Origin: Planctomycetota bacterium
Lineage (GTDB): Bacteria > Planctomycetota > UBA1135 > GCA-002686595
Length of the DNA: 64,000 nt
Reading direction: 5' to 3'
NCBI GenBank assembly: GCA_030746555.1
Contig: JASLMK010000128.1
Coordinates: 1 to 64,000 of the forward strand
Shown here: positions 1 to 64,000 of the stretch, piece after piece
How the letters are laid out: every line of letters begins with the position of its first letter
Position numbering within the stretch: position 1 is the stretch's first letter
Made by a program: the position numbers and the translations under genes
Notes under the pieces: generated by a model
The model's database searches: none
What the model saw: the letters and a program-made list of their open reading frames with translations, nothing else
Told to the model about the DNA's origin: nothing

Positions 1-131
1 TTGCGGGTTCTGGCGACGCAGGCGACCCTGAACGGGTCGTCGAGGAAGCCAGGTTCTCGAAAAGCGCCGCCAGGGGCCGAGAGGCCGTCGAAGACGGCCG
101 GTTGCGAAGTCTGGTGTGCGTGTTCATGAAT
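1..131. repeat. Dispersed repeat, copy A (cut by window edge)
   Basis: Two blocks recur elsewhere in the window. Positions 3-70 match 6699-6765 at about 94%. Positions 83-131 are identical over 49 nt to the reverse complement of 36699-36747. The inner edge of the 49-nt block is a perfect hairpin, ggccgtc-gaa-gacggcc. The block ends at base 131, which is also the first base of the sigma-factor stop codon on the opposite strand. No transposase is seen inside. It could be one end of a small non-autonomous element (MITE-like) or a REP-type intergenic repeat. Confidence 0.7.
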
Positions 132-853
132 CATCCGGGCTGAGTCCCCCGTGCCTCCGGATCGGAGTGCTCCCCGCCTTCCAGGTCGTCCTCCCCCAGG
201 CCGAGGTCGCGCAGGCGCCGGCGGGCGCGGAAGAAGAGGCCGCGGGCGCCCTCGGGGGTGATGTCCTCGCGCTCGGAGATGGTGTTGTAGTCCAGCTCCT
301 CATCGACGCGCAGGCGCCAGACCAGCTCCTCGCGAGCGGGCAGGGCCGCCAGGATGCGCGCCTTCCAGTCCTCGTAGAAGAGCAGGGTCGAGGCGCCCGG
401 ATCGGAGGCCGCCGGATCGATGGCGCGGTGGTCCGATCCTCCCCCGTCCAGCGGCAGGGGCGCGCGCCCCTCGCCCGCCCGGCGGGTCGACTGCCGGCGC
501 ACCATGTCCACCATGTACTGCTGCAGGCAGCAGTCCAGCCAGGCCCGCAGGGAGCCCTCGCCCCGGTCCTCGAAGGTCGCGAAGCGCTCGCGCTGGAAGA
601 GGCTCACGAGGAGGTCGTGGGCGACGTCTTCCGGCGTCTCCCTCGCCCGCAGGGCGGGCCAGGAGACGCTCGTCCGCACGCGCCCGATCAGGAACCGGCG
701 CAGCTTGAAGAACAGGCGCCGCCTCGCCTCCAGATCTCCCCGGCGCCAGTGGCCCAGCACCTCCTCGGTGCGCTCGTCCCGCCCCGCGGGGCCGCCAGCG
801 CCCTCCGGCCCGTCCCCCGCCTGCCTCGCCCGTTCCGTGTGTGTGCTGCTCAT
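131..853 (-). CDS. ECF-like sigma-70 family RNA polymerase sigma factor
   Basis: A 240-residue protein expected to direct core RNA polymerase to a small set of promoters. A region-2-like segment (residues about 70-125, with DVAHDLLVSLFQ and later QQYMVDMVRR) is followed by a linker and a region-4 helix-turn-helix (about 160-220, with DYNTISEREDITPEGARGLFF). There is no region 1.1 or 3, as in ECF factors. The ATG at 853 is chosen because the upstream in-frame codons give an Arg-rich, low-complexity sequence with no family resemblance. A short ORF upstream (850-1170) ends in a TGA that overlaps this ATG as ATGA. No obvious anti-sigma gene is adjacent, although the membrane kinase upstream on the same strand could be a regulator. 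The 3' end abuts the dispersed repeat, so the extreme C-terminus may have been altered by that insertion. Confidence 0.8.
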   Translation of the reverse strand: MSSTHTERARQAGDGPEGAGGPAGRDERTEEVLGHWRRGDLEARRRLFFKLRRFLIGRVRTSVSWPALRARETPEDVAHDLLVSLFQRERFATFEDRGEGSLRAWLDCCLQQYMVDMVRRQSTRRAGEGRAPLPLDGGGSDHRAIDPAASDPGASTLLFYEDWKARILAALPAREELVWRLRVDEELDYNTISEREDITPEGARGLFFRARRRLRDLGLGEDDLEGGEHSDPEARGTQPG

Positions 854-1230
854 GAGGGCTCGCGTCCACGCCCTGCCCTCCGGCCGGGAGCGGAGCCCGA
901 GGAACAGGGAGGGAGTCCTCGCCCTCGGGTTCCCCGTCGGGGGATGGCGAGCGCGCCTCCGGTGCAAGCTACCCGACGTCCGCACTCGGTGGGCGCGCCC
1001 ATCGCGCCCACCATGCCCCCCACGCCGAGCGGGGCCTCGACGGCACTCCCATCAGCGATCGCGTTGGCTTCCATCACCATGATCGACGGTGCCGTGCCGG
1101 CCTCACGCGTGGCCTCCACGACCTCTCCGTAGGGCTGGAACCGACGGGCCCCTCTCGCGCGTTCGGCCATCGGGGGAATCCCGGGGTGGGCCCTCGGATG
1201 GGCGTGCGGATTCCCCGATGAGGGAGGCGG
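854..1230. other. Intergenic region with a weak minus-strand ORF
   Basis: This 377-bp stretch separates the HEAT/VWA gene from the sigma gene. It holds a minus-strand ORF of 106 codons (1170 to 850) whose stop overlaps the sigma-factor start. The first 60 or so codons have GC-rich third positions, but the rest do not, and there is no clear ribosome-binding site. It may be a small coupled gene or chance. No RNA gene or terminator is evident. Confidence 0.35.
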
Positions 1231-3177
1231 TCAGCCGACGCGCCTGTACTCGCCGCCGTGCTCGCGGGCGAGGGAGCGGAGGAGGGCCGAGTCCTGGCCG
1301 ATCGAGATGCAGTGGATGCGCGCCTTCCGGCGGCGGTTGGCGTCTCGGACGCTGCGCAGGATGTCTGCGGCCTCGGTGAACGGGCCGGCGGTGGGATCGC
1401 CGTCGGAGAGCAGGTAGACCGCCTCTACGCGGGTGTCCCCGAGGGCCTCGACGAGGGCGTCGTGCAGGTTGGTGCCGCCGTCCGCGCCCCGCGCCGCCAC
1501 GAACCGCAGCGCGTCGCGGGAGGAGCTCGCGCTCTTCGGGGCGAGGCTCTGGCGCCAGGCCGTCACCCCGGAATCGAAGAACAGGACGTTGAACCGCGCG
1601 CTGGGGAGCAGGTCCCCGATCGCCCCGCGCAGCTGCTGCTTGGCCACGTCCAGCCGCGTCGGGCCCGGCGAGCCCGCCGCCCGCGTGCGCCCCGGCTCGT
1701 CGGCCGGGGTGTCCATCGAACCCGACTCGTCGATCACGAAGGCCACCCGGTCGTCGACGACGGCGATGCCGTAGAAGCCCCGCGCCTGGGTCGGGTTGGC
1801 CGCCGCACGCTCGCGTCGGGCCAGCTCCTGCGCCAGGGCGACCTCCTCGTCCGGCGGGGTGAAGGCCCCGCCCTCCGCGCTCCACCACCGCATCCAGCGC
1901 CTGTTCGTCTGGCCGTGGTCGAAGCCGGTCAGCAGGCGCAGGACCGCGGCGACCTCAGTGGCCTCGGAGGAGGGCTCTGCGTCGAGTCGGGCGATCAACA
2001 GCGGGATCGCGCCCTTGGGACGCGTGCTCAGGATCGCCTCCCCGGCGGCCGCCCCCAGGTCGCCGTCGTCCTCGGCGACCAGCGCGCACAGGGCCTCGAG
2101 CGCCGCCTCGCTGCCATCCAGGGCGAGGGCCCGGGGGAGGCAGGTGGCGAAATCGACCCTCCGCTCGCGAGCGAGGGCCAGCAGTTCGCGGTGACAGGCG
2201 ACGTCCCGGCGGGCCAGGCTCCCCAGGGCGAGCACGGCGGCGCGCACCTCGGGCTCGTGATGGCTGTCGAGGGAGCGGCGCAGGCGACCGACGAGCCCGC
2301 GGACCGTCGTGCCGCGGATCCGCTCCAGAGCTCTCGTGCGCACGCGGCAGTCGCGCGAGCGCAGCAACCTCGTCAGGAGAGAGTGAGGACTCCGCGTGGG
2401 GCGGGCGAGGAAGACCTCTAGCAGCGCGATGCGCCGCTCGCTGGACGCACGCTCGTCGACGATCACGGCCTCGAGGACGGCACCGTAGGCCTCCCCTTCG
2501 AACTGGAGGAGCGCTCGCTGTAGCCGGCGCCGCTCCGAGGGCAAGAGGACGGGTCCGTGGTGGACCAGGAGACGTGCGTCCGCTGCGGTCCCCCGCTCCG
2601 CGAGCAGGCCGACGACGGGGCCGATGGCGAGCTCGATCACGTCCGACCGCCGGGTGCCGTCGACGAGGGCGAGCAGGTGCGGGTGGGCGTCGCGGCCGAA
2701 GGCCGAGAGGCCCCGGGCCGCGGAGCGGCGGTGGGCGATGCGGGGATGGCCGAGGGCCACTTCGAGCAGGTGGTCCAGGCTCCCCCGGGACAGGTCGGGG
2801 TCGAAGCCGAAGGCGCGGAACGCCTCGTAGGCGGCGTCCAGGCTCGCCTCCCCCCGCAGCGAGCGGATCGCCCGGCGGAGAGCCTCGAGGGCCTCCGCGC
2901 CGCCCACGGCGGCGATCTCGTCGAAGATCCTCGAGGGCACGCAGTCCCGCTCGCGCTCCACGCGCGCGACGAGCGACCGCAGGTCGGGGGAGTCCTGGGA
3001 GCCGACGGGCGGCCCCGCGGCACTGGAGCCCGCCGCCGTGCCCGCGAGCGCCAGGCCCGCGAGCGCCAGGCCCGCGAGCGCCGCGAGCCGGGCCCTCCCG
3101 GCCCGCCCCGACGAGCTCCCTTCCCTCCTCGCGCCCGTCACCGCCAACCCCGCCACCGTCAACGCCGCCACCTCCAT
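1231..3177 (-). CDS. Secreted HEAT-repeat protein with C-terminal von Willebrand factor A domain
   Basis: About 648 residues. A short N-terminal region is followed by an Ala/Leu-rich hydrophobic stretch with an internal repeat (GLALAGLALAG), which is probably a signal peptide or anchor. The middle (about 60-430) consists of helical repeats of HEAT type, with many LxxLL-like and RRAAL-like turns. The C-terminal third is a VWA domain with an intact metal-ion-dependent adhesion site: DESGS near residue 482, the TN of GGTNLHDAL, and the Asp of LLSDGDP. VWA domains bind partner proteins through a divalent metal. The partner is unknown. ATG 3177 has a GGGGGAC element just upstream; ATG 3255, with GGGGAG 9 nt upstream, is an equally possible start. 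The gene lies 190 bp downstream of the kinase on the same strand and probably shares its transcript. Related HEAT+VWA genes occur at 31456 and, cut by the window end, at 63141. Confidence 0.8.
   Translation of the reverse strand: MEVAALTVAGLAVTGARREGSSSGRAGRARLAALAGLALAGLALAGTAAGSSAAGPPVGSQDSPDLRSLVARVERERDCVPSRIFDEIAAVGGAEALEALRRAIRSLRGEASLDAAYEAFRAFGFDPDLSRGSLDHLLEVALGHPRIAHRRSAARGLSAFGRDAHPHLLALVDGTRRSDVIELAIGPVVGLLAERGTAADARLLVHHGPVLLPSERRRLQRALLQFEGEAYGAVLEAVIVDERASSERRIALLEVFLARPTRSPHSLLTRLLRSRDCRVRTRALERIRGTTVRGLVGRLRRSLDSHHEPEVRAAVLALGSLARRDVACHRELLALARERRVDFATCLPRALALDGSEAALEALCALVAEDDGDLGAAAGEAILSTRPKGAIPLLIARLDAEPSSEATEVAAVLRLLTGFDHGQTNRRWMRWWSAEGGAFTPPDEEVALAQELARRERAAANPTQARGFYGIAVVDDRVAFVIDESGSMDTPADEPGRTRAAGSPGPTRLDVAKQQLRGAIGDLLPSARFNVLFFDSGVTAWRQSLAPKSASSSRDALRFVAARGADGGTNLHDALVEALGDTRVEAVYLLSDGDPTAGPFTEAADILRSVRDANRRRKARIHCISIGQDSALLRSLAREHGGEYRRVG
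3040..3083. repeat. 15-bp tandem repeat coding for GLALA
   Basis: The unit gcgagcgccaggccc is repeated nearly three times inside the HEAT/VWA gene, where it encodes the repeated hydrophobic Leu-Ala-Gly run of the signal or anchor segment. It could change length by slippage. Confidence 0.6.
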
Positions 3178-3367
3178 CCAGTCCCCCGTCTGGTCATCCG
3201 CCGCCTCGCCTCCTACCCCGGCAAGCCGACACCTCCGAGGCACCCAACGCCCCATTTGCCGTTTCTCCCCGGGCGAGTGAGGCGGCCGCCTCCACCACGA
3301 GCCACCGGCGGCGTGCCCCCCCACGTGTTCGCCCCCTCCGCGAGGGTCGCGCCGGGGCCGGAGCGCA

Positions 3368-6300
3368 TCAGCGGGGCGCCCGAGAGGGGTCGAGGGTGCG
3401 CAGGATGCGGACCCGCCCGAGGGCGTAGAGGCCGGTGGCCTCGAGGAGGTCGAGGGAGAGGAGGTGCTCGGCGCCGTCCAAGAGGGCCGGCGAGAGCTCG
3501 ATCTCACGCCGCTGCCAGCTGGGCTCGACGACCCGCGCCCGGCTCAGCTCGGTGCCGTCGACGGCTACGAGGACGGTCACCCCGCCCATCTCCGGGAGCG
3601 CTGCGCGGGCGGGAACGAGGTGGGTCAGCTCGACGGAGAGCCGCTCCTCGGCGGACAGCGGGGGATCGACCAGGCGAAAGCGCAGCCGCAGGGCCGAGGC
3701 CCGGTCCCGGCCCAGGCTCAGCGCGACGCGACGGTCCCCCTCCCAACGCCGGACGAAGCAGGCGTCCACCGGGAGGGCTCCCCCACGGAGGTCCACGCCC
3801 ACGCCGCGCCCGGGGCGGTTGCCGAAGTCCCAGCCGGCGAGGACCTCCGAGGAGGCAGGCTCCAGGGACCGGGCCGCCAGCTGCGTGAATCGCGGCTCCG
3901 GAAGGGCCACGCGCGGAAACAGGAACGAGGTGGGATCGAGCAGCCCGAAGGGGTCGCTGGGCAGCTCCCCGCCGGCGATCAGGGCGCCGGTCTGCACGCT
4001 CTCGGCGAACACCCGGCCAAACTCCAGCGAACAGGGTTCGGCGCACGCCCGCCCGGGAGCGTGGCCGGGACACGCCGGCGGCGGATCGGCGGCGCTCTCG
4101 GGAGCGAAGAAGCCCCTCAGGAGGCCCCAGGCCTGGACGGCTGTGACGATGCCTTCGGGCGAGTCGATGTCGCGCCCTCCGGGCAGGGGCGCGGCCAGCT
4201 CTGGCTCCAGGGACCCCGGCCCATCCACGAAGGCCTGGAAGGCGAAGCTGCGCAGGAGGGGGTTGTCTCCCGCGGGCAGCCGCGCCACCGTCTCCGGCAG
4301 CCAGGCGAATCCCGGCTCCCCCGGACGCCCCAGGTCCCGGCCCTCTCGCCCGAGGCCGATGAGCAGGAGGTGGTGGAGCAGCGCCAGGCGGTGGCGAGGA
4401 GGCCCGCCGCCCGCGACCGGGAGGCGGAGGACGCGCCGGGCCTGGCCGTCCTCCAGCAAGCGCCCCAGGGCGCCGGCACGGGCCAGGGCGTCCGCCAGGC
4501 AGGCGGATAGCCGGGCGACGGCCGCGGCGTCCGCCCCTCCGGCCCGCGCCGGATCCGCAGGCCCGGCGAGGTGCTCGACCACGCTCAACACCTCCTCCAC
4601 CGTGCCGCAGGCCGCGAGGGACACGACGGCCCACTCCCGCTCCAGACCCTCGAGGCGGTCCTCGAGCAGGAGGTCGACGAGGGCCTCCGACAGGCCGCGC
4701 GTGTGGGCCTCGAGCTCGACCCGGTTGCAGGGCGACTCCAGGAACAGGCGCCCGACGACGTCGAGGGTGCCGAAGTCACCGTCGGGGAAGGGGTCCGCCG
4801 GGTCGCCGCCGAGCAGGAAGCGCCACAGGAGATCGCGCTCCGGTGGAAGCAGGCCGCCGCGCTCCCGCACGTCCTCGCACACCCTCAGGTGGGGATCGTC
4901 GGAGTTCTCGACCGCCCGGCGCAGGGCGGCCACCGACGCCTCCCCCATGCGATCCAAGCGCAGCCAGGCGGCGGCCTCCAGGGCGGCCGCGCGCTCGGCG
5001 CTCTGGGCGAGCTCACAGACCCTCGAGGCGTACGAGGCCCCACCGGGGGCCAAGAGGTCCATGGCGGCGGCCTCTCGGGGAGACAGGAGCGCGCCCAGGA
5101 TCGCTTCGCCGCCCAAGAGACCGTCCACCCCGGCGGCGACCTGCTGCAGCCGCACGAGGTCGCCGCGCTCCCAGGCGGCGCGGGCCCCGCGCGCGAAGTC
5201 TCCGTAGGTGCGCCCGAGGAACAGGGCTCCCAACAGGACGGCCGCGACGGCCAGGGCCGAAGCGGCGGCGAGCAGGGGACGGCGGGCGGACCACTTGCGC
5301 AGGCGCAGCCAGGCGCTCGCACCGTGGGCGGAGACGACCCTGCCCTCGAGCCAGGCGCGCAGGTCCTCGGCCAGCTCCCCCCCGTCGGCGTAGCGCTGAC
5401 GAACGTCGCGGGCCATGGCCTTCTCCGAGATCGCCACCAGCTCCGCCTCCGCCCGCGGCGCCACCCGGCCCAGAGCCGGCGGCGGGCCCTGGCGCAGGGC
5501 GGTCAGGACCTCCACTGCCGATCGGGATCGCTGGGGATCCTGATGGGGTGCCCTCCCGCCCAGGATCTCATAGAGCACCGCTCCCACCGAGTAGACGTCG
5601 CAGGGAGGGCCGACGCCGACCAGCTCGCCGCGCGCCTGCTCGGGCGCCATGTAGGCGGGCGTGCCGACCACGTCCCCGTCCAGGGTCCCCAGGGAGGAGG
5701 AGGACGCTCCGACCGCCCGGGCCGCCTTCCCCACGCTCCGGGGCGCAGCCGGCCGCCCGGCGGGGACGCGCGCCGCCTCAGCGGCCGCCGGGTGGACCGG
5801 CTCCACCGGCTCCACGAGCTTCGCCAGCCCCCAGTCCATGACGAAGACCTCGCCGAAGCGGCCGACCATGATGTTGGAGGGCTTGACGTCGCGGTGGACG
5901 ACGCCGCGCGCGTGGGCGTAGGCCAGGGTCTCGCAGACCTTGAGCACCACCCCCAGGACCCGGGTCATGCTCCAGCTTCCCCGGCCGTCCGCCATGGTCT
6001 CGAGGATCTGGGCGAGGGTCGAGCCGCGCACCAGGTCCATCGTGTAGTAGGCGCGCCCGTCGGTGCTGCGGCAGAGATCGTGGACGCCCACCACCCCGGG
6101 GTGGTCGAGCTGGCTCATGATCTGCGCCTCGGAGAGGAAGCGCGCCAGGACCTTCGGCGTCGTGCTCCCCTCCCCCGCGGCCGCCGCCCCAGCCCCCCTT
6201 GGCAGCATGACCTTGAGGGCCAGGTCGCGCTCGAGGCGCCGGTCCCGCACGCGCAGGACCGCGCCCATGCCACCCTCGGCGAGCCGCGCGCGGACGGGGT

Positions 6301-6598
6301 AGCGGTCGACGACGTCGGGGAGCTCCAGCCGCTCCAGGTAGGCCCGCAGCTCGGCCGGAGCTTCGGGCGCGGGGGCCGGCGACGGCACGCCAAGCTCGTC
6401 GGGCTCGAAGTGGGCCAGCGCCGACGCCAGACGCAGCAGGGAGCGCATCTCCTCCTCGTGGTCCGGATGCTCGACGCACAGGGCCTCGAAGTCGAGGTCC
6501 TCTCCCCGGTCGCGGGCAGCGAGGAAGGCGTGGACGAGCTCCTCCGCGCGCGAGCGGCAGGAGCTGTCGGGGAACTCTGATTGCTGATCGTTCGGCAC
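3368..6598 (-). CDS. Membrane serine/threonine protein kinase (Hanks type)
   Basis: About 1,076 residues, counted from GTG 6598. A conserved-looking N-terminal region (about 15-65, rich in Glu) precedes a kinase domain at about 100-425. It has a Gly-rich loop (AEGGMGAV), the ATP-binding Lys129 in LALKV, the catalytic loop HRDVKPSN (Asp237), a DWG in place of DFG (Asp255), and an APE motif at 318-320. One transmembrane helix follows (about 441-463). The roughly 610 remaining residues are probably extracytoplasmic; their function is not recognised and they end in a beta-rich, possibly carbohydrate-binding-like part. The GTG start is preferred because codons upstream run into the dispersed repeat at 6647-6765 and lose all family likeness. 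It is the first gene of a minus-strand group with the HEAT/VWA protein and the sigma factor, which fits phosphorylation-linked envelope signalling, although the substrate is not visible. Confidence 0.85.
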   Translation of the reverse strand: MPNDQQSEFPDSSCRSRAEELVHAFLAARDRGEDLDFEALCVEHPDHEEEMRSLLRLASALAHFEPDELGVPSPAPAPEAPAELRAYLERLELPDVVDRYPVRARLAEGGMGAVLRVRDRRLERDLALKVMLPRGAGAAAAGEGSTTPKVLARFLSEAQIMSQLDHPGVVGVHDLCRSTDGRAYYTMDLVRGSTLAQILETMADGRGSWSMTRVLGVVLKVCETLAYAHARGVVHRDVKPSNIMVGRFGEVFVMDWGLAKLVEPVEPVHPAAAEAARVPAGRPAAPRSVGKAARAVGASSSSLGTLDGDVVGTPAYMAPEQARGELVGVGPPCDVYSVGAVLYEILGGRAPHQDPQRSRSAVEVLTALRQGPPPALGRVAPRAEAELVAISEKAMARDVRQRYADGGELAEDLRAWLEGRVVSAHGASAWLRLRKWSARRPLLAAASALAVAAVLLGALFLGRTYGDFARGARAAWERGDLVRLQQVAAGVDGLLGGEAILGALLSPREAAAMDLLAPGGASYASRVCELAQSAERAAALEAAAWLRLDRMGEASVAALRRAVENSDDPHLRVCEDVRERGGLLPPERDLLWRFLLGGDPADPFPDGDFGTLDVVGRLFLESPCNRVELEAHTRGLSEALVDLLLEDRLEGLEREWAVVSLAACGTVEEVLSVVEHLAGPADPARAGGADAAAVARLSACLADALARAGALGRLLEDGQARRVLRLPVAGGGPPRHRLALLHHLLLIGLGREGRDLGRPGEPGFAWLPETVARLPAGDNPLLRSFAFQAFVDGPGSLEPELAAPLPGGRDIDSPEGIVTAVQAWGLLRGFFAPESAADPPPACPGHAPGRACAEPCSLEFGRVFAESVQTGALIAGGELPSDPFGLLDPTSFLFPRVALPEPRFTQLAARSLEPASSEVLAGWDFGNRPGRGVGVDLRGGALPVDACFVRRWEGDRRVALSLGRDRASALRLRFRLVDPPLSAEERLSVELTHLVPARAALPEMGGVTVLVAVDGTELSRARVVEPSWQRREIELSPALLDGAEHLLSLDLLEATGLYALGRVRILRTLDPSRAPR

Positions 6599-6646
6599 GA
6601 GCCTGCAGGTCGTTGCGAGACGACCCGCCCCCAGTCTAGCCAGGGT

Positions 6647-6765
6647 GATCCATGAAGACGTGCACCAGACGCAGCAACTCGGTTCGAGGCGGTGCTCTGC
6701 GGGTTCTGCCGACGCAGGCGACCCTGAACGGGTCGTCGAGGAGGCCAGGTTCCCAGAAGCGCCGC
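6647..6765. repeat. Dispersed repeat, copy C (divergent, composite)
   Basis: Positions 6647-6683 resemble the outer block of copy B (gattcatgaacacgcacacc...) at roughly 80%. They are followed by 6699-6765, which matches block 3-70 of copy A at about 94%. The order here is outer block then inner block; in copy A it is inner block then inverted outer block. This suggests a complete element with an inner core between inverted ends, of the order of 150-200 bp. It lies directly upstream of the kinase gene. Confidence 0.6.
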
Positions 6766-6766
6766 C

Positions 6767-7063
6767 GTGTTCACGGCCAACGGCGAGCTGCTCGGCGCGG
6801 TCAGGGGCGGGGAAGGCGCCGGGGGACAGTTCGAGCTCCTCGCGGCACGGCAGACCTCGGCGCGGCCTTGCGCGAGTTGGAGCTGGTCGCGTTGCGCGCG
6901 TCGAGGTCGATGGCGCAGGCGAGATCGAAGGCGCGAGCGAGCCGGTGCTGGCACCGCTGTGGTTCGGCAAGGACCCGGCGCGCTCCTCCGAAGCCAAGCG
7001 CGCGCGCTGCTCGACTCGCTCGAACGCATCGCCGTGCGCGAGACGGACGGGCGCTACTTCTAG
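6767..7063 (+). pseudogene. Decayed coding remnant of unknown family
   Basis: Protein-like stretches appear in alternating frames: FTANGELLGAVRGGEG, then EPVLAPLWFGKDPARSSEAK, then ARALLDSLERIAVRETDGRYF followed by a stop. The pieces are co-linear and joined by shifts of frame, as expected for a gene damaged by small indels. I do not recognise the family. The remnant begins right after the repeat copy at 6647-6765. Nothing else is seen up to 7098. Confidence 0.4.
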
Positions 7064-7098
7064 CTCAGCAGTCTCCTACGCGCGGCGTCCGTGCACGG

Positions 7099-8643
7099 CT
7101 ACGGCGTCCTATCGCAGACCGCTTGTGACGTGCTGGTGTCGCGGCACTTGGTCCAAACCACCCGAGTCTCCCCGCAGGGGTCAAACTGAGGCCCCCCCTC
7201 CACGCGATACTCCCACAAGCCGAACTTCTTGAACCAAGGGGCGGCGCAGGTCAGCTCGAATCGGAAGTAGCGCATGCACTGACCGAGCCCATACAACCCG
7301 GCGTCTGCCGTCCATTCGTCGGTTTCGACGACAGTAGTTCTCTCGCCATACTCGAAACCCGACTCAGAGGTCAGGGGGCTTCCTTCTGGACCGCCTCCGA
7401 ACTCGAAGGAGACCTTCCATGCTGCGACTCTTCCCCTCGAAACGGTGTACGTGTTGCCGTCGGTCCTGCAGGTTCTGGGCCCACGCATGCGAATCACCGT
7501 GCACTGAGTCTCTCCAGCGGAGGTGACTGCCCCGCAGTGGTTGGGAGTCCCTGTTGGCGGGGCGCACGACCAGCCATCGGGCATGTCAGGAGCGTCAGGC
7601 TCGCAATCCTGGACGAAGGAAGTTGGCGTGGTTGGCGGAGACGTGGCCGTAGCGGCCACGCGCTCGTCGTCACGACAACCGATACAGTCGGTCATGACGA
7701 AGTCGGTCGTGTCGCGAACATCCCTGAACGGAGGGAAAGTCGGTGGGTTGTCGTCGAACCGATAGGATTGGGAGGGGTTGCCGTCGAAGGACCTGACGAA
7801 GAAGGCAAGATGGCCCCCGGCCACTTCACCCATGACACGAACGTAGACCATGTCATTCTGAACGATCATGGTCTCGACCACCACGGGATCCATGGCCGGA
7901 CCGTTCGAGTTGTTCGTGAAGTTGTAAGCGTCAACAGCCACGCCGTCGTTGCCGTAGTCGTAGGCCCCCATGAGCCAGATCCCCATGCCGAACCCGCTGT
8001 TGCCGAGCTGCAAGTCCGGAACGACCATGACTGCGCCGCGTGCGTAGTCTTCCGTGGAGTTGTGGCCATGGTAGGCGAAATACCTGCTCACGTCCTCCCT
8101 GTCCAGAATGGTGGCGACATTGGCGTTGAAGGCGAGGCCGGAGCCTGCCGCTGTCGAGAACGTCCAATAGGTCTCGTAGCCGTCTGGGGGGAAGATGCAC
8201 GTCGATTCGCCCTCTCCCTGGATCTGAACGGGAACCGCCAGAGGGACCGTCTGCGAGATGACGGAGAGGTGAACGTCCTGGCCGTTGTCGGGGATGTGGG
8301 GAGGGTAGACCTGCTCGAGCATCCCCAGCGCGATTCCGTCCGGTGTTGTTCTCTCCTGGATCGACAACTCGATGCCGTCGATGTCAGGGTCCATGTTCGT
8401 GAAGCAGGTGGTGTGACCATCTGCGTTGGTGGTGGCAACAGAGACGTTGGCGCCGTTGGTCACGCGCAGGGTTGCGAGAGCCACCGGATCGAGTCTATCG
8501 GTCAGGACTTGAACCTGAACGAGCTCGGCCGGCATCTGGCCGGAGCTCGGTGGGCTCTTGCGGGCGTCCACGTGCGCCAGCATGCCGAAGACGACGAGGA
8601 CCGAGGTGACCACTGCCGCAGCGGTCGCGATGCGGCTTCTCAT
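7099..8643 (-). CDS. Secreted protein of unknown function, lower GC than its neighbours
   Basis: 514 residues with an N-terminal signal peptide (MRSRIATAAAVVTSVLVVFG, about 28 residues). The mature part is rich in Asn, Asp, Thr and aromatic residues. Its last 190 residues carry most of the Cys, including CIGC, and Cys is spaced through the C-terminal domain, consistent with disulfide bonds outside the cytoplasm. No catalytic motif or known domain is recognised. The coding sequence uses AT-ending codons far more than the surrounding genes, and its GC is visibly lower (perhaps 58-60%), so it may have been acquired by transfer. The ATG start overlaps the stop of the 40-aa ORF upstream as ATGA, and GAGGG or GAGAG lies 6-9 nt before it. 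Confidence 0.75.
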   Translation of the reverse strand: MRSRIATAAAVVTSVLVVFGMLAHVDARKSPPSSGQMPAELVQVQVLTDRLDPVALATLRVTNGANVSVATTNADGHTTCFTNMDPDIDGIELSIQERTTPDGIALGMLEQVYPPHIPDNGQDVHLSVISQTVPLAVPVQIQGEGESTCIFPPDGYETYWTFSTAAGSGLAFNANVATILDREDVSRYFAYHGHNSTEDYARGAVMVVPDLQLGNSGFGMGIWLMGAYDYGNDGVAVDAYNFTNNSNGPAMDPVVVETMIVQNDMVYVRVMGEVAGGHLAFFVRSFDGNPSQSYRFDDNPPTFPPFRDVRDTTDFVMTDCIGCRDDERVAATATSPPTTPTSFVQDCEPDAPDMPDGWSCAPPTGTPNHCGAVTSAGETQCTVIRMRGPRTCRTDGNTYTVSRGRVAAWKVSFEFGGGPEGSPLTSESGFEYGERTTVVETDEWTADAGLYGLGQCMRYFRFELTCAAPWFKKFGLWEYRVEGGPQFDPCGETRVVWTKCRDTSTSQAVCDRTP

Positions 8644-8762
8644 CGGCTCTCGCCCTCGCTCTCGACCTCGTCGCAGACCCAGCCGCCGCCCTGCGCCGAC
8701 GCCGCCTCGAAGCCACCCAAGCTCGCCGCGAGCGCGAACGCGATCAAGTTCCGTCCCCTCAT
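8640..8762 (-). CDS. Small secreted peptide (40 aa), translationally coupled to the next gene
   Basis: This 40-codon ORF begins at ATG 8762, with a strong ribosome-binding site (gggagg, 8 nt spacing). It starts MRGRNLIAFALAASLGG, reaches an AASAQ cleavage-like site, and ends GGGWVCDEVESEGESR. The N-terminus has the charge-hydrophobic-cleavage pattern of a signal peptide, so the released peptide would be only about 16 residues and acidic with one Cys. Its TGA overlaps the ATG of the 514-residue secreted protein (ATGA), a typical coupling arrangement. It could be a true secreted peptide, a leader that sets translation of the larger gene, or a truncated former gene. No family is recognised. Confidence 0.55.
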   Translation of the reverse strand: MRGRNLIAFALAASLGGFEAASAQGGGWVCDEVESEGESR

Positions 8763-9062
8763 GTCCGATCCCTCCCGAGAAGGTGGAGTTCGAGCGACCG
8801 AGCCTCTCCCTGTGAAGCTCGTCCGCCCCTCAGTTCGTTGATGGGCCTGCGTCTCACTGTGGACGCCCCCGGGGGGGAGTCAAGGGCTTTCGGACCAGAC
8901 CACCCTCGGGGGGCCCTGGGGACGCTGGAGACCGACCCCTTCGCCGACGAGGTCGCACGCCTTCAGGCCATCGCGGAGGTGCTCGCGGCAACCGAGTCGC
9001 CGCGGCTGGCCGCCGAGGTCGGCTCCTACCTCACGGAACGATCCGGAGCGGACGAGCAGGCC
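8763..9062. other. Region without a clear gene
   Basis: An open plus-strand frame runs from 8838 into the PilM-like fragment at 9063. Residues encoded at about 8935-9055 (DEVARLQAIAEVLAA and following) look protein-like but match nothing I can name. They may be the tail of another broken gene. No start signal, RNA gene or terminator is evident. Confidence 0.3.
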
Positions 9063-9305
9063 ATGGCACGCACCACGACCGGCATCGACATCGGCTCCAA
9101 GAGCGTCCAGCTCCTGCGCGGGCACTCCAAGGGGAACACCTTCCACGCGACGCACTCCACCGCCGCGACCAACGACAGCGGCGACCTCGAGGGGGGCCGC
9201 GCAGCCGTGAGGCCGTGGGTGGCGCGCACGCGCGCGGTCGAAGACCAAGACCTGCGAAGGGTCGGGCCGCAGCCTCCAGCGCTCGCCGCCCACGTAGCTG
9301 AGTAG
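9063..9305 (+). pseudogene. PilM-like (type IV pilus assembly ATPase) N-terminal fragment
   Basis: The ORF encodes 80 residues. The first 45 (MARTTTGIDIGSKSVQLLRG, then HSKGNTFHATHSTA) look like the start of PilM, the actin-like cytoplasmic protein of type IV pilus machines, including the GIDIGS phosphate-binding loop. After GDLEGG the similarity stops and the sequence becomes Arg/Pro-rich until a stop at 9303. Intact PilM is about 350 residues. The fragment is therefore a remnant left by a deletion or recombination. Other pilus motor genes lie at 50.3-55.9 kb. It has no intact pil neighbours here. Confidence 0.5.
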
Positions 9306-9431
9306 ACTGGCAAGGCATGCTTGGGAGGCTTGCAGGGAGCGAGGATCAGGGCCGGATTGCTCTGGGCCCCGGGGGAGCGGGCCGCGCCTTGCGCCTGGAC
9401 GCGGGAGCGCCCGCGAGGCGAGAATCCACCC

Positions 9432-10781
9432 ATGCTCCTCTCCCACGCCCCGCTCCTCGCCGCCACGATCGCTCTGGCCACCGGCGCGGGGCCCGCGCGC
9501 CCGCCCGCCGCCGGCCCTGCGCCCCTCTCTACCGCGGAGGACGTCGACTACCTCGGCGACGTGCGCTTCGCCCTCGAGGTGCTCGAGCGCGAGTGCGGCC
9601 ACTTCTTCCGCGCCAAGGACATCGACTGGAAGCAGGTCTCGCGCCGCTTCCTGGGCGAGGCGCGCAAGGTCGAGACCCACGAGGAGCACCATGCCCTGCT
9701 CTGGCGGCTCTTGGCGCGCCTGCGTGACGGGCACGCCTCGGTGCGGCCCCTGGCCGCGGGCGAGGGCGTCGGCCTGCCCGAGAGCTGGCGCGCCGAGCGC
9801 ACGGGCCCGGGGATGTTCTGGTGCGTGAGCGGCAAGAAGGTGTTCGTGAAGAACAGCTGGTCGGGAGCGGCGCAGGTCGGCGTCGAGCCGGGCATGGAGG
9901 TGCTCAAGGTAGACGGCGAGCCGGCCATGAAGTGGCTCACCCGGCGCGTCGAGGAGGCGTCGGATCGGATCAGCTTCTCGACCGATCACCAGGCGCTCTA
10001 CCACGCGTGCCATTGGGGCCTGGCGGCCCCGGTCGGCACGCGCCTCAAGCTCGAGCTGAAGGATGTCGGGCGCAAGAAGCGCAAGCGCACCCTGACCTAC
10101 GGCAAGGCCTCCACGGTGCCCTAGGGACCGATCGCCTTCCCCGAGGGTCTGCAGGGCGACGGCGACCTGCGCTTCGGCCTCCTGCCGTCGGGCTTCGGCT
10201 ACGTGCACCTGCGCCGCTGCCCCGGCGATCTGCCCGAGCGCATGGACGGCGCGCTGGCCGAGCTGGCCGAGGTCGAGGGCATGATCCTCGACTTCCGCGC
10301 CAACGGCGGCGGCGGCTTCGACCACGACGGCCTGCTCGGGCGCTTCGTCCCGACCGGCCGCTCCCTCGACTTCGCCAAGCGCATCGAGAGCGCCGGCCCG
10401 CGCCCCTACGGCGGGCCGCTGGTCGTGATCGTCGACGCGGGCACGCGCAGCGCCGGGGAGACCGGTAGCGGAATGTTCAAGGAGGACGGGCGGGCCTACA
10501 TGATCGGCGAGAGCCCGACGGCGGGCATGTCGGCGTCGAAGAAGACCATCGAGCTCCCCTCGAAGCTCTTCGCCCTGTACGTGGCCGTGCGCTCCAACAA
10601 GCAGCGCTTCAACGGCGGCCGCGGCCTCGAGGGGATCGGCGCGGTGCCCCACGAGACCCTCGCCTACGACCCCGCCGACCTCGCCGCCGGCCGCGACACC
10701 CTGCTCCTGCGCGCCGAAGAGCTCTTGGGGGATTTCCCGTCGCGGAAGGTCCCCTACGACCACACCCGGGATCGACGTTAG
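9432..10781 (+). pseudogene. S41-family-like secreted protease, interrupted by an in-frame TAG
   Basis: One continuous frame from ATG 9432 to 10781 (about 449 codons) is broken only by TAG at 10122-10124. The first part has a signal peptide (MLLSHAPLLAATIALATGAG), the helical N-terminal region of C-terminal-processing proteases, and a PDZ-like segment (VGVEPGMEVLKVDGEPAMKWL). The second part holds the protease core: GFGYVHLRR, ILDFRANGGGGFDHDG, TRSAGE with the presumed catalytic Ser, and the GESPTAG region. S41 enzymes cleave proteins in the cell envelope. Without the stop the gene would look whole. A point mutation or a base error is the simplest cause. As sequenced, translation would yield a protein without the active site. 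Confidence 0.65.
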
Positions 10782-10866
10782 CGGCCCGGCGGGGGACGGC
10801 CCCGCGCGCCGTCGCCCTCCCCGGCGACGCGTCGAACCGTGCACGCCGGCCTCGGGGGCGCGCTCG

Positions 10867-12376
10867 TCAGCTCGTTAGCCGGTGGTAGAGGTCGAAGGCC
10901 TTGGCCTCCAGGCGCGCACCGGTCAGGTCGCCGGTCTCCAGGCGCCGCCGCGCCCGCCGCTCCCACCAGCCGACACGCCCACGGGGCAGGCCCAGCTTGA
11001 GGGTCGCAAGGTGCTCGAACAGCCGCCGCGCACGGGCCACGTCCGGGGGAATCTTCCCCGGCCAGGTCTCGTCGAGGTGGTACTCGCCGATCGTGCCCCA
11101 CTCCTCGAGGTCGCGCGGCGGCCGGTAGCCCAGCTCGAGGGCCGCTGAGTACAGGGCGCTGCCGGGGATCGGACGGTAGGGCCACACCGTCGGCCGCGCC
11201 CGCTCGCAGCGGCCCGCGATGCGCCGGCACTCTTCGAGGGTCATCATCATCGAGCGCTCCTGTTCGTGCGGGTAGCCGATGATGTAGGTCACCCAGGAGG
11301 TGATGCCACGCCGGTCCAGCTCCCACGCCGCGCGCTCGTTGGCATCACCGCTGGTGTGCTTGCCGATCGAGCGCATCATCGCGGCGTCGCCGGTCTCCCC
11401 GCCGAGCCCGACCACGTACAGCCCCGAGTCGCCCATGGCGTCCAGGGTCTCCGGCTCGTAGCGCACGATCGAGTTCGCTTGCATCAGGCAGTACCAGGCG
11501 ATGCCGACGCCGCGCTCGATCAGGCCCTCGCTGAAGGCCCGGGAGCGGCGCTCGTCGACGCCCCAGTTCGCGTCGTAGAAGCGCACGGCGTCCACGCCCC
11601 AGCGCTCGACGAGCTCGCACAGATCGTCGAGCAGGCGCGGCGCCGGGAGGGCCTTCCAGCGGCGCTCGGTCAAGCCCGGCGAGCAGCAGAAGGTGCAGGG
11701 CTCGGGACAACCGAAGCTGGAGCTGTAGCCGATGCCGAAGAAGGGCCGCTCCTCGAAGCCCGGGCGGCGTCGGCATGCGCTCCACTTCGCGCAGCGAGCG
11801 ACCGGAGAGCTGGGCCGCGCGGTAGGGCTCGATGTCGAGCAGGTGCCAGGGGCAGTTCGGCAGGTCCTCGAAGCCGACGATCGGCCGTCGGGCGGTGCGC
11901 ACTACCTCGCCCTCTCGCCACAGGGCGAGGCCCGCCACGCCCTCGAGATCCGCCCCCGCCTCGACCGCCGTGACGAGCTCGGCGAAGGTCTGCTCGCCCT
12001 GTCCGATGCAGACCGCGTCGTAGAGCCCGGTCTCCAGCTGCAGGCGCGGGTCCGCGCTCGCGAACCAGCCGCCGACGAACAGCGGCAGGTCGGGGTGGGC
12101 TGCCTTGACCCGCCGTGAGCAGCGGACGGCGTCGGCCACCTGGTAGCCGAGGATGCCGGTCGTGCCGAACAGCAGCGCCCCCTCGCAGGCCTCGACCACG
12201 CGCCGCCGCGCCTCCGCCTCCGAGAAGAGGTTCCCGTCGATCACCACGACCTCGCGACCCTCGCGGTCGGGGAGCGCGGCGATCGCGAGCAAGGAGAGCG
12301 GCAGGAGATCCTTGCTGACGACCGCTCCCCGCGCAGGATCCCCCATCTTGGGGAAGTAGAGAACGATGCGTCGCAC
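10867..12376 (-). pseudogene. B12-binding-domain radical SAM protein, one-base frameshift
   Basis: From ATG 12376 the first frame gives a B12-binding-like domain (VVVIDGNLFSEAEARRR, GTTGILGYQVADA, FVGGWF) followed by PWHLLDIEPYR. Near 11759-11764, in a cccggg run, the frame must shift by one base. The second frame continues with FGCPEPCTFCCSP, which holds the radical SAM CxxxCxxC cluster, then the TIM-barrel part (DANWGVDERRSRAFSEGL, GLGGETGDAAMM, YIIGYPHEQERS) to 10867. A single extra C explains the break. Corrected, the protein is about 502 residues and closely parallels the intact paralogue at 14313. Such enzymes use a 4Fe-4S cluster and S-adenosylmethionine, often with cobalamin, for methylations or rearrangements. 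The substrate is unknown. The gene diverges from the ATP-grasp gene. Confidence 0.75.
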
Positions 12377-12547
12377 TCACCAATCATAGATCGCGACGCG
12401 ACCGCGGCGCGCGGCTGCGAGGGCAGGCGCAGGAACTCCGCGTCCATTCCCGGGCCGCGCCTACGATGGTGGGCGAACTTGGAAGGGACACTGTTCGTAG
12501 TCGCGAAGCGGCCGCCCCTCCGCCCCGACCGCGGTTCCGGCGTCAGC

Positions 12548-12553
12548 TATCAT
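12548..12553 (+). promoter_or_regulatory. -10-like element (TATCAT) close to the ATP-grasp start
   Basis: TATCAT ends 8 nt before ATG 12562, with no ribosome-binding site between. Transcription from it would begin at or next to the start codon. No good -35 hexamer is seen at 16-18 nt. Confidence 0.4.
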
Positions 12554-12561
12554 CGACCCCG

Positions 12562-14316
12562 ATGATGGCCGCGTCCCCCTCCCGCGGCGGTTCCCGAGGG
12601 AAGGTGCTGGTGCTCGGGCGGGACGAGCGAAGCTTCCTGGCGGTGATCCGCTCCCTCGGACGGCGCGGCGTCGAGGTCCACTGCGCCTGGTGCCCGCCGG
12701 ACGCGGTGGCCCTGCGCTCGCGCTACGCCGCCCATCACCATGACCTGCCGGTCGCGACCGGCTGCAACGGCCCTTGGCTTGTCGCCCTCGAGGCCCTCTG
12801 CCGCCGCGAGCGCTTCGATCTCGTCCTCCCGACCCACGACCCCTCGGTCGTCGCCCTCTTCCACCAGCGCCGGCGCCTGGCCGAGTGCGCCCACGTCTAC
12901 CAGCTCAACGAGCGCGCCTTCCAGGTCTCCTTCGACAAGCGCGCGACCCACGACCTGGCGCGGGAGGTCGCCGTCGATGTGCCGGACGAGGTCCCGGTGG
13001 ACGCGGGGACGCGGGTCGGCGATCTCCTCGACAGGCTCGGCTCGCCCCTCGTGCTCAAGCCGCGGCGCTCCTTCGCCTTCGGCCGCAAGAAGTGGGAGCA
13101 CCAGGTGCGCAAGGCGGTGAACGCGGAGGAGGCCGAGGTCGCCTTGCGCGCCCTGCGCGACGCGGGGGAGGTGCTCGCCCAGGCCCACGTACCCGGGAGC
13201 GGACTGGGGGTCGAGATCCTGGCCGAGGGGGGCGAGGTACTGCTCGCCTTCCAGCACGAGCGCGTGCACGAGCCCCTCGCGGGCGGCGGCTCCTCCTACC
13301 GCCGCAGCGTCCCCCTCGAGGACGAGTTGCTCGCGGCCGTGGGACGTTTGGCGCGCGCCATGGACTACAGCGGCGTGGGGATGTTCGAGTTCAAGCGCGA
13401 CCGCACCACCGGGCGCTGGTGGCTGATCGAGATCAACGGGCGCTTCTGGGGTTCCCTGCCCCTCGCCGTCGCCGCTGGAGCCGACTTCCCGTGGGCCCTC
13501 TACCGCCTGCTCGTGCACGGCGAGCGACACTTCGACGGCTCCTACCGCGCCGGCCTCCACTGCCGCAACCTGGCCATGGACGCCACCTGGATCTGGCGCC
13601 ACCGGCGCGCGCGGCGCGCAGGCCGGAGCCTGGCCACGCTCCCGGCCGCGACCCTCGCCGGCGAGCTCGCCGGCCTGTGCCGAGGGACCGAGCGCGTGGA
13701 CACCTGGACGGTCGACGACCCGCGTCCGGGCCTGGCCCAGGCGAGGCGCGTGGCGGGCGAGATCGCCTGGGCGGCGCGCGGGAAGCTGGCGCGCTGGCCC
13801 TACCGAAGCGCCCTCTTGCGCCGCGGCCTCACGGCCCGCCTGCGCCGCGCCCTACCCGGCGCGCGGCGCCTCCTGTTCGTGTGCAAGGGCAACGTCTGCC
13901 GCAGCCCCTTCGCGGAGCACCTCGCGCGAAGCCTGCTCCCCGAGGAGCTCGAGCTCGCCTCGGCGGGCACCTTCGACGAAGCGGGCCGTCGGTGCCCCGC
14001 CGAAGCCCTGCACGCAGCCCGCGCCCTCGGCGTCGACCTCTCGGCGAGCCGCTCGCGCGTGCTCGACGCGGCGGCGATCGACGCGGCGGAGGTGATCCTG
14101 GTCTTCGACGCGGCCGACGTGACGCGCGTCTCCCGCGCCTTCCCCCGCGCGCGACGCAAGCTGTTCCGCCTCGGCCCCCTCGCCGCGCACGGTCCGGTCA
14201 ACCTGCGCGATCCCTACGGCGGCGACCTGGCCGCGTTCCACGCTGTCTACGCGCAGATCGCCACGGCCCTCGCCTCTCTGGCGCTGATCGTCGGCCCACC
14301 GACGGTGGGGACTTGA
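12562..14316 (+). CDS. ATP-grasp ligase fused to low-molecular-weight protein tyrosine phosphatase
   Basis: About 584 residues. Residues about 15-330 form an ATP-grasp protein of the carbamoyl-phosphate-synthase-like type: an N-terminal Rossmann part (KVLVLGRDERSFLAVIRSLG), the ATP-binding PLVLKPRRSF, and the metal-binding LIEINGRFWGS. ATP-grasp enzymes join a carboxylate to an amine or thiol through an acyl phosphate. After a helical linker, residues about 435-580 are a low-molecular-weight phosphatase with its P-loop (LLFVCKGNVCRSPF, a CX5R motif) and the general-acid loop (NLRDPYGGD). Both active sites look complete. ATG 12562 or the adjacent ATG 12565 is the likely start; codons further upstream have no family resemblance. 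The stop overlaps the TTG start of the radical SAM gene. ATP-grasp genes of this type often occur in polysaccharide or natural-product loci. The substrate here is not visible. Confidence 0.8.
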   Translation: MMAASPSRGGSRGKVLVLGRDERSFLAVIRSLGRRGVEVHCAWCPPDAVALRSRYAAHHHDLPVATGCNGPWLVALEALCRRERFDLVLPTHDPSVVALFHQRRRLAECAHVYQLNERAFQVSFDKRATHDLAREVAVDVPDEVPVDAGTRVGDLLDRLGSPLVLKPRRSFAFGRKKWEHQVRKAVNAEEAEVALRALRDAGEVLAQAHVPGSGLGVEILAEGGEVLLAFQHERVHEPLAGGGSSYRRSVPLEDELLAAVGRLARAMDYSGVGMFEFKRDRTTGRWWLIEINGRFWGSLPLAVAAGADFPWALYRLLVHGERHFDGSYRAGLHCRNLAMDATWIWRHRRARRAGRSLATLPAATLAGELAGLCRGTERVDTWTVDDPRPGLAQARRVAGEIAWAARGKLARWPYRSALLRRGLTARLRRALPGARRLLFVCKGNVCRSPFAEHLARSLLPEELELASAGTFDEAGRRCPAEALHAARALGVDLSASRSRVLDAAAIDAAEVILVFDAADVTRVSRAFPRARRKLFRLGPLAAHGPVNLRDPYGGDLAAFHAVYAQIATALASLALIVGPPTVGT

Positions 14317-15824
14317 GCGCGCCGAAGAGGCTGGTCCTGTACCTGCCGCTCCGGAGCGATCCGAAGCGCGACGAGCCGACCAGCGCCGACCTGCTGCCCC
14401 TCGAGCTGCTCCAGATCGCCGGCGGACCGGACGCGGAGGGGTTCGAGGTCGTGCTCATCGACGCGAACGTCATCGATTCCGACCCGCTGCCTCGCCTATT
14501 GGAGGCCTGCGACGGTGCCTTGCTCCTGGGCTGCTCGGCGATCCTCGGCTACCAGGTCCACGACGGCCGTGACGCCGCGCTGGCGGTGCGCGAGCGCTTC
14601 CCCGACCTCCCGATCGTCTGGGGCGGCTGGTTCCCCAGCGTCGTGCCCGAGCTGTACTTCGAGGCGGGGATCGCCGACGCGGTCGTCCTCGGGCAGGGCG
14701 AGCTGACCTTCCTCGATCTCGCCCGCGCCGTCGAGGCGCGCGCCGACCTCGAGGGCGTCAGTGGCCTCGCGCTCCCGCGTGACGGCGCAGTGGTGCCCAC
14801 GCCGCCCAGGCCCGTGGTCGGCTTCGACGCCCTCCCCGCCCTGCCCTGGCACCTGCTCGACTTCGAGCCCTACCGGCGCCGCCAGCTCGCCGCGGGCTTC
14901 GGCCACGTGCGCCACCGCATGCCCTTCCCCGCCGGGTGGAGCGAGCCGCGCCCACCGGTCGGCTTCGCGCTCTGCAGCAGCTTCGGCTGTCCCTCCGAGT
15001 GCACCTTCTGCTGCAGCCCACTCGTCACCCATCGGCGCTGGGAGGCGCTCGGCGGCGCGGACCTGGCGGCGCTGGCCTGCGAGCTCCGGGGACGCTTCGG
15101 ATTCGACCTCCTGCGCTTCAACGACGCCAATTGGGGGGTCTCGGAGCCACGCGCGCGCGAGTTCAGCGAGGGGCTCGCCGGCTCGGGGCAGGTGCTCTGG
15201 TGGAACGCGACCATCGAGGTGGAGGCGGTCCTGCGCTACGACGACGCGACCCTCGACCTCATGGCGGAGAGCGGCTGCCACCTGCTCTGGCTCGGAGCCG
15301 AAACGGGGACCGAGGCGATGCAACGCAGGATCAGGAAGCGCGTGCCGGTCGAGGAGGTCCCGCGAGCCCTCGAGCGCCTGGTCGGCAGGGGCATCACGAC
15401 CGGCTGCTTCTGGATCATCGGCTACCCCGGCGAGGGGTCGGCCTCGATGTGGACGACCCTGCGCAAGGCCGCCGCGACCAAGTACGCCTTCCGTGGCTCG
15501 GCGTCGGACGTCTACCCGTTCCGCGCGGTCCCGGGCACGGCCGACTTCGAACAGGCGCGCCGCCTGGGCTGGGAGCTGCCGGCCACCTTCGAGGAGTGGG
15601 GTCGCTGCTTCGAGTGGAAGTGGAACACCGAGCGCACGCCGCTGCCGCCGAACGTCCGCCGGGCTTGGAGCCGGTTCATGCGTTGCGCGGCGCACTTCGA
15701 CCGGACGGCCACCGACGGCCCGGCCTGGCTGCGCGCCCTGGCGAGCGCCACCGCCGGCTGGCGCCTGCGCACGGGCCGGTTCGGCTTCCCCGTCGAGCAG
15801 AAGCTGCTCGACCTGTGGTCGTAG
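14313..15824 (+). CDS. B12-binding-domain radical SAM protein (intact paralogue)
   Basis: 503 residues from TTG 14313, which overlaps the previous stop as TTGA. Residues 1-150 form a cobalamin-binding-like Rossmann domain (VVLIDANVIDSD, GCSAILGYQVHD, WGGWFPS), though no DxHxxG motif is present, so cobalamin binding is uncertain. PWHLLDFEPYR links to the radical SAM domain, with the cluster Cys at 226, 230 and 233 (CPSECTFC). Later motifs are NDANWGVSEPRA, WLGAETGTEAM and WIIGYPGEGS. It has the same architecture as the frameshifted gene at 10867, and the pair flank the ATP-grasp/phosphatase fusion. Family members methylate or rearrange unreactive carbons; the substrate is not predictable. Tight overlap suggests it is made together with the ATP-grasp protein. 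Confidence 0.85.
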   Translation: MSAPKRLVLYLPLRSDPKRDEPTSADLLPLELLQIAGGPDAEGFEVVLIDANVIDSDPLPRLLEACDGALLLGCSAILGYQVHDGRDAALAVRERFPDLPIVWGGWFPSVVPELYFEAGIADAVVLGQGELTFLDLARAVEARADLEGVSGLALPRDGAVVPTPPRPVVGFDALPALPWHLLDFEPYRRRQLAAGFGHVRHRMPFPAGWSEPRPPVGFALCSSFGCPSECTFCCSPLVTHRRWEALGGADLAALACELRGRFGFDLLRFNDANWGVSEPRAREFSEGLAGSGQVLWWNATIEVEAVLRYDDATLDLMAESGCHLLWLGAETGTEAMQRRIRKRVPVEEVPRALERLVGRGITTGCFWIIGYPGEGSASMWTTLRKAAATKYAFRGSASDVYPFRAVPGTADFEQARRLGWELPATFEEWGRCFEWKWNTERTPLPPNVRRAWSRFMRCAAHFDRTATDGPAWLRALASATAGWRLRTGRFGFPVEQKLLDLWS

Positions 15825-15933
15825 CCGGCGCCATCGGACGACGGCCAGGGGGAGCGGATGCGGCTGGGGATCGCGGCGCTCCGCCGAGGGGGCCGGTGAG
15901 GGATGCCGTGCGCCGAGCAGGAGCCTCGGGGTC

Positions 15934-15939
15934 TATACT
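15934..15939 (+). promoter_or_regulatory. -10-like element (TATACT) 7 nt before the GFA start
   Basis: TATACT is followed by 7 nt and then ATG 15947, with no ribosome-binding site. A leaderless transcript is likely if it is used. The -35 position (cgccga) is not consensus. Confidence 0.45.
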
Positions 15940-15946
15940 CGCGACC

Positions 15947-16390
15947 ATGGCAAGCGAGAAGGTCGCGGGACGGTGCCTGTGCGGGCGCGTGTGTTTCGAG
16001 GCCGAGCTGCCTCCGCGCTTCGTCGCCCACTGCCACTGTGAGAACTGCCGGCGCGCCCACGGGGCTGGGGTCGTGACCTGGGCGGGGTTCTCCGCGGGGG
16101 ACTTTCGCATCGTGGCGGGCGAGGAGCGCCTGTCGCGCTACCGCACCGAAACCGACGCCACTCGCAGCTTCTGCGCAACGTGCGGCACGACCCTGCTCTT
16201 CGAGTCTCCGCGCTGGGAGGGCGAGGTGCACGTGACCGTCGCGAGCCTCCTCGACCCCCTCGGCCGGGAGCCGACGGGCCACGCCTACGCCGACCGCGCG
16301 CCGGCGTGGTGTCCGATCCTCGACGAACTGCCTCGCTACGGAGGGGAATCGGGCACGGAACCGTTGGACGAGGAAGGGGGGTCCGAGTGA
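15947..16390 (+). CDS. GFA-family (glutathione-dependent formaldehyde-activating-like) protein
   Basis: 147 residues with the zinc-binding pattern of the GFA fold: CLCG near residue 10, then CHCENC near 30, and CATCG near 79. The founding member was described as helping glutathione react with formaldehyde, but most members have no tested activity, so a zinc-binding enzyme or carbon-sulfur lyase-type role is as far as the sequence goes. Length is normal for the family. It follows the radical SAM gene by 122 nt and has its own -10-like element. Confidence 0.85.
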   Translation: MASEKVAGRCLCGRVCFEAELPPRFVAHCHCENCRRAHGAGVVTWAGFSAGDFRIVAGEERLSRYRTETDATRSFCATCGTTLLFESPRWEGEVHVTVASLLDPLGREPTGHAYADRAPAWCPILDELPRYGGESGTEPLDEEGGSE

Positions 16391-16412
16391 CCGCGGGAGC
16401 GGTCGCCGGGAC

Positions 16413-16679
16413 GTGTCGAGGGACGTCGCAGCAGCGGGGACGGCGGTGTCGCTCGTCTCGGCCTGCGCGGCGGCCGGCCACGAGGGACCCGAATCCGCCC
16501 CCGGCGAGGCCGTCCTGACTCCGATCGACTGGAGCGCGGTCCCCGCCGCCTTCGCCGACCTGCGCGGCGTGGAGTTCGGATCGGGTGGACCGGCCCACGG
16601 CGCGAGCCCGTCGGCGGCCGATCGCCGGGTCGCTCTGGAGCTTCTGGGTGGGCGGACGGCGCACACGCCGCCGCGGTGA
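16413..16679 (+). CDS. Possible small lipoprotein, unknown function
   Basis: 88 residues from GTG 16413. The N-terminus (AAAGTAVSLVSAC) resembles a weak lipoprotein signal with a Cys at the acylation position. The rest is Ala/Gly/Pro-rich and unlike any family I know. It follows the GFA gene by 22 nt. It may be a real short gene, a remnant, or chance. Confidence 0.3.
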   Translation: MSRDVAAAGTAVSLVSACAAAGHEGPESAPGEAVLTPIDWSAVPAAFADLRGVEFGSGGPAHGASPSAADRRVALELLGGRTAHTPPR

Positions 16680-16864
16680 GCCCGCCCGGCGCCCTGTTCC
16701 CGGCGTGACTCGGGCTTGGGGGACAACAGGGCGGCTCGGGGTGCACGAAGTCCTCCGCCCCGCCTCCCGGGTCTGCGCGACACGTTGACGGCATCCCCCC
16801 CCCCCCTGATACGCTTCGTGTGGGATCGAGAACGAGCCGCAACCGGATCACTTGGGAGGGATCC

Positions 16865-17227
16865 ATGATCAAGCCCGTCTTCCTGGGCACCTTGGCCGCA
16901 GTGACCGCCTTGGCCGTGGCCACGGGCGACCACGAGTGCAACGGCTTCATCGCCGTCATGCCCCCCGACCCGCCGCCCTGGCCGCGGATGCAGTGCAAAA
17001 ACGTCTCGTGCGGGACGAGCTGCAGCCTCGACTCCATGGAGCTCGACGTGAACGCGGAGCTGTGGTGGTGCGAGTGCGACCCCTCCGGTGAGCCGAGCTG
17101 TTGCCACACGATTCAGAAGAGGATCGACGGCGAGTGGCAGGAGCCCACGGGATGGGGCACGTGCCGCTCGGACTGCGGAGGCGGCTGTTGCAGCGGGAAC
17201 GCCGGCGACGGCTTCGAGTGCGAGTGA
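16865..17227 (+). CDS. Small secreted cysteine-rich protein
   Basis: 120 residues from ATG 16865, which is preceded by gggagg at 5 nt. A signal peptide (MIKPVFLGTLAAVTALAVATG) is followed by a mature part of about 100 residues with 13 Cys, several in pairs or close spacing (CGTSC, CEC, SCC, CRSDCGGGCC), and two adjacent Trp. This is the profile of a compact disulfide-bonded extracytoplasmic protein. The odd Cys number leaves one free or bound elsewhere. No family is recognised, and the metal-binding and disulfide alternatives cannot be separated from sequence alone. The anchored protein at 17310 follows by 82 nt. Confidence 0.7.
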   Translation: MIKPVFLGTLAAVTALAVATGDHECNGFIAVMPPDPPPWPRMQCKNVSCGTSCSLDSMELDVNAELWWCECDPSGEPSCCHTIQKRIDGEWQEPTGWGTCRSDCGGGCCSGNAGDGFECE

Positions 17228-17309
17228 ACGCGGGCTTCGCGGACCCCCGTTCCCTCGCGCGCGGCCTTCCACTCCGAGGTGGGGCGCGGGACGAGGAGCG
17301 CCGGGCTCG

Positions 17310-18989
17310 GTGAGGCGTGTCGTGGGGGTCGCCTCTGCGGGAGTCCTGGCGGCGGGGCTCCTGGCCCTCGCCTGGGCCCTGTACCCAGGCTCGCAAGAGG
17401 AGGGTGTCTCCCCACCCCCGCTGGACGGTGGACGAGGAACAGCGACCGACCACGCGGCACCTCCGCCGATCGGTCGCTCCCCCGCCGAGGCGCGGGGGTC
17501 AGCGCCGGGTGGATCGGATCCCGCCGGCCTGACCGTCGCGGTGAGATCGCCCGACGGCCGGCCGCTCGCGGGCGCGTTGGTCGCGGGGCTCTCCGGGGAG
17601 GCGTCGGTGATCTTGGGGACCACCGCCGAGAGCGGGTTGCTCGGCGTGGGACCGAGCGGGACCGCCTTCGACGCCGTCCTCGCCTCCGCTCGGGGCTTCG
17701 TGACCGGCGTAGCCCCCCTGGATGCGGCAGCAGACGAGGGGTGGATCGAGGTCCGCCTCGCGCCCGCGGAGGAAGTCCACGGCCGCGTGAGCCTGGAGGA
17801 CGGCTCCAGCGCGGGCGCGGGGATCGAGATCCTGGCCTGGCGGGAGGGCGAGTACCCGACGGCGCACCTGGCGCGACGGGCCCGTGCCGGAGACCTGCGC
17901 GCGATCACGGCCGTCACGGACGAGAACGGCTCCTTCGTCCTGGGGGGAGTCGATCCCGATCGACTCTACACCGCCGTGGCCGCGGGCAACGGCTTCGTGA
18001 GTCCCTCGCGGACGACCTGGGGGCGCTCTCCCTCCCGCGAGGTCTCCATCGTCGTCCACAGAGCCTACGCCGCCTGGATTCGCCTGCGGGAAGCTGGGGG
18101 CGGCGCCCTGCGCACGTCCCCGTCGCTGTACGGGCGCCGTTTCGGCGGGCCGCGCTCGGACGCCCCCGACATCGGTCGCCTCGGCGGGCTCGGTCCCCGA
18201 CCGCTCATGCTGCTCGGGTCGCTCCCCGTCGCGCCCTCGACCCTCGCCGACCGGTTCTACGTCTTCACCTCGCCCCGAGAGCTCACCGGTCTTGGTCCCT
18301 TCGAGCTCGCCCTCGACTACCCCGGCTACGAGAGAGTCGTCGCGCGCTTCGAGGTGCCTGCCCTGGAGGGGCGAGCACCCGCCGAGATACCCGTCGAGCT
18401 GGAGCCGAGCGCGAGCACCTGGGGCACCCTCGATGTCCGCTTCCTGTGGGCACTGAGCGGCCACGCCGTCGTGGACGAGGCCGAGCCCCTGGGCCTGTTG
18501 AGGCTCTTCGAGCCGGACGGCCGCCCCTGTGAGTTTGCCGTGCGAGAGGCCTTCCCCTCGGCGCTGGCCGTCGCGGGCCTGCCGACCGGGCCGTACGAGT
18601 GGGAATTCGAGATCCTCTCCGGCGCCGGCGGGGAACCCCTCACCCCCGACGAGACCGCGGCCGTCCTGCTCGGAGAAGAGGGTGCGGTGATCGAGATCGA
18701 TCTCTCGCACCTGGGTGCGATTGCCCTGCGCCTGCTCCACCTCGACGGGTCCGAGTACGAAGGAGCCGCCTGGATCCGCCTCGAGAGGGCCGGGGAACGC
18801 CCGCTCCCGGCCCGCATCCTTCGCACCCCCCCCTACGTCCTCAGCGGCGTGAGCCCGGGAACCTGGGAGGTGTGGGTCGATCAACCGCGGTTCCTCGATC
18901 GCTCCACGGCCGTCGCCCGTGATGCTCGCTCCACGGTGGTCGTCGAGCCCGGCGCGGTCTTCGAGGCGGACCTGTTCCTGGCCGAGTGA
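17310..18989 (+). CDS. Membrane-anchored protein with repeated carboxypeptidase-regulatory-like beta domains
   Basis: 559 residues from GTG 17310. A basic start (VRRVVG) and one hydrophobic segment (about 5-25, VASAGVLAAGLLALAWAL) suggest an anchor or uncleaved signal. A Pro/Gly-rich spacer leads to several beta-sandwich units with turns of the type VRSPDGRPLAGALV, VSLEDGSS, TDENGSFVLGGVDPD and LLHLDGSEYEGA, typical of carboxypeptidase-regulatory-like domains. These often mediate adhesion or protein binding outside the cell. No catalytic residues are seen. The upstream gaggag element is about 11 nt from the start. A longer version beginning at 17088 overlaps the Cys-rich gene out of frame and is not favoured. 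Confidence 0.65.
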   Translation: MRRVVGVASAGVLAAGLLALAWALYPGSQEEGVSPPPLDGGRGTATDHAAPPPIGRSPAEARGSAPGGSDPAGLTVAVRSPDGRPLAGALVAGLSGEASVILGTTAESGLLGVGPSGTAFDAVLASARGFVTGVAPLDAAADEGWIEVRLAPAEEVHGRVSLEDGSSAGAGIEILAWREGEYPTAHLARRARAGDLRAITAVTDENGSFVLGGVDPDRLYTAVAAGNGFVSPSRTTWGRSPSREVSIVVHRAYAAWIRLREAGGGALRTSPSLYGRRFGGPRSDAPDIGRLGGLGPRPLMLLGSLPVAPSTLADRFYVFTSPRELTGLGPFELALDYPGYERVVARFEVPALEGRAPAEIPVELEPSASTWGTLDVRFLWALSGHAVVDEAEPLGLLRLFEPDGRPCEFAVREAFPSALAVAGLPTGPYEWEFEILSGAGGEPLTPDETAAVLLGEEGAVIEIDLSHLGAIALRLLHLDGSEYEGAAWIRLERAGERPLPARILRTPPYVLSGVSPGTWEVWVDQPRFLDRSTAVARDARSTVVVEPGAVFEADLFLAE

Positions 18990-19161
18990 GTCGCCCGTTC
19001 GCGGGCGGCCCCCCTCCGGCGCCCGTCGTGCACTCATCGGCCATGCCGATCCCGGCGGTCGTGGTCGGAGGGCGGATCCGCGGAAAGGGAGGATCGATGG
19101 GGCGGGCCCGCCGCTACGCTCAGCGGCGCCGCCCGCCTCCCCGGCGCGCCACCGATTCCCC

Positions 19162-19932
19162 ATGATCACCTTCATCACCGGCGCCTCCAGCGGCATCGGG
19201 CGCGCCCTGGCCCTGCGCCTGGCCGCGGAAGGGGACGCCATGGCCCTCGCGGCCCGCAGGGCCGACCTGCTCGCGGACCTCGCCGAGACGATCACGGCCG
19301 AGGGAGGCCGGGCGCTGGCCCTGGCCTGCGACGTGACCGACCGCCGCAGCGTCGAGGCAGCGGTGGCTTCCTGCGAGGGCGAGCTCGGCCCCATCGACCG
19401 CCTGGTCGTGAACGCGGGGATCGGCTCGCCGAGCCCCGGGACCGACTTCGTCACGCGACACGTCGAGAAGACCCTGGAGGTGAACCTCCTCGGAGCCGTC
19501 AACACGATCGGCGCCGTGCTGCCCGCCATGGTCGAGCGCGACCTCGGCCACGTGATCGGGATCTCCAGCCTGGCCGGCTACCGAGGCCTGCCCGGGGCCG
19601 CCGCCTACTGCGCGTCGAAGGCCGCGCTCAGCACGCTCCTGGAGAGCCTGCGCATGGACCTGCGCCGCACCGGCGTCGCCGTCACGACGGTCTGCCCGGG
19701 ATTCGTGCGCACGCCGATGACCGACCGCAACCGCTTCCCGATGCCCTTCATGGTCGAGGTGGACGACGCGGCGCGCACCATCGCCCGTGCGATCGCCTCG
19801 CGCCGGGCATTCTGCGCCTTCCCCCGGTCGATGGCCCTGGCCATGGCGGCGATGCGCCTCGTGCCGCGGCCGCTGTACGAGTGGGTCGCCGCCCGGCCTT
19901 CGTCACCACGGATGTCCGACACCTCGGGCTGA
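19162..19932 (+). CDS. Short-chain dehydrogenase/reductase
   Basis: 256 residues, a typical classical SDR length. The cofactor loop TGASSGIG lies near residue 5, followed by ACDVTD, NAG near 85, the active Ser in ISSLAG, and YCASK with catalytic Tyr and Lys near 154-158. PGFVRTPM is the usual substrate-loop region. It would reduce or oxidise a carbonyl/alcohol with NAD(P)(H); the ARRAD sequence after the second strand suggests NADP. The substrate cannot be told. ATG 19162 is chosen because the fold begins immediately with MITFITGA. It converges with guaA. Confidence 0.85.
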   Translation: MITFITGASSGIGRALALRLAAEGDAMALAARRADLLADLAETITAEGGRALALACDVTDRRSVEAAVASCEGELGPIDRLVVNAGIGSPSPGTDFVTRHVEKTLEVNLLGAVNTIGAVLPAMVERDLGHVIGISSLAGYRGLPGAAAYCASKAALSTLLESLRMDLRRTGVAVTTVCPGFVRTPMTDRNRFPMPFMVEVDDAARTIARAIASRRAFCAFPRSMALAMAAMRLVPRPLYEWVAARPSSPRMSDTSG

Positions 19933-20048
19933 CCGGCGCCGCGCGCAGCGCTTCGCTCGACCCGCCCAAGTCGCGCACCGCTCCAGGAGTGACGCAGGTC
20001 CGCCGGAAGATCGGGATCGGACGTCCGCGACCTACCGCCGCCCGCCCC

Positions 20049-21611
<1,563 letters not shown>

Positions 21612-21648
21612 GCGGGGAACCCGCGAACCCGGTCGCGGCGGTGCGGGC

Positions 21649-23097
21649 TCAGTCGGAGTGGAAGTAGTTCGGGGATTCCTTGGTGATCGTCACGTCGTGG
21701 GGGTGCCCCTCGCGCGTCCCCGCCGGGGTGATGCGGATGAAGCGGGCCCGCTCCCACAGCTCCGTCAGGGTCGCGGCGCCGCAGTAGCCCATGCCGGCGC
21801 GCACGCCGCCGGCGAGCTGGTGCACGAAGGTCGACAGGCACCCGCGGTAGGGAACCATGCCCTCGATGCCCTCGGGCACGAGCTTGTCCGCCTCCTCCAC
21901 ATGTCCCTGGCGGTAGCGCTCCTTGGATCCCTCCTGCATGGCGCCGATCGAGCCCATGCCGCGCACGCCCTTGAAGGAGCGGCCCTTGTAGAGGAACGTC
22001 TCGCCAGGGCTCTCCTCCAGCCCCGCGAAGAGGCTGCCGGCCATGATCGAGGAGGCGCCGGCCGCCAGGGCCTTGACGATGTCGCCCGAGAAGCGGATGC
22101 CGCCGTCGGCGATGACCGGGATGTCGGTCCCCTCCAGTGCGCCGGCGACGTCGGTCACCGCCGTCAACTGAGGCACGCCGACCCCGGCCACGATGCGCGT
22201 GGTGCAGATCGAGCCCGGGCCGATGCCGACCTTCACGCCGTCGACGCCCGCCTCCGCGAGGGCCTTGGCCGCACCGGCGGTGGCGACGTTGCCCGCGACG
22301 ACGTCGACGTCGGTGCGCTGCTTGAGCTCGCGGACGGTCTCCATCACGTTCTCGGAGTGGCCGTGGGCCGTGTCGATCACCAAGACGTCTACGCCCGCTT
22401 CCAAGAGGCCCTCGGCGCGCTCGAGGTCGCGCACGCCGATCGCCGCCCCCACGCGCAGACGGCCGCGCTCGTCCTTGGCGGCGAGGGGGAACTCGTCGAG
22501 CATCTTGAGGTCCTTCATCGTGATCAACCCCTGCAGGCGGTTGGCCCCGTCGATGATCACGAGCTTCTCGACCTTGTGCTGGAACAGTAGGTCGCGCGCC
22601 TCCTCCAGGGAGGTTCCCGGCGGCGCGCTGACGAGGTGGTCGCGGGTCATGCGCTCGGCGACGGGCGTGTCGTCCCCGGACTCGAAGCGGCAGTCGCGCC
22701 GTGTGAGGATGCCGACAACGCGCTCGCCGTCGACGATCGGCAAGCCCGAGATGTTCTGGGAGGCCATGATGCGCCGCGCCTGGCCCACGGTCGCGTCCGG
22801 CGGCAGGGTGACCGGATCGCGGATCACGCCGTTGGCGGAGCGCTTGGCCTTGTCGACCTCCCCGATCTGGTCCTCGATCGAGAGGTTGCGGTGGACGATG
22901 CCGATCCCGCCCTCGCGCGCCAGGGCGACGGCCAGCTCCCACTCGGTGACCGTGTCCATGGCCGCCGAGCACAAGGGGAGCGACAGGGGGACGTTGCGCG
23001 AGAAACGCGTGGCCAGGTCGGCCTCGCGTGGGAGGACGTCGGACTGCTGTGGGATCAGCAGGACATCGTCGAAAGTGAGCCCCTCGGAGAGTTCCAT
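21649..23097 (-). CDS. guaB: Inosine-5'-monophosphate dehydrogenase
   Basis: 482 residues from ATG 23097. The enzyme oxidises IMP to XMP with NAD, the branch step to GMP. The barrel begins [17 protein letters not shown], is interrupted by a pair of CBS domains (about 95-205), and carries the catalytic Cys in GPGSICTTR, the phosphate loop GGIRFSGD, and the flap around RGMGSIGAM. The start is favoured because [11 protein letters not shown] is the family N-terminus and because a complete promoter ends 5 nt before it, implying a leaderless message. First gene of the guaB-guaA pair. Confidence 0.97.
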
Positions 23098-23102
23098 GCC
23101 CC

Positions 23103-23131
23103 AGGATAGCGTCCCCGGCGGCGGGGTCCAA
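23103..23131 (-). promoter_or_regulatory. guaB promoter (TTGGAC-17-TATCCT)
   Basis: On the minus strand, TTGGAC and TATCCT are separated by exactly 17 nt, and TATCCT ends 5 nt before the guaB ATG. Transcription should begin at or inside the start codon, giving a leaderless mRNA. Confidence 0.6.
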
Positions 23132-23158
23132 GGTCCGCGCCCAGGGCGGCTGGGGGAC

Positions 23159-23179
23159 AAAGAAAAAGGGGCCAACCCC
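23159..23179 (-). terminator. Small hairpin with T-rich tail, minus strand
   Basis: Read on the minus strand, GGGG-TTGG-CCCC is followed by TTTTTCTTT. The stem is only 4 bp. It could stop a short minus-strand transcript from the lower-GC patch upstream, insulating guaB, or it may be a relic of a repetitive element. Confidence 0.3.
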
Positions 23180-23441
23180 GCCGGCGAACCGACGAAGCGG
23201 ACCCCAAGAAGGAGGAGATGCTCATAGTCTCGCCCGGAAATGCGATCTGGTTGAGATCAAAATGGGTTTTCCTTGTTCACCGAGATCGAATTCAAGGCCC
23301 CGGAATGCGTCCGAGATGTAAAACGACCTGTGCCTCTCCAATTGATTCGGCGCCGAATCGCCCCTGGAGCCATCAGGAACCTTGATTCCGCCCGGGCGGG
23401 GGGCTTCCCTAGCACTCTGCCGAACAAGCCCCCCGGCCCTC
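23180..23441. other. Lower-GC intergenic patch
   Basis: Bases 23220-23385 are clearly less GC-rich than the flanks. A minus-strand ORF of 77 codons (23455-23222) and a plus-strand ORF of 55 codons (23218-23385) exist, but neither has a convincing start context or codon use. The patch might be the remains of a mobile or repeat element, or a divergent regulatory region for guaB and the oxidoreductase gene. Confidence 0.35.
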
Positions 23442-25631
23442 ATGACGCCCCCCACAGAAAGCTCCGCGCCTCAGGACACGACACCGCCGGCCGCCCCCGA
23501 CCGCACCACGAGGGTGGCGCTGGTGGGCGCCGGGTTCATCGCCGACGACCACCGCGAGATCCTCGCCGGCCTCGAGGAGGCGCGCCTGGTGGCGGTCTGC
23601 GATCCCGACCTGGGGCGGGCACGACGCCTGGCCGAGAGCGCCGGCGGCTGCGCCGCCGTGGCCGACGTCGCCGAGCTGGCCGACATCGGGGTGGACGTCG
23701 CCCACGTGCTCGTCCCGCCCGACCTGCACGTCCCCGTGGCGCGGCGCCTGCTCGAGGCGGGGATCGGCGTCTTCCTGGAGAAGCCCGCGGCGCCACAGGC
23801 TGCGTCGGTGCGGGAGCTGGGGGAGCTCGCGGCGGCCCGCGACCTACCGTTGGGCGTGAACCACAACCACGCCTTCCATCCCGCGTTCGCGCGCCTGGCC
23901 GCCCGCCTCCGCTCGGGCGAGATCGGGCGCGTGGAGCACGTGCGCGTCACCTGGAGCGTGCCCCTCATGCAGCTCGACGCCGAGCAGTACGCCCACTGGA
24001 TGTTCCGAGCGCCGCGGAACATCCTCTTCGAGCAGGCGGTCCACCCCCTGAGCCAGGTGCACGCCCTGTTGGGTCGCGTCGAACACTGCCAGGCCACCGT
24101 CCTGGGAAGGCGTGAGTTGCTCCCCGGCGAGGTGTTCTGCGATCGGTGGCTGGTCGCGGCACGCGCCGAGCGCGGCACGGCCGAGGTGCATCTGGCCTTC
24201 GGCCAGGGCTTCACGCGCAGCTCCCTGGAGGTGATCGGCACCGACGGCTGCCTGGAGGCGGACTTCACCCACGACGCGGTCGTCGGAGAGAGGGCGACGC
24301 CCTGGCTGGACTTCTACGACGCCTACGTGGCCTCGGGCGGACGAGGGCGCGAGCTCCGACGCGACGCTCGCCGCGGACTCGTCGGCTACCTGGCCGCCAC
24401 CCTGGGCCTGCGCCCGCGGGCCGACGCCTTCTTCGTCGGCATGCGCGATTCCATCACCGCCTTCCACCGCGCCCTGCAGGCCGGCGAGCCCGCGCCGGTG
24501 GATGCAGCGAGCGCCGCCGAGGTCCTCGACTGGTGCGAGGCCGTCGCCGCCGGCGCCCCGACGCCCCCCAACCCCGAGGCCGCGCCCCTCGCCTCCACGC
24601 CCCCGCGCCCCGGCGAGGTCGTGGTCCTGGGCGGGACCGGGTTCATCGGAAAGCGCGTGGTGGCGCGCCTGTTGGACGCCGGCAGGCCGGTGACCTGCCT
24701 CGTGCGGCGCACCCACTCCCTGCCCGAGACCATCGCCGAGGCCGCCCGCGACGGTCGCCTGCGTCTGGTGCGCGGGAGCCTCGAGGACTCCGAGGGGCTG
24801 GCGGACGAGCTCACCGGCGCCGCGGCCGTCGTGCACCTGGCCACCGGAGGCGGCGAGACCTGGGAGGAGGTCAGCCGCTCGATGGTCGAGGGCACGCGCC
24901 GGGTGGGCGAGGCCTGCGCGGCGGCGGGCGTGGGACGCCTGCTGTACGTCTCCTCGATCGCCTCCCTCTACACGGGCCTCGACCTCACCGGCGAGCTGGA
25001 CGACTCGACCGCCACCGACCCGCGGCCCGACGGGCGCTCGCTCTACTCGCGGGGCAAGATCGCCGCCGAAGAGGCCGTCTTGGACCTCTCACGCGAGCAC
25101 GACCTGTCGGTCTGCATCCTGCGCCCCGGAGTCGTCGTCGGAGCCGGCACGCCTCTGCAGCACTCCGGCCTGGGCCTATGGGTGCGGGACAGCCACTGCA
25201 TCGGCTGGGGCCGGGGCGACCATCCCCTCCCGCTGGTGTGGGTCGAGGACACCGCCGAGGCCATCACGCGCGCCGCCCTCCATGAGGGAACCGAGCTCGA
25301 CGGACGGGCCCTGAACCTGTGCGCCAAGGTCCCCCTCACCGCTGCCGAAGTGGTCGAGGAGCTGGCGCGTTCCAGCGGTCGGGCCCTCGTGTTCCACCCG
25401 CGCTCCCTGGCCCTCTCCCAGGTGATGGAGGTCGGCAAGTGGCTGGTCAAGATCGCCGGAGGCCGGCGCGGCATCCCCTTTCCGTCATGGCGTGACCTCT
25501 CCTCCCGCTCTCTGAGGCCCGAGTTCTCCTGCACGACCGCCCGGCGAGTCCTCGGCTGGGAGCCGGTCGAGGAGCGCGAGGCGTTCCTGGACGCTGCGGT
25601 GCGCATCCACGGTCGCGGCGGCGACGCCTGA
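23442..25631 (+). CDS. Fusion: Gfo/Idh/MocA oxidoreductase + NAD-dependent epimerase/dehydratase
   Basis: 729 residues from ATG 23442. Residues about 20-370 are a Gfo/Idh/MocA oxidoreductase, with the Rossmann motif VALVGAGFIADDH, the conserved EKP (FLEKPAA) and a C-terminal beta-sheet domain. After a Pro/Ala linker, residues about 390-725 are an extended SDR of the sugar-epimerase type, with VVVLGGTGFIGKRVV, the Ser of YVSSIAS, and the YxxxK motif in LYSRGKI. The first half would oxidise or reduce a sugar ring position; the second would epimerise, dehydrate or reduce a nucleotide sugar. Having both in one chain suggests consecutive steps on one sugar. The GT4 gene starts 3 nt after the stop, supporting a glycan or glycolipid role. 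Confidence 0.85.
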   Translation: MTPPTESSAPQDTTPPAAPDRTTRVALVGAGFIADDHREILAGLEEARLVAVCDPDLGRARRLAESAGGCAAVADVAELADIGVDVAHVLVPPDLHVPVARRLLEAGIGVFLEKPAAPQAASVRELGELAAARDLPLGVNHNHAFHPAFARLAARLRSGEIGRVEHVRVTWSVPLMQLDAEQYAHWMFRAPRNILFEQAVHPLSQVHALLGRVEHCQATVLGRRELLPGEVFCDRWLVAARAERGTAEVHLAFGQGFTRSSLEVIGTDGCLEADFTHDAVVGERATPWLDFYDAYVASGGRGRELRRDARRGLVGYLAATLGLRPRADAFFVGMRDSITAFHRALQAGEPAPVDAASAAEVLDWCEAVAAGAPTPPNPEAAPLASTPPRPGEVVVLGGTGFIGKRVVARLLDAGRPVTCLVRRTHSLPETIAEAARDGRLRLVRGSLEDSEGLADELTGAAAVVHLATGGGETWEEVSRSMVEGTRRVGEACAAAGVGRLLYVSSIASLYTGLDLTGELDDSTATDPRPDGRSLYSRGKIAAEEAVLDLSREHDLSVCILRPGVVVGAGTPLQHSGLGLWVRDSHCIGWGRGDHPLPLVWVEDTAEAITRAALHEGTELDGRALNLCAKVPLTAAEVVEELARSSGRALVFHPRSLALSQVMEVGKWLVKIAGGRRGIPFPSWRDLSSRSLRPEFSCTTARRVLGWEPVEEREAFLDAAVRIHGRGGDA

Positions 25632-25634
25632 GCC

Positions 25635-26768
25635 ATGTCGACCGCGCGGAACGCGCCCCACCTGCTGCACGTCTTCTCCACCTTCGTCCCCGCGGGCCCG
25701 GAGCTGCGCACCGTGGCCTTGATCGAGGGGCTAGGAGACGAGTTCCGCCACTCGATCCTGGCGGTAGACGCTCGCACGACCGCCGCCGAGCGCCTGTCGG
25801 CCGACGCGCCCGCGCGGGTGCTCGAGAGCCTGCCGCGGGCCGGCACGCCCAAGACCGTGCGGGCCATGCGGCGTCTGTTCGACGACGTCGCTCCCGACGC
25901 CGTGCTGACCTACAACTGGGGCGCATTCGACGCGGTGCTGGCGGCGCGCAGCCAGGGCCGGCCCGTGCTGCACCACGAGGACGGCTTCGGCCCCGACGAG
26001 GCGCGCTCGTTCAAGCGGCGGCGCGAGCTGGCGCGGCGCTGGGTCCTGCCCGGGACGCGCGGCGTCGTCGTCCCCTCGCGCGTGCTGCGGCGCATCGCCC
26101 TGGAGCGCTGGGGGCTGAGCCCCGAGCGCGTGGTCTGTGTCCCCAACGGGGTGCGCGTGGAGGCGTTCGACCGCCGCGGAGAGGGCGCGCGGCTGCGCGC
26201 GGAGCTCTCGATCCCGCCCGCCGCCCCGGTCGCCGGCCTGGTCGGCCACCTGCGGCCCGAGAAGAGCCCCGCGCGCTTCCTCGAGGCCTGCGCGCGCGTC
26301 GATGGCGACCTCGGCCTGGTCGCCGTGGTCGTCGGCGACGGCCCCGAGCGCGGGCGCCTGGAGGAGCTGGCCCGCACCCCCGCCCTCGCCGGGCGCGTGC
26401 ACCTGGTCGGACATCGTGACGACCTGCCGCGCTGGTACGACCTGATGGACCTGTTCTGCCTGTCGTCGGACACCGAGCAGCTGCCGGTCACCCTGTTGGA
26501 GGCGATGGCCTCGCGCCTGCCGGCGGTCTCGACCGACGTGGGCGACGTCGGCGCGGTGCTCGGCGAGGAGCAGGCGCGCTGGGTCGTCCCCCTCGCCGGC
26601 GCCGACACCGCCTCCGCGCTCGCCCGCGCCCTGGAGGAGCTGGCCGCCGACTCGCCCCTGCGCGAGCGCCTGGGCGCGGCGAACCGCTCCCGGGTCGAGC
26701 GCGAGCACGACTTCTCCGTGATGCTGGACGCCTATCGCTCCCTGTACCTCGCAGCGGTGCGCGCCTGA
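25635..26768 (+). CDS. GT4-family glycosyltransferase
   Basis: 377 residues with the two-Rossmann GT-B layout of family GT4: N-terminal HLLHVFSTFVPAGPELR, a middle VVCVPNGVRVEAF, then VAGLVGHLRPEK, and the nucleotide-sugar-binding EQLPVTLLEAMA containing the E-x7-E arrangement. It would transfer a sugar from a nucleotide donor, probably with retention of configuration, on the cytoplasmic side of the membrane. Acceptor and donor are unknown. It lies 3 nt after the sugar-modifying fusion and overlaps the Nudix gene by one base (TGATG), so the three genes are probably one operon. Confidence 0.85.
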   Translation: MSTARNAPHLLHVFSTFVPAGPELRTVALIEGLGDEFRHSILAVDARTTAAERLSADAPARVLESLPRAGTPKTVRAMRRLFDDVAPDAVLTYNWGAFDAVLAARSQGRPVLHHEDGFGPDEARSFKRRRELARRWVLPGTRGVVVPSRVLRRIALERWGLSPERVVCVPNGVRVEAFDRRGEGARLRAELSIPPAAPVAGLVGHLRPEKSPARFLEACARVDGDLGLVAVVVGDGPERGRLEELARTPALAGRVHLVGHRDDLPRWYDLMDLFCLSSDTEQLPVTLLEAMASRLPAVSTDVGDVGAVLGEEQARWVVPLAGADTASALARALEELAADSPLRERLGAANRSRVEREHDFSVMLDAYRSLYLAAVRA

Positions 26769-27421
26769 TGCGGCCCGACCGGCTCCCGCCATCCGCCAAC
26801 CCGCCGACCATGACCGACCCCAGCGACGACGCCCCCCCCAACCCGCCGCCCTTCCCGCCCTTCGGTGTGCTGGCGAGCGAGCGCATCTACGACTCGCCCT
26901 GGTGCGGCCTGCGGCGCGACGTCGTGCGCCTGCCGGACGGTTCCGACGGCGAGCACCACGTGTTCGAGATCTCCGACGCGGTGGTCGTCGTTCCCCTGCT
27001 CCCCGGCGGCGAGTTCGTCCTGATCGGCCAGTACCGCTACCCCCACGGCAAGACCCACTGGGAGCTGCCCGCCGGGCGCATGGACGCCGAGGAGACGCCG
27101 CTGGCCGCGGCCGAGCGCGAGCTCCTCGAGGAGACCGGCCACCGTGCCGGGCGCTGGGTCGCCCTGCCCGGCTTCTACCCGACCAACGGCATCAGCCCCC
27201 ACTACGCCCACGCCTGGGTGGCCCTGGACTGCGAGCGCGTGGCCGAGGCCAGCCCCGAGGCCTCCGAGCAGATCCTCGTCGCGACCTTCGCGCGCCGCGA
27301 GGTCGAGGCCCTGCTCGACGCGGGGATGCTCGCCGACGGGTTCACCGCCATCGCCCTGATGTACGCCCTGCGCTGGAACGACACCGGGCGCCTGGAGGTC
27401 GAGGCTCAGCGCAGGTCGTAG
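26768..27421 (+). CDS. Nudix hydrolase (ADP-ribose pyrophosphatase-like)
   Basis: 217 residues from ATG 26768 (MTDPS at 26810 is a possible later start). The Nudix box is complete: GRMDAEETPLAAAERELLEETGH, in GX5EX7REUXEEXGU form, near residues 100-122. Preceding strands (FEISDAVVVVPLL, VLIGQYRYP) and the following GFYPTNG resemble ADP-sugar pyrophosphatases. It likely cleaves a nucleoside diphosphate linked to a small moiety, which in this operon might be a nucleotide sugar. It overlaps the convergent membrane glycosyltransferase by 16 bp at its 3' end. Confidence 0.85.
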   Translation: MRPDRLPPSANPPTMTDPSDDAPPNPPPFPPFGVLASERIYDSPWCGLRRDVVRLPDGSDGEHHVFEISDAVVVVPLLPGGEFVLIGQYRYPHGKTHWELPAGRMDAEETPLAAAERELLEETGHRAGRWVALPGFYPTNGISPHYAHAWVALDCERVAEASPEASEQILVATFARREVEALLDAGMLADGFTAIALMYALRWNDTGRLEVEAQRRS

Positions 27422-29142
27422 AGCCCCATCCAGGGCCCCGGTCGATCCACGCGCCACAGGTCGGCGAGGGCCAAGCGCAGGTCGGTGGGCAGGCGCGTCT
27501 CGGCGGCGGGGGCGGACCCGCGAGAAGGATCGATCACCCACACCGGCTCCCGCGAGGCCACCAGCGGTGCGAGGGCGTGGCGGTCGGGCTCGGCCGGCGA
27601 GCGGTCGACGAGCAGCAGATGGGTCACCCCCAGGGCGACCAGCAGCTCCCGCGGTCCCCCCTCCCCTCCGACCAAACCCGCCGCGCAGGCGCGCAGTTCG
27701 ACGGTCCCAGCGCGCTCGTCGAAGGCCAACAGGTCCTCGAGGCGCACCGCGTCCAGGCCGTCGGCCGTGTCCGCCGCCGCGGCCAGGCGATTGCGGCGGT
27801 GGGCTTCGCGGGTGGAGAGGGCGCGCCACGAGCCCAAGCGCTCGAGGCTCGTGAGGCTCAGGTCCGCGGCCGGTCCGTAGCGGTCGATGGCGAGCAGGGC
27901 GCCGTCGGGCAGGGACTGCTCCAAGAGGCGCTCGGCCTCGGCCCGCGTGTCCTCGGCACCCAGCACGTGCACGAGGCGCAGGCTCTCGACCAAGGGCGAC
28001 GCCAGCAGGGCCAGGAGCGCCAGGCGCGCCGTGAGGCCGCCGGCGGCGAGGCGCTGGGCGGCGAACCCGGCAGGGATCGCCAGGAGGACGGCCAGGGGCA
28101 GGAGATAGCGCACGTGATCGTTCTCCAGGCTCATGAAGAACCCGGCCCAGGCGAGGGCGAAGAGGGCGGCGGGTCGCGCCCGGCGCGCACGCAGGGCGCT
28201 GCCGAGCCCAGCGGCGGCGAGGATCCAAAGGGCCGGGTCGTACGCGACGGCCGCCTGGAGCTGGCGCGCGATCGAAGCGAAGCGAAACGCCAACAGGATG
28301 CCCTGTCCGCCGACGCTGAAGTCGGAGGCCGCGCCTCCGACGACGCCCGCATCCGGCGTGGCGCCGTGCACCAAGAGGTAGGGGTGGCCCACGAGCAGGG
28401 CGACCAGGCCGAACAGCGCCACGCACAGGGTGCCGTGGCCCAGGCGTCGGCGCAGGTCCGCGCCGCTCCAACCTCCCGGAGCGACGAGCCAGGCGCAGGC
28501 CGCGATCCCCAGGGCCGGCAGGCCGGCCTGGTGCGTGGCGAAGGCCAGGCCGCAGGAGGCGCCGCAGGCAGCCAGGGCGCGCGCCCGCGGCGCGTGCGCG
28601 TAGGCGGCCGCCGGGCGCAGGGCCAGGGCCATGAAGAAGACCATCGGGACCCACGGCCGCTCCTGGACGGAGTAGTGGACGTGCAGTACGCCCACGCCCA
28701 CCAGCCAGGCGGCCACCCAGGCTCCGCGCCCCAGGCCCGCCTCGCGCGCGGCTCGCAGGACGAGCCAGGGGGTCAGGGCTCCGAAGAGGGCGACCAGCAG
28801 GCGGGCGAGGAGGTGCACGGCGGCCGGCTCGGCGGTGACCGCTTCGCCGAACTCCGCCGGTCCGCTCCAGGAGCCGTCGAGGGCGCCCCAGGCGAAGTGC
28901 CCGCCGTAGACACCGGCGAGCAGGTAGGGCATCAGGTTGGGGTAGGTCGAGTAGCGCCCGACCGGCGGCACGGGGTCGAGGTCCCGCGCCATGCCCAAGG
29001 CAGCTCGCACGGCGTGGGTGTCGGGGACGTAGTTGCGCGGCTGGCCGTGGTCGATGGCCCCCACGCGCAGGAACAACGGGAGGACGAACAGCACGGCGAG
29101 GCCGGCGATCCAAGGCGCCCGCGGCCTGGGCGTGGTCGTCAT
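27406..29142 (-). CDS. Polytopic GT-C glycosyltransferase (GT39/ArnT-like)
   Basis: 578 residues. About ten hydrophobic helices occupy residues 10-390, starting IAGLAVLFVLPLFLRVGA. The first loop carries acidic residues in IDHGQ and YVPDTHAV, the position of the catalytic Asp in GT-C enzymes that use polyprenyl-phosphate sugars. A soluble C-terminal part of about 190 residues follows and contains LLLVDRSPAEPD. It would transfer a sugar from a lipid-linked donor on the outer face of the membrane to lipid or protein. It lies 83 bp downstream of rho on the same strand. Confidence 0.75.
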   Translation of the reverse strand: MTTTPRPRAPWIAGLAVLFVLPLFLRVGAIDHGQPRNYVPDTHAVRAALGMARDLDPVPPVGRYSTYPNLMPYLLAGVYGGHFAWGALDGSWSGPAEFGEAVTAEPAAVHLLARLLVALFGALTPWLVLRAAREAGLGRGAWVAAWLVGVGVLHVHYSVQERPWVPMVFFMALALRPAAAYAHAPRARALAACGASCGLAFATHQAGLPALGIAACAWLVAPGGWSGADLRRRLGHGTLCVALFGLVALLVGHPYLLVHGATPDAGVVGGAASDFSVGGQGILLAFRFASIARQLQAAVAYDPALWILAAAGLGSALRARRARPAALFALAWAGFFMSLENDHVRYLLPLAVLLAIPAGFAAQRLAAGGLTARLALLALLASPLVESLRLVHVLGAEDTRAEAERLLEQSLPDGALLAIDRYGPAADLSLTSLERLGSWRALSTREAHRRNRLAAAADTADGLDAVRLEDLLAFDERAGTVELRACAAGLVGGEGGPRELLVALGVTHLLLVDRSPAEPDRHALAPLVASREPVWVIDPSRGSAPAAETRLPTDLRLALADLWRVDRPGPWMGLYDLR

Positions 29143-29225
29143 CGTTCGCTCATCCCGCTTCCGGAGGCCGGCGGCGCCCCGCGCGCCGCGCTCAGCCGCC
29201 CGCTCCTCCCCCCCCGAGGGTCCAT

Positions 29226-30767
29226 TCAGGCTTCAGGGTCGATCTCGAAGCGCTGCAGGAAGTCGTCGGTGGCCTCGACGTCCTCGAGCTTGGTGATCAA
29301 CAGCTCCATGGCCTCCATGAAGTTCATCTTCAAGAGCACGCGCCGCAGGGTCGTGATGCGCTTGTGCTTCTTGCTCGAGAGCAGCTTCTCCTCCTTGCGC
29401 GTGCCCGACTTCTCGATGTCGATGGCCGGGAAGATGCGCCGGTCGGCGAGCTTGCGCGAGAGCACGAGTTCCATGTTCCCGGTGCCCTTGAACTCCTCGA
29501 AGATCAGCTGGTCCATGCGGCTGCCGGTGTCCACCAGCGTCGTGCCGAGGATCGTCAGGCTGCCGGCGGTCTCGGTGTTGCGCGCGCTGCCGAAGATCTG
29601 CCGCGGGCGCTCCATGGCGCGCGAGTCCAGGCCGCCCGACATGGTGCGGCCGCTGCCGCCGGTGTGGTTGTTGTAGGCCCGCGCCAGGCGCGTGATCGAG
29701 TCGAGGATCAGGATCACGTCCTCGCCCAGCTCCACCAGGCGCTGGCAGCGCTTCCAGACGGCCTCGGCCAGCTGGACGTGGTTCTTGGGCGTCTCGTCGC
29801 TGGTCGAGACGAAGACGTCACCGGCGGTCCCGCGTACCCACTCCGTGGCCTCCTCGGGTCGCTCGTCCACCAACAGCACCATCAGGTGCACGTCGGGGTA
29901 GGCGACCTCGACGCCCTTGGCGAACTGGCGCATGAGCGTCGTCTTGCCCGTGCGCGGCGCGGCGACGATCAGACCGCGTTGGCCGCGGCCGATCGGGGCG
30001 ATGATGTCGACGATGCGCATCGAGACGTCGTCGGTAGCGTTGCCGACCTCGTAGTGGAAGTCGGGATCGATCGAGGTGAGGCTCTTGAACCCGCTCAGGT
30101 TGGCCCGCTCCTTGGGAGTGCCGCCGTCCACCGTCAATACGTCGAGAAGCTGGTGCTTGTGCTTCTTCCCCCGGCCGATGTGACCGCTGACCAGCGATCC
30201 GTCGCGCAGCTTGTGCTTTTGGATCAGGCGCTGGGCGACGAAGATGTCCTGGCGGCCGGGCAGGAACTGGGCGTCTCGGCGCCGCAGGGTTCCGTAGCCG
30301 CCCTTCTCGGCGATGAACATCCCCTCGCCGACGGCGGCTTCGGCCGGCTTCGCGGCACCCTCGTCGTCGCGCCGTTGGTCGTCCTTGCGCTGCTCGCCCC
30401 CGGAGCGGGCCTCGTCGCCCGATTGCACCTCGCCGCCCTTGCGGCGGCGGCGGCGGCGGCGGCCGCCCCGCCGGGAACCCCCGCGGCGTCGCTGGGGCTT
30501 GCGCCAGTCCTTGCGCTCTCCGTCGCCGCTCCCCTCGCCGCCGCCGTCGCCGTTCCCGGCTCGGCCCTCCGCCTCGGAGGCCGTGCCCGCCCCGTCCGCC
30601 GCGGCGGCAGCCTCACCGCCCTCGCGGCGTTGGCTGCGCTTCTTCCGCTTCTTCTTGCGTCGCGCGCCGGTCTCGGCGCCCTGGGTCGGGGAGCCGCCGT
30701 CGGGCCGCTCCATCGCCCCGAAGGGCACGGACTCGGAAGGGGTCGTGGTGTGTTCCTCGGATGCCAA
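29226..30767 (-). CDS. rho: Transcription termination factor Rho with long basic N-terminal extension
   Basis: 513 residues against about 420 for E. coli Rho. Residues 1-130 are disordered-looking, with Lys/Arg runs (RRKKKRKKRSQRREGG), an Arg/Gly-rich block, and Asp/Glu/Gln-rich parts. The RNA-binding domain follows (YGTLRRRDAQFLPG, IQKHKLRDGSLVSG), then the ATPase core with Walker A (APRTGKTTLM), Walker B near VILILDSITRLARAYN, and the Q-loop region. Rho is a hexameric helicase that releases RNA from polymerase. Such extensions are known in GC-rich bacteria and are thought to bind RNA, and some promote condensates. A structured leader with two hairpins lies upstream. Confidence 0.95.
   Translation of the reverse strand: MASEEHTTTPSESVPFGAMERPDGGSPTQGAETGARRKKKRKKRSQRREGGEAAAAADGAGTASEAEGRAGNGDGGGEGSGDGERKDWRKPQRRRGGSRRGGRRRRRRRKGGEVQSGDEARSGGEQRKDDQRRDDEGAAKPAEAAVGEGMFIAEKGGYGTLRRRDAQFLPGRQDIFVAQRLIQKHKLRDGSLVSGHIGRGKKHKHQLLDVLTVDGGTPKERANLSGFKSLTSIDPDFHYEVGNATDDVSMRIVDIIAPIGRGQRGLIVAAPRTGKTTLMRQFAKGVEVAYPDVHLMVLLVDERPEEATEWVRGTAGDVFVSTSDETPKNHVQLAEAVWKRCQRLVELGEDVILILDSITRLARAYNNHTGGSGRTMSGGLDSRAMERPRQIFGSARNTETAGSLTILGTTLVDTGSRMDQLIFEEFKGTGNMELVLSRKLADRRIFPAIDIEKSGTRKEEKLLSSKKHKRITTLRRVLLKMNFMEAMELLITKLEDVEATDDFLQRFEIDPEA
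30439..30466. repeat. CGG trinucleotide run inside rho
   Basis: A short run of cgg/ggc triplets encodes the consecutive Arg residues of the Rho extension. It is a simple coding repeat that could slip. Confidence 0.5.
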
Positions 30768-31048
30768 GGGAATCCTCTGGCTGTCGGTCTGGGATCACCC
30801 CGAAGGGGCGCCTCTTTGCGAGATGAGGCTCGTCGCGGACGGTCCGCGCTGCCGGTCGGTCAGTTCCCGCCAGCCTCGGCGAGGGCTCGCCGTGGACGGG
30901 ACGGGAGGGCGCGCCCGATCGGGCGCTCTACGAAAGCGGGCTGGGGCGAGGCCTGCGCCTCGGGGTCGGAAGGTCCGCTGGAGCGGCGGCGGGCTCGCCG
31001 CGCGCCGGCTCGACCGGACCCTCGGGGCACCCGGCCCGCTACGGTCGA
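30768..31048. other. rho leader, lower part
   Basis: About 280 bp between the two hairpins and the rho start. No convincing gene is found. A minus-strand ORF of 83 codons (31111-30860) begins with a good ribosome-binding site, but it is Arg-rich and looks like GC-biased noise. The length fits a long 5' leader of the rho message. Confidence 0.35.
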
Positions 31049-31111
31049 CCTGCGGAAACTACCGCAGGCCCGTAGGGGAGACCACGGGAATCCCGCTGTC
31101 TCCGCAGCCAT
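31049..31111 (-). promoter_or_regulatory. rho leader: -10-like element and two stem-loops
   Basis: On the minus strand, TACAAT (31112-31107 region) is preceded at 17 nt by a weak TTCGCG. Right after it come two inverted repeats. At 31077-31103, ggagac pairs with gtctcc around an inner cggg/cccg stem. At 31049-31068, cctgcgg pairs with ccgcagg around a 6-nt loop. They could protect the RNA, attenuate transcription, or take part in Rho autoregulation. Confidence 0.4.
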
Positions 31112-31253
31112 TGTACCCTCCCCGGAGCCCGACGCGAACACTCTGTGGCACGAGAGAGGACGGTTTTCGCTGACCGCGCCCCCCCGGAATCGGGTCCGCT
31201 CCCTCCCCGTCTGGTCAGGCCGGCGTCTGGGCCGCTCGTGCAGGCCGTGCGGG

Positions 31254-31272
31254 CCGGTCGCCCGCCGACCGG
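31254..31272 (-). terminator. Hairpin just 3' of tRNA-Pro
   Basis: A perfect 7-bp stem, ccggtcg/cgaccgg, with a 5-nt loop begins 5 nt after the CCA end of the tRNA on the minus strand. There is no T tract, so it may end transcription weakly or serve as a processing signal. Confidence 0.35.
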
Positions 31273-31277
31273 AGAGG

Positions 31278-31354
31278 TGGTCGGGGTGAGAGGATTTGAA
31301 CCTCCGACCTCTGCGTCCCGAACGCAGCGCTCTACCAAGCTGAGCCACACCCCG
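31278..31354 (-). tRNA. tRNA-Pro (anticodon CGG), CCA encoded
   Basis: 77 nt including the 3' CCA. The acceptor stem cggggtg pairs with caccccg, and the D arm contains gctcagcttggtagagc. The anticodon stem ctgcg/cgcag encloses the loop ttcggga, giving anticodon CGG, which reads CCG. The T arm is ggaggttcaaatcctc. A complete promoter lies upstream and a hairpin downstream. Confidence 0.95.
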
Positions 31355-31396
31355 CTCCCGCCGCGCGGGCGGGAAGCCGCCACCGGCAGGGCAGAG

Positions 31397-31425
31397 ACGA
31401 TAGGAACGGGCGCGCGGGCCGTCAA
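31397..31425 (-). promoter_or_regulatory. tRNA-Pro promoter (TTGACG-17-TATCGT)
   Basis: On the minus strand TTGACG and TATCGT are exactly 17 nt apart, the best sigma-70-type match in the window. The start would lie about 35 nt before the mature tRNA, and a cccgcc/ggcggg stem sits in that leader. Confidence 0.7.
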
Positions 31426-31455
31426 GCACGCTCCCCCGCCGGGCCGGGCGAGCCC

Positions 31456-32991
31456 TCAGCGGCCGAGATCCACGAAGGTCCCGCCGCTCTGCTCCGCCAG
31501 CTTGCGCATGAACGCCTTCTTGAACTCCCCGATCGCGATGGTGTGGATCACGACCTTGCGCAGTTCGTTGGCCTTCTTCACCGCGATCAGGATGTCGTCG
31601 GTGTCGACCAGATCGCCGTGGGTCGGCCGTCCGTCGGAGAGGAAGAAGATCGTGTCCAGTCCGATCAGGTACTTCTCCGAGCGCGCGTGTTTGCGCTGGT
31701 TCACCACCTCCAGGGCGTCCATCAACGCACCGTGGGTGTTGGTCTTGCCTCCTTCGAGGTTGGCCGCCCCGACCAGGCCCACCCGCGCCAGGTCCTCCTT
31801 GGAGGTTCCGCCGATGGCCTCCAGCTTGCGCGTCCAATCGAGGGCGCTGCGCTTGTTCAGCACATTGGCGCGCACGGCCTTCTTCTTCCAGCGCCGCACC
31901 TCCGTGGCGAAGGCGATGAGGTTGAACTCGACGGCCGAGTCGAGGGCCTCGATGGTCTTGGCGAGCTCGGTCTTGACGATGTCGATGCGCGCCAGCGAGG
32001 GGTAGTCCGCGGGCTTGAAGCGCTCGCGGTCGACGACCTCGTTCTCCATCGAGCCCGAGACATCGACGATGAACAGCATGGCGCGCGAGGGTGTGTCGAT
32101 GCCGTGGTAGGCGACGGCGCCTTCGGGCGGCGAGTAGCGTGCTGCGGCCTCGGCCAGCGCTGCCCGCGTGCGGGCCAGCTCCTCGTCGGTCGGCAGGCGG
32201 TAGCGGTCGGCCGTGTCGGTCCAGAACTTGCGCCACAACTCCGTGCGCATGCCGAAGGTGCGGCCGGTGAGCTGCTCGAGGGAGCGTGCGATGTCCTCCA
32301 CCAGCCGCCCCTCCTCGACCTCCATGCGGTCGATCAGGGGGCCGATCGAGTCGACGTGGCGCACGATCCCCAAGGCGGCGACGGCACTGGCGCGCACCTG
32401 CCAGAGGGAATCGCCGAGGCCCGCCCGGGCGGGGGCGAGCACGCGTTCGGAGCCGAGGGCAGCCAGCCCTTCGAAGGCGGCACAGCGCACCGCCGGCTCC
32501 CGGTCGGCGCAGAGGGGCACGAGGGCCTGGGAGTGGTCCGGGCCGGGACGGGCGGCGAGGGCGGCGATCGCCCGGCTGCGCACGGTCCAGGCCTTGTCCT
32601 TCAGGCAGTCCAGGAGCGGCTCGGCGGGTCCGGCGTAGGCGCCCCGGGCGATCGCCTCCAGCAGGCCCAGGCGTACGGCTTCGGCGCGCTCCGCCTCCAG
32701 GCGGGTGAACAGGGCCGCGGAGGCCGTCGAGTCCTCGAACGAGCTCAAGACGTCCACCGCCGCGCCCACGACCGCCGGATCGCCGTCGGCCAACACGTCC
32801 GCGAGCACCTCGACGACGCCCGGCGTCTCCGCCCCCTCCAGGGCCATGATCGCCTCGACCCGCGTGGCGGTGTCGGTGAACTTGCGGAAGTAGCGCCGGA
32901 ACTCGCGGACGATCTCCTCGTCGTCGCCGGCGGCGAGGACGGCGGTCGAGCCGAGCACGAGGAGCAGCAACAGGAGGAACGACCGGAGCAT
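31456..32991 (-). CDS. Secreted HEAT-repeat protein with von Willebrand factor A domain (second copy)
   Basis: 511 residues. A clear signal peptide (MLRSFLLLLLLVLGSTAVLAA) is followed by HEAT-like helical repeats (about 25-240, e.g. DGDPAVVGAAVDVLSSF, DREPAVRCAAFEGLAAL), then a linker containing YHGIDTPSRAML and the VWA domain. Its metal site is complete: DVSGS near residue 309, the TNTHG loop, and FLSDGRPTHGD. It would act outside the cytoplasm as a metal-dependent protein-binding module. The layout matches the protein at 1231, but the sequences are distant. The start at 32991 gives an immediate signal peptide. The gene lies between the anchored Pro-rich protein and tRNA-Pro, in selB order on the minus strand. 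Confidence 0.85.
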   Translation of the reverse strand: MLRSFLLLLLLVLGSTAVLAAGDDEEIVREFRRYFRKFTDTATRVEAIMALEGAETPGVVEVLADVLADGDPAVVGAAVDVLSSFEDSTASAALFTRLEAERAEAVRLGLLEAIARGAYAGPAEPLLDCLKDKAWTVRSRAIAALAARPGPDHSQALVPLCADREPAVRCAAFEGLAALGSERVLAPARAGLGDSLWQVRASAVAALGIVRHVDSIGPLIDRMEVEEGRLVEDIARSLEQLTGRTFGMRTELWRKFWTDTADRYRLPTDEELARTRAALAEAAARYSPPEGAVAYHGIDTPSRAMLFIVDVSGSMENEVVDRERFKPADYPSLARIDIVKTELAKTIEALDSAVEFNLIAFATEVRRWKKKAVRANVLNKRSALDWTRKLEAIGGTSKEDLARVGLVGAANLEGGKTNTHGALMDALEVVNQRKHARSEKYLIGLDTIFFLSDGRPTHGDLVDTDDILIAVKKANELRKVVIHTIAIGEFKKAFMRKLAEQSGGTFVDLGR

Positions 32992-33087
32992 GGCGAGGGG
33001 ACGGCGATCCCTCGCTGGAGTATCGCACCGGTGGGGACTCGTCACCACGGCGACGCCCTTTTCGCGCCCCCGCGCCCCCTGGAGGGC

Positions 33088-34635
33088 TCAGGCGTCGGTC
33101 CCGGCCGGTGCGTCCCCACCGGCTGGGCCGATCAGCCGCGAGCGGCTGCGCCCGGCGGGGCTCACTTCGGCGTCGTCGACGGTCACGCGCGCGCCCTCGG
33201 CGGTGATCAGGGTCACCCGGTCCGCCTCCCGCGCGAGGAGCTTCCCGTAGAACACGCCGCCCGGCGTGCGCACGCGCACCTCGGGCAGGCCCGCGAGCCG
33301 CCCGGGAGCCTCGCCGGCCGACGCCGCCCCCTGCGCGGGGGTCAACAAGTGCTCGATGCGCTCGACCTGCCAGCCCATGACCGCCAGACGGCCGGCGTCG
33401 AGCTCGAGCCAGACCTTGCGCTCCCCCACCGCGATCAGGCGTCCCTCGAAGACCGCCCCGTCGAGCAAGCCGACGCGCACGCGGCCGACCTCGGGCGTCA
33501 ACAGGCGCCGCTCGTCGTCGACGCGCTCGAAGGGGATGGACGTCCCCGGCCACAGCCCCGCCAGGTCCGCGGGAGAGGCTCTGCGAGCGGCCCCCGGCGC
33601 CTCGGGCAGGAGCAGCATGTCCTCGAGAGGAATGGAGAGGGTGCGAGCGGCCCTCGAGGTCGCCGTCTCGGGAGTCGCCCGCGCGATGCGGGGGGCGGCC
33701 ACCGCAGCGGGCGGTCCGTGGGCCACCGCGCTCGGTAGCGCCGACCCCACCTGCGCCCGCGCTCGGGGTCGCGAACCGGCGCGATCGGGGGCGGGCGCAG
33801 GACCGAAGGGGCCGACGGACGCGGTCGGGGTCGCGGACGCGTTGGATCCTCCGGGGTGGGCTCGGGGCGCGGGCGGCTTTGCGCCGAGGGGCCCGGCGCC
33901 GCCGGCGAGGCCGGCCGGTGCGGTCGGCTCGCCACAGACGCCGCCACCGGCCGGCCCCGCCGACCTGTCGGTGGGCCGGTTCCCCACGGGAGCGGCCGGC
34001 GACGCGGGCTCCCCGGTCGTGGCCCCGGCGGTCGCGCCGGGCACGGCGGCGGGCGGCGCCGCTCGTCTGGGGGGAGGGGTCTTCGACGACGGCGGCGCGG
34101 GAGCCGCGGGCGCCTGCGCGACCGCGAGCGGTTCGGCGGGCGCCGGGTCGATACCGCCGCCGATCAGGTGGGCACCGAGGGCACCGGCGACCAGGGAGGC
34201 CGACGCGATCCACAGGCGGCCCGTCCACGGGCCGCGGACGGGTTCTCCGTCAGGGACGAGCTCGGTCTCGAACAGCGGGCTGGGATCGACCGCCTCGTCC
34301 TCGAACTCCATCAACCAGCTCGCGTCGGTCTGCTCGAGCGCAGACGGCGCCTCGGCGGCGGGCACCGGCCCCGCGCCCGAGGAGGGGTCCGCGCCCGGCG
34401 GTTCGTCGACGTCCCGGCCGGGCGCAGCGCCCACCTCGCCGGGCACGCCGCCGCCGGGGTCCAGAGCACCGGAATCCGCCTCGCCCAGGCCCAGGGCGGC
34501 GCCCAGGCCCAGGAAGTCCCCCGGCACGCACCCTGCGGCGTCGCCCGAAGGGTCCGGTCCCCCGGCCCGTGCGGGCCGGGGGCTGTCGGGGGGATTCTCT
34601 CGCACCATCTCCAGCTCGTCCTCGGCGGGGCACAT
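33088..34635 (-). CDS. Single-span membrane protein with Pro/Ala-rich linker, unknown function
   Basis: 515 residues. An acidic, Gly/Pro-rich cytoplasmic-looking start (1-138) is followed by one transmembrane helix (about 140-162, LWIASASLVAGALGAHLIGG), then about 190 residues of low-complexity Pro/Ala/Gly. A C-terminal folded part (about 345-500) has two similar beta-rich halves, VRVGLLDGAVFEGRLIAVGE and VRVRTPGGVFYGKLLARE, suggesting duplicated small barrels. No enzyme motif is visible. The linker could span the envelope. It sits 95 bp downstream of selB, but a functional link is not evident. Confidence 0.6.
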   Translation of the reverse strand: MCPAEDELEMVRENPPDSPRPARAGGPDPSGDAAGCVPGDFLGLGAALGLGEADSGALDPGGGVPGEVGAAPGRDVDEPPGADPSSGAGPVPAAEAPSALEQTDASWLMEFEDEAVDPSPLFETELVPDGEPVRGPWTGRLWIASASLVAGALGAHLIGGGIDPAPAEPLAVAQAPAAPAPPSSKTPPPRRAAPPAAVPGATAGATTGEPASPAAPVGNRPTDRSAGPAGGGVCGEPTAPAGLAGGAGPLGAKPPAPRAHPGGSNASATPTASVGPFGPAPAPDRAGSRPRARAQVGSALPSAVAHGPPAAVAAPRIARATPETATSRAARTLSIPLEDMLLLPEAPGAARRASPADLAGLWPGTSIPFERVDDERRLLTPEVGRVRVGLLDGAVFEGRLIAVGERKVWLELDAGRLAVMGWQVERIEHLLTPAQGAASAGEAPGRLAGLPEVRVRTPGGVFYGKLLAREADRVTLITAEGARVTVDDAEVSPAGRSRSRLIGPAGGDAPAGTDA

Positions 34636-34730
34636 CCAGCCCCTCCGAGAACGCTTTCGGGGCGCTTATCGGCAGGCGGAGCCCCGCGAGTACAGGCCCA
34701 TCTCCCAGGAATCTCCCCGAATCGGGAGGA

Positions 34731-36647
34731 TCAGCGCCGGCGAAGCACCCGCCGGCCGCCCTGCCGCAGGGTGAGGCCCTGGGCGTCGAGGTGCTCGAGG
34801 AGCGGGATCAAGAACTTGCGAGTGGTCTTGAGCGCGTCCCGCAACTCGGGAATCTCCAGGGCCCCGTTGCGCTCGCAGTTGGCGATCACTTCCTCCCGCG
34901 CCCGGCCCACGCAGGCGGCGTCCATGAACTGTCCCTTGCCCAGGTGCTCGAGCTCGTCGAGGTCGACCATCATCTCGACCACCTCGGAGACCTGCTTCAG
35001 CTGCGCGGCGCAGGCCTCGGCCAGCTCCTCGACCGAGGGAGGCTGGAAGCCGGCGGCCCGCATGCGGGAGGAGATCGCCTCGCGCAGCTTCCCTACCTCG
35101 GGGTCGAGTTCGACCTCGCGCCCGCACAGGCGCACGCGCCCGCCCGCTTCGCGCTGCAGGCCGCCGCGCGCCTGTTCCTCGTCGAGCAGGGCATCGAGCA
35201 AGCTCGCCTCCAAGCCGGACTCACCGCGCAGGTCGCGCACGTCGATCGCGTCGCGCAGGGGATTGCGCTCGAACCAGGCGGCTAGGGCGGCGCGCAGCCG
35301 CTCCAGGGCGCCCTCGAGGGCCTCGGTGTGGATCCACTTCTGTCCGCCGTCGACCGACACGGCCCCGCCGCGCTCGGCGATCGCAGCCAGGAGCTCCGCG
35401 GTCTCTCCGCGCGGTCGCTTGATGCCCACGGCCAAGTCCGTCAGGGGATGGAGGCCCTCGCCCAGGCGCAGGAGCGACACCTCCAGCAGGTCGCCGGTCG
35501 AGCCCAAGCTCGCCTCCTGGCGCTCGAGCTCGTCGAGCACGAAGCCCTTGAAGCGCTTCAGCCGATAGCGGCTCTCCTCGAGGATCACGCCTCCGCCCAG
35601 GGTCACGCTGGGCGAAGCGAGACGCACGATGAAGGGGTCACCTGGCGCGCACACGACGGGCTCCTCGAGGCGGAACTGCACCAGGCCCGCGCCGCCGGGG
35701 GGAATCTCGGGAGCATCGAGCAGGACCGCCTCGCCGAGGACCTCGGCCGTGCCGGTGTGCAGGCGCACGGCGGTGCGGTCGGCGAAGGGGCGCTCGAGTC
35801 CCTCCAAGACGCGCAGGCGCGCCCCGACCATGCGCACGGCGCGGAAGAAGCCCGGGGTCGCCAGGACGCAGCCGCGCCGCACCTCGTCCCGGCCCACGTC
35901 GGCCAGGTTGACCGCCGTCGAGTGGCCGGCGCGGGCCTCGTCGGTACCCTGCCGGTAGGCCTGCAGGCCGCGTACCTTGCCCCGATGTCCGCCCGGGAGG
36001 ACCTCCAGGGTCTCCCCAACGCGCACGACGCCGTCGACGGGAATGCCGGTCAGGATCGTCCCGAAGCCCTTGGAGCTGAACACGCGCTGCACGGGCATGC
36101 GGAACAGGCCGCCGACCGGGCGCGCCGGACAGGCGCCCGCCGCAGCGAACAGAGCCTCCTTGAAGGCCTCCAGCCCCTCCCCACTGACCGCCGAGACCCC
36201 GTGGATCGGCGCGTCGGCGAGGAAGGTGTCGGCCACCGCCTCGCGCACGTCCTCCTCCGCCAGCTCGGCCAGCTCGGGCTCGACCATGTCGATCTTGGTC
36301 AGGGCGACCAGCCCCCGTGAGACTCCCAGGAGGTCCATGATCGCCAGGTGCTCGCGGGTCTGGGGCATGACGCCGTCGTCGGCGGCGACGACCAGGACCA
36401 CCAGGTCGATCCCCGAGGCGCCGGCGACCATGTTCTTGATGAAGCGCTCGTGCCCCGGGACATCGACGATGCCGACCGTGCGCCCGTCGGGCAGCTCGAG
36501 GGGCGCGAAGCCCAGGTCGATGGTCAGGCCGCGCTCCTTCTCCTCCTTCAGGCGATCGGGGTCGACGCCGGTCAGGGCGCGCACGAGGGTGGACTTGCCG
36601 TGGTCGATGTGACCGGCGGTGCCGATGACGATGGGCTGGATCTCCAC
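34731..36647 (-). CDS. selB: Selenocysteine-specific elongation factor SelB
   Basis: 638 residues from GTG 36647. The GTPase domain starts [10 protein letters not shown], with DVPGHE and TKID, and lacks the extra features of EF-Tu. Beta-barrel domains II and III follow, and the last 250 residues form the winged-helix repeats that bind the SECIS element (ending [17 protein letters not shown]). SelB delivers Sec-tRNA to UGA codons. Its presence implies that the genome encodes selenoproteins, but selA, selC, selD or an obvious selenoprotein are not in this window. Length is within the family range. A repeat copy lies 50 bp upstream. Confidence 0.93.
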
Positions 36648-36698
36648 GGGTTCTCGGAGCGGGGCGAGGGAGCGCGCTGGCAGATCCTAGCCCGAACG

Positions 36699-36747
36699 AT
36701 TCATGAACACGCACACCAGACTTCGCAACCGGCCGTCTTCGACGGCC
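36699..36747. repeat. Dispersed repeat, copy B (outer block)
   Basis: 49 nt identical to the reverse complement of 83-131, starting attcatgaacacgcacacc and ending in the hairpin ggccgtc-ttc-gacggcc. It lies in the divergent region between selB and the YhcC-like gene. Beyond 36747 only about 10 more bases resemble copy A, so this is a solitary end. Confidence 0.8.
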
Positions 36748-36786
36748 TTTGCCTCGGCCGGGAACGAGCTCGTGTATGCAGCGAGT

Positions 36787-36792
36787 TAGACT
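36787..36792 (+). promoter_or_regulatory. -10-like element (TAGACT) 8 nt before the radical SAM start
   Basis: TAGACT is followed by 8 nt and then GTG 36801, with no ribosome-binding site. The same hexamer appears upstream of the OmpA-like gene and, on the minus strand, upstream of the kinase. No clear -35 is seen. Confidence 0.4.
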
Positions 36793-36800
36793 GGGCGGCC

Positions 36801-37778
36801 GTGAGCGCACCGTTCCTCTCCCTTGGGCCTTGGCTACGACGCACCTTCGGTCGCCCGGTCCATCGCGTGGCCCTCGACGCCGGCTCGACCTGTCCGAACC
36901 GGGACGGGACGCGCGGTTTCGGAGGCTGCGCCTTTTGCGACGTCGAGGGTTCGGGCACCGGCGCCGTGCGCTCGGGCACCGAGCTGGCCGAGCAACTCGA
37001 GCGCGGCATCCGGCGCGTGCGCCGCCGGGATGCCGAGCCCGGGGTGATCGCCTACTTCCAGTCCTATTCGAACACCTACGTCGAGACTGCCCGCCTGCGG
37101 GAGGTGCTGTCGGTGGTCGAGCCCTACCTAGCCGACCCCATCGTCGCCGTGAGCGTCGCAACGCGCCCCGACACCCTCAGCGAGCCCGCGCTGGAGTGTT
37201 TGAGCGAGCTCTCCCGGCGCGTCGCGGTGTGGGTCGAGCTCGGACTGGAGGCCGCCGACGACCGGATCCTGGAGGCGATCCACCGCTTCCACACCGTCGA
37301 CGAGTATCGCGACGCCGTCCGCCGCTCCCAGGCGGCGGGGCTGTCGGTCATCGGCCACGCCATCCTCGGCCTGCCCGGCGACGGCCGCGAGGGTGCCCGC
37401 CGCACGGCCCGGGTCATGGCGGAGACGGGCGTCGAAGGCGTCAAGGTCCACAACCTGATGGTCCTGCGCCGCACACGCTTCGAGCGGGACTGGCGCGCGG
37501 GGGAGCTCGAGGTGCTCGATGCCGACACCTACGTCGATTGGCTGGCGGACTTCGTCGAGCGCCTGCACCCCGAGGCCGTCCTGCACCGCCTCACGGCGGA
37601 CGCGCCCCTGGCTCAGCGGCTCGCGCCGCGCTGGGACGTCCACAAGAACGAGGTGCGCGAGAGGCTGGCCGCGGAGTTGGAGCGGCGCGGCACCCGGCAG
37701 GGCAGCCTGTACCGTGCACCTTCGAACCCCGCGGCCTCTGGCCGCGTGCCGGAGGGCCCCCGAGCTCAGGCCCGGTAG
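36801..37778 (+). CDS. Radical SAM protein, YhcC/TIGR01212 type
   Basis: 325 residues from GTG 36801. The cluster Cys lie in CPNRDGTRGFGGCAFC, the spaced form found in the YhcC family rather than the usual CxxxCxxC. Later motifs are YFQSYSNTY, ATRPDTL, WVELGLEAADD, IGHAILGLPGDGRE and LHRLTADAP, all family hallmarks. Members bind SAM and a 4Fe-4S cluster; the substrate of the family is not established. The gene is monocistronic and overlaps the convergent zinc-ribbon gene by 13 bp. The last 20 residues are low-complexity. Confidence 0.88.
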   Translation: MSAPFLSLGPWLRRTFGRPVHRVALDAGSTCPNRDGTRGFGGCAFCDVEGSGTGAVRSGTELAEQLERGIRRVRRRDAEPGVIAYFQSYSNTYVETARLREVLSVVEPYLADPIVAVSVATRPDTLSEPALECLSELSRRVAVWVELGLEAADDRILEAIHRFHTVDEYRDAVRRSQAAGLSVIGHAILGLPGDGREGARRTARVMAETGVEGVKVHNLMVLRRTRFERDWRAGELEVLDADTYVDWLADFVERLHPEAVLHRLTADAPLAQRLAPRWDVHKNEVRERLAAELERRGTRQGSLYRAPSNPAASGRVPEGPRAQAR

Positions 37779-38470
37779 AGGATGCGGTCGCAGCTGGGGC
37801 ACTGCACGACGCCCTGGCCGCGCGCGAGGCGCACGACGAGGTTCGGCATCACCTCCATGTAGCAGGCCTGGCAGATGTTCCCCTCCAGGGCCGCCATCGC
37901 CTCGCCGTCGCGCGCATCGATCAGCCGGTCGTACAGGGACAGGGTCTCGGGCGAGAGGGTGTCGCTCATCCGCTCCCGGCGCTTCGCGCACAGCTCGTCG
38001 TGGCGGCCCTGCGCCTCGGTGAGCTCGACCTCCAACGCCGTCAGGAAGGTCTCGAATGCAGTCCGGTCGGCGGCGAGCTGCTCGGAGAGCTCCTCGATGC
38101 GCGCCTCGAGGGCTTCGGCCTGCTCGACGAACTCCAGCCCCTCTCGCTCCGCCTCGTCGATCTGGCGCTTGAGGGAGCGCATCTCGTAGCGGCAGGCTTC
38201 CACGACGGCCATGTCCCGCTGGGAGAGGCTCTCCTTCTCCAGCTTGCGGATCCGGGCGCCGTGGGTCAGGTTCATGCCCTCGATCTCCTTGACGCGCAGC
38301 TGGAGGGAGACGATCTGCTCCTTCGCCTGATCGACCTGCGCCTGCCTCGCCGTCAGCTCGTTCTGGCGGCGGTCGCGCTCCGCCGGTAGGCGGCGCAGCT
38401 CGGCCTGGGCCTTGTAGAGGTCGCGGTCGATTTCCTGAAGTGCGCGGAGTGCTTGCACGGGGGTCTCCAT
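37766..38470 (-). CDS. Coiled-coil protein with C-terminal C4 zinc ribbon
   Basis: 234 residues. Residues 1-185 are almost all charged heptads (EIDRDLYKAQAELRRLPAER, EAERRAK-like patterns), forming a long antiparallel coiled-coil hairpin. The last 45 residues carry CQAC and CPSC, a four-Cys zinc ribbon, as in the DUF164/CT398 family. Family members are thought to act as adaptors in RNA, flagellar or secretion machinery, but a firm function is lacking. ATG 38470 is preferred, with a complete promoter upstream. It is directly downstream of rpoD but appears to have its own promoter. Confidence 0.85.
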   Translation of the reverse strand: METPVQALRALQEIDRDLYKAQAELRRLPAERDRRQNELTARQAQVDQAKEQIVSLQLRVKEIEGMNLTHGARIRKLEKESLSQRDMAVVEACRYEMRSLKRQIDEAEREGLEFVEQAEALEARIEELSEQLAADRTAFETFLTALEVELTEAQGRHDELCAKRRERMSDTLSPETLSLYDRLIDARDGEAMAALEGNICQACYMEVMPNLVVRLARGQGVVQCPSCDRILYRA

Positions 38471-38498
38471 GGAGTGGGCTCGGGTCGAGCGGCGGAAC

Positions 38499-38526
38499 AG
38501 TGTAGCCGCGCCCGACCGGCGCACAA
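38499..38526 (-). promoter_or_regulatory. Promoter for the zinc-ribbon gene (TTGTGC-16-TACACT)
   Basis: On the minus strand TTGTGC and TACACT are separated by 16 nt, and TACACT ends 28 nt before the ATG at 38470. Confidence 0.5.
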
Positions 38527-38625
38527 GCTCGCCCCGGCTCCGGACTTCAGGATCGGAGCGCCGCCGGCGTCCGCGCGCCCGACCTTCGGGGGGATCCGGC
38601 CCACGGCCCCCAGGCCCGCGGGGCC

Positions 38626-40365
38626 CTACAGCTCGTCGTCGTCCTCGTTGACCGACGTCGAGTCGTCCAGGAAGCTCGCCAGCTGACGGGCCCGGACCGG
38701 GTGGCGCAGCTTGCGCACGGCCTTGGCCTCGATCTGACGCACCCGCTCGCGGGTCACGCGGAAGATCCGGCCCACCTCCTCGAGGGTGTAGGTGTAGCCG
38801 TCACCGATCCCGTAGCGCAGCTTCACGATCTCGCGCTCGCGGAAGGTCAGGGTGCTCAACACGTCGTCGATGCGCTCCCTGAGCATCTCGTGCCCCGCCG
38901 CCTGCAAGGGACTCTCGGCCGAGTCGTCCTCGATGAAGTCACCGAAGTAGCTGTCGTCGGAGTCACCGATGGGCCGGTCGAGGCTGATGGGGTGCTTGCT
39001 GATCTTCATCACCCGCTTGGCTTCCTCCACCGTGATCTCGGTGGCCTCGGCCACCTCCTCCACCGAGGGCTCGCGCCCCTTGGACTGCAGGAGCTTCTTG
39101 GAGACGTTGCGCAGCTTGCTCATCGTCTCGATCATGTGCACGGGGATGCGGATCGTCCGCGCCTGGTCGGCGATCGAGCGCGTGATCGCCTGCCGGATCC
39201 ACCAGGTGGCGTAGGTCGAGAACTTGTAGCCGCGCCGGTACTCGTACTTCTCCACGGCCTTCATCAGGCCCGTGTTCCCCTCCTGGATGAGGTCCAGGAA
39301 CGACAGTCCGCGGTTGCGGTACTTCTTGGCGATCGAAACCACCAACCGCAGGTTGCCGCTCGAGAGCTTGCGCTTGGCCTCCTCGTACTCCGCGTAGTGC
39401 AGGCGCACCTGGTCGATGCGGCGCTTGAGGCGCCGGGTGGGCTCGAGGGCCGCGAGCTCCATCTCCGCCAGACGGTCGGAGAGCTCCCTGACCTGGGCAC
39501 CGCGCTTGCCGGCCCCCTTGAAGGCGGCCAGCTTGCGCTCGACCGAGCGCATCTCGCGGTAGTGTTCCTCGAGCATCTCGAGGTAGGGATGGACCTTCTT
39601 CACCTGCAGGTGACACTCCTCTATGAGGATCACGAGCTTGCGGCGCAGGTTCTGGATGAGCGTCAGGGCCGCCGAACGATCCGCCCTGGTCATGCGCCCC
39701 TTCAGCAGTGGGCGGTACTCCTCGCGAATCCTCGCGACCAGGCGCTCGATGGTCCCGACGTTGACCGGCAGGCGCCGGGCCAGGAACTGCTTGCCGAGGG
39801 TCTCGACGATCTTGGGGTCGTCGTCAGGCTTGGGGTTGGGATTGACCTTCAGGGTGCGATCGAAGGCCAGCTCACCGCGTTGGACCTGCCCGAGGATCAC
39901 CAGCGATTCGTCCATGCACAGACCCGACCCCATGCACTTCTTGCGGAAGCGCTTGCGGGTGATCTCGATGGTCTTGGCCAGGTAGATCTCCTCGGGGCGC
40001 GTGAGCAGGGGAATCTCGCCCATCTGCGTCAGGTACATCCGCACCGGGTCGTCGATCTTCTCCGGCAGGGGCGCAGGCTTGGGGCGCGCCGCCTCGACCT
40101 TCTTCTTCACCCGGGTGCGCTTGGCGGGTGCCGGGGTGATGCCGGCGGCCTCGCCCGCCTGCGCGGTCAGGGGCTCCTTGTCGGTACTGTCCTCGTCGAC
40201 GACGTCGACGCCGTTCTCTTCGAGGGCGATGAACACCTGGTCCATCTGGTCGGGCGGAATGAACTGGTCCTCGAGCAACCGATTCATCTCCGGGTAGGTC
40301 AGGTAGCCCTGCTTGCGACCCTCCTCGACGAGGGTCTTGATGGTGGTCTCGAGTTTCTCCGGCAT
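38626..40365 (-). CDS. rpoD: Primary RNA polymerase sigma factor
   Basis: 579 residues. Region 1.1-like ([17 protein letters not shown]), region 1.2 ([17 protein letters not shown]), a large non-conserved insert, region 2 ([20 protein letters not shown], then the -10-melting [12 protein letters not shown]), region 3 and region 4.2 ([19 protein letters not shown]) are all present. It directs polymerase to housekeeping promoters. dnaG ends 34 nt upstream, the order seen in the classic macromolecular synthesis operon. The C-terminus is extended by a short acidic tail. Confidence 0.97.
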
Positions 40366-40399
40366 GACGAGTGGGTCTCGGATCTAGGGACGGCGACGA

Positions 40400-42229
40400 T
40401 CAGCGGGAAGCGTCGGGGGACAGGTGCCGCATCCGCAGGGAATGCATGAGCTCTTCTTGGAGGGCCGCGATCCTGGAACCGACCTCCTCGAGGCCCGTTT
40501 CGTCCGCGGCGTGTTCGTTTCGTTCGAGTTCGGCGATCAGGTCTCTGAGCTCGTCCTCCCGCCGCGAACACTCCAGCCGCGCCAGGAAGGCGAGCTCCCC
40601 CTCCAGGAGGGCGCGGGCGCTCTCCTTCTGACGGGCGGACTCGGCCAGACCGACCACGAGAGCGCGGGCGGGATGCTCGCCGAGGGCCGAGATGACCGCT
40701 CCGGGATCGACCAGGACCTCCTCGTCCTCGACCATGTCGAGCACGGTTTCAAGGACCTTTCCGAGGAGGGGATCGGGGCAGTGGGGAGCATGGGGCCTGA
40801 GGGCGGGAACCAGGCTCTCGTCGAGCAGCAAGGCGCCGACGAGGCCGCGCCAGGCTTCGATCACGCGCGGGTCGACGGAGGCGGACGGGGTGGCGGGCGC
40901 GGGGGCCGCCTCGGCCGCGCGGGCCGGGCGCGGGTCGCGTGCTCCGGCGCGGGTGCGCCATTGAGCCCGCAGGACTTCGGGCGCCAGACCGGTCCGGCGG
41001 GAGAGGTCGTCGAAGAGCTCGCTGCGATGGACGGGGCGCGAGACGCGGGCGACGAGCCCGAGGATCTCGTCGACGGCCTTGGAGCGCTCGATGCCGCGCA
41101 GGCCGTCGAGGCCCTCGACGACGAAGTCGAACCACCCCGTGGCCTGCTCGAGGATCGCCAGGAACGGCGCCGCACCCTCCCCGACCAGGAGGTCGCAGGG
41201 GTCCGCGCCTCCTTCGAGGACGGCCACGTCCAGCGCGACCTCCAGGGGCAGGAGGCCGTGGAGGGCCTTGAACGCCGCCCGCCGGCCGGCCTCGTCCCCG
41301 TCGAACACCAGGCTGACGCGCCGAGCACCGGTGCGTCGCACCAGGGCCGCGTGGCGGTCGGTGGTGGCCGTGCCCAGCACGGCGCCCACGGTCTGGATGC
41401 CGACCTGATGGGCCGCCATGACGTCGGTGTAGCCCTCGACCAGGACCAGGTGCCCGGTGCGCCGCACCTCGCCCAGGGCCCGGTCGAGGCCGTAGACGAG
41501 CTCGCTCTTGTTGAACAGGGCGGTCTGGGGCGTGTTGATGTACTTGGGCCCGTCTCCCTCCTCGAGGCGCCGGGCGCCGAAGCCGACGGCGCGCCCCGAG
41601 AGGTCGCGGATCGGGATCACCAGGCGCCCGCGGAAGAAGTCGTAGGGGCGACCGGAGTCGTTGCGGCGCACGAGGCCGACCTCCTCGAAGACCTCGAGGG
41701 AGAGGTCCTCGGCCCGCACCAGGTCCACCAGGGCCTGTCCGCCCGCCGGAGCCCAGCCGACGCCGAAGGCCTCGAGGGTGTTGCGCTCCAGGCCGCGGCG
41801 CTCGAGGTACTCGCGGGCCCCCCGCCCCTCGACGCACGAGAGGCGCTCGGCGTAGAAGGCGACCGCACGCTCCAGGGCCGCCCGGGCGCGGTCCGACTCC
41901 TCGCGCGAGGGCCCGCGGCGACCGCCCTTGCGCGGCACCTCGACTCCGGTGCGCGACGCCAGGATCTCCACGGCCTCCATGAAGGACACCGAGCAGAAGC
42001 GCTCGATGAAGCTGATCTGGTCGCCGCCTTCCGAGCAGGCGCCGAAGCAGTGCCAGGTCCCGCGCCGCGGATCGACCTTGAACGAGGGCGTCCGCTCCTC
42101 GTGGAACGGACAGCAGGCCTCGTAGAGGGCGCCGCGTCGGGTCAGCCCCCCGACGCGCTCGCGCACGACCTCCTCGATGGGGGCGCGCAGCTTGATCTCG
42201 TCGAGGGCGTTGCGGAAGTCGTCGGCCAA
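40400..42229 (-). CDS. dnaG: DNA primase
   Basis: About 609 residues from TTG 42229. It makes RNA primers for replication. The zinc-binding domain (about 25-65) has CPFH and then CFGAC, a CxxxC where most primases have CxxC. The catalytic core has the TOPRIM Glu in LVLVEGYTDVM and the acidic pair in VFDGDEAGRRA. The C-terminal helicase-binding region is Ala/Arg-rich. The start is uncertain: the frame stays open 364 codons upstream, but that part is low-complexity, and LADDFRNALDEIK is where family likeness begins. No clear ribosome-binding site precedes the TTG. Expressed with rpoD. Confidence 0.9.
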   Translation of the reverse strand: MADDFRNALDEIKLRAPIEEVVRERVGGLTRRGALYEACCPFHEERTPSFKVDPRRGTWHCFGACSEGGDQISFIERFCSVSFMEAVEILASRTGVEVPRKGGRRGPSREESDRARAALERAVAFYAERLSCVEGRGAREYLERRGLERNTLEAFGVGWAPAGGQALVDLVRAEDLSLEVFEEVGLVRRNDSGRPYDFFRGRLVIPIRDLSGRAVGFGARRLEEGDGPKYINTPQTALFNKSELVYGLDRALGEVRRTGHLVLVEGYTDVMAAHQVGIQTVGAVLGTATTDRHAALVRRTGARRVSLVFDGDEAGRRAAFKALHGLLPLEVALDVAVLEGGADPCDLLVGEGAAPFLAILEQATGWFDFVVEGLDGLRGIERSKAVDEILGLVARVSRPVHRSELFDDLSRRTGLAPEVLRAQWRTRAGARDPRPARAAEAAPAPATPSASVDPRVIEAWRGLVGALLLDESLVPALRPHAPHCPDPLLGKVLETVLDMVEDEEVLVDPGAVISALGEHPARALVVGLAESARQKESARALLEGELAFLARLECSRREDELRDLIAELERNEHAADETGLEEVGSRIAALQEELMHSLRMRHLSPDASR

Positions 42230-42609
42230 AGGAAGGTCGTCTGACGGGAAGGCTATGGGTGACGAGTGAACCCGATCACACCGGGCGCGCCGCGGCGCAC
42301 GGGCCGCGGCCTTCGAACTCGGGCGGGGTGCGCGGGCCGCGAAGTCTCGGCGGGCCGCGGGTGGACTCCGATCACAGACCGCGCGCACTGCACGCGGACC
42401 GGGGGAGTGGACGGGACGAGGGTGGGCGATGGCTCGGTTGGGGAACATGTGGACCGGGGAGACCGCCCCGAATCCGCGAGTCCGGGACCGAAGGGGGCGA
42501 AATGCACCTCCATCCCCCCGCTTCTGCCGCCGGTCTTCCGACCCAAGCCGCAGTTCAGAATAGCACGCGAAGGGGGGCGGGGCCACGCGGAGGGCCCTGG
42601 GAAGCGGTT
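42230..42609. other. Intergenic region upstream of dnaG with extended -10 promoter
   Basis: 380 bp without a convincing gene. On the minus strand, TGCTATTCT (42565-42557) fits an extended -10 promoter and would give dnaG-rpoD a leader of about 320 nt. The leader frame is open but Pro/Ala/Arg-rich. No terminator is seen after ksgA apart from an A6 run in its last codons. Confidence 0.4.
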
Positions 42610-43500
42610 TTACCGAAGTTTTTTCCCTCTCCACGCCACGCTGCGCGCCAGGGCCGCCAGGCTCGCGAGCGGCAGGGTCTCGGCCCGCGCCCGGGGGTCG
42701 ATGCCCTCCGCCGCCAGGGCCTCCTCGGCCGCCGCGCGGCTGCCCACCAGGTCCCCGAGGACCCGCCCCACCCCCTGCCGGCGGCGCCCCAAGAGCCCGC
42801 CCGCCAGTGCCGCCAGCTCCCTGCGCTGCTCGGCGTCGGGAATCGCCGGGCGCAAGGCGAGGTGCACGCAGGCGCTCTCGACCCGGGGCCGCGGCCAGAA
42901 CAGGGCCGGAGCCGCCGTGCGCCCCAGGCGTGCGTCGTAGAGCACCTGCAGGCGGATCGAGAGCAGCCCCCAGTCCGGCTCGCCGGGGGAGGCGACGATA
43001 CGCTCGGCCACCTCCCGCTGGAGCAAGACGCTCATGGTCGTCGGGGGGAGCTCGCGCTCGGCCAGCAGGCACAGCAGGGGCGCGCTGATCGAGTACGGCA
43101 GGTTGGCGACCACGCGCCAGGGGCCCGCGGTCGGGAGGGCGGCCGCCAACTCCTCCCCCAGGCGGTGCTTGCCCGCCAGGGCGTCGGCTCCGAGCCAGCG
43201 GACGCCCACGTCGTCGCCCACCTCGCGGCGTGCCAACTCCAACAGTCGCGGGTCGACCTCGACCGCCAGGACACGCGCCCCCGCGTCGCACAGGTGGGCG
43301 GTCAGGAAGCCCAGGCCGCAACCGACCTCCAGGACGAAGTCCCCGGGCTCGACGCCCGCGTCGCGCACCAGGGCGCGGCAGAGGTTGTCGTCGAGGAGGA
43401 AGTTCTGGCCCAGACGCCGCGAGGGACGGAAGCCCGCGGCGCCGAGCTCGGCACGCAGCTCGCTCCAGCGTGCCCGCCGGGCGCCGCCGGCCCCGCTCAC
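42610..43500 (-). CDS. ksgA: 16S rRNA (adenine1518-N6/adenine1519-N6)-dimethyltransferase
   Basis: 296 residues. It dimethylates two adjacent adenines near the 3' end of 16S rRNA during small-subunit maturation. It has the family start RRLGQNFLLDDN, the SAM site LEVGCGLGFLTAHL, and the catalytic NLPYSIS, then the small C-terminal helical domain. Length is usual. Its ATG overlaps the preceding stop as ATGA, so it is coupled to the FGE-type lipoprotein gene. Confidence 0.95.
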   Translation of the reverse strand: MSGAGGARRARWSELRAELGAAGFRPSRRLGQNFLLDDNLCRALVRDAGVEPGDFVLEVGCGLGFLTAHLCDAGARVLAVEVDPRLLELARREVGDDVGVRWLGADALAGKHRLGEELAAALPTAGPWRVVANLPYSISAPLLCLLAERELPPTTMSVLLQREVAERIVASPGEPDWGLLSIRLQVLYDARLGRTAAPALFWPRPRVESACVHLALRPAIPDAEQRRELAALAGGLLGRRRQGVGRVLGDLVGSRAAAEEALAAEGIDPRARAETLPLASLAALARSVAWRGKKLR

Positions 43501-44453
43501 CGCCGCGCTCCCGCCAGAAGGGCGGCCAGCCCCTCGGGCGCGCCCGGCTCGGCCGCCAGGCGCTCGAGGAGTGTCGTGGCGGGCCGCCCCCAGCGCCGGC
43601 CTACGGCCTGCAGGCGCTCGTCGGCTCGGTCGAGAGCGCTCCAGGCTTGCGCGCGGGAGCGCAGGTACTCCTCGGCCTCCACCACCAGGCGCAGCCCGAG
43701 GTCACGCCCGCGGTGGGCGGGGTCGACGCTGCGGGCGCAGAAGGCCACGCCGCCGGGGGCCTGCGGCTCGGGGGCGTGCAGGGGCCGGGAGTGGGACAGG
43801 AAGCTCCCGCCGGCGACCCAGGTGCGATCGGGGCGCGCCGACTCCCCCAAGCATCCCTCGACCCACTCGGCGGCATTGCCGATCAGGTCGTGGACTCCCC
43901 CACTCGTGCAGCCGCGCTCGAAGGTCCCCACCGGCGCCAGGCGCCGCAGGCCGAGCTCCATGGAGTTGGCGACCGAGGCCGCCGCGGTCGTGCCCCAGGG
44001 CCAGGGCTGGGAGCGCGTCCCGGCCGCCAGGCGCACCCACTCGCGGGCCGTCGGCAGGCGCATGTCCTCGCCGGCGGCGAAGGCGCGCGCCTCCGCCAGG
44101 TCCATCCAGGTTGCGGGGCGGTCCAGGTCCCCGTCGGCCCAGTCCTCCATGCGCTCGGTGAGCAGGGAGCCCAAGGCTCGCGGCCGGGTCGAGGCCCAGG
44201 CCAGCCACTCTCCGCGCGTGACCTCGAAGCGATCGACGAGCAGGGGCGCGGGGTTGGAACAGTCGATCCCTGGAGGCAGGGCGCCGGGCACGACACACTC
44301 GGCGGCGGGGACGAACGCGAGGCGCTCGAGGCGCGCGAGGTCGTCGTCGGCGACCTGCTCCACGCCGCAGGCCAGCGAGCCGCAGATCAGCGCCGCCCGC
44401 GCGAGACGGCCGAGAGCACGCCTCCCCGCCGCGCTCCGACCGACCGGCGTCAC
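43497..44453 (-). CDS. Lipoprotein with formylglycine-generating-enzyme (FGE-sulfatase) fold
   Basis: 318 residues from GTG 44453, whose first bases overlap the upstream stop (GTGA). A signal with a lipobox-like end (AALICGSLAC) suggests a lipoprotein. Residues about 60-240 match the FGE/SUMF1 fold: FEVTRGEWLAW, RLPTAREWVRLAAG, PWPWG, GVHDLIGNAAEWVE, VAGGSF, and a final DLGLRLV. The two Cys of the catalytic pair in true FGE are not evident, so it is more likely a structural or binding member of the fold than a sulfatase activator. The C-terminal 70 residues are helical. It lies between the OmpA-like lipoprotein and ksgA. Confidence 0.75.
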   Translation of the reverse strand: MTPVGRSAAGRRALGRLARAALICGSLACGVEQVADDDLARLERLAFVPAAECVVPGALPPGIDCSNPAPLLVDRFEVTRGEWLAWASTRPRALGSLLTERMEDWADGDLDRPATWMDLAEARAFAAGEDMRLPTAREWVRLAAGTRSQPWPWGTTAAASVANSMELGLRRLAPVGTFERGCTSGGVHDLIGNAAEWVEGCLGESARPDRTWVAGGSFLSHSRPLHAPEPQAPGGVAFCARSVDPAHRGRDLGLRLVVEAEEYLRSRAQAWSALDRADERLQAVGRRWGRPATTLLERLAAEPGAPEGLAALLAGARR

Positions 44454-45154
44454 TCCCCCTTGGAGACGAAGATCTCGACGCGCCGGTTCAGGCGCTTGTT
44501 GTCGGCGGTGTCGTTGGGCCGCAGGGGGACGAACGGCCCGAAGCCGGCGACGGCGACGCTCTCCCCGCCGACGCCCGAGCGGATCAGGATCGCCGCCACC
44601 TCGAGGGCGCGGCGGGTCGACAGGTGCAGGTTCCCGTGGGGGAACTTCTGCAGGGTGGCGGGCCTGACGACCGGGTCGTCGTCGGTGTGCCCGCGTACCC
44701 AGATGCGCCCGTGGGCCCCGACCGAGATCTCGGCGGCGATGTCCGCCAGACGACTCTGCCCGTCCTCCCCGACCTCGGCCGAGCCGGAGTCGAAGAGCAC
44801 CGCGTCCTGCACCATGTAGAGGGTGCTGCCATCGGCCAAGGTGTACTTGGAGACCGGACCCGGATCGTCCCGGAGCCCGGCCAGCATGCGCTCGTATTCG
44901 TTCAGCCTCGACTCGAAGTCCTCGCTGAAGCCCGCGTCGAGAGCCGCGACCCCGCCCATGGCGAGCTCGGTGGACAGGCGCTCGTTCTCCGCGACGACCA
45001 GGGCCCGCTCGCGCTCCACGTCGTGCAGGCGCATCTGGTAGTGACGGGCGAGCTCCTTCGCCTCGTCGAACTCCTCCTGGCTGACGCAGGAGGTCAGCGC
45101 GGCGGCGCACAGGCACAGCGGCAGCAGGCGGGCGGCAGTTTGGTTGTTCTTCAT
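44450..45154 (-). CDS. OmpA-family lipoprotein
   Basis: 234 residues from the second of two adjacent ATGs, which gives a better distance to GAGGGG. A lipoprotein signal (MKNNQTAARLLPLCLCAAA, then LTSC) is followed by a coiled-coil region (about 25-75) and an OmpA C-terminal peptidoglycan-binding domain (about 110-230, with DSGSAEV, VRGHTDDDPV, NDTADNKRLNRRVEI). It would tether the outer envelope to the cell wall. First gene of the OmpA-FGE-ksgA operon. Confidence 0.88.
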   Translation of the reverse strand: MKNNQTAARLLPLCLCAAALTSCVSQEEFDEAKELARHYQMRLHDVERERALVVAENERLSTELAMGGVAALDAGFSEDFESRLNEYERMLAGLRDDPGPVSKYTLADGSTLYMVQDAVLFDSGSAEVGEDGQSRLADIAAEISVGAHGRIWVRGHTDDDPVVRPATLQKFPHGNLHLSTRRALEVAAILIRSGVGGESVAVAGFGPFVPLRPNDTADNKRLNRRVEIFVSKGE

Positions 45155-45246
45155 CATCCCCTCGGTGTCCCCTCGGTCGGTCAGTGGAATGCTCGTGATC
45201 CCCGGTGAGATGCGGGTTTTCGCGCCCCGCACCCCTTCCGGGACCG

Positions 45247-45276
45247 AGTCTAGTCCCTGGCCGCTTCGATCCCCAA
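45247..45276 (-). promoter_or_regulatory. Promoter of the OmpA-FGE-ksgA operon (TTGGGG-18-TAGACT)
   Basis: On the minus strand TTGGGG and TAGACT are 18 nt apart. TAGACT lies about 90 nt before the lipoprotein start. Confidence 0.45.
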
Positions 45277-45289
45277 GGAGCAGGGCGGC

Positions 45290-45325
45290 AAAAAAAACGG
45301 ACGGGCGGGACGCGGCACCCCCCCC
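45290..45325 (-). terminator. Rho-independent terminator after the excisionase-like gene
   Basis: On the minus strand, an eight-G run pairs imperfectly with CCCGCCC across an 8-nt loop, followed by 8 consecutive T, unusual in this GC-rich sequence. It lies about 50-90 nt after the stop of the upstream gene and just before the next promoter. Confidence 0.5.
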
Positions 45326-45376
45326 ACGCACGAGGGCGCGAGGGTTCTCGCGGGGTCAGGCCGGCCGGCAGCCCGC

Positions 45377-45925
45377 CTACTTGGCGAACATGCCGGCGAA
45401 GGGCTCCGCCAGGCTCGTCATGTGGCCGCTGGCCACGGCGAAGACCACCGGCAGGGCGGCGACCGCGAACAGGGTGGTGACGATCATGGCCGCTCGCAGG
45501 CCCATGCCCTCGGTCTCCTCCTCGTCGGCGGCGGCGGCGGCGGCACCGCGGGGCGCCGCGCGGCGCACGGGCTGGGCGGTCACGATCTCCTCCTCGTCGT
45601 CGAGGTCGATCTCGCCGACGTCCTCGACGTCCTCCTCCTCGATGATCGTGTCGACGTCGGAGATCTCCTCGGTGGCCATCCCGGCCTTGTCGCCAAGCGC
45701 GTCCTCGTCTTCGAACACGAGCTCCTCGTCGCCGGAGCCCACGTCGACGATGTCGCCCGAGAGCTCGTCCCGCAGGGCCTCCACGTCTCCGCGCCGCAGG
45801 CGCATCGTGTCGCCCTCGCGGAAGGCACGGATCTCGCCCTCGGAGACGAGGCGCTTGAGCTCCTCTTCCTTGAGGCGCAGCTCGGACAGGGCTTCATCAA
45901 AGCTGAAGAAATCTTCTTCTGCCAC
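45377..45925 (-). CDS. Excisionase/MerR-like DNA-binding protein with a C-terminal membrane helix
   Basis: 182 residues from GTG 45925 (aaggag 7 nt upstream). Residues 1-50 (FSFDEALSELRLKEEELKRL, then SEGEIRAFREGDTMRL) look like the helix-turn-helix of excisionase-type proteins, with the typical recognition of a weakly basic segment. Residues 50-115 are strongly acidic (EEISDVDTIIEEEDVEDVGE). A transmembrane helix is near the C-terminus (about 147-170, LRAAMIVTTLFAVAALPVVF). The combination suggests a DNA- or protein-binding factor tethered to the membrane. It is the last gene of the group running from the pilus operon. Confidence 0.6.
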   Translation of the reverse strand: MAEEDFFSFDEALSELRLKEEELKRLVSEGEIRAFREGDTMRLRRGDVEALRDELSGDIVDVGSGDEELVFEDEDALGDKAGMATEEISDVDTIIEEEDVEDVGEIDLDDEEEIVTAQPVRRAAPRGAAAAAADEEETEGMGLRAAMIVTTLFAVAALPVVFAVASGHMTSLAEPFAGMFAK

Positions 45926-46035
45926 TTGGGGACTCCTTGGGGCGGTCGGGGGGTCTACGGTTTCGGGGATCTGGTTGCCTGGCGGTCGGGATCGGAGGAT
46001 CCGCGACCATGATAGCGCCCGGACGGGCGCCGAGG

Positions 46036-46509
46036 CTACGGGTCTTCGGGCAAGAGACCGTTCTCGACGAACTGGCGCTCGAGGTCCTTGTAGGTGTACT
46101 GGGACTTGTCGTTGAAGCCGTCCAGGCGCAGGTCGAGGTCGATCTTGCGGGCACCGACCAGGCGCACGCCCTGGGTGGACGAGCTGCCGCCGGTGGCCTG
46201 GTAGATGGCCAGGTGCGGGTCCTGGGTGTCGATCAGGTAGAGGATCGAGGATCCCGTCAGGTCGATGCCGGTGACGGCGATCATGCGCCCGTTCGAGTCG
46301 GCGGTGGCCCCGCTCGACATCATCGGCGCCTGGGTCGGCGGCAACTGGGAACCGGGGGGGTCCTGCGGGGCGAGGGGCGCGTTGGGCCGCGGCGTGCCGT
46401 GGGCGAACAGGCCCCCGGCGATGAGCAGGGCTCCCGCGGCGAGCAGCCAGCCGGGCTTGGAGGCCGGGGCGGGCGCGATCGGGGACTGGGGGTCGGGGGA
46501 TCGGTGCAT
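46036..46509 (-). CDS. Small membrane protein, unknown function
   Basis: 157 residues from ATG 46509. One hydrophobic helix (about 19-36, PGWLLAAGALLIAGGLFA) precedes a Pro-rich spacer, then a globular part with RMIAVTGIDLTGSSILYLID, LAIYQAT and KIDLDLRLDGFNDKSQYTY. The beta-rich region resembles small periplasmic sensor or assembly domains, but no family is recognised. It lies 110 bp upstream of the excisionase-like gene on the same strand, so the two may be expressed together. Confidence 0.6.
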   Translation of the reverse strand: MHRSPDPQSPIAPAPASKPGWLLAAGALLIAGGLFAHGTPRPNAPLAPQDPPGSQLPPTQAPMMSSGATADSNGRMIAVTGIDLTGSSILYLIDTQDPHLAIYQATGGSSSTQGVRLVGARKIDLDLRLDGFNDKSQYTYKDLERQFVENGLLPEDP

Positions 46510-46604
46510 GGGCTTCGCACGGCACGGGCCGGCGCTCGAGGGTGGATATCCTAGCTCCCCGGCCCGGTTGCCTCCACGTCCTGGATTTCCCGCTCTCGGG
46601 CGCC

Positions 46605-47567
46605 CTACCAGGTGCCCAGGTCGCCGGAGATCTCCTCCAGGAGGTCCTTGAGGGTGACCAGGCCGCAGGGGGCCTCCACGGTGCCCACGACCGCCGCGCG
46701 CTGCCCGCGGATGCGCAGCTCGGCCAGGGCCCGGTCGACCGGGGTGTTCGGGTCCAGGCACGGCATGGGGCGCGCGTGGGCTGAGGGATCGACGTCGCCG
46801 TCGGCACCGAGGACGTCGAGCTGGTGGACGTAGCCCACCAACCCTCCCGAGGTGTCCACCAGGGGCAGACGCGTGTGCTCGCAGGCGCGGACCACGCTCC
46901 GGCGCTGGTCAGCGGTACCGCTCTCCTCCAGTCGGGTGACTTCCTCCCAGGGGACCATGCAGCGCGAGAGGGGCACGACGCGCAGGCGCAGGGCGTTGAT
47001 GGCCAGGCGCTCCGCCCCCTCGTCGAGGGCGCCGGCGCGCGCTCCCTCCGCCAGCATCGAGAGCACCTCCACGCGCCCCGAGCGACGGGTCAGGTCCCGC
47101 GGAGAGAGGGAGAAGAGGCGCTCGAGGCCGGCGGTGAGCAGGCGCAGAACGCGCTCCAGGGGCCAGAACAACACGCGCGCCGCGGCGAGGAGGGGAGCGG
47201 CGGCCAGCATGGAGGTGAGGGGGCGACGCAGGAACAGGTCCTTGGGGAAGGCCTCGCAGAACAGGAACACAAAGGGCGCCAACAGGGCGGTCACCGCCAG
47301 CTCGCGGGCACCGGCGCCCACGCCCCAGGTCTCCAGCAGGTGCTCGGTGCGCCAGGTCGCGATCTCCAGGACCAGGTTGTCGCCGATCAGGACCGTGGTC
47401 AGGATCGCCGCGTCATGGCGTACGAGCCAGCGCACCAGGCGCGCGCCGCGCCCGCCGGCGGCCGAGAGCAGATCGAGCCGCGGGCGGGACAGGGAGTAGA
47501 TGCCGGTCTCGCTACCGCTGAACACGGCCGAGAGCACCAGGCAAGCCAGGACCAGGGCCACGGTCAC
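46605..47567 (-). CDS. CNNM/CorC-like membrane protein with CBS domains, shorter copy
   Basis: 320 residues from GTG 47567 (GTGA overlap with the next gene upstream). A DUF21/CNNM transmembrane domain (about 1-160, with VFSGSETGIYSLSRPR and LIGDNLVLEIATW) is followed by two CBS motifs (about 195-315, VPLSRCMVPWEEV, RGQRAAVVGTVEAPCGLVTL). The C-terminal CorC/HlyC domain of the partner at 47564 is missing. The family is linked to divalent cation transport or its control. Tandem CNNM pairs are common and may form heteromers. Confidence 0.8.
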   Translation of the reverse strand: MTVALVLACLVLSAVFSGSETGIYSLSRPRLDLLSAAGGRGARLVRWLVRHDAAILTTVLIGDNLVLEIATWRTEHLLETWGVGAGARELAVTALLAPFVFLFCEAFPKDLFLRRPLTSMLAAAPLLAAARVLFWPLERVLRLLTAGLERLFSLSPRDLTRRSGRVEVLSMLAEGARAGALDEGAERLAINALRLRVVPLSRCMVPWEEVTRLEESGTADQRRSVVRACEHTRLPLVDTSGGLVGYVHQLDVLGADGDVDPSAHARPMPCLDPNTPVDRALAELRIRGQRAAVVGTVEAPCGLVTLKDLLEEISGDLGTW

Positions 47568-48799
47568 GGCTCGCCTCCCTGGTGGGCGCGCCGCTCGATG
47601 AACATGTCCACCTGGAGCACGCGCCGGCCCGAGACCTCGCGCACCTCGCACACCAGCTCGCCGCTCCTCACCCGGTCGCCGGCGCGGGGGATGCGGCCGA
47701 GCAGGGCGGTCACGAAGCCGCCGACCGTTTCGAATTCGGTGGGCACGACCCGCGCGCCGAACTCCTCGTTCCAGTCTCGGATCGACAGGCCCCCGGCGAC
47801 CCGGAAGCACCCCTCGCCGAGGGGGACGACGGGCTTCTCGCGCTCTTCTCCCTCGACGCGCAACTCACCGACGATCTCCTCGAACACGTCCTCGATCGTG
47901 ACCACGCCGGCGGTCCCGCCCCACTCGTCCACGACGACCGCCTCTGCGGCGCGGTCCTCACGGAACTCGTTCAGCAGGTCGAGGACGCGGGCGACCTCGG
48001 GGACGAACTTCACCGGCATCACCAGCTGCCTGACCGGCCTGGGCTCCACGGCCAACAGCTCGCGCAGCTTCACCAGGCCGAGGACCTCGTCGCGGCTCTC
48101 CTCGTAGACCGGAAGCCAGGTGAGCTTCTTCGCCAGGGCCTCGGCCACGATGGGCGCCGGATCGGCGTCGGCCTCCAGCATCAGGGCGTCCACCCGGGCG
48201 GTCATGATCTCGCGCACGCGGATGCCGCCCAGCTCGACGATCTCGGCCAGCAGGTTGGCCTCGCCAGTTTCGAGCAGGCCGTCTTCCGCGGACCGTTCCA
48301 GGACTCGCCCCAGGGTCTCCGAGGTCACTTCGCCGCCGTCGCGCCGGCGGGGCGAGGCCAGGCGCACGAGGGGCTCGAGGAGGGCGTGGATCACCCGCCG
48401 CACGGGCGCCATGAGACGCACCAGCCCCGCCAGAGGCCAGGAACCCGCCTCCGCGACGGCCACGGGCGCGCGCAGGGCGAGAGACTTGGGCAGGATCTCC
48501 CCCACCAGGAGCACGGCCAGCAAGGCGGCGAACCCCGAGGCCACGCGCCCCGACTCGCCTTCACCGATGTGGACCTGGGAGGCGAAGGCGAAGAAGGCGA
48601 GGTTGACCACCAGGTTGCACAGGGGGACGGTGACCAGGGTCTCACGCGGCCGGGCGAGCATGGCCCGCACGCGCCGCCCCGCGCGTGCGGCCTGGGGCGG
48701 CGAGAGGCTGAAGAGCGCGGTCTCCGAAGCGCTGAAGAAACCCGACAGGCAGAGCAGCCCGCCGAGGAGCAGCCAGAGCTCGAGGGGGGTCTGGCTCAT
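47564..48799 (-). CDS. Hemolysin C/CorC-type cation-transport protein
   Basis: 411 residues. DUF21/CNNM membrane part (about 1-180, starting PLELWLLLGGLLCLSGFFSASETALFS), two CBS domains (VREIMTARVDALM, EDRAAEAVVVDEWGGTAGVV) and the C-terminal CorC_HlyC domain (ends around VLQVDMFIERR). The full set implies a magnesium/cobalt transport or regulatory function at the membrane. It overlaps the histidine kinase gene by 4 bp (ATGA) and the shorter paralogue by 4 bp. Confidence 0.85.
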   Translation of the reverse strand: MSQTPLELWLLLGGLLCLSGFFSASETALFSLSPPQAARAGRRVRAMLARPRETLVTVPLCNLVVNLAFFAFASQVHIGEGESGRVASGFAALLAVLLVGEILPKSLALRAPVAVAEAGSWPLAGLVRLMAPVRRVIHALLEPLVRLASPRRRDGGEVTSETLGRVLERSAEDGLLETGEANLLAEIVELGGIRVREIMTARVDALMLEADADPAPIVAEALAKKLTWLPVYEESRDEVLGLVKLRELLAVEPRPVRQLVMPVKFVPEVARVLDLLNEFREDRAAEAVVVDEWGGTAGVVTIEDVFEEIVGELRVEGEEREKPVVPLGEGCFRVAGGLSIRDWNEEFGARVVPTEFETVGGFVTALLGRIPRAGDRVRSGELVCEVREVSGRRVLQVDMFIERRAHQGGEP

Positions 48800-50280
48800 C
48801 GTTGCCCGCCCTCGCGCACGGCGAGCTCGAGCTCGGCGCGGAAGCCCCGACCCTCCTCGCTCTCGAAGCGCACGCTGCCGTTGTGAGCCTCCATCACACT
48901 GCTCACCAGCGCCAGTCCGAGCCCGGTCCCGCGGCCGACCTCCTTGGTGGTGAAGAACGGGTCGGCCACGCGCTCGAGGACCTCCGGCCCGACGCCCGGG
49001 CCGTCGTCGGTAACGGACAGGTGCAGCCGGTCTCCGCGGCGCTCGCAGGAGACCTCGATGCGCCCCGGACCGCCGCGCTCCTCGAGGGCGTCGAGGGCGT
49101 TGGCGAGCAGGTTCAGGACCGCCTGGCCGAGCTCGCTCCGCATCCCACTCACCAGGCAGCCGCCCCCCTCGCCCTCGTGCACGGAGACCTCGATCCCCGC
49201 GCGCTCCGCGCGCAGCTCGACGAGGGCGACGGCATCGCGTGCCGCGTCGAGCGGGGCGAAGGCCTGCTCCCCGTGCTCCCGCGGCGTGAAGCGCAGCATC
49301 TTGGAGACCGTGGCCTGCATGCGCTCGAGCCCGTCCTGCAGCAGGGAGAGGTAGCGCTCGCGCTTGCTCTCGTCGAGGCCGCCGCGACGCAGGGCCTCGA
49401 GTGCGCCCAAGAGCCCGCCGAGGGGGTTGTTGATCTCGTGGGCGATCCCCGCCGCCAGCTCCCCCATCGACGCCAGCTGGCGCTGGCGGACCGCGGCCGC
49501 CTCGGCGCGGCGCGCCTGGTCCGCGGCACGGGCCGCCTCCTCCTCCAGGCGCTCGTGGAAGGCCTCGACATCGCGGATCATGGCATTGAACCCGCGTACC
49601 AAGTCCGCCAGCTCGTCGGTGCGGTCGGGCTCGGGCAGGCGCGCCGCCAGGTCCCCGGCGCGCACGCGTCGCGAGCCCGCCGCCAAGGTTGCTACCGGAT
49701 CGAGCACGAACCGCCGCAGGAAGGCGAAGGTCCCCAGGGTCAGGAGCAGGGTCGAGCCGACGAACCAGGGGACGAGGCTGGCGAAGACCGCCGAGGGGCT
49801 GACGAGGGCGCCCACCTGGAACCAGCAGGCGCCCCAGATCTCGCCCCGCGCGTCCACGATCGGCAGGGACAGGCCGCGGGGTCCTGGGACGGCCCGGCCG
49901 CCGTCGATCGCCTCACCCAGGTTCGCCAGAACGGCCTGCATGTCGAAGCCCGCTCGGCGATGAGCGCTGCCGACCGGGTTGATGAAGGCGCCCTCGGGCC
50001 GGATACGGCCGTCGGCGGCGACGCCGAGGTTGCGGTCGAGGATGATCGCGTCGGCGTACTCACTCCAGAACGGCCACTGGAGGATCTGCTGCACGCCGAG
50101 CTCCCCCTCGGGACTGATCGTGGTGTGGATCGTCTTCACGAGCTCGCCCGCGAACTCCGACAGCTGCGCCTGACGTTCGCGAATCAGGTGACCGGTCAGA
50201 AACCACAGCCCCGCCCCGAAGACCCCCACGTTGACGAGGGCCACCAGCGACAGCACGCGCAGTCGCAGGGAGATCCTCAT
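48796..50280 (-). CDS. Membrane sensor histidine kinase
   Basis: 494 residues. Two transmembrane helices (about 5-30 and 165-188) enclose a periplasmic sensor of about 135 residues. A HAMP linker (about 190-240), a coiled-coil, the dimerisation helix with His281 in GIAHEINNPLGG, and a HATPase domain (NLLANALDALEE, DDGPGVG, GTGLGLAL) follow. It would autophosphorylate and pass phosphate to a response regulator, but none is adjacent. It lies 28 nt downstream of pilC and overlaps the CorC gene, so it may sense a signal connected with pilus or cation state. Confidence 0.9.
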   Translation of the reverse strand: MRISLRLRVLSLVALVNVGVFGAGLWFLTGHLIRERQAQLSEFAGELVKTIHTTISPEGELGVQQILQWPFWSEYADAIILDRNLGVAADGRIRPEGAFINPVGSAHRRAGFDMQAVLANLGEAIDGGRAVPGPRGLSLPIVDARGEIWGACWFQVGALVSPSAVFASLVPWFVGSTLLLTLGTFAFLRRFVLDPVATLAAGSRRVRAGDLAARLPEPDRTDELADLVRGFNAMIRDVEAFHERLEEEAARAADQARRAEAAAVRQRQLASMGELAAGIAHEINNPLGGLLGALEALRRGGLDESKRERYLSLLQDGLERMQATVSKMLRFTPREHGEQAFAPLDAARDAVALVELRAERAGIEVSVHEGEGGGCLVSGMRSELGQAVLNLLANALDALEERGGPGRIEVSCERRGDRLHLSVTDDGPGVGPEVLERVADPFFTTKEVGRGTGLGLALVSSVMEAHNGSVRFESEEGRGFRAELELAVREGGQR

Positions 50281-50308
50281 CGGTTCGCTACTCGTGGCAT
50301 GGCCTCGC

Positions 50309-51457
50309 TCACATGCTGCCGAGGGTGCTCATGATCTCCAACAGCGGCATGAACAGGGCGACGACGATGAACCCGACGAGCGCGGCGATCAGCACCAGCA
50401 GGACGGGCTCCAGCAGCTTGAACATGGCCTCGATGCGCCGATCCACCTGCACCTCGTAGGCGTCGGCCACCTTGAGCAGCATGCGGTCCAGCTCGCCGGT
50501 CTCCTCGCCCACGTCGACCATGTTGATCACGAGGTCGTCGAACAGGCCCGTCTCCCCCATCGGCCGCGCGAGGCCCTCGCCCTCGCGCACGGTGCGCCGC
50601 ACGTCCTCGATCCCCACGCGCAGGACATCGTTGCCCGTCGCGTCGCGGATGATCCCGAGGGCATCGAGATGGGGAACGCCCGCCTGGATCAGCGTGCCGA
50701 AGGTGCGCGTGAAGGTAGCGATCAGCGAGTGGGAGACGACCCCGCCGATGACGGGCAGCTTGAGCGCGAGGCTGTGGACCGAGTACCGGTAGCCGCCACC
50801 ACGGCGCATCATCAGACCGTGCAGCATCAGCAGGGCGACGGGCGCCCCGAAGGCCAGGTACCAGTACTGAACGGTGAAGTCGCTGATGTCGAGCAGCATC
50901 TGCGTCACTCCGGGCAGCTCAACGGAGAAGGAGTCGAAGATCTCCTTGAAGCGCGGAATGACCCAGACGATCACCGCGGACATGACGCCCATCGCGACCA
51001 GCAGGATGACCGCCGGGTAGATCATCGCCCCGCGGATGTTGGACTGGATCTCCGCGGCTTTCTCGCGGAAGGTCGCCAGGCGCTCGAGGATCTGGTCCAG
51101 GACTCCGCCGGCCTCGCCGGCCCGGACCATGTTCGAGTACAGGTCGTCGAAGACCCCCTCGTGCTTGGCCATCGACTCCGACAGGGGGGCCCCCCCCGAG
51201 ACCGCATCGACGAGGTCCGCGAGGACGGCCTTGAAGGGCCCCGACTTCGTCTGCCCCTCGAGGATCTTGAGGGCCTTGACGACCGGGATGCCGGCCTCGA
51301 CCAGGGTGGAGAGCTGGATCGTGAACTCGGTGACCAGCTGGGCGTTGACGCGCTTGCGGCTCCGGCGCGGCCCGGCCGAGCCAGCGGAGGCGCCGCCCCG
51401 CTCTGAGGGACTCGGGCCCCTGGGGGCGGGAGCGCTGCGACGGATCTTCTTGGCCAT
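50309..51457 (-). CDS. pilC: Type IV pilus/type II secretion inner-membrane platform protein (PilC/GspF)
   Basis: 382 residues. A short basic, low-complexity start (about 1-35) is followed by two repeats of the T2SF domain (FTIQLSTLVEAGIPVVKALK near 45, and TFGTLIQAGVPHLDALGI near 255), with three membrane helices (LLVAMGVMSAVIVWVIP, YLAFGAPVALLMLHG, LVLIAALVGFIVVALF). It forms the platform on which PilB and PilT act to extend and retract pili. It follows the pilB gene by 26 nt. Confidence 0.93.
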   Translation of the reverse strand: MAKKIRRSAPAPRGPSPSERGGASAGSAGPRRSRKRVNAQLVTEFTIQLSTLVEAGIPVVKALKILEGQTKSGPFKAVLADLVDAVSGGAPLSESMAKHEGVFDDLYSNMVRAGEAGGVLDQILERLATFREKAAEIQSNIRGAMIYPAVILLVAMGVMSAVIVWVIPRFKEIFDSFSVELPGVTQMLLDISDFTVQYWYLAFGAPVALLMLHGLMMRRGGGYRYSVHSLALKLPVIGGVVSHSLIATFTRTFGTLIQAGVPHLDALGIIRDATGNDVLRVGIEDVRRTVREGEGLARPMGETGLFDDLVINMVDVGEETGELDRMLLKVADAYEVQVDRRIEAMFKLLEPVLLVLIAALVGFIVVALFMPLLEIMSTLGSM

Positions 51458-51483
51458 GGGTCAGGGTGTTCGGTGGAATCAGG

Positions 51484-53151
51484 CTAGCCCGTGGTCTCCC
51501 GCAAGACCTCCTCGACGCTCGTCAGGCCCTCGGTGATGGCTCGGATCCCGCTCTGGCGCAGGGTGTTCATGCCGGAGCCGACGGCCAGCTTGCGCAGCTC
51601 GGCGCTCGAGGCCCCTTCGAGGATCGCAGCGCGCAGGGAGTCGTCTACCTGCATGATCTCGAAGATCCCCAGACGTCCCTTGTAGCCGGTGTGGTGGCAG
51701 CGGTCGCAACCGCGTCCGAAGTGGAAGGTCGCCCCCCTCAGGTGCTCCGCGTCGGGGCCGAACTCCATCAGGACGTCCTCGTCCGCCTCGAAGGCCTCGC
51801 TGCAACCCTCGCAGACTCGCCGCACGAGGCGCTGGGCGACGACCGCCTGCAGGGTGGCCGTGATCAGGAAGGGCTGGATGCCCATGTCGATCAGGCGCGT
51901 CACGGTCCCCGGCGCGTCGTTGGTGTGGACCGTCGAGAACACCGTGTGGCCGGTCAGGCTGGCCTCCACGGCGACCGCCGCCGTCTCCTCGTCGCGGATC
52001 TCGCCGACCAGGATCTTGTCGGGGTCCTGGCGCAGGATGGTGCGCAGGACGGCGGCGTAGCTCACGCCGATGTCATCGTTGATCGGAATCTGCACGATCC
52101 CCTCGATGTCGTACTCCACCGGGTCCTCGGTGGTGATGATCTTGATCGCCGGGTCGTTGGCCTCCTGCAGCATCGCGTACAGGGTGGTCGTCTTGCCCGA
52201 CCCCGTGGGGCCGGTGACGAGGACGACGCCGTGGGGCAGGCGCGTCAGGGCGGCGAGGGCCTCCTCCTCCTCGGCCCGCAGACCCAGGGCGGAGAGCTCG
52301 AGGTTCACGGCGCTGCGGTCGAGGATCCGCATCACGCAGCCCTCGCCCGAGACCCCCGGCAGGGTCGCGATCCGCAGGTCGACGGGGTGGCCGTCGATCG
52401 ACAGCTCGATGCGCCCGTCCTGGGGGACGCGCGTCTCGGTGATGTCGAGGCTGCTCATGACCTTGATGCGCGACACCAGGGGCAGGGCGAGGTGCGGCGG
52501 CGGGGCCTCGACCTCATAGAGCGAGCCGTCCACGCGGTAGCGGATGCGGAACTCGCCGGGGAACACCTCGAAGTGGATGTCGCTGGCGCGGTCGCGGATG
52601 GCGCGGTGCAGGATCGAGTTCAACAGGCGCACGACCGGCTGGCTGGCCGCGGCGGACTCGGCGTCCTCTCCGCCCACCGCGTCCGCCGCGGCGGCGATGG
52701 CGTCGGCCAGGGTGGCTTCCTCGCCGTAGTGCTCGAGCACCTTGGCGCGGATCAGAGTCGCGTCGGCCACCGCGCCGCGCACGTCCATGCCGGTGGTGAA
52801 GCCGAGGTCCTCGAGAACGGCGGTGTTGAGGGGATCGCCGATGGCGACGACCAGGCCATCGCCCTCGACGCGCAGGGGCAGCACCCCGTAGGCGTGGGCC
52901 GTCGAGGAGTCCACCAGCTCCAAGGCCGCCTCGGTGGGTGCCGTACTGGCGAGGTCGACGGCCTCCATGCCGACCTGCTCGGCCAGGGCCGCGAGCACTT
53001 GCTCCCCTGTGCAGTAGCCGAGGTCGAGGAGGCACTGACCGATCAACCCGCCGGCCTTGCGCTGCGACGCCAGCGCCTCCTGCAGCTGGCCCTCGCGGAT
53101 CACGCCCTGGGCCTTGAGGATCTGGCCGATCAGACGGCGCCCTTCGCTCAC
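51484..53151 (-). CDS. pilB: Type IV pilus assembly ATPase (PilB/GspE)
   Basis: 555 residues from GTG 53151, overlapping the pilT stop (GTGA). An N-terminal MshEN-like domain (1-150), then the bilobed ATPase: ASDIHFEVFPGEFRIRYRVD, Walker A GPTGSGKTTTL, the Asp box (TTEDPVEY), Walker B-type RQDPDKILVGEIRD, and the zinc-binding CEGC/CDRC pair. It powers polymerisation of pilin at the inner membrane. It is one of two PilB-like ATPases in the locus, and only this one keeps the canonical QDPD before the Walker B sequence. Confidence 0.93.
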   Translation of the reverse strand: MSEGRRLIGQILKAQGVIREGQLQEALASQRKAGGLIGQCLLDLGYCTGEQVLAALAEQVGMEAVDLASTAPTEAALELVDSSTAHAYGVLPLRVEGDGLVVAIGDPLNTAVLEDLGFTTGMDVRGAVADATLIRAKVLEHYGEEATLADAIAAAADAVGGEDAESAAASQPVVRLLNSILHRAIRDRASDIHFEVFPGEFRIRYRVDGSLYEVEAPPPHLALPLVSRIKVMSSLDITETRVPQDGRIELSIDGHPVDLRIATLPGVSGEGCVMRILDRSAVNLELSALGLRAEEEEALAALTRLPHGVVLVTGPTGSGKTTTLYAMLQEANDPAIKIITTEDPVEYDIEGIVQIPINDDIGVSYAAVLRTILRQDPDKILVGEIRDEETAAVAVEASLTGHTVFSTVHTNDAPGTVTRLIDMGIQPFLITATLQAVVAQRLVRRVCEGCSEAFEADEDVLMEFGPDAEHLRGATFHFGRGCDRCHHTGYKGRLGIFEIMQVDDSLRAAILEGASSAELRKLAVGSGMNTLRQSGIRAITEGLTSVEEVLRETTG

Positions 53152-54197
53152 AGGCGGGCCTCCATGTCCTTGCGGTCCTGGCTCGCGTCTAGCGCGACCT
53201 CGCGGCAGATGCGGCCCTGCTTGAACAAGTCGAGCAGGTAGTCGTCGAGGGTCACCATGCCCAGACGCCGCGAGGTCTGGATCGTCGACTGGATCTTCGC
53301 CGTCTCGTTCTTGCGGATCAGGTTCGCGATGGCGGAGGTCATCAGCATCACCTCGAAGGCCGCGACCCGGCCGCCGCCCTCTGCGCGCAGGAGGACCTGG
53401 GAGATGACCGCCACGAGCGAAACCGAGAGCTGGGCGCGGATCTGCTCCTGCTGGTTGGCCGGGAAGGCGTCGATGATGCGGTTGACGGTGCGCGCGCTGC
53501 CGGTGGTGTGCAGGGTGCCGAACACCAGGTGGCCGGTCTCGGCGGCGGTGATGGCGGCCGAGATCGTCTCCAGGTCCCGCATCTCGCCCAGCAGGATCAC
53601 GTCGGGGTCCTGGCGCAGGGCCCGCCGCATGGCCTCGGGAAAGTCCGACACGTCGATACCGACTTCGCGCTGGGTGACCAGCCCCTGTTTGTGCTCGTGG
53701 AAGTACTCGATCGGGTCCTCGATCGTGATCACGTGCCGGTCGAGGTTGGTGTTGATCCAGTCGACCATCGTGGCCAGGGTCGTCGTCTTGCCCGAGCCCG
53801 TCGGTCCGGTCACCAGCACCAGTCCCCGCGGCCTCCGCAACAGCGGGAGGCAGGCCTCGGGCAGGCCGATCTCCTCGAAGCTCAGCAGGCGCGATGGGAT
53901 CACGCGCAGGACGGCTGAGTACCGTCCGCGTTGGCGGTAGACGCTGACGCGGAAGCGGTCGCCCGAGGAGTGCTGGATGCCGAAGTCCGTGCTCCCGACG
54001 CGGTCGACCTCGGCCCAGCGCTCGTCGCTGCACAACTCGCGGCACAGCCGCTCGGCGACCTCGCCCGTCAGCACTTCCTCGCTCAGGGAGACCAGCGCAC
54101 CGCTGATGCGCCCCACCGGCGGCCGTCCGGGATTGAGGTGCAGGTCCGAGGCGTCGCGACGGATGGTCTCTGCGAGAAGCTCCTGGATTCCGGTCAC
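53148..54197 (-). CDS. pilT: Pilus retraction ATPase (PilT)
   Basis: 349 residues from GTG 54197 (ggagg 9 nt upstream). N-terminal PAS-like lobe (RRDASDLHLNPGRPP), Walker A GPTGSGKTTTL, ITIEDPIEYFHEH, LRQDPDVILLGEMRDLETI, and the PilT signature AITAAETGHLVFGTLHTTGS. It disassembles pili during twitching and DNA uptake. Length fits. It lies 79 nt downstream of the second pilB-like gene and overlaps the first. Confidence 0.95.
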   Translation of the reverse strand: MTGIQELLAETIRRDASDLHLNPGRPPVGRISGALVSLSEEVLTGEVAERLCRELCSDERWAEVDRVGSTDFGIQHSSGDRFRVSVYRQRGRYSAVLRVIPSRLLSFEEIGLPEACLPLLRRPRGLVLVTGPTGSGKTTTLATMVDWINTNLDRHVITIEDPIEYFHEHKQGLVTQREVGIDVSDFPEAMRRALRQDPDVILLGEMRDLETISAAITAAETGHLVFGTLHTTGSARTVNRIIDAFPANQQEQIRAQLSVSLVAVISQVLLRAEGGGRVAAFEVMLMTSAIANLIRKNETAKIQSTIQTSRRLGMVTLDDYLLDLFKQGRICREVALDASQDRKDMEARL

Positions 54198-54276
54198 GCT
54201 CGTCGTCCTCCTCGCCCGCCGCCGGGTCCTCGCCGGCAAGGGACCGTCCCCCGCCCGTGTCTTCGGTTCGTGGTGC

Positions 54277-55926
54277 TCACGCGCCCTCTCCGATCACTCG
54301 CAGCACCTCGGTCACGCTCGTGGAACCGGCGAGCACCTTGCGCCCGCCGTCGAGGGAGAGGGGCTGGAGCCGCCCGGTGGCCAGGGCCGTCTTGCGGATG
54401 TCCTCCAGACTCTCCCCGCGGAAGGTCATCTCGCGCAGGGTCGAGTCCATCTCCATCAGCTCGAACAGGGCCAGGCGCCCGTGGTAGCCGGTGCCGTCGC
54501 AGGCCCGGCACCCCCGCGGGCGGTGGAAGCGCCGGCCCTCGAGGTGGGCGGGATCGACGCCGATCGAGGCCGCCTCGGAGGGGTGCGGGTCGTAGGCCTC
54601 CCGGCACTCCGAGCACAGGCGGCGCACCAGGCGCTGGGCGAGGATGAACTGCACCGCCGCCGAGACCAAGAACGGCTTGACGCCCAGGTCCTGCATGCGC
54701 GTCAGGGCACTGGGCGCGTCGTTGGTGTGGACCGTCGAGAACACCAGGTGCCCGGTGAGCGCGGCCTGGATCGCGATCTCCGCCGTCTCGAGGTCGCGGA
54801 TCTCCCCCACCAGGATCACGTTCGGCGCACAGCGCAGCATCGCTCGCAGGATGCGCGCGAAGGTCAGGCCGATGCGCTGGGAGACCTGGACCTGGTTGAT
54901 GCCCTCGATGTGGTACTCGACCGGATCCTCCGCCGTGATGATCTTGGTGTCGGGACGGTTGAGCTCCGAGAGAGCGGCGTAGAGCGTCGTCGTCTTTCCC
55001 GACCCGGTCGGCCCGGTCACCAGGCACACGCCGTGGGGCCGGCGGATGATGCTCCGGAACCAGGCGTAGTCCTCGTCCTCGAAGCCGAGCTCGCGCAGGC
55101 CGATCAGGCTGGCGCTGCGGTCGAGCAGGCGCATGACGACCGACTCGCCGTGGTTGGTCGGCAGGAGCGACACGCGCACGTCGATCTCCCGCCCATCGAT
55201 CTTCATGCCGATGCGCCCGTCCTGGGGCTTGCGCTTCTCGGCGATGTCCATGCGGGCCATGATCTTGAACCGGCTGATCAGCGGCGAGTGCAGGTGCTCG
55301 GGGTGCTCGGCGGCGTCGCGCAGCATGCCGTCGATCCGGTACCGCACGCGCACGCGACCGTGCCCCGGCTCGATGTGGATGTCGCTGGCTCGCACGCCGA
55401 CAGCCTCCTTGAAGATGCGCGTCACCAGGCGGATGATCGGCGCGTCGTCCTCCTCGTCGGCCGCCTCTCCTCCCAGGTCGGCGGCCAGGCCCTCCTCGGT
55501 GGACTCGCCGTAGTGGCGGGCGATGGCGCCGCGCAGGGCGCTGGGCGCCGCCAGGGCACAGGCGATCTCGCAGCCGGTCACGAACGAGAGCTGGTCGGCG
55601 ACGATGCGCTTGAAAGGATCGTCGATCGCCACCACGAGGCGGTCTCCGGAGAGCTTGATCGGCAACACTCCCTGTTCCACCGCCACGTCCGCGGGGACAC
55701 GCTCCAGCACATTCTGAGGGACGCGGCCCTTGGCCAGGTTCACGAAGGGCAGCTTCTCGATCCCCGCCGTGACCCGCGTAACGCCCTCCTCGTCGACCAT
55801 GCCCAGCTTCACGAGCACCTGCGCCAGGGGCAGCTCGCCGTTGCGTTGGTAGGCGACGGCCTCCCGCAGCTGGGCGTCGCTGATCGCTCCGGAGGCGACC
55901 AGATGTGCGCCGAGGTCGTTGGTCAC
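54277..55926 (-). CDS. Second PilB/GspE-type assembly ATPase
   Basis: 549 residues from GTG 55926. An MshEN-like N-terminal domain (1-150) and an ATPase core with ASDIHIEPGHGRVRVRYRID, Walker A GPTGSGKTTTL, ITAEDPVEYH, and zinc-binding CSEC/CRACDGTGY. The stretch before the Walker B sequence reads RCAPNVILVGEIRD, with CAPN in place of the usual QDPD. It is likely the first gene of the pilus operon. It may pair with a different pilus, or be a specialised or partly inactive partner of the other PilB. Confidence 0.9.
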   Translation of the reverse strand: MTNDLGAHLVASGAISDAQLREAVAYQRNGELPLAQVLVKLGMVDEEGVTRVTAGIEKLPFVNLAKGRVPQNVLERVPADVAVEQGVLPIKLSGDRLVVAIDDPFKRIVADQLSFVTGCEIACALAAPSALRGAIARHYGESTEEGLAADLGGEAADEEDDAPIIRLVTRIFKEAVGVRASDIHIEPGHGRVRVRYRIDGMLRDAAEHPEHLHSPLISRFKIMARMDIAEKRKPQDGRIGMKIDGREIDVRVSLLPTNHGESVVMRLLDRSASLIGLRELGFEDEDYAWFRSIIRRPHGVCLVTGPTGSGKTTTLYAALSELNRPDTKIITAEDPVEYHIEGINQVQVSQRIGLTFARILRAMLRCAPNVILVGEIRDLETAEIAIQAALTGHLVFSTVHTNDAPSALTRMQDLGVKPFLVSAAVQFILAQRLVRRLCSECREAYDPHPSEAASIGVDPAHLEGRRFHRPRGCRACDGTGYHGRLALFELMEMDSTLREMTFRGESLEDIRKTALATGRLQPLSLDGGRKVLAGSTSVTEVLRVIGEGA

Positions 55927-56173
55927 GGTTTGCGGGGCGATGAGGTGATGGCGTGGTCCGCTCTACCGCGCGCCCGGAGGCGGCGGCGCCTGGGGGATGC
56001 ACGAGACGTCGGGCAGGATAGCCTGCCTCCGCGGCCGGTCCCAGGCACAACCGCTGGGATCACGGGCGGCAAGGCGGTCCTCTACCGCCACATCGGGGGA
56101 CGGTTACCCGACGCCTCCCCCCGAGCGCCGGCGAGGGCGTCCGCACCGCGCGAGCGAAGCCCTCGCGCCGTAT
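55927..56173. other. Intergenic region, pilB side
   Basis: About 250 bp between the DUF1573 3' end and the second pilB start. It holds an imperfect inverted repeat (gcgagggc...gccctcgc near 56130-56168) and presumably the pilus promoter. I see no gene. Confidence 0.35.
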
Positions 56174-56195
56174 CCGGGGGCGCTAGCGCCCCCGG
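56174..56195 (-). terminator. Perfect 22-bp palindrome over the DUF1573 stop codon
   Basis: ccgggggcgct followed immediately by its complement covers the last codons and the TAG stop. As RNA it would form a 9-bp stem with a CUAG loop. No T tract follows, so termination without Rho is uncertain; it may be a 3' stabiliser. Confidence 0.4.
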
Positions 56196-57697
56196 CCGGG
56201 GATCGGTCCGCCACGACACACGCCCGTGATCGTCAGGGCGATCTCGGGCTTGTCGGGGTGGCCGAGGTGGACCAGCATCGTGCCGCGGAACGAGCCCGTC
56301 GAACCATCGGGCATGCCCTCCAGGCGCAGCTCGACGTCGACCGCGTTCTTGCCCTCCTGCTGTCGCACCGTCGAGCTGAAGTGCTGGGCCCGGTCCCACT
56401 CCTGATAGCCGTCCCCGCCCGGCACCGGCAGGCCGACGACCGAGACACCGATCTGCTCGGCATCGAGGAGGAACTCCTCGTCGTGGCACTCCACGGTCAC
56501 CGTGCGCGTGACCACCTGACCGGGGCGGACGAGGCCCATCGACAGGTAGTTCGGCTGGTAGGTGAAGGGACCGACGATCTGCGCGCTCAAGGAGAGGGTC
56601 GCCTGGTAGGTCGAGGGAGCGCCCGTGGCGGTCTTCTGGTCCTCGCCGGGGATCTCGAGGTCGCTGACCAGCGCGATCGCCCGATGGAGGTTCTGCTCGA
56701 TGGTGTCCGGTCCCAACGTCACCGAGAGCTGCCACTGGGCCGAGCGCCCGTCGGCGTCGGCGTTGAAGGGCGTGAGCTCCGCCGTGGTTCCCGCCGGCAT
56801 GGCGGCGTCGGCCATCTCGAGCTTCACGGGAGCGCCGCGGGCGGTCGAGATGGAGGCCTTGAGGGTCTTCACCTCGCCGATCGACACGCGCCCGAAGTTC
56901 AGGAACCGGGGCGAGAGGTTGAAGAACATGTCCACGTCGGCCTCGAGCCCGAGCTGGATGGTCCCGCGCGGATCGTTCGAGAAGATGTTGATGCGGACGT
57001 TCTGGTGGCCGTTCTTGTTCTTGGTGTGCAGCACGGCCGGCATCTCGATGCGCGTGCCCACGGGGATCGCGTCACCGTAGTTGTAGCGCACGAGCTCGGC
57101 GCCCTCGGCCGCCGACGGCGGTTCGACCATCACCTTGGAGACGGTGCAGCCGCAGGTCGGCTTGACCTGGGTGATGACGAGGTCCTCGTTGCCGCGGGTG
57201 AACAGGCTGAAGGTGTGGTTGGCGACCTCGCCCTGCATCAGGCGACCAAAGTCGTGGGAGCCCTGGCCCACCTCGTACATCAGCCTCGGGCCCTCGTTCT
57301 CCCCCAGCCCCGGGGGCAGTTCGGGCAGGGTGACGGGACCGGCGGAGGGCTTGCGGCCCGCGGCCGCCGCGGTCTTGGCGGCGACGGCGTCGTGCTCGCC
57401 CGGGCCGTGGTTGTGCCCCGCGTGCTCGTCGACCGGCTTGGAGCTCGACGGTGTCGGCGCCGACCCGGAGCCGGAGTCGTGAGCCTCGCCCGCGTGGTCG
57501 TGGCCCGAGTGGTCGTCGGCGGCGTGGTCGTGGCCCGAGTGGTCCTCGGCGGACGCGGCCTCCCCCCCTCCATCGCCGGCCGGCCGCTGCTCCGAAGAGC
57601 AGGCCGCGAGGACGAGCAGGACGGCGGGGAGCAGGGCTGCGCAGAGCGGGGAGGGCACCGTACGCCGAAGGCGGAGTGTGGTTCGGATGGGCTGCAT
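56183..57697 (-). CDS. DUF1573-type lipoprotein with His-rich metal-binding region
   Basis: 504 residues from ATG 57697. A lipoprotein signal (ALLPAVLLVLAACSSEQ) is followed by a His/Asp-rich segment of about 60 residues (HSGHDHAADDHSGHDHAGEA, then HAGHNHGPGEHD), coded by a 30-bp tandem repeat. Pro-rich spacer, then DUF1573-type immunoglobulin-like domains: GSHDFGRLMQGEVANHTFSL, KPTCGCTVSKV with the conserved CGC, INIFSNDPRG, and a second and third beta-domain. The His-rich part may bind zinc, copper or nickel. The DUF1573 domain is of unknown function but common in secreted proteins of Planctomycetota and Bacteroidota. The gene is oriented away from the small protein at 58032. Confidence 0.8.
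   Translation of the reverse strand: MQPIRTTLRLRRTVPSPLCAALLPAVLLVLAACSSEQRPAGDGGGEAASAEDHSGHDHAADDHSGHDHAGEAHDSGSGSAPTPSSSKPVDEHAGHNHGPGEHDAVAAKTAAAAGRKPSAGPVTLPELPPGLGENEGPRLMYEVGQGSHDFGRLMQGEVANHTFSLFTRGNEDLVITQVKPTCGCTVSKVMVEPPSAAEGAELVRYNYGDAIPVGTRIEMPAVLHTKNKNGHQNVRINIFSNDPRGTIQLGLEADVDMFFNLSPRFLNFGRVSIGEVKTLKASISTARGAPVKLEMADAAMPAGTTAELTPFNADADGRSAQWQLSVTLGPDTIEQNLHRAIALVSDLEIPGEDQKTATGAPSTYQATLSLSAQIVGPFTYQPNYLSMGLVRPGQVVTRTVTVECHDEEFLLDAEQIGVSVVGLPVPGGDGYQEWDRAQHFSSTVRQQEGKNAVDVELRLEGMPDGSTGSFRGTMLVHLGHPDKPEIALTITGVCRGGPIPGRGR
57493..57552. repeat. 30-bp tandem repeat coding for the His-rich segment
   Basis: Two units of 30 bp (tggtcgtggcccgagtggtc as part of the unit) differ by one base and encode the repeated DHSGHDHA pattern of the DUF1573 lipoprotein. 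Confidence 0.7.
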
Positions 57698-58031
57698 GGG
57701 ATCGTGTCGTGCCGGTTCGTCGGGCGCCGCCATCGCGCGAAGGGCGGGGAGCGGGGCGGGAAGGTCGGGATCGGGTGTGGGGGGTCGGGGGTGTCCGTGC
57801 TCCGCCCGGGGGCGGGCGAACACACCCGTTACGATGACTCGGATGTATCGGCTAGCGAGGACGCGTCTTTTCTCACCATTTTGTGCGCGTCGCACCGGTT
57901 CCCGATCTTCCCACGGGGCCGGTCGCCGCGCCCGGAGAGCCCCGAGGGGCCGTCCGAGAGCCGCACAGCATACGAAGTCGCACCACGCGCCGTCGAGATG
58001 GGGCCCCCGGCCCGTAGAATCCCCCGCTCCC
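57698..58031. other. Divergent promoter region, lower GC
   Basis: 334 bp without a gene between two divergent coding regions. Bases 57825-57900 are AT-richer than average and may hold promoters for both sides. On the plus strand TAGAAT (58015-58020) ends 11 nt before the next ATG. No RNA gene is recognised. Confidence 0.45.
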
Positions 58032-58691
58032 ATGGCGACGCCCTCCCGCACAGAGCGCTTCCTGCGCCGCCTCGCCCGTCTGGGCGCGTTCGTGCTCGCC
58101 GGGGCCTGCTGCGCCTCGCCACCGACGGCCGAGGAGCTGTTCGACCGCGGCTTCCGCAGCCCGACCCAGACCTTCCGCACCTTCCAGACCGGCGTACGCT
58201 CCGACGACGGCCGCACGGAGTACCGCTGTCTCTCGACCCGCTTCCGGCGCAGGCACCTGTTGAGCCAGCTGCTCTACCTCGAATTCCGTGACAAGTGGTT
58301 CGCGTCCAAGCCGTGGCTGCGTGCGGCCATCGCCGACGCGCGCATCGTGGGCGTCACCTTCGAAGAGGGGGACGACCCACGCCGCTGCGTCCTGACCGCC
58401 GCCGCCCTGGGAGAACGCCTCGCGGTCCACCTGGTGCGTGAGGACTTCGTCCAACTCTACGACGGCTCCGAGCTGGTGGTCGACGAGGCGCTCGATTCCC
58501 CTTCGGGGTTCTCCGACAGCCTGGCGGTGACCGTGCCCGACGGATTCGATCGGGCGCGCGTCCGGGGGGAGGCAGTCCTCTCGACCTCCATCCCGCCCGA
58601 GCGCGTTACCGAGCTGCGCATCGGACAAGACTGGAAGGTCGACGACATCGAGAAGAGCGAGGATCCGCCCGAGACCGACGGAGCCCCCTGA
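58032..58691 (+). CDS. Small lipoprotein-like protein, unknown function
   Basis: 219 residues. The N-terminus ([18 protein letters not shown]) resembles a lipoprotein signal with two candidate Cys. The mature part contains [20 protein letters not shown], then [13 protein letters not shown], and an acidic C-terminus. It is mixed alpha/beta without a known motif. It has no neighbour in its strand before ppdK, 17 nt downstream, so the two may share a transcript. Confidence 0.6.
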
Positions 58692-58708
58692 CCGAGAGAC
58701 CGCAAGCG

Positions 58709-61509
<2,801 letters not shown>

Positions 61510-61513
<4 letters not shown>

Positions 61514-62994
61514 AATTCGAGGCTGTCGGTCTGCAGACCGTCCAGGAGGCGCACGATCAGGCGCGCCACCCGGCGCAGCTTGTCGCAGTCGATCTTCTCC
61601 GGCGTGTCCGTGGGCTTGTGGTAGTCCTCATGGATCCCGGCGAACAGGAAGGCCACGGGGATGCCCATGCGCGCGAACATCGCCTGGTCGGAGCGGTGGT
61701 AGTAGTCGTCGGCGCTCTCCAGGGCCGGGAAGCCCTCCAAGGGAGCCAGGCGCTGGGCGAGCTTGACGATCCCGTTGTGCTGTTCGTGGTCCGCCGAAGG
61801 GGTGATGTACAGCTCGTCGGGGGCGTTGCGCCCGATCATGTCGATGTTGAGGTTGGCGACGGGCCGGCAGCCCTCCGGCAGCCAAGGCGCATCGGACCAG
61901 GCGCGCGAGCCCCACAGTCCCTTCTCCTCGCCCGAGACCCAGATCAACAGCACCGAGCGCCGCATGGGCCCGTAGCGGCTGAGCGCCTCGGCGATCTGTA
62001 GGAGACCGGTCGTCCCCGAGCCGTTGTCGTCGGCGCCGTTCCAGATCTTCCCGTCCCGCGCTCCGACGTGGTCGTAGTGGGCGGACACGATCAGGACCTC
62101 CCTGCTCAGCTCGGGGTCGCTGCCGGGCCAGAAGCCGCAGACGTTCTCCATCTGCACGCTCTCGTCGTCGCGCAGCACGCGCCGCTCGTCCGCCAGGGAG
62201 AGCCCCAGCTCGGCCCCGACCGCCGGCGTCCAGTCCTCGACCCTCACGTCCGCGGGCCGGCCGGCGGCCAGGGCCAGCAGGCGCAGGCCCGCGGACCGGG
62301 TCAGAGCCAGCTGAGGGAAGAGAGACATGCGGCGTGAGGATGCGCCGCGCTCGGAGGGATAGCTGACGCGCCCCTCGACGAAGGAGGCGAGGCCGGGGCC
62401 GTAGCGCTCCGCGTAGCCCTCGCCGTCGAAGTCTGCCGTCGGGATCAGGACGACGCCCACCCCTCCGGCCTTGCGCACCCGCCGGCGCAGCCGGCTGTCG
62501 GTGGAACCGTCGTCGAAGACCACGGCCCAGTCGCCCTCGAGCTCGCAGGCCTCGATCTCCTCCTCACTCCCCGCGCCGGCGAAGACGACGCCTCCGCCGG
62601 TGTCGACGTCCTCGCGCAGATAGTTGGAGCGGAACCAGTAGTCGCTCCCCGGTGAGAGCTCGACCGCCGCCTCGGGCGCGCTGCCCACCAGGCGCGTGCG
62701 CTCCGCGTCGAGCCCCAGGCGCATCAGCGGGTAGCGATGGAAGTAGCCGTCCTCGGCCCCCGGCTCGATCCCCAGGCGCTGCAGCCGCGAGCGGACGAAG
62801 CGCGCGGCGACGACGAGGCCCTCGCTGGGCGTGTCCCGGCCGGCGAGGGCGTCGGAGGCGATGAAGTGGATGTCCGCCGACACGTTCTCGGCGGTGATCG
62901 ACTCCAGGGCCGCCTCCAGGGCGGCGTCCGACCCGGCGGCGGCGGAGAGGGAGCAGGCGAGCAGGGCGGCAGAGAGGCGTGCGATGGTCTTCAT
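61510..62994 (-). CDS. Secreted M28-family metallopeptidase with PA domain
   Basis: 494 residues. A signal peptide ([21 protein letters not shown]) is followed by a PA (protease-associated) insert between about residues 140 and 220, then the two-zinc peptidase domain: [43 protein letters not shown], and the last ligand in [17 protein letters not shown]. All five metal ligands are visible. Such enzymes remove amino acids from peptide N-termini outside the cytoplasm. Length fits. Confidence 0.9.
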
Positions 62995-63128
62995 GGTGGC
63001 GTGTGCGCGGCGGCGGTCACGGACGGACGGCCTAACATCCTAGATCCCCCTAGCCCGGACGGCGAGGCCGCCGGGGCGGGGAGAGTCCGGGCGGCGTCCG
63101 CCCCTGGTCCCCTCCCGCTCCCTTGGCG

Positions 63129-63134
63129 TATCAT
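63129..63134 (+). promoter_or_regulatory. -10-like element (TATCAT) 6 nt before the last gene
   Basis: TATCAT is followed by 6 nt and then ATG 63141, with no ribosome-binding site, so transcription would begin at about the start codon. Confidence 0.45.
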
Positions 63135-63140
63135 CGCGGT

Positions 63141-64000
63141 ATGTTCGACCGATTCGCCCTCGCAGCCGGCCTGGCCCTCGCCGCCGTCGTGACCGCGCCG
63201 GGCTCCGCCGCCGCGGCCCAGGAAGGGGACGACGCCTTCGAGAAGGCGCGCAAGCGCTACGAGGAGTGCCTGAGGCGGGCGCCCTTCCTGATGCACGCCC
63301 GCGGACGCGAGGCCCTGGCCGAGTGCGGCGACCCCCGCGCCCTGGAGATCCTGGCCGAGAGCTACCGCAAGCCGGGCCAGCCCGAGGAGCACGCCCGCTA
63401 CCTGATCGCGGCGGTCGCCGGTCGGCACTGCGTGGCCGACGAGCACGTGGAGGTCTACGACGACTGGCGCGAGCGTCACGACGACGCCGAGGACGCCTGG
63501 CTGTGGTACCACGCCCTCAAGGTGCGCGGCCAAAACCGCGGCCCGGACGCCCTGGAGGAGTTGGCCCTGGGCGACGGGGACGTGTTCCTGCGCGGCGCGG
63601 CGATCGAGGCCCTGGCCGCCAATCGGGACAAGGGCCTGCTGGACCTGATCCCCCTCGTGTACGAGCGCCTGCCGAAGAAGGCGTTCGGGCGCGCGGTCCT
63701 GGCGGGGGCCCTGGGGACGGCCCTGACCCGGACCGACCGGCGCGACAAGGACACCCCGCGCTTCCGCTCGGCGGTCGTCGCCTACGCGCACCTGCTCGAC
63801 GAGGAGCACGCCCTCTCCCACAGCGCCAAGCTGGTGGTCGCGCGTCACCTCGCCAAGGTCCTCGACGTGGACGAGCTGATCATCGAGTCGGCGGCGTGGA
63901 TCAACCTCCTGGCCGACCGGGCGAACCCCACGGCCGGCGACGAGGGGTACGTGAGGCCGCGCTTCTTCGGCGTGGAGGCGACCGGCGAGCGGATCTGCTA
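63141..64000 (+). CDS. Secreted helical-repeat protein, cut by window end (probable HEAT + VWA)
   Basis: The frame stays open from ATG 63141 to the window end (286 codons). A signal peptide (MFDRFALAAGLALAAVVTAP) is followed by HEAT- or TPR-like helices (EALAECGDPRALEILAESYR, FLRGAAIEALAANRDKGLLD). The last visible residues, RPRFFGVEATGERIC, resemble the strand that leads into the VWA domain in the two other HEAT+VWA proteins here (FYGIAVVDDRVAF and YHGIDTPSRAML). A VWA domain is therefore likely to begin within a few residues after the cut. Confidence 0.7.
   Translation, partial: MFDRFALAAGLALAAVVTAPGSAAAAQEGDDAFEKARKRYEECLRRAPFLMHARGREALAECGDPRALEILAESYRKPGQPEEHARYLIAAVAGRHCVADEHVEVYDDWRERHDDAEDAWLWYHALKVRGQNRGPDALEELALGDGDVFLRGAAIEALAANRDKGLLDLIPLVYERLPKKAFGRAVLAGALGTALTRTDRRDKDTPRFRSAVVAYAHLLDEEHALSHSAKLVVARHLAKVLDVDELIIESAAWINLLADRANPTAGDEGYVRPRFFGVEATGERIC

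Follow-up and report, generated by a model that had tools for sequence, protein, structure and literature searches.

A planctomycete gene encodes, in one chain of 584 amino acids, an ATP-grasp ligase and a complete low-molecular-weight (LMW) tyrosine phosphatase, and is flanked on both sides by genes for B12-binding radical SAM proteins, here called RS1 and RS2. The three genes lie in a stretch of 64,000 nucleotides (the window), from contig C128 of a genome of 137 contigs (4.0 Mb, 91% complete). The set is real and coherent and, in the literature searched, apparently undescribed, yet it is made of known families. As the initial annotation had supposed, this exact three-gene set was not found described there; nor did that literature yield an ATP-grasp domain joined with Wzb, or a description of the fusion. 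The fusion is real and spread, yet rare, and its link to the radical SAM genes is confined to the window genus, where both genomes, which are related, carry it. We tentatively read the fusion as a surface-glycan tailoring enzyme whose ligase is paired with a phosphatase of the Wzb type, and the radical SAM proteins as tailoring enzymes that the window genus has added; we give this reading slightly less than an even chance.

The fusion gene and its flanking genes

The fusion (12562-14316, forward strand) was characterised by Pfam and NCBIfam searches, a six-way alignment, AlphaFold2, Foldseek and a profile search of PDB sequences. Two Pfam domains exceed their cut-offs in the same chain: ATPgrasp_Ter (PF15632) at residues 203-320, with 35.6 bits against 29.1, and LMWPc (PF01451) at residues 437-572, with 78.1 bits against 23.2. 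The ATP-grasp part extends over about residues 13-340 and the phosphatase over 433-575, and the linker between them (340-430) has low confidence in a model with an overall pLDDT of 80.6. Lys166, Glu276, Glu290 and Asn292 of the ATP-grasp half are invariant in all six aligned fusions, which come from different genomes, as are Cys441 and Arg447 (CX5R), S448 and Asp550-Pro551 of the phosphatase half. With both domains over their cut-offs and their catalytic residues invariant, the earlier claim that a ligase domain and a complete phosphatase share one chain is borne out.

The ATP-grasp half belongs to ATPgrasp_Ter by its score, its retained metal/ATP residues and its fold. It matches PDB 2pn1 both by sequence profile and by fold, and its fold resembles, among other enzymes, two L-amino-acid ligases (RizA and one from B. 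licheniformis) and PylC; the same fold takes in biotin carboxylase and carbamoyl phosphate synthase, and Foldseek cannot choose the substrate. The best NCBIfam match of the fusion, PRK12767.1-4 (2.4e-14), reaches 53 of the 390 bits required, so that the fusion is not a PRK12767 equivalog. No NCBIfam model of a graspetide or RiPP ATP-grasp enzyme matched it, and the locus does not qualify as a graspetide cluster. From its PF01451 score, CX5R(S/T) motif and Asp-Pro loop, the phosphatase half is predicted to be an LMW protein tyrosine phosphatase. In the profile search of PDB sequences it is closest to Wzb (E 3.5e-28), with AmsI close behind, and its best single PDB match by phmmer is the arginine phosphatase YwlE.

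RS2 (14313-15824, forward strand, 503 aa; identified by Pfam, a structure model and Foldseek) has a TTG start that overlaps the fusion's stop by 4 bp, as TTGA. RS1 (10867-12376, reverse strand) is divergent from the fusion across 185 bp (12377-12561, from the gene-start coordinates) that by eye are poorly conserved in the nearest sequenced relative, the congeneric Planctomycetota bacterium ARS15 (L004, G014). The domains and arrangement described in the initial annotation, with radical SAM genes on both sides, one overlapping and the other divergent, were thus confirmed, except that RS1 is frame-broken in the window and intact in ARS15. Its domains (PF02310 and PF04055) are split over two open reading frames, 10867-11673 and 11345-12376, that differ in frame. 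Aligning them with the ARS15 gene, a single intact frame of 504 aa with 87-89% identity to the window pieces, places the break at one extra C near 11764. The neighbouring S41 peptidase-like gene (9432-10781) likewise has an in-frame TAG at 10122-10124 where ARS15 has TGG and an open frame. Both breaks fall in a span of about 2 kb, and either errors in the consensus or genuine decay of recent date could account for them.

In ARS15 the fusion and RS2 also overlap, as ATGA, so that the two genes remain coupled in spite of a different start codon. Order and strands of the three genes are identical in the two genomes, with protein identities of 76-89% (79% for RS2), and dN/dS is about 0.06-0.07 for the fusion and each RS1 half (YN00; rough values, dS being high). 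Constraint on the RS1 halves, at about 0.06 by the same rough measure, has not been lost. Together, the identity, the shared order and strands and the low dN/dS argue that the three-gene arrangement is not chance. However, the whole surrounding stretch, guaAB included, is common to the window genome and ARS15, and for this reason chance adjacency remains a serious rival. In other genera where both are placed, the S41 peptidase and guaA lie on separate contigs or hundreds of kb apart, which left no unoccupied site from which an insertion island between them might be recognised.

Distribution of the fusion and glycan genes around its relatives

The search for the fusion covered 154 genomes of the order, 392 of the phylum and 170 of a second order, in sets that overlap. 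It was found at full or near full length in the window genome, ARS15, G237, G275, G373 and G341, the last with an incomplete N-terminal part as called. Beyond the window genus it thus occurs in four or more Planctomycetota genomes, spread over three families, at 32-35% identity to the window copy, and RS homologues are never nearby. The initial annotation had likened the three genes to a small biosynthetic cluster and had named rarity of the radical SAM genes beside the fusion as evidence against this. Such rarity is what we found: in four of the six genomes with the fusion, its surroundings lack an RS homologue; one of 40 ATP-grasp loci has one, that locus being ARS15 itself; and more than 50 genomes carry a radical SAM tandem without the fusion. 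The idea of a general three-gene biosynthetic unit is thus not supported.

Phylogenetic analysis of 41 ATP-grasp homologues paired the proteins of the window and ARS15 with an unfused protein from locus L118 (100/100), the nearest relative outside the genus (41% identity). Unfused genes are interspersed among fused ones, and the phosphatase has therefore been gained or lost more than once.

The neighbours of these relatives are repeatedly glycan genes. The L118 locus holds a Bac_transf sugar transferase, a GT2, a flippase-GT4 chain, a polysaccharide deacetylase and Poly_export. A polysaccharide deacetylase adjoins the fusion in L114 and L117; Methyltransf_24 genes stand beside it in L114 and L115, with a homologue in L116; and L115 also has an adjacent gene that is Wzx-like by similarity only, with no Pfam match. 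Outside the phylum, a deacetylase and an LMW phosphatase lie within a few kb of the ATP-grasp gene in four Pseudomonadota loci and in Pelotalea (Thermodesulfobacteriota); these five loci (L005-L009) come from Marinimicrobium, a gammaproteobacterium, Competibacter and Pelotalea. In four of the five the phosphatase is itself fused, forming the C-terminal part of a GT4 glycosyltransferase in L005 (8004-9704, next to the ATP-grasp gene) and L008, and of a deacetylase in L006 (8388-9941, again next to the ATP-grasp gene) and L007. A uniform tblastn test found an LMW phosphatase in 11 and a deacetylase in 10 of the 40 ATP-grasp loci, against 0/25 for each in RS loci of the same phylum; because some loci are related and the queries came from the same loci, these counts describe and give no rate. 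The phosphatase thus moves between glycan enzymes as a swapped partner, and its fusion to the ATP-grasp ligase adds a further example. Among the members of a surface-carbohydrate cluster in Clostridium acetobutylicum, a gene-neighbourhood study (PMC4000134) includes an ATP-grasp aminoacyl ligase.

This swapping bears on a further explanation, namely that the phosphatase half, acting on protein arginine or tyrosine, is the main activity, with the ATP-grasp half serving as a sensor of ATP or a metabolite. The match to YwlE would fit, as would the presence in the window genome of another LMW phosphatase, fused to a Sua5-like domain. However, the ATP-grasp catalytic residues are invariant in all six fusions, and among the relatives it is the phosphatase that is exchanged between glycan enzymes while the ATP-grasp stays. 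We consider this explanation very unlikely. The Sua5/YrdC-like fusion just mentioned (L175:9514-10620; G000 C72) had been tried as a second copy of our fusion and was rejected as such; matches of similar span, in frames of about 370 aa, are widespread in the order. A supposed second ATP-grasp paralogue in an exopolysaccharide-like cluster on contig C102 was also rejected, this weak match being biotin-carboxylase-like by sequence.

The window itself resembles these glycan loci less closely. The locus contains no deacetylase, flippase or polymerase gene, and since no flippase, polymerase, phosphoglycosyl transferase or co-polymerase was recognised among the genes called between about 3.4 and 29 kb, the region does not classify as a Wzx/Wzy locus. 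The nearest sugar genes, a Gfo/Idh-epimerase fusion (705 aa) followed by a GT4 (23514-26768), lie beyond guaAB, about 8 kb from RS2. Three Poly_export and two Wzz genes occur elsewhere in the genome. None of the four Wzz/Wzc/kinase-like proteins checked there has a tyrosine cluster in its last 30 residues, so that a target of the Wzb type is not evident. A Cys-rich, secreted-looking protein of 120 aa (16865-17227), previously offered as a possible product of the locus, is 85% identical in ARS15 and 58% in G011, with otherwise marginal matches in the order. Its best homologue outside the genus thus sits in a genome without the fusion; we reject it as a product and regard it as probably unrelated.

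The radical SAM family

The RS proteins are predicted to be class B radical SAM enzymes, having a CX3CX2C motif and an N-terminal B12-binding domain. C226, C230 and C233 of that motif, together with G104-G105 and G127xGE130, are invariant in 11 RS homologues. The RS2 model (pLDDT 83.7) has AprD4, MgmA, TsrM and TokK as its best Foldseek matches. Its closest fold, AprD4, is a diol dehydratase rather than a methyltransferase, and the cofactor use of RS2 therefore cannot be assumed. We rejected the idea that RS2 is a known enzyme, because it missed every NCBIfam equivalog cut-off by a wide margin: none was reached among AprD4 (34 bits against 500), BchE (80 against 481), ApyD (75 against 750), HpnJ and PhpK.

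RS1 and RS2 fall in one Planctomycetota radical SAM family, on two deep branches (100/100), the intact ARS15 copy standing in for window RS1 in the tree; that copy is 47% identical to RS2. The core of the family is a tandem pair (L053:7182-11363 in G000 C3) present in more than 50 genomes, from which the fusion is absent. RS2 groups with the second member of this pair (53-58% identity), and RS1 with copies like those on contigs C59 and C105 of the window genome. In the loci compared, the neighbours of the tandem pair, named by eye, include an ABC exporter-like gene and a 544-aa gene. The RS1-type locus on C59, also present in ARS15, holds a close paralogue of RS1 in the company of a glycosyltransferase, a NodU-type carbamoyltransferase, another B12 radical SAM gene and a GDSL-TPR protein, surroundings that favour a glycan role. 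The RS genes thus do not need the fusion, nor does the fusion need them. We also noted that in the window genus the glycosyltransferase that follows the core tandem pair scores 328 bits against a cut-off of 300 for SenB (selenosugar synthase; NCBIfam), and that members of the radical SAM family lie close together, two or three at a time, in loci L141 and L142 of family f27, which falls outside the order of the window.

That RS1 and RS2 belong to separate clades of the family, and that no member lies beside the fusion outside the genus, would be expected if the three genes were unrelated neighbours: the fusion would act alone on a glycan, RS2 would have become coupled to it by a chance insertion, and RS1 would be decaying in this strain. 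The frame break in RS1 and the extension of synteny into unrelated genes point the same way. However, the four-base overlap is kept in both species despite the change of start codon, RS1 is under purifying selection between them, and it is improbable that chance alone brought recruits from two clades to the sides of a single gene. We consider this explanation rather improbable, at perhaps one chance in four.

Somewhat less probable still is a small diffusible natural product, a pseudopeptide or ester made by the ATP-grasp enzyme and then modified by radical SAM chemistry. Its attractions are that the class of RS1 and RS2 includes the tailoring enzymes AprD4, TokK and TsrM, that the ATP-grasp fold resembles amino-acid ligases, and that the fusion and RS2 overlap in both species. 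Nevertheless, no carrier, NRPS/PKS, precursor peptide or exporter was recognised in the locus; the fusion's relatives are accompanied by glycan genes; and the RS homologues are widely kept family genes rather than cluster genes.

Proposed role and relation to known systems

We return to surface-glycan tailoring as our preferred, if tentative, reading. The neighbours of the fusion's relatives, the closeness of its phosphatase to Wzb and its amino-acid-ligase-like folds together make the glycan link moderately supported. What weakens it is that polymerase, flippase and deacetylase genes are missing from the window, as are tyrosine-rich tails from the Wzc-like proteins checked.

We infer the substrate, the reaction, the phosphatase target and the action of RS1 and RS2 on the same molecule as the fusion as follows. 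The ATP-grasp half would use ATP to activate a carboxylate as an acyl phosphate, which would then be joined to an amine or, alternatively, a hydroxyl group. The most likely pair is an amino acid, or an acid like it, and, as its acceptor, an amino sugar within a cytosolic nucleotide- or lipid-linked sugar. The phosphatase half, being of the Wzb/AmsI type, may dephosphorylate a partner in the same pathway, and the fusion would ensure that both activities are made in a fixed ratio. RS2 and RS1 could then further modify the same building block, for example by C-methylation, dehydration or epimerisation. The fullest form of the proposal, that the locus helps to make a surface glycan bearing both an amide-linked acid and a radical-SAM-installed modification with the aid of the bifunctional enzyme, we regard as unlikely.

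To our knowledge, the surface glycans and radical SAM repertoire of planctomycetes have been little studied. Two things emerge from the analysis. One is a concrete, testable pairing of ATP-grasp ligases with LMW phosphatases, accompanied by domain swapping, in the glycan loci of three phyla; the other is a radical SAM family of the Planctomycetota, the core tandem pair of which most genomes of one taxonomic family retain. If the radical enzymes do act on the glycan, cobalamin radical chemistry would be linked to exopolysaccharide tailoring.

Each part of the set has known counterparts. The fusion shares its fold and its catalytic Lys, Glu, Glu and Asn with CarB/PylC-like ATP-grasp ligases (PF15632; PRK12767, carbamoyl phosphate synthase-like), but unlike these it bears a phosphatase domain, and its relatives sit among glycan genes. 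With the phosphatases Wzb, AmsI and YwlE it shares the CX5R and Asp-Pro loops, the whole domain aligning to Wzb (2fek); here, however, a ligase carries this domain at its C terminus, and no Tyr-rich Wzc was seen among the proteins checked. The radical SAM proteins share the CX3CX2C motif, the B12-binding domain and the fold with AprD4, MgmA, TsrM and TokK (Foldseek E 3e-18 to 1e-15), yet at only 14-19% identity. Finally, exopolysaccharide-type loci (L005-L009 and L118) have in common an ATP-grasp relative, a deacetylase and glycosyltransferases, joined by Poly_export in L118 and, in L005-L009, by a phosphatase as neighbour or fusion partner, whereas in the window the gene is separate from any flippase, polymerase or deacetylase gene, its neighbours being radical SAM genes.
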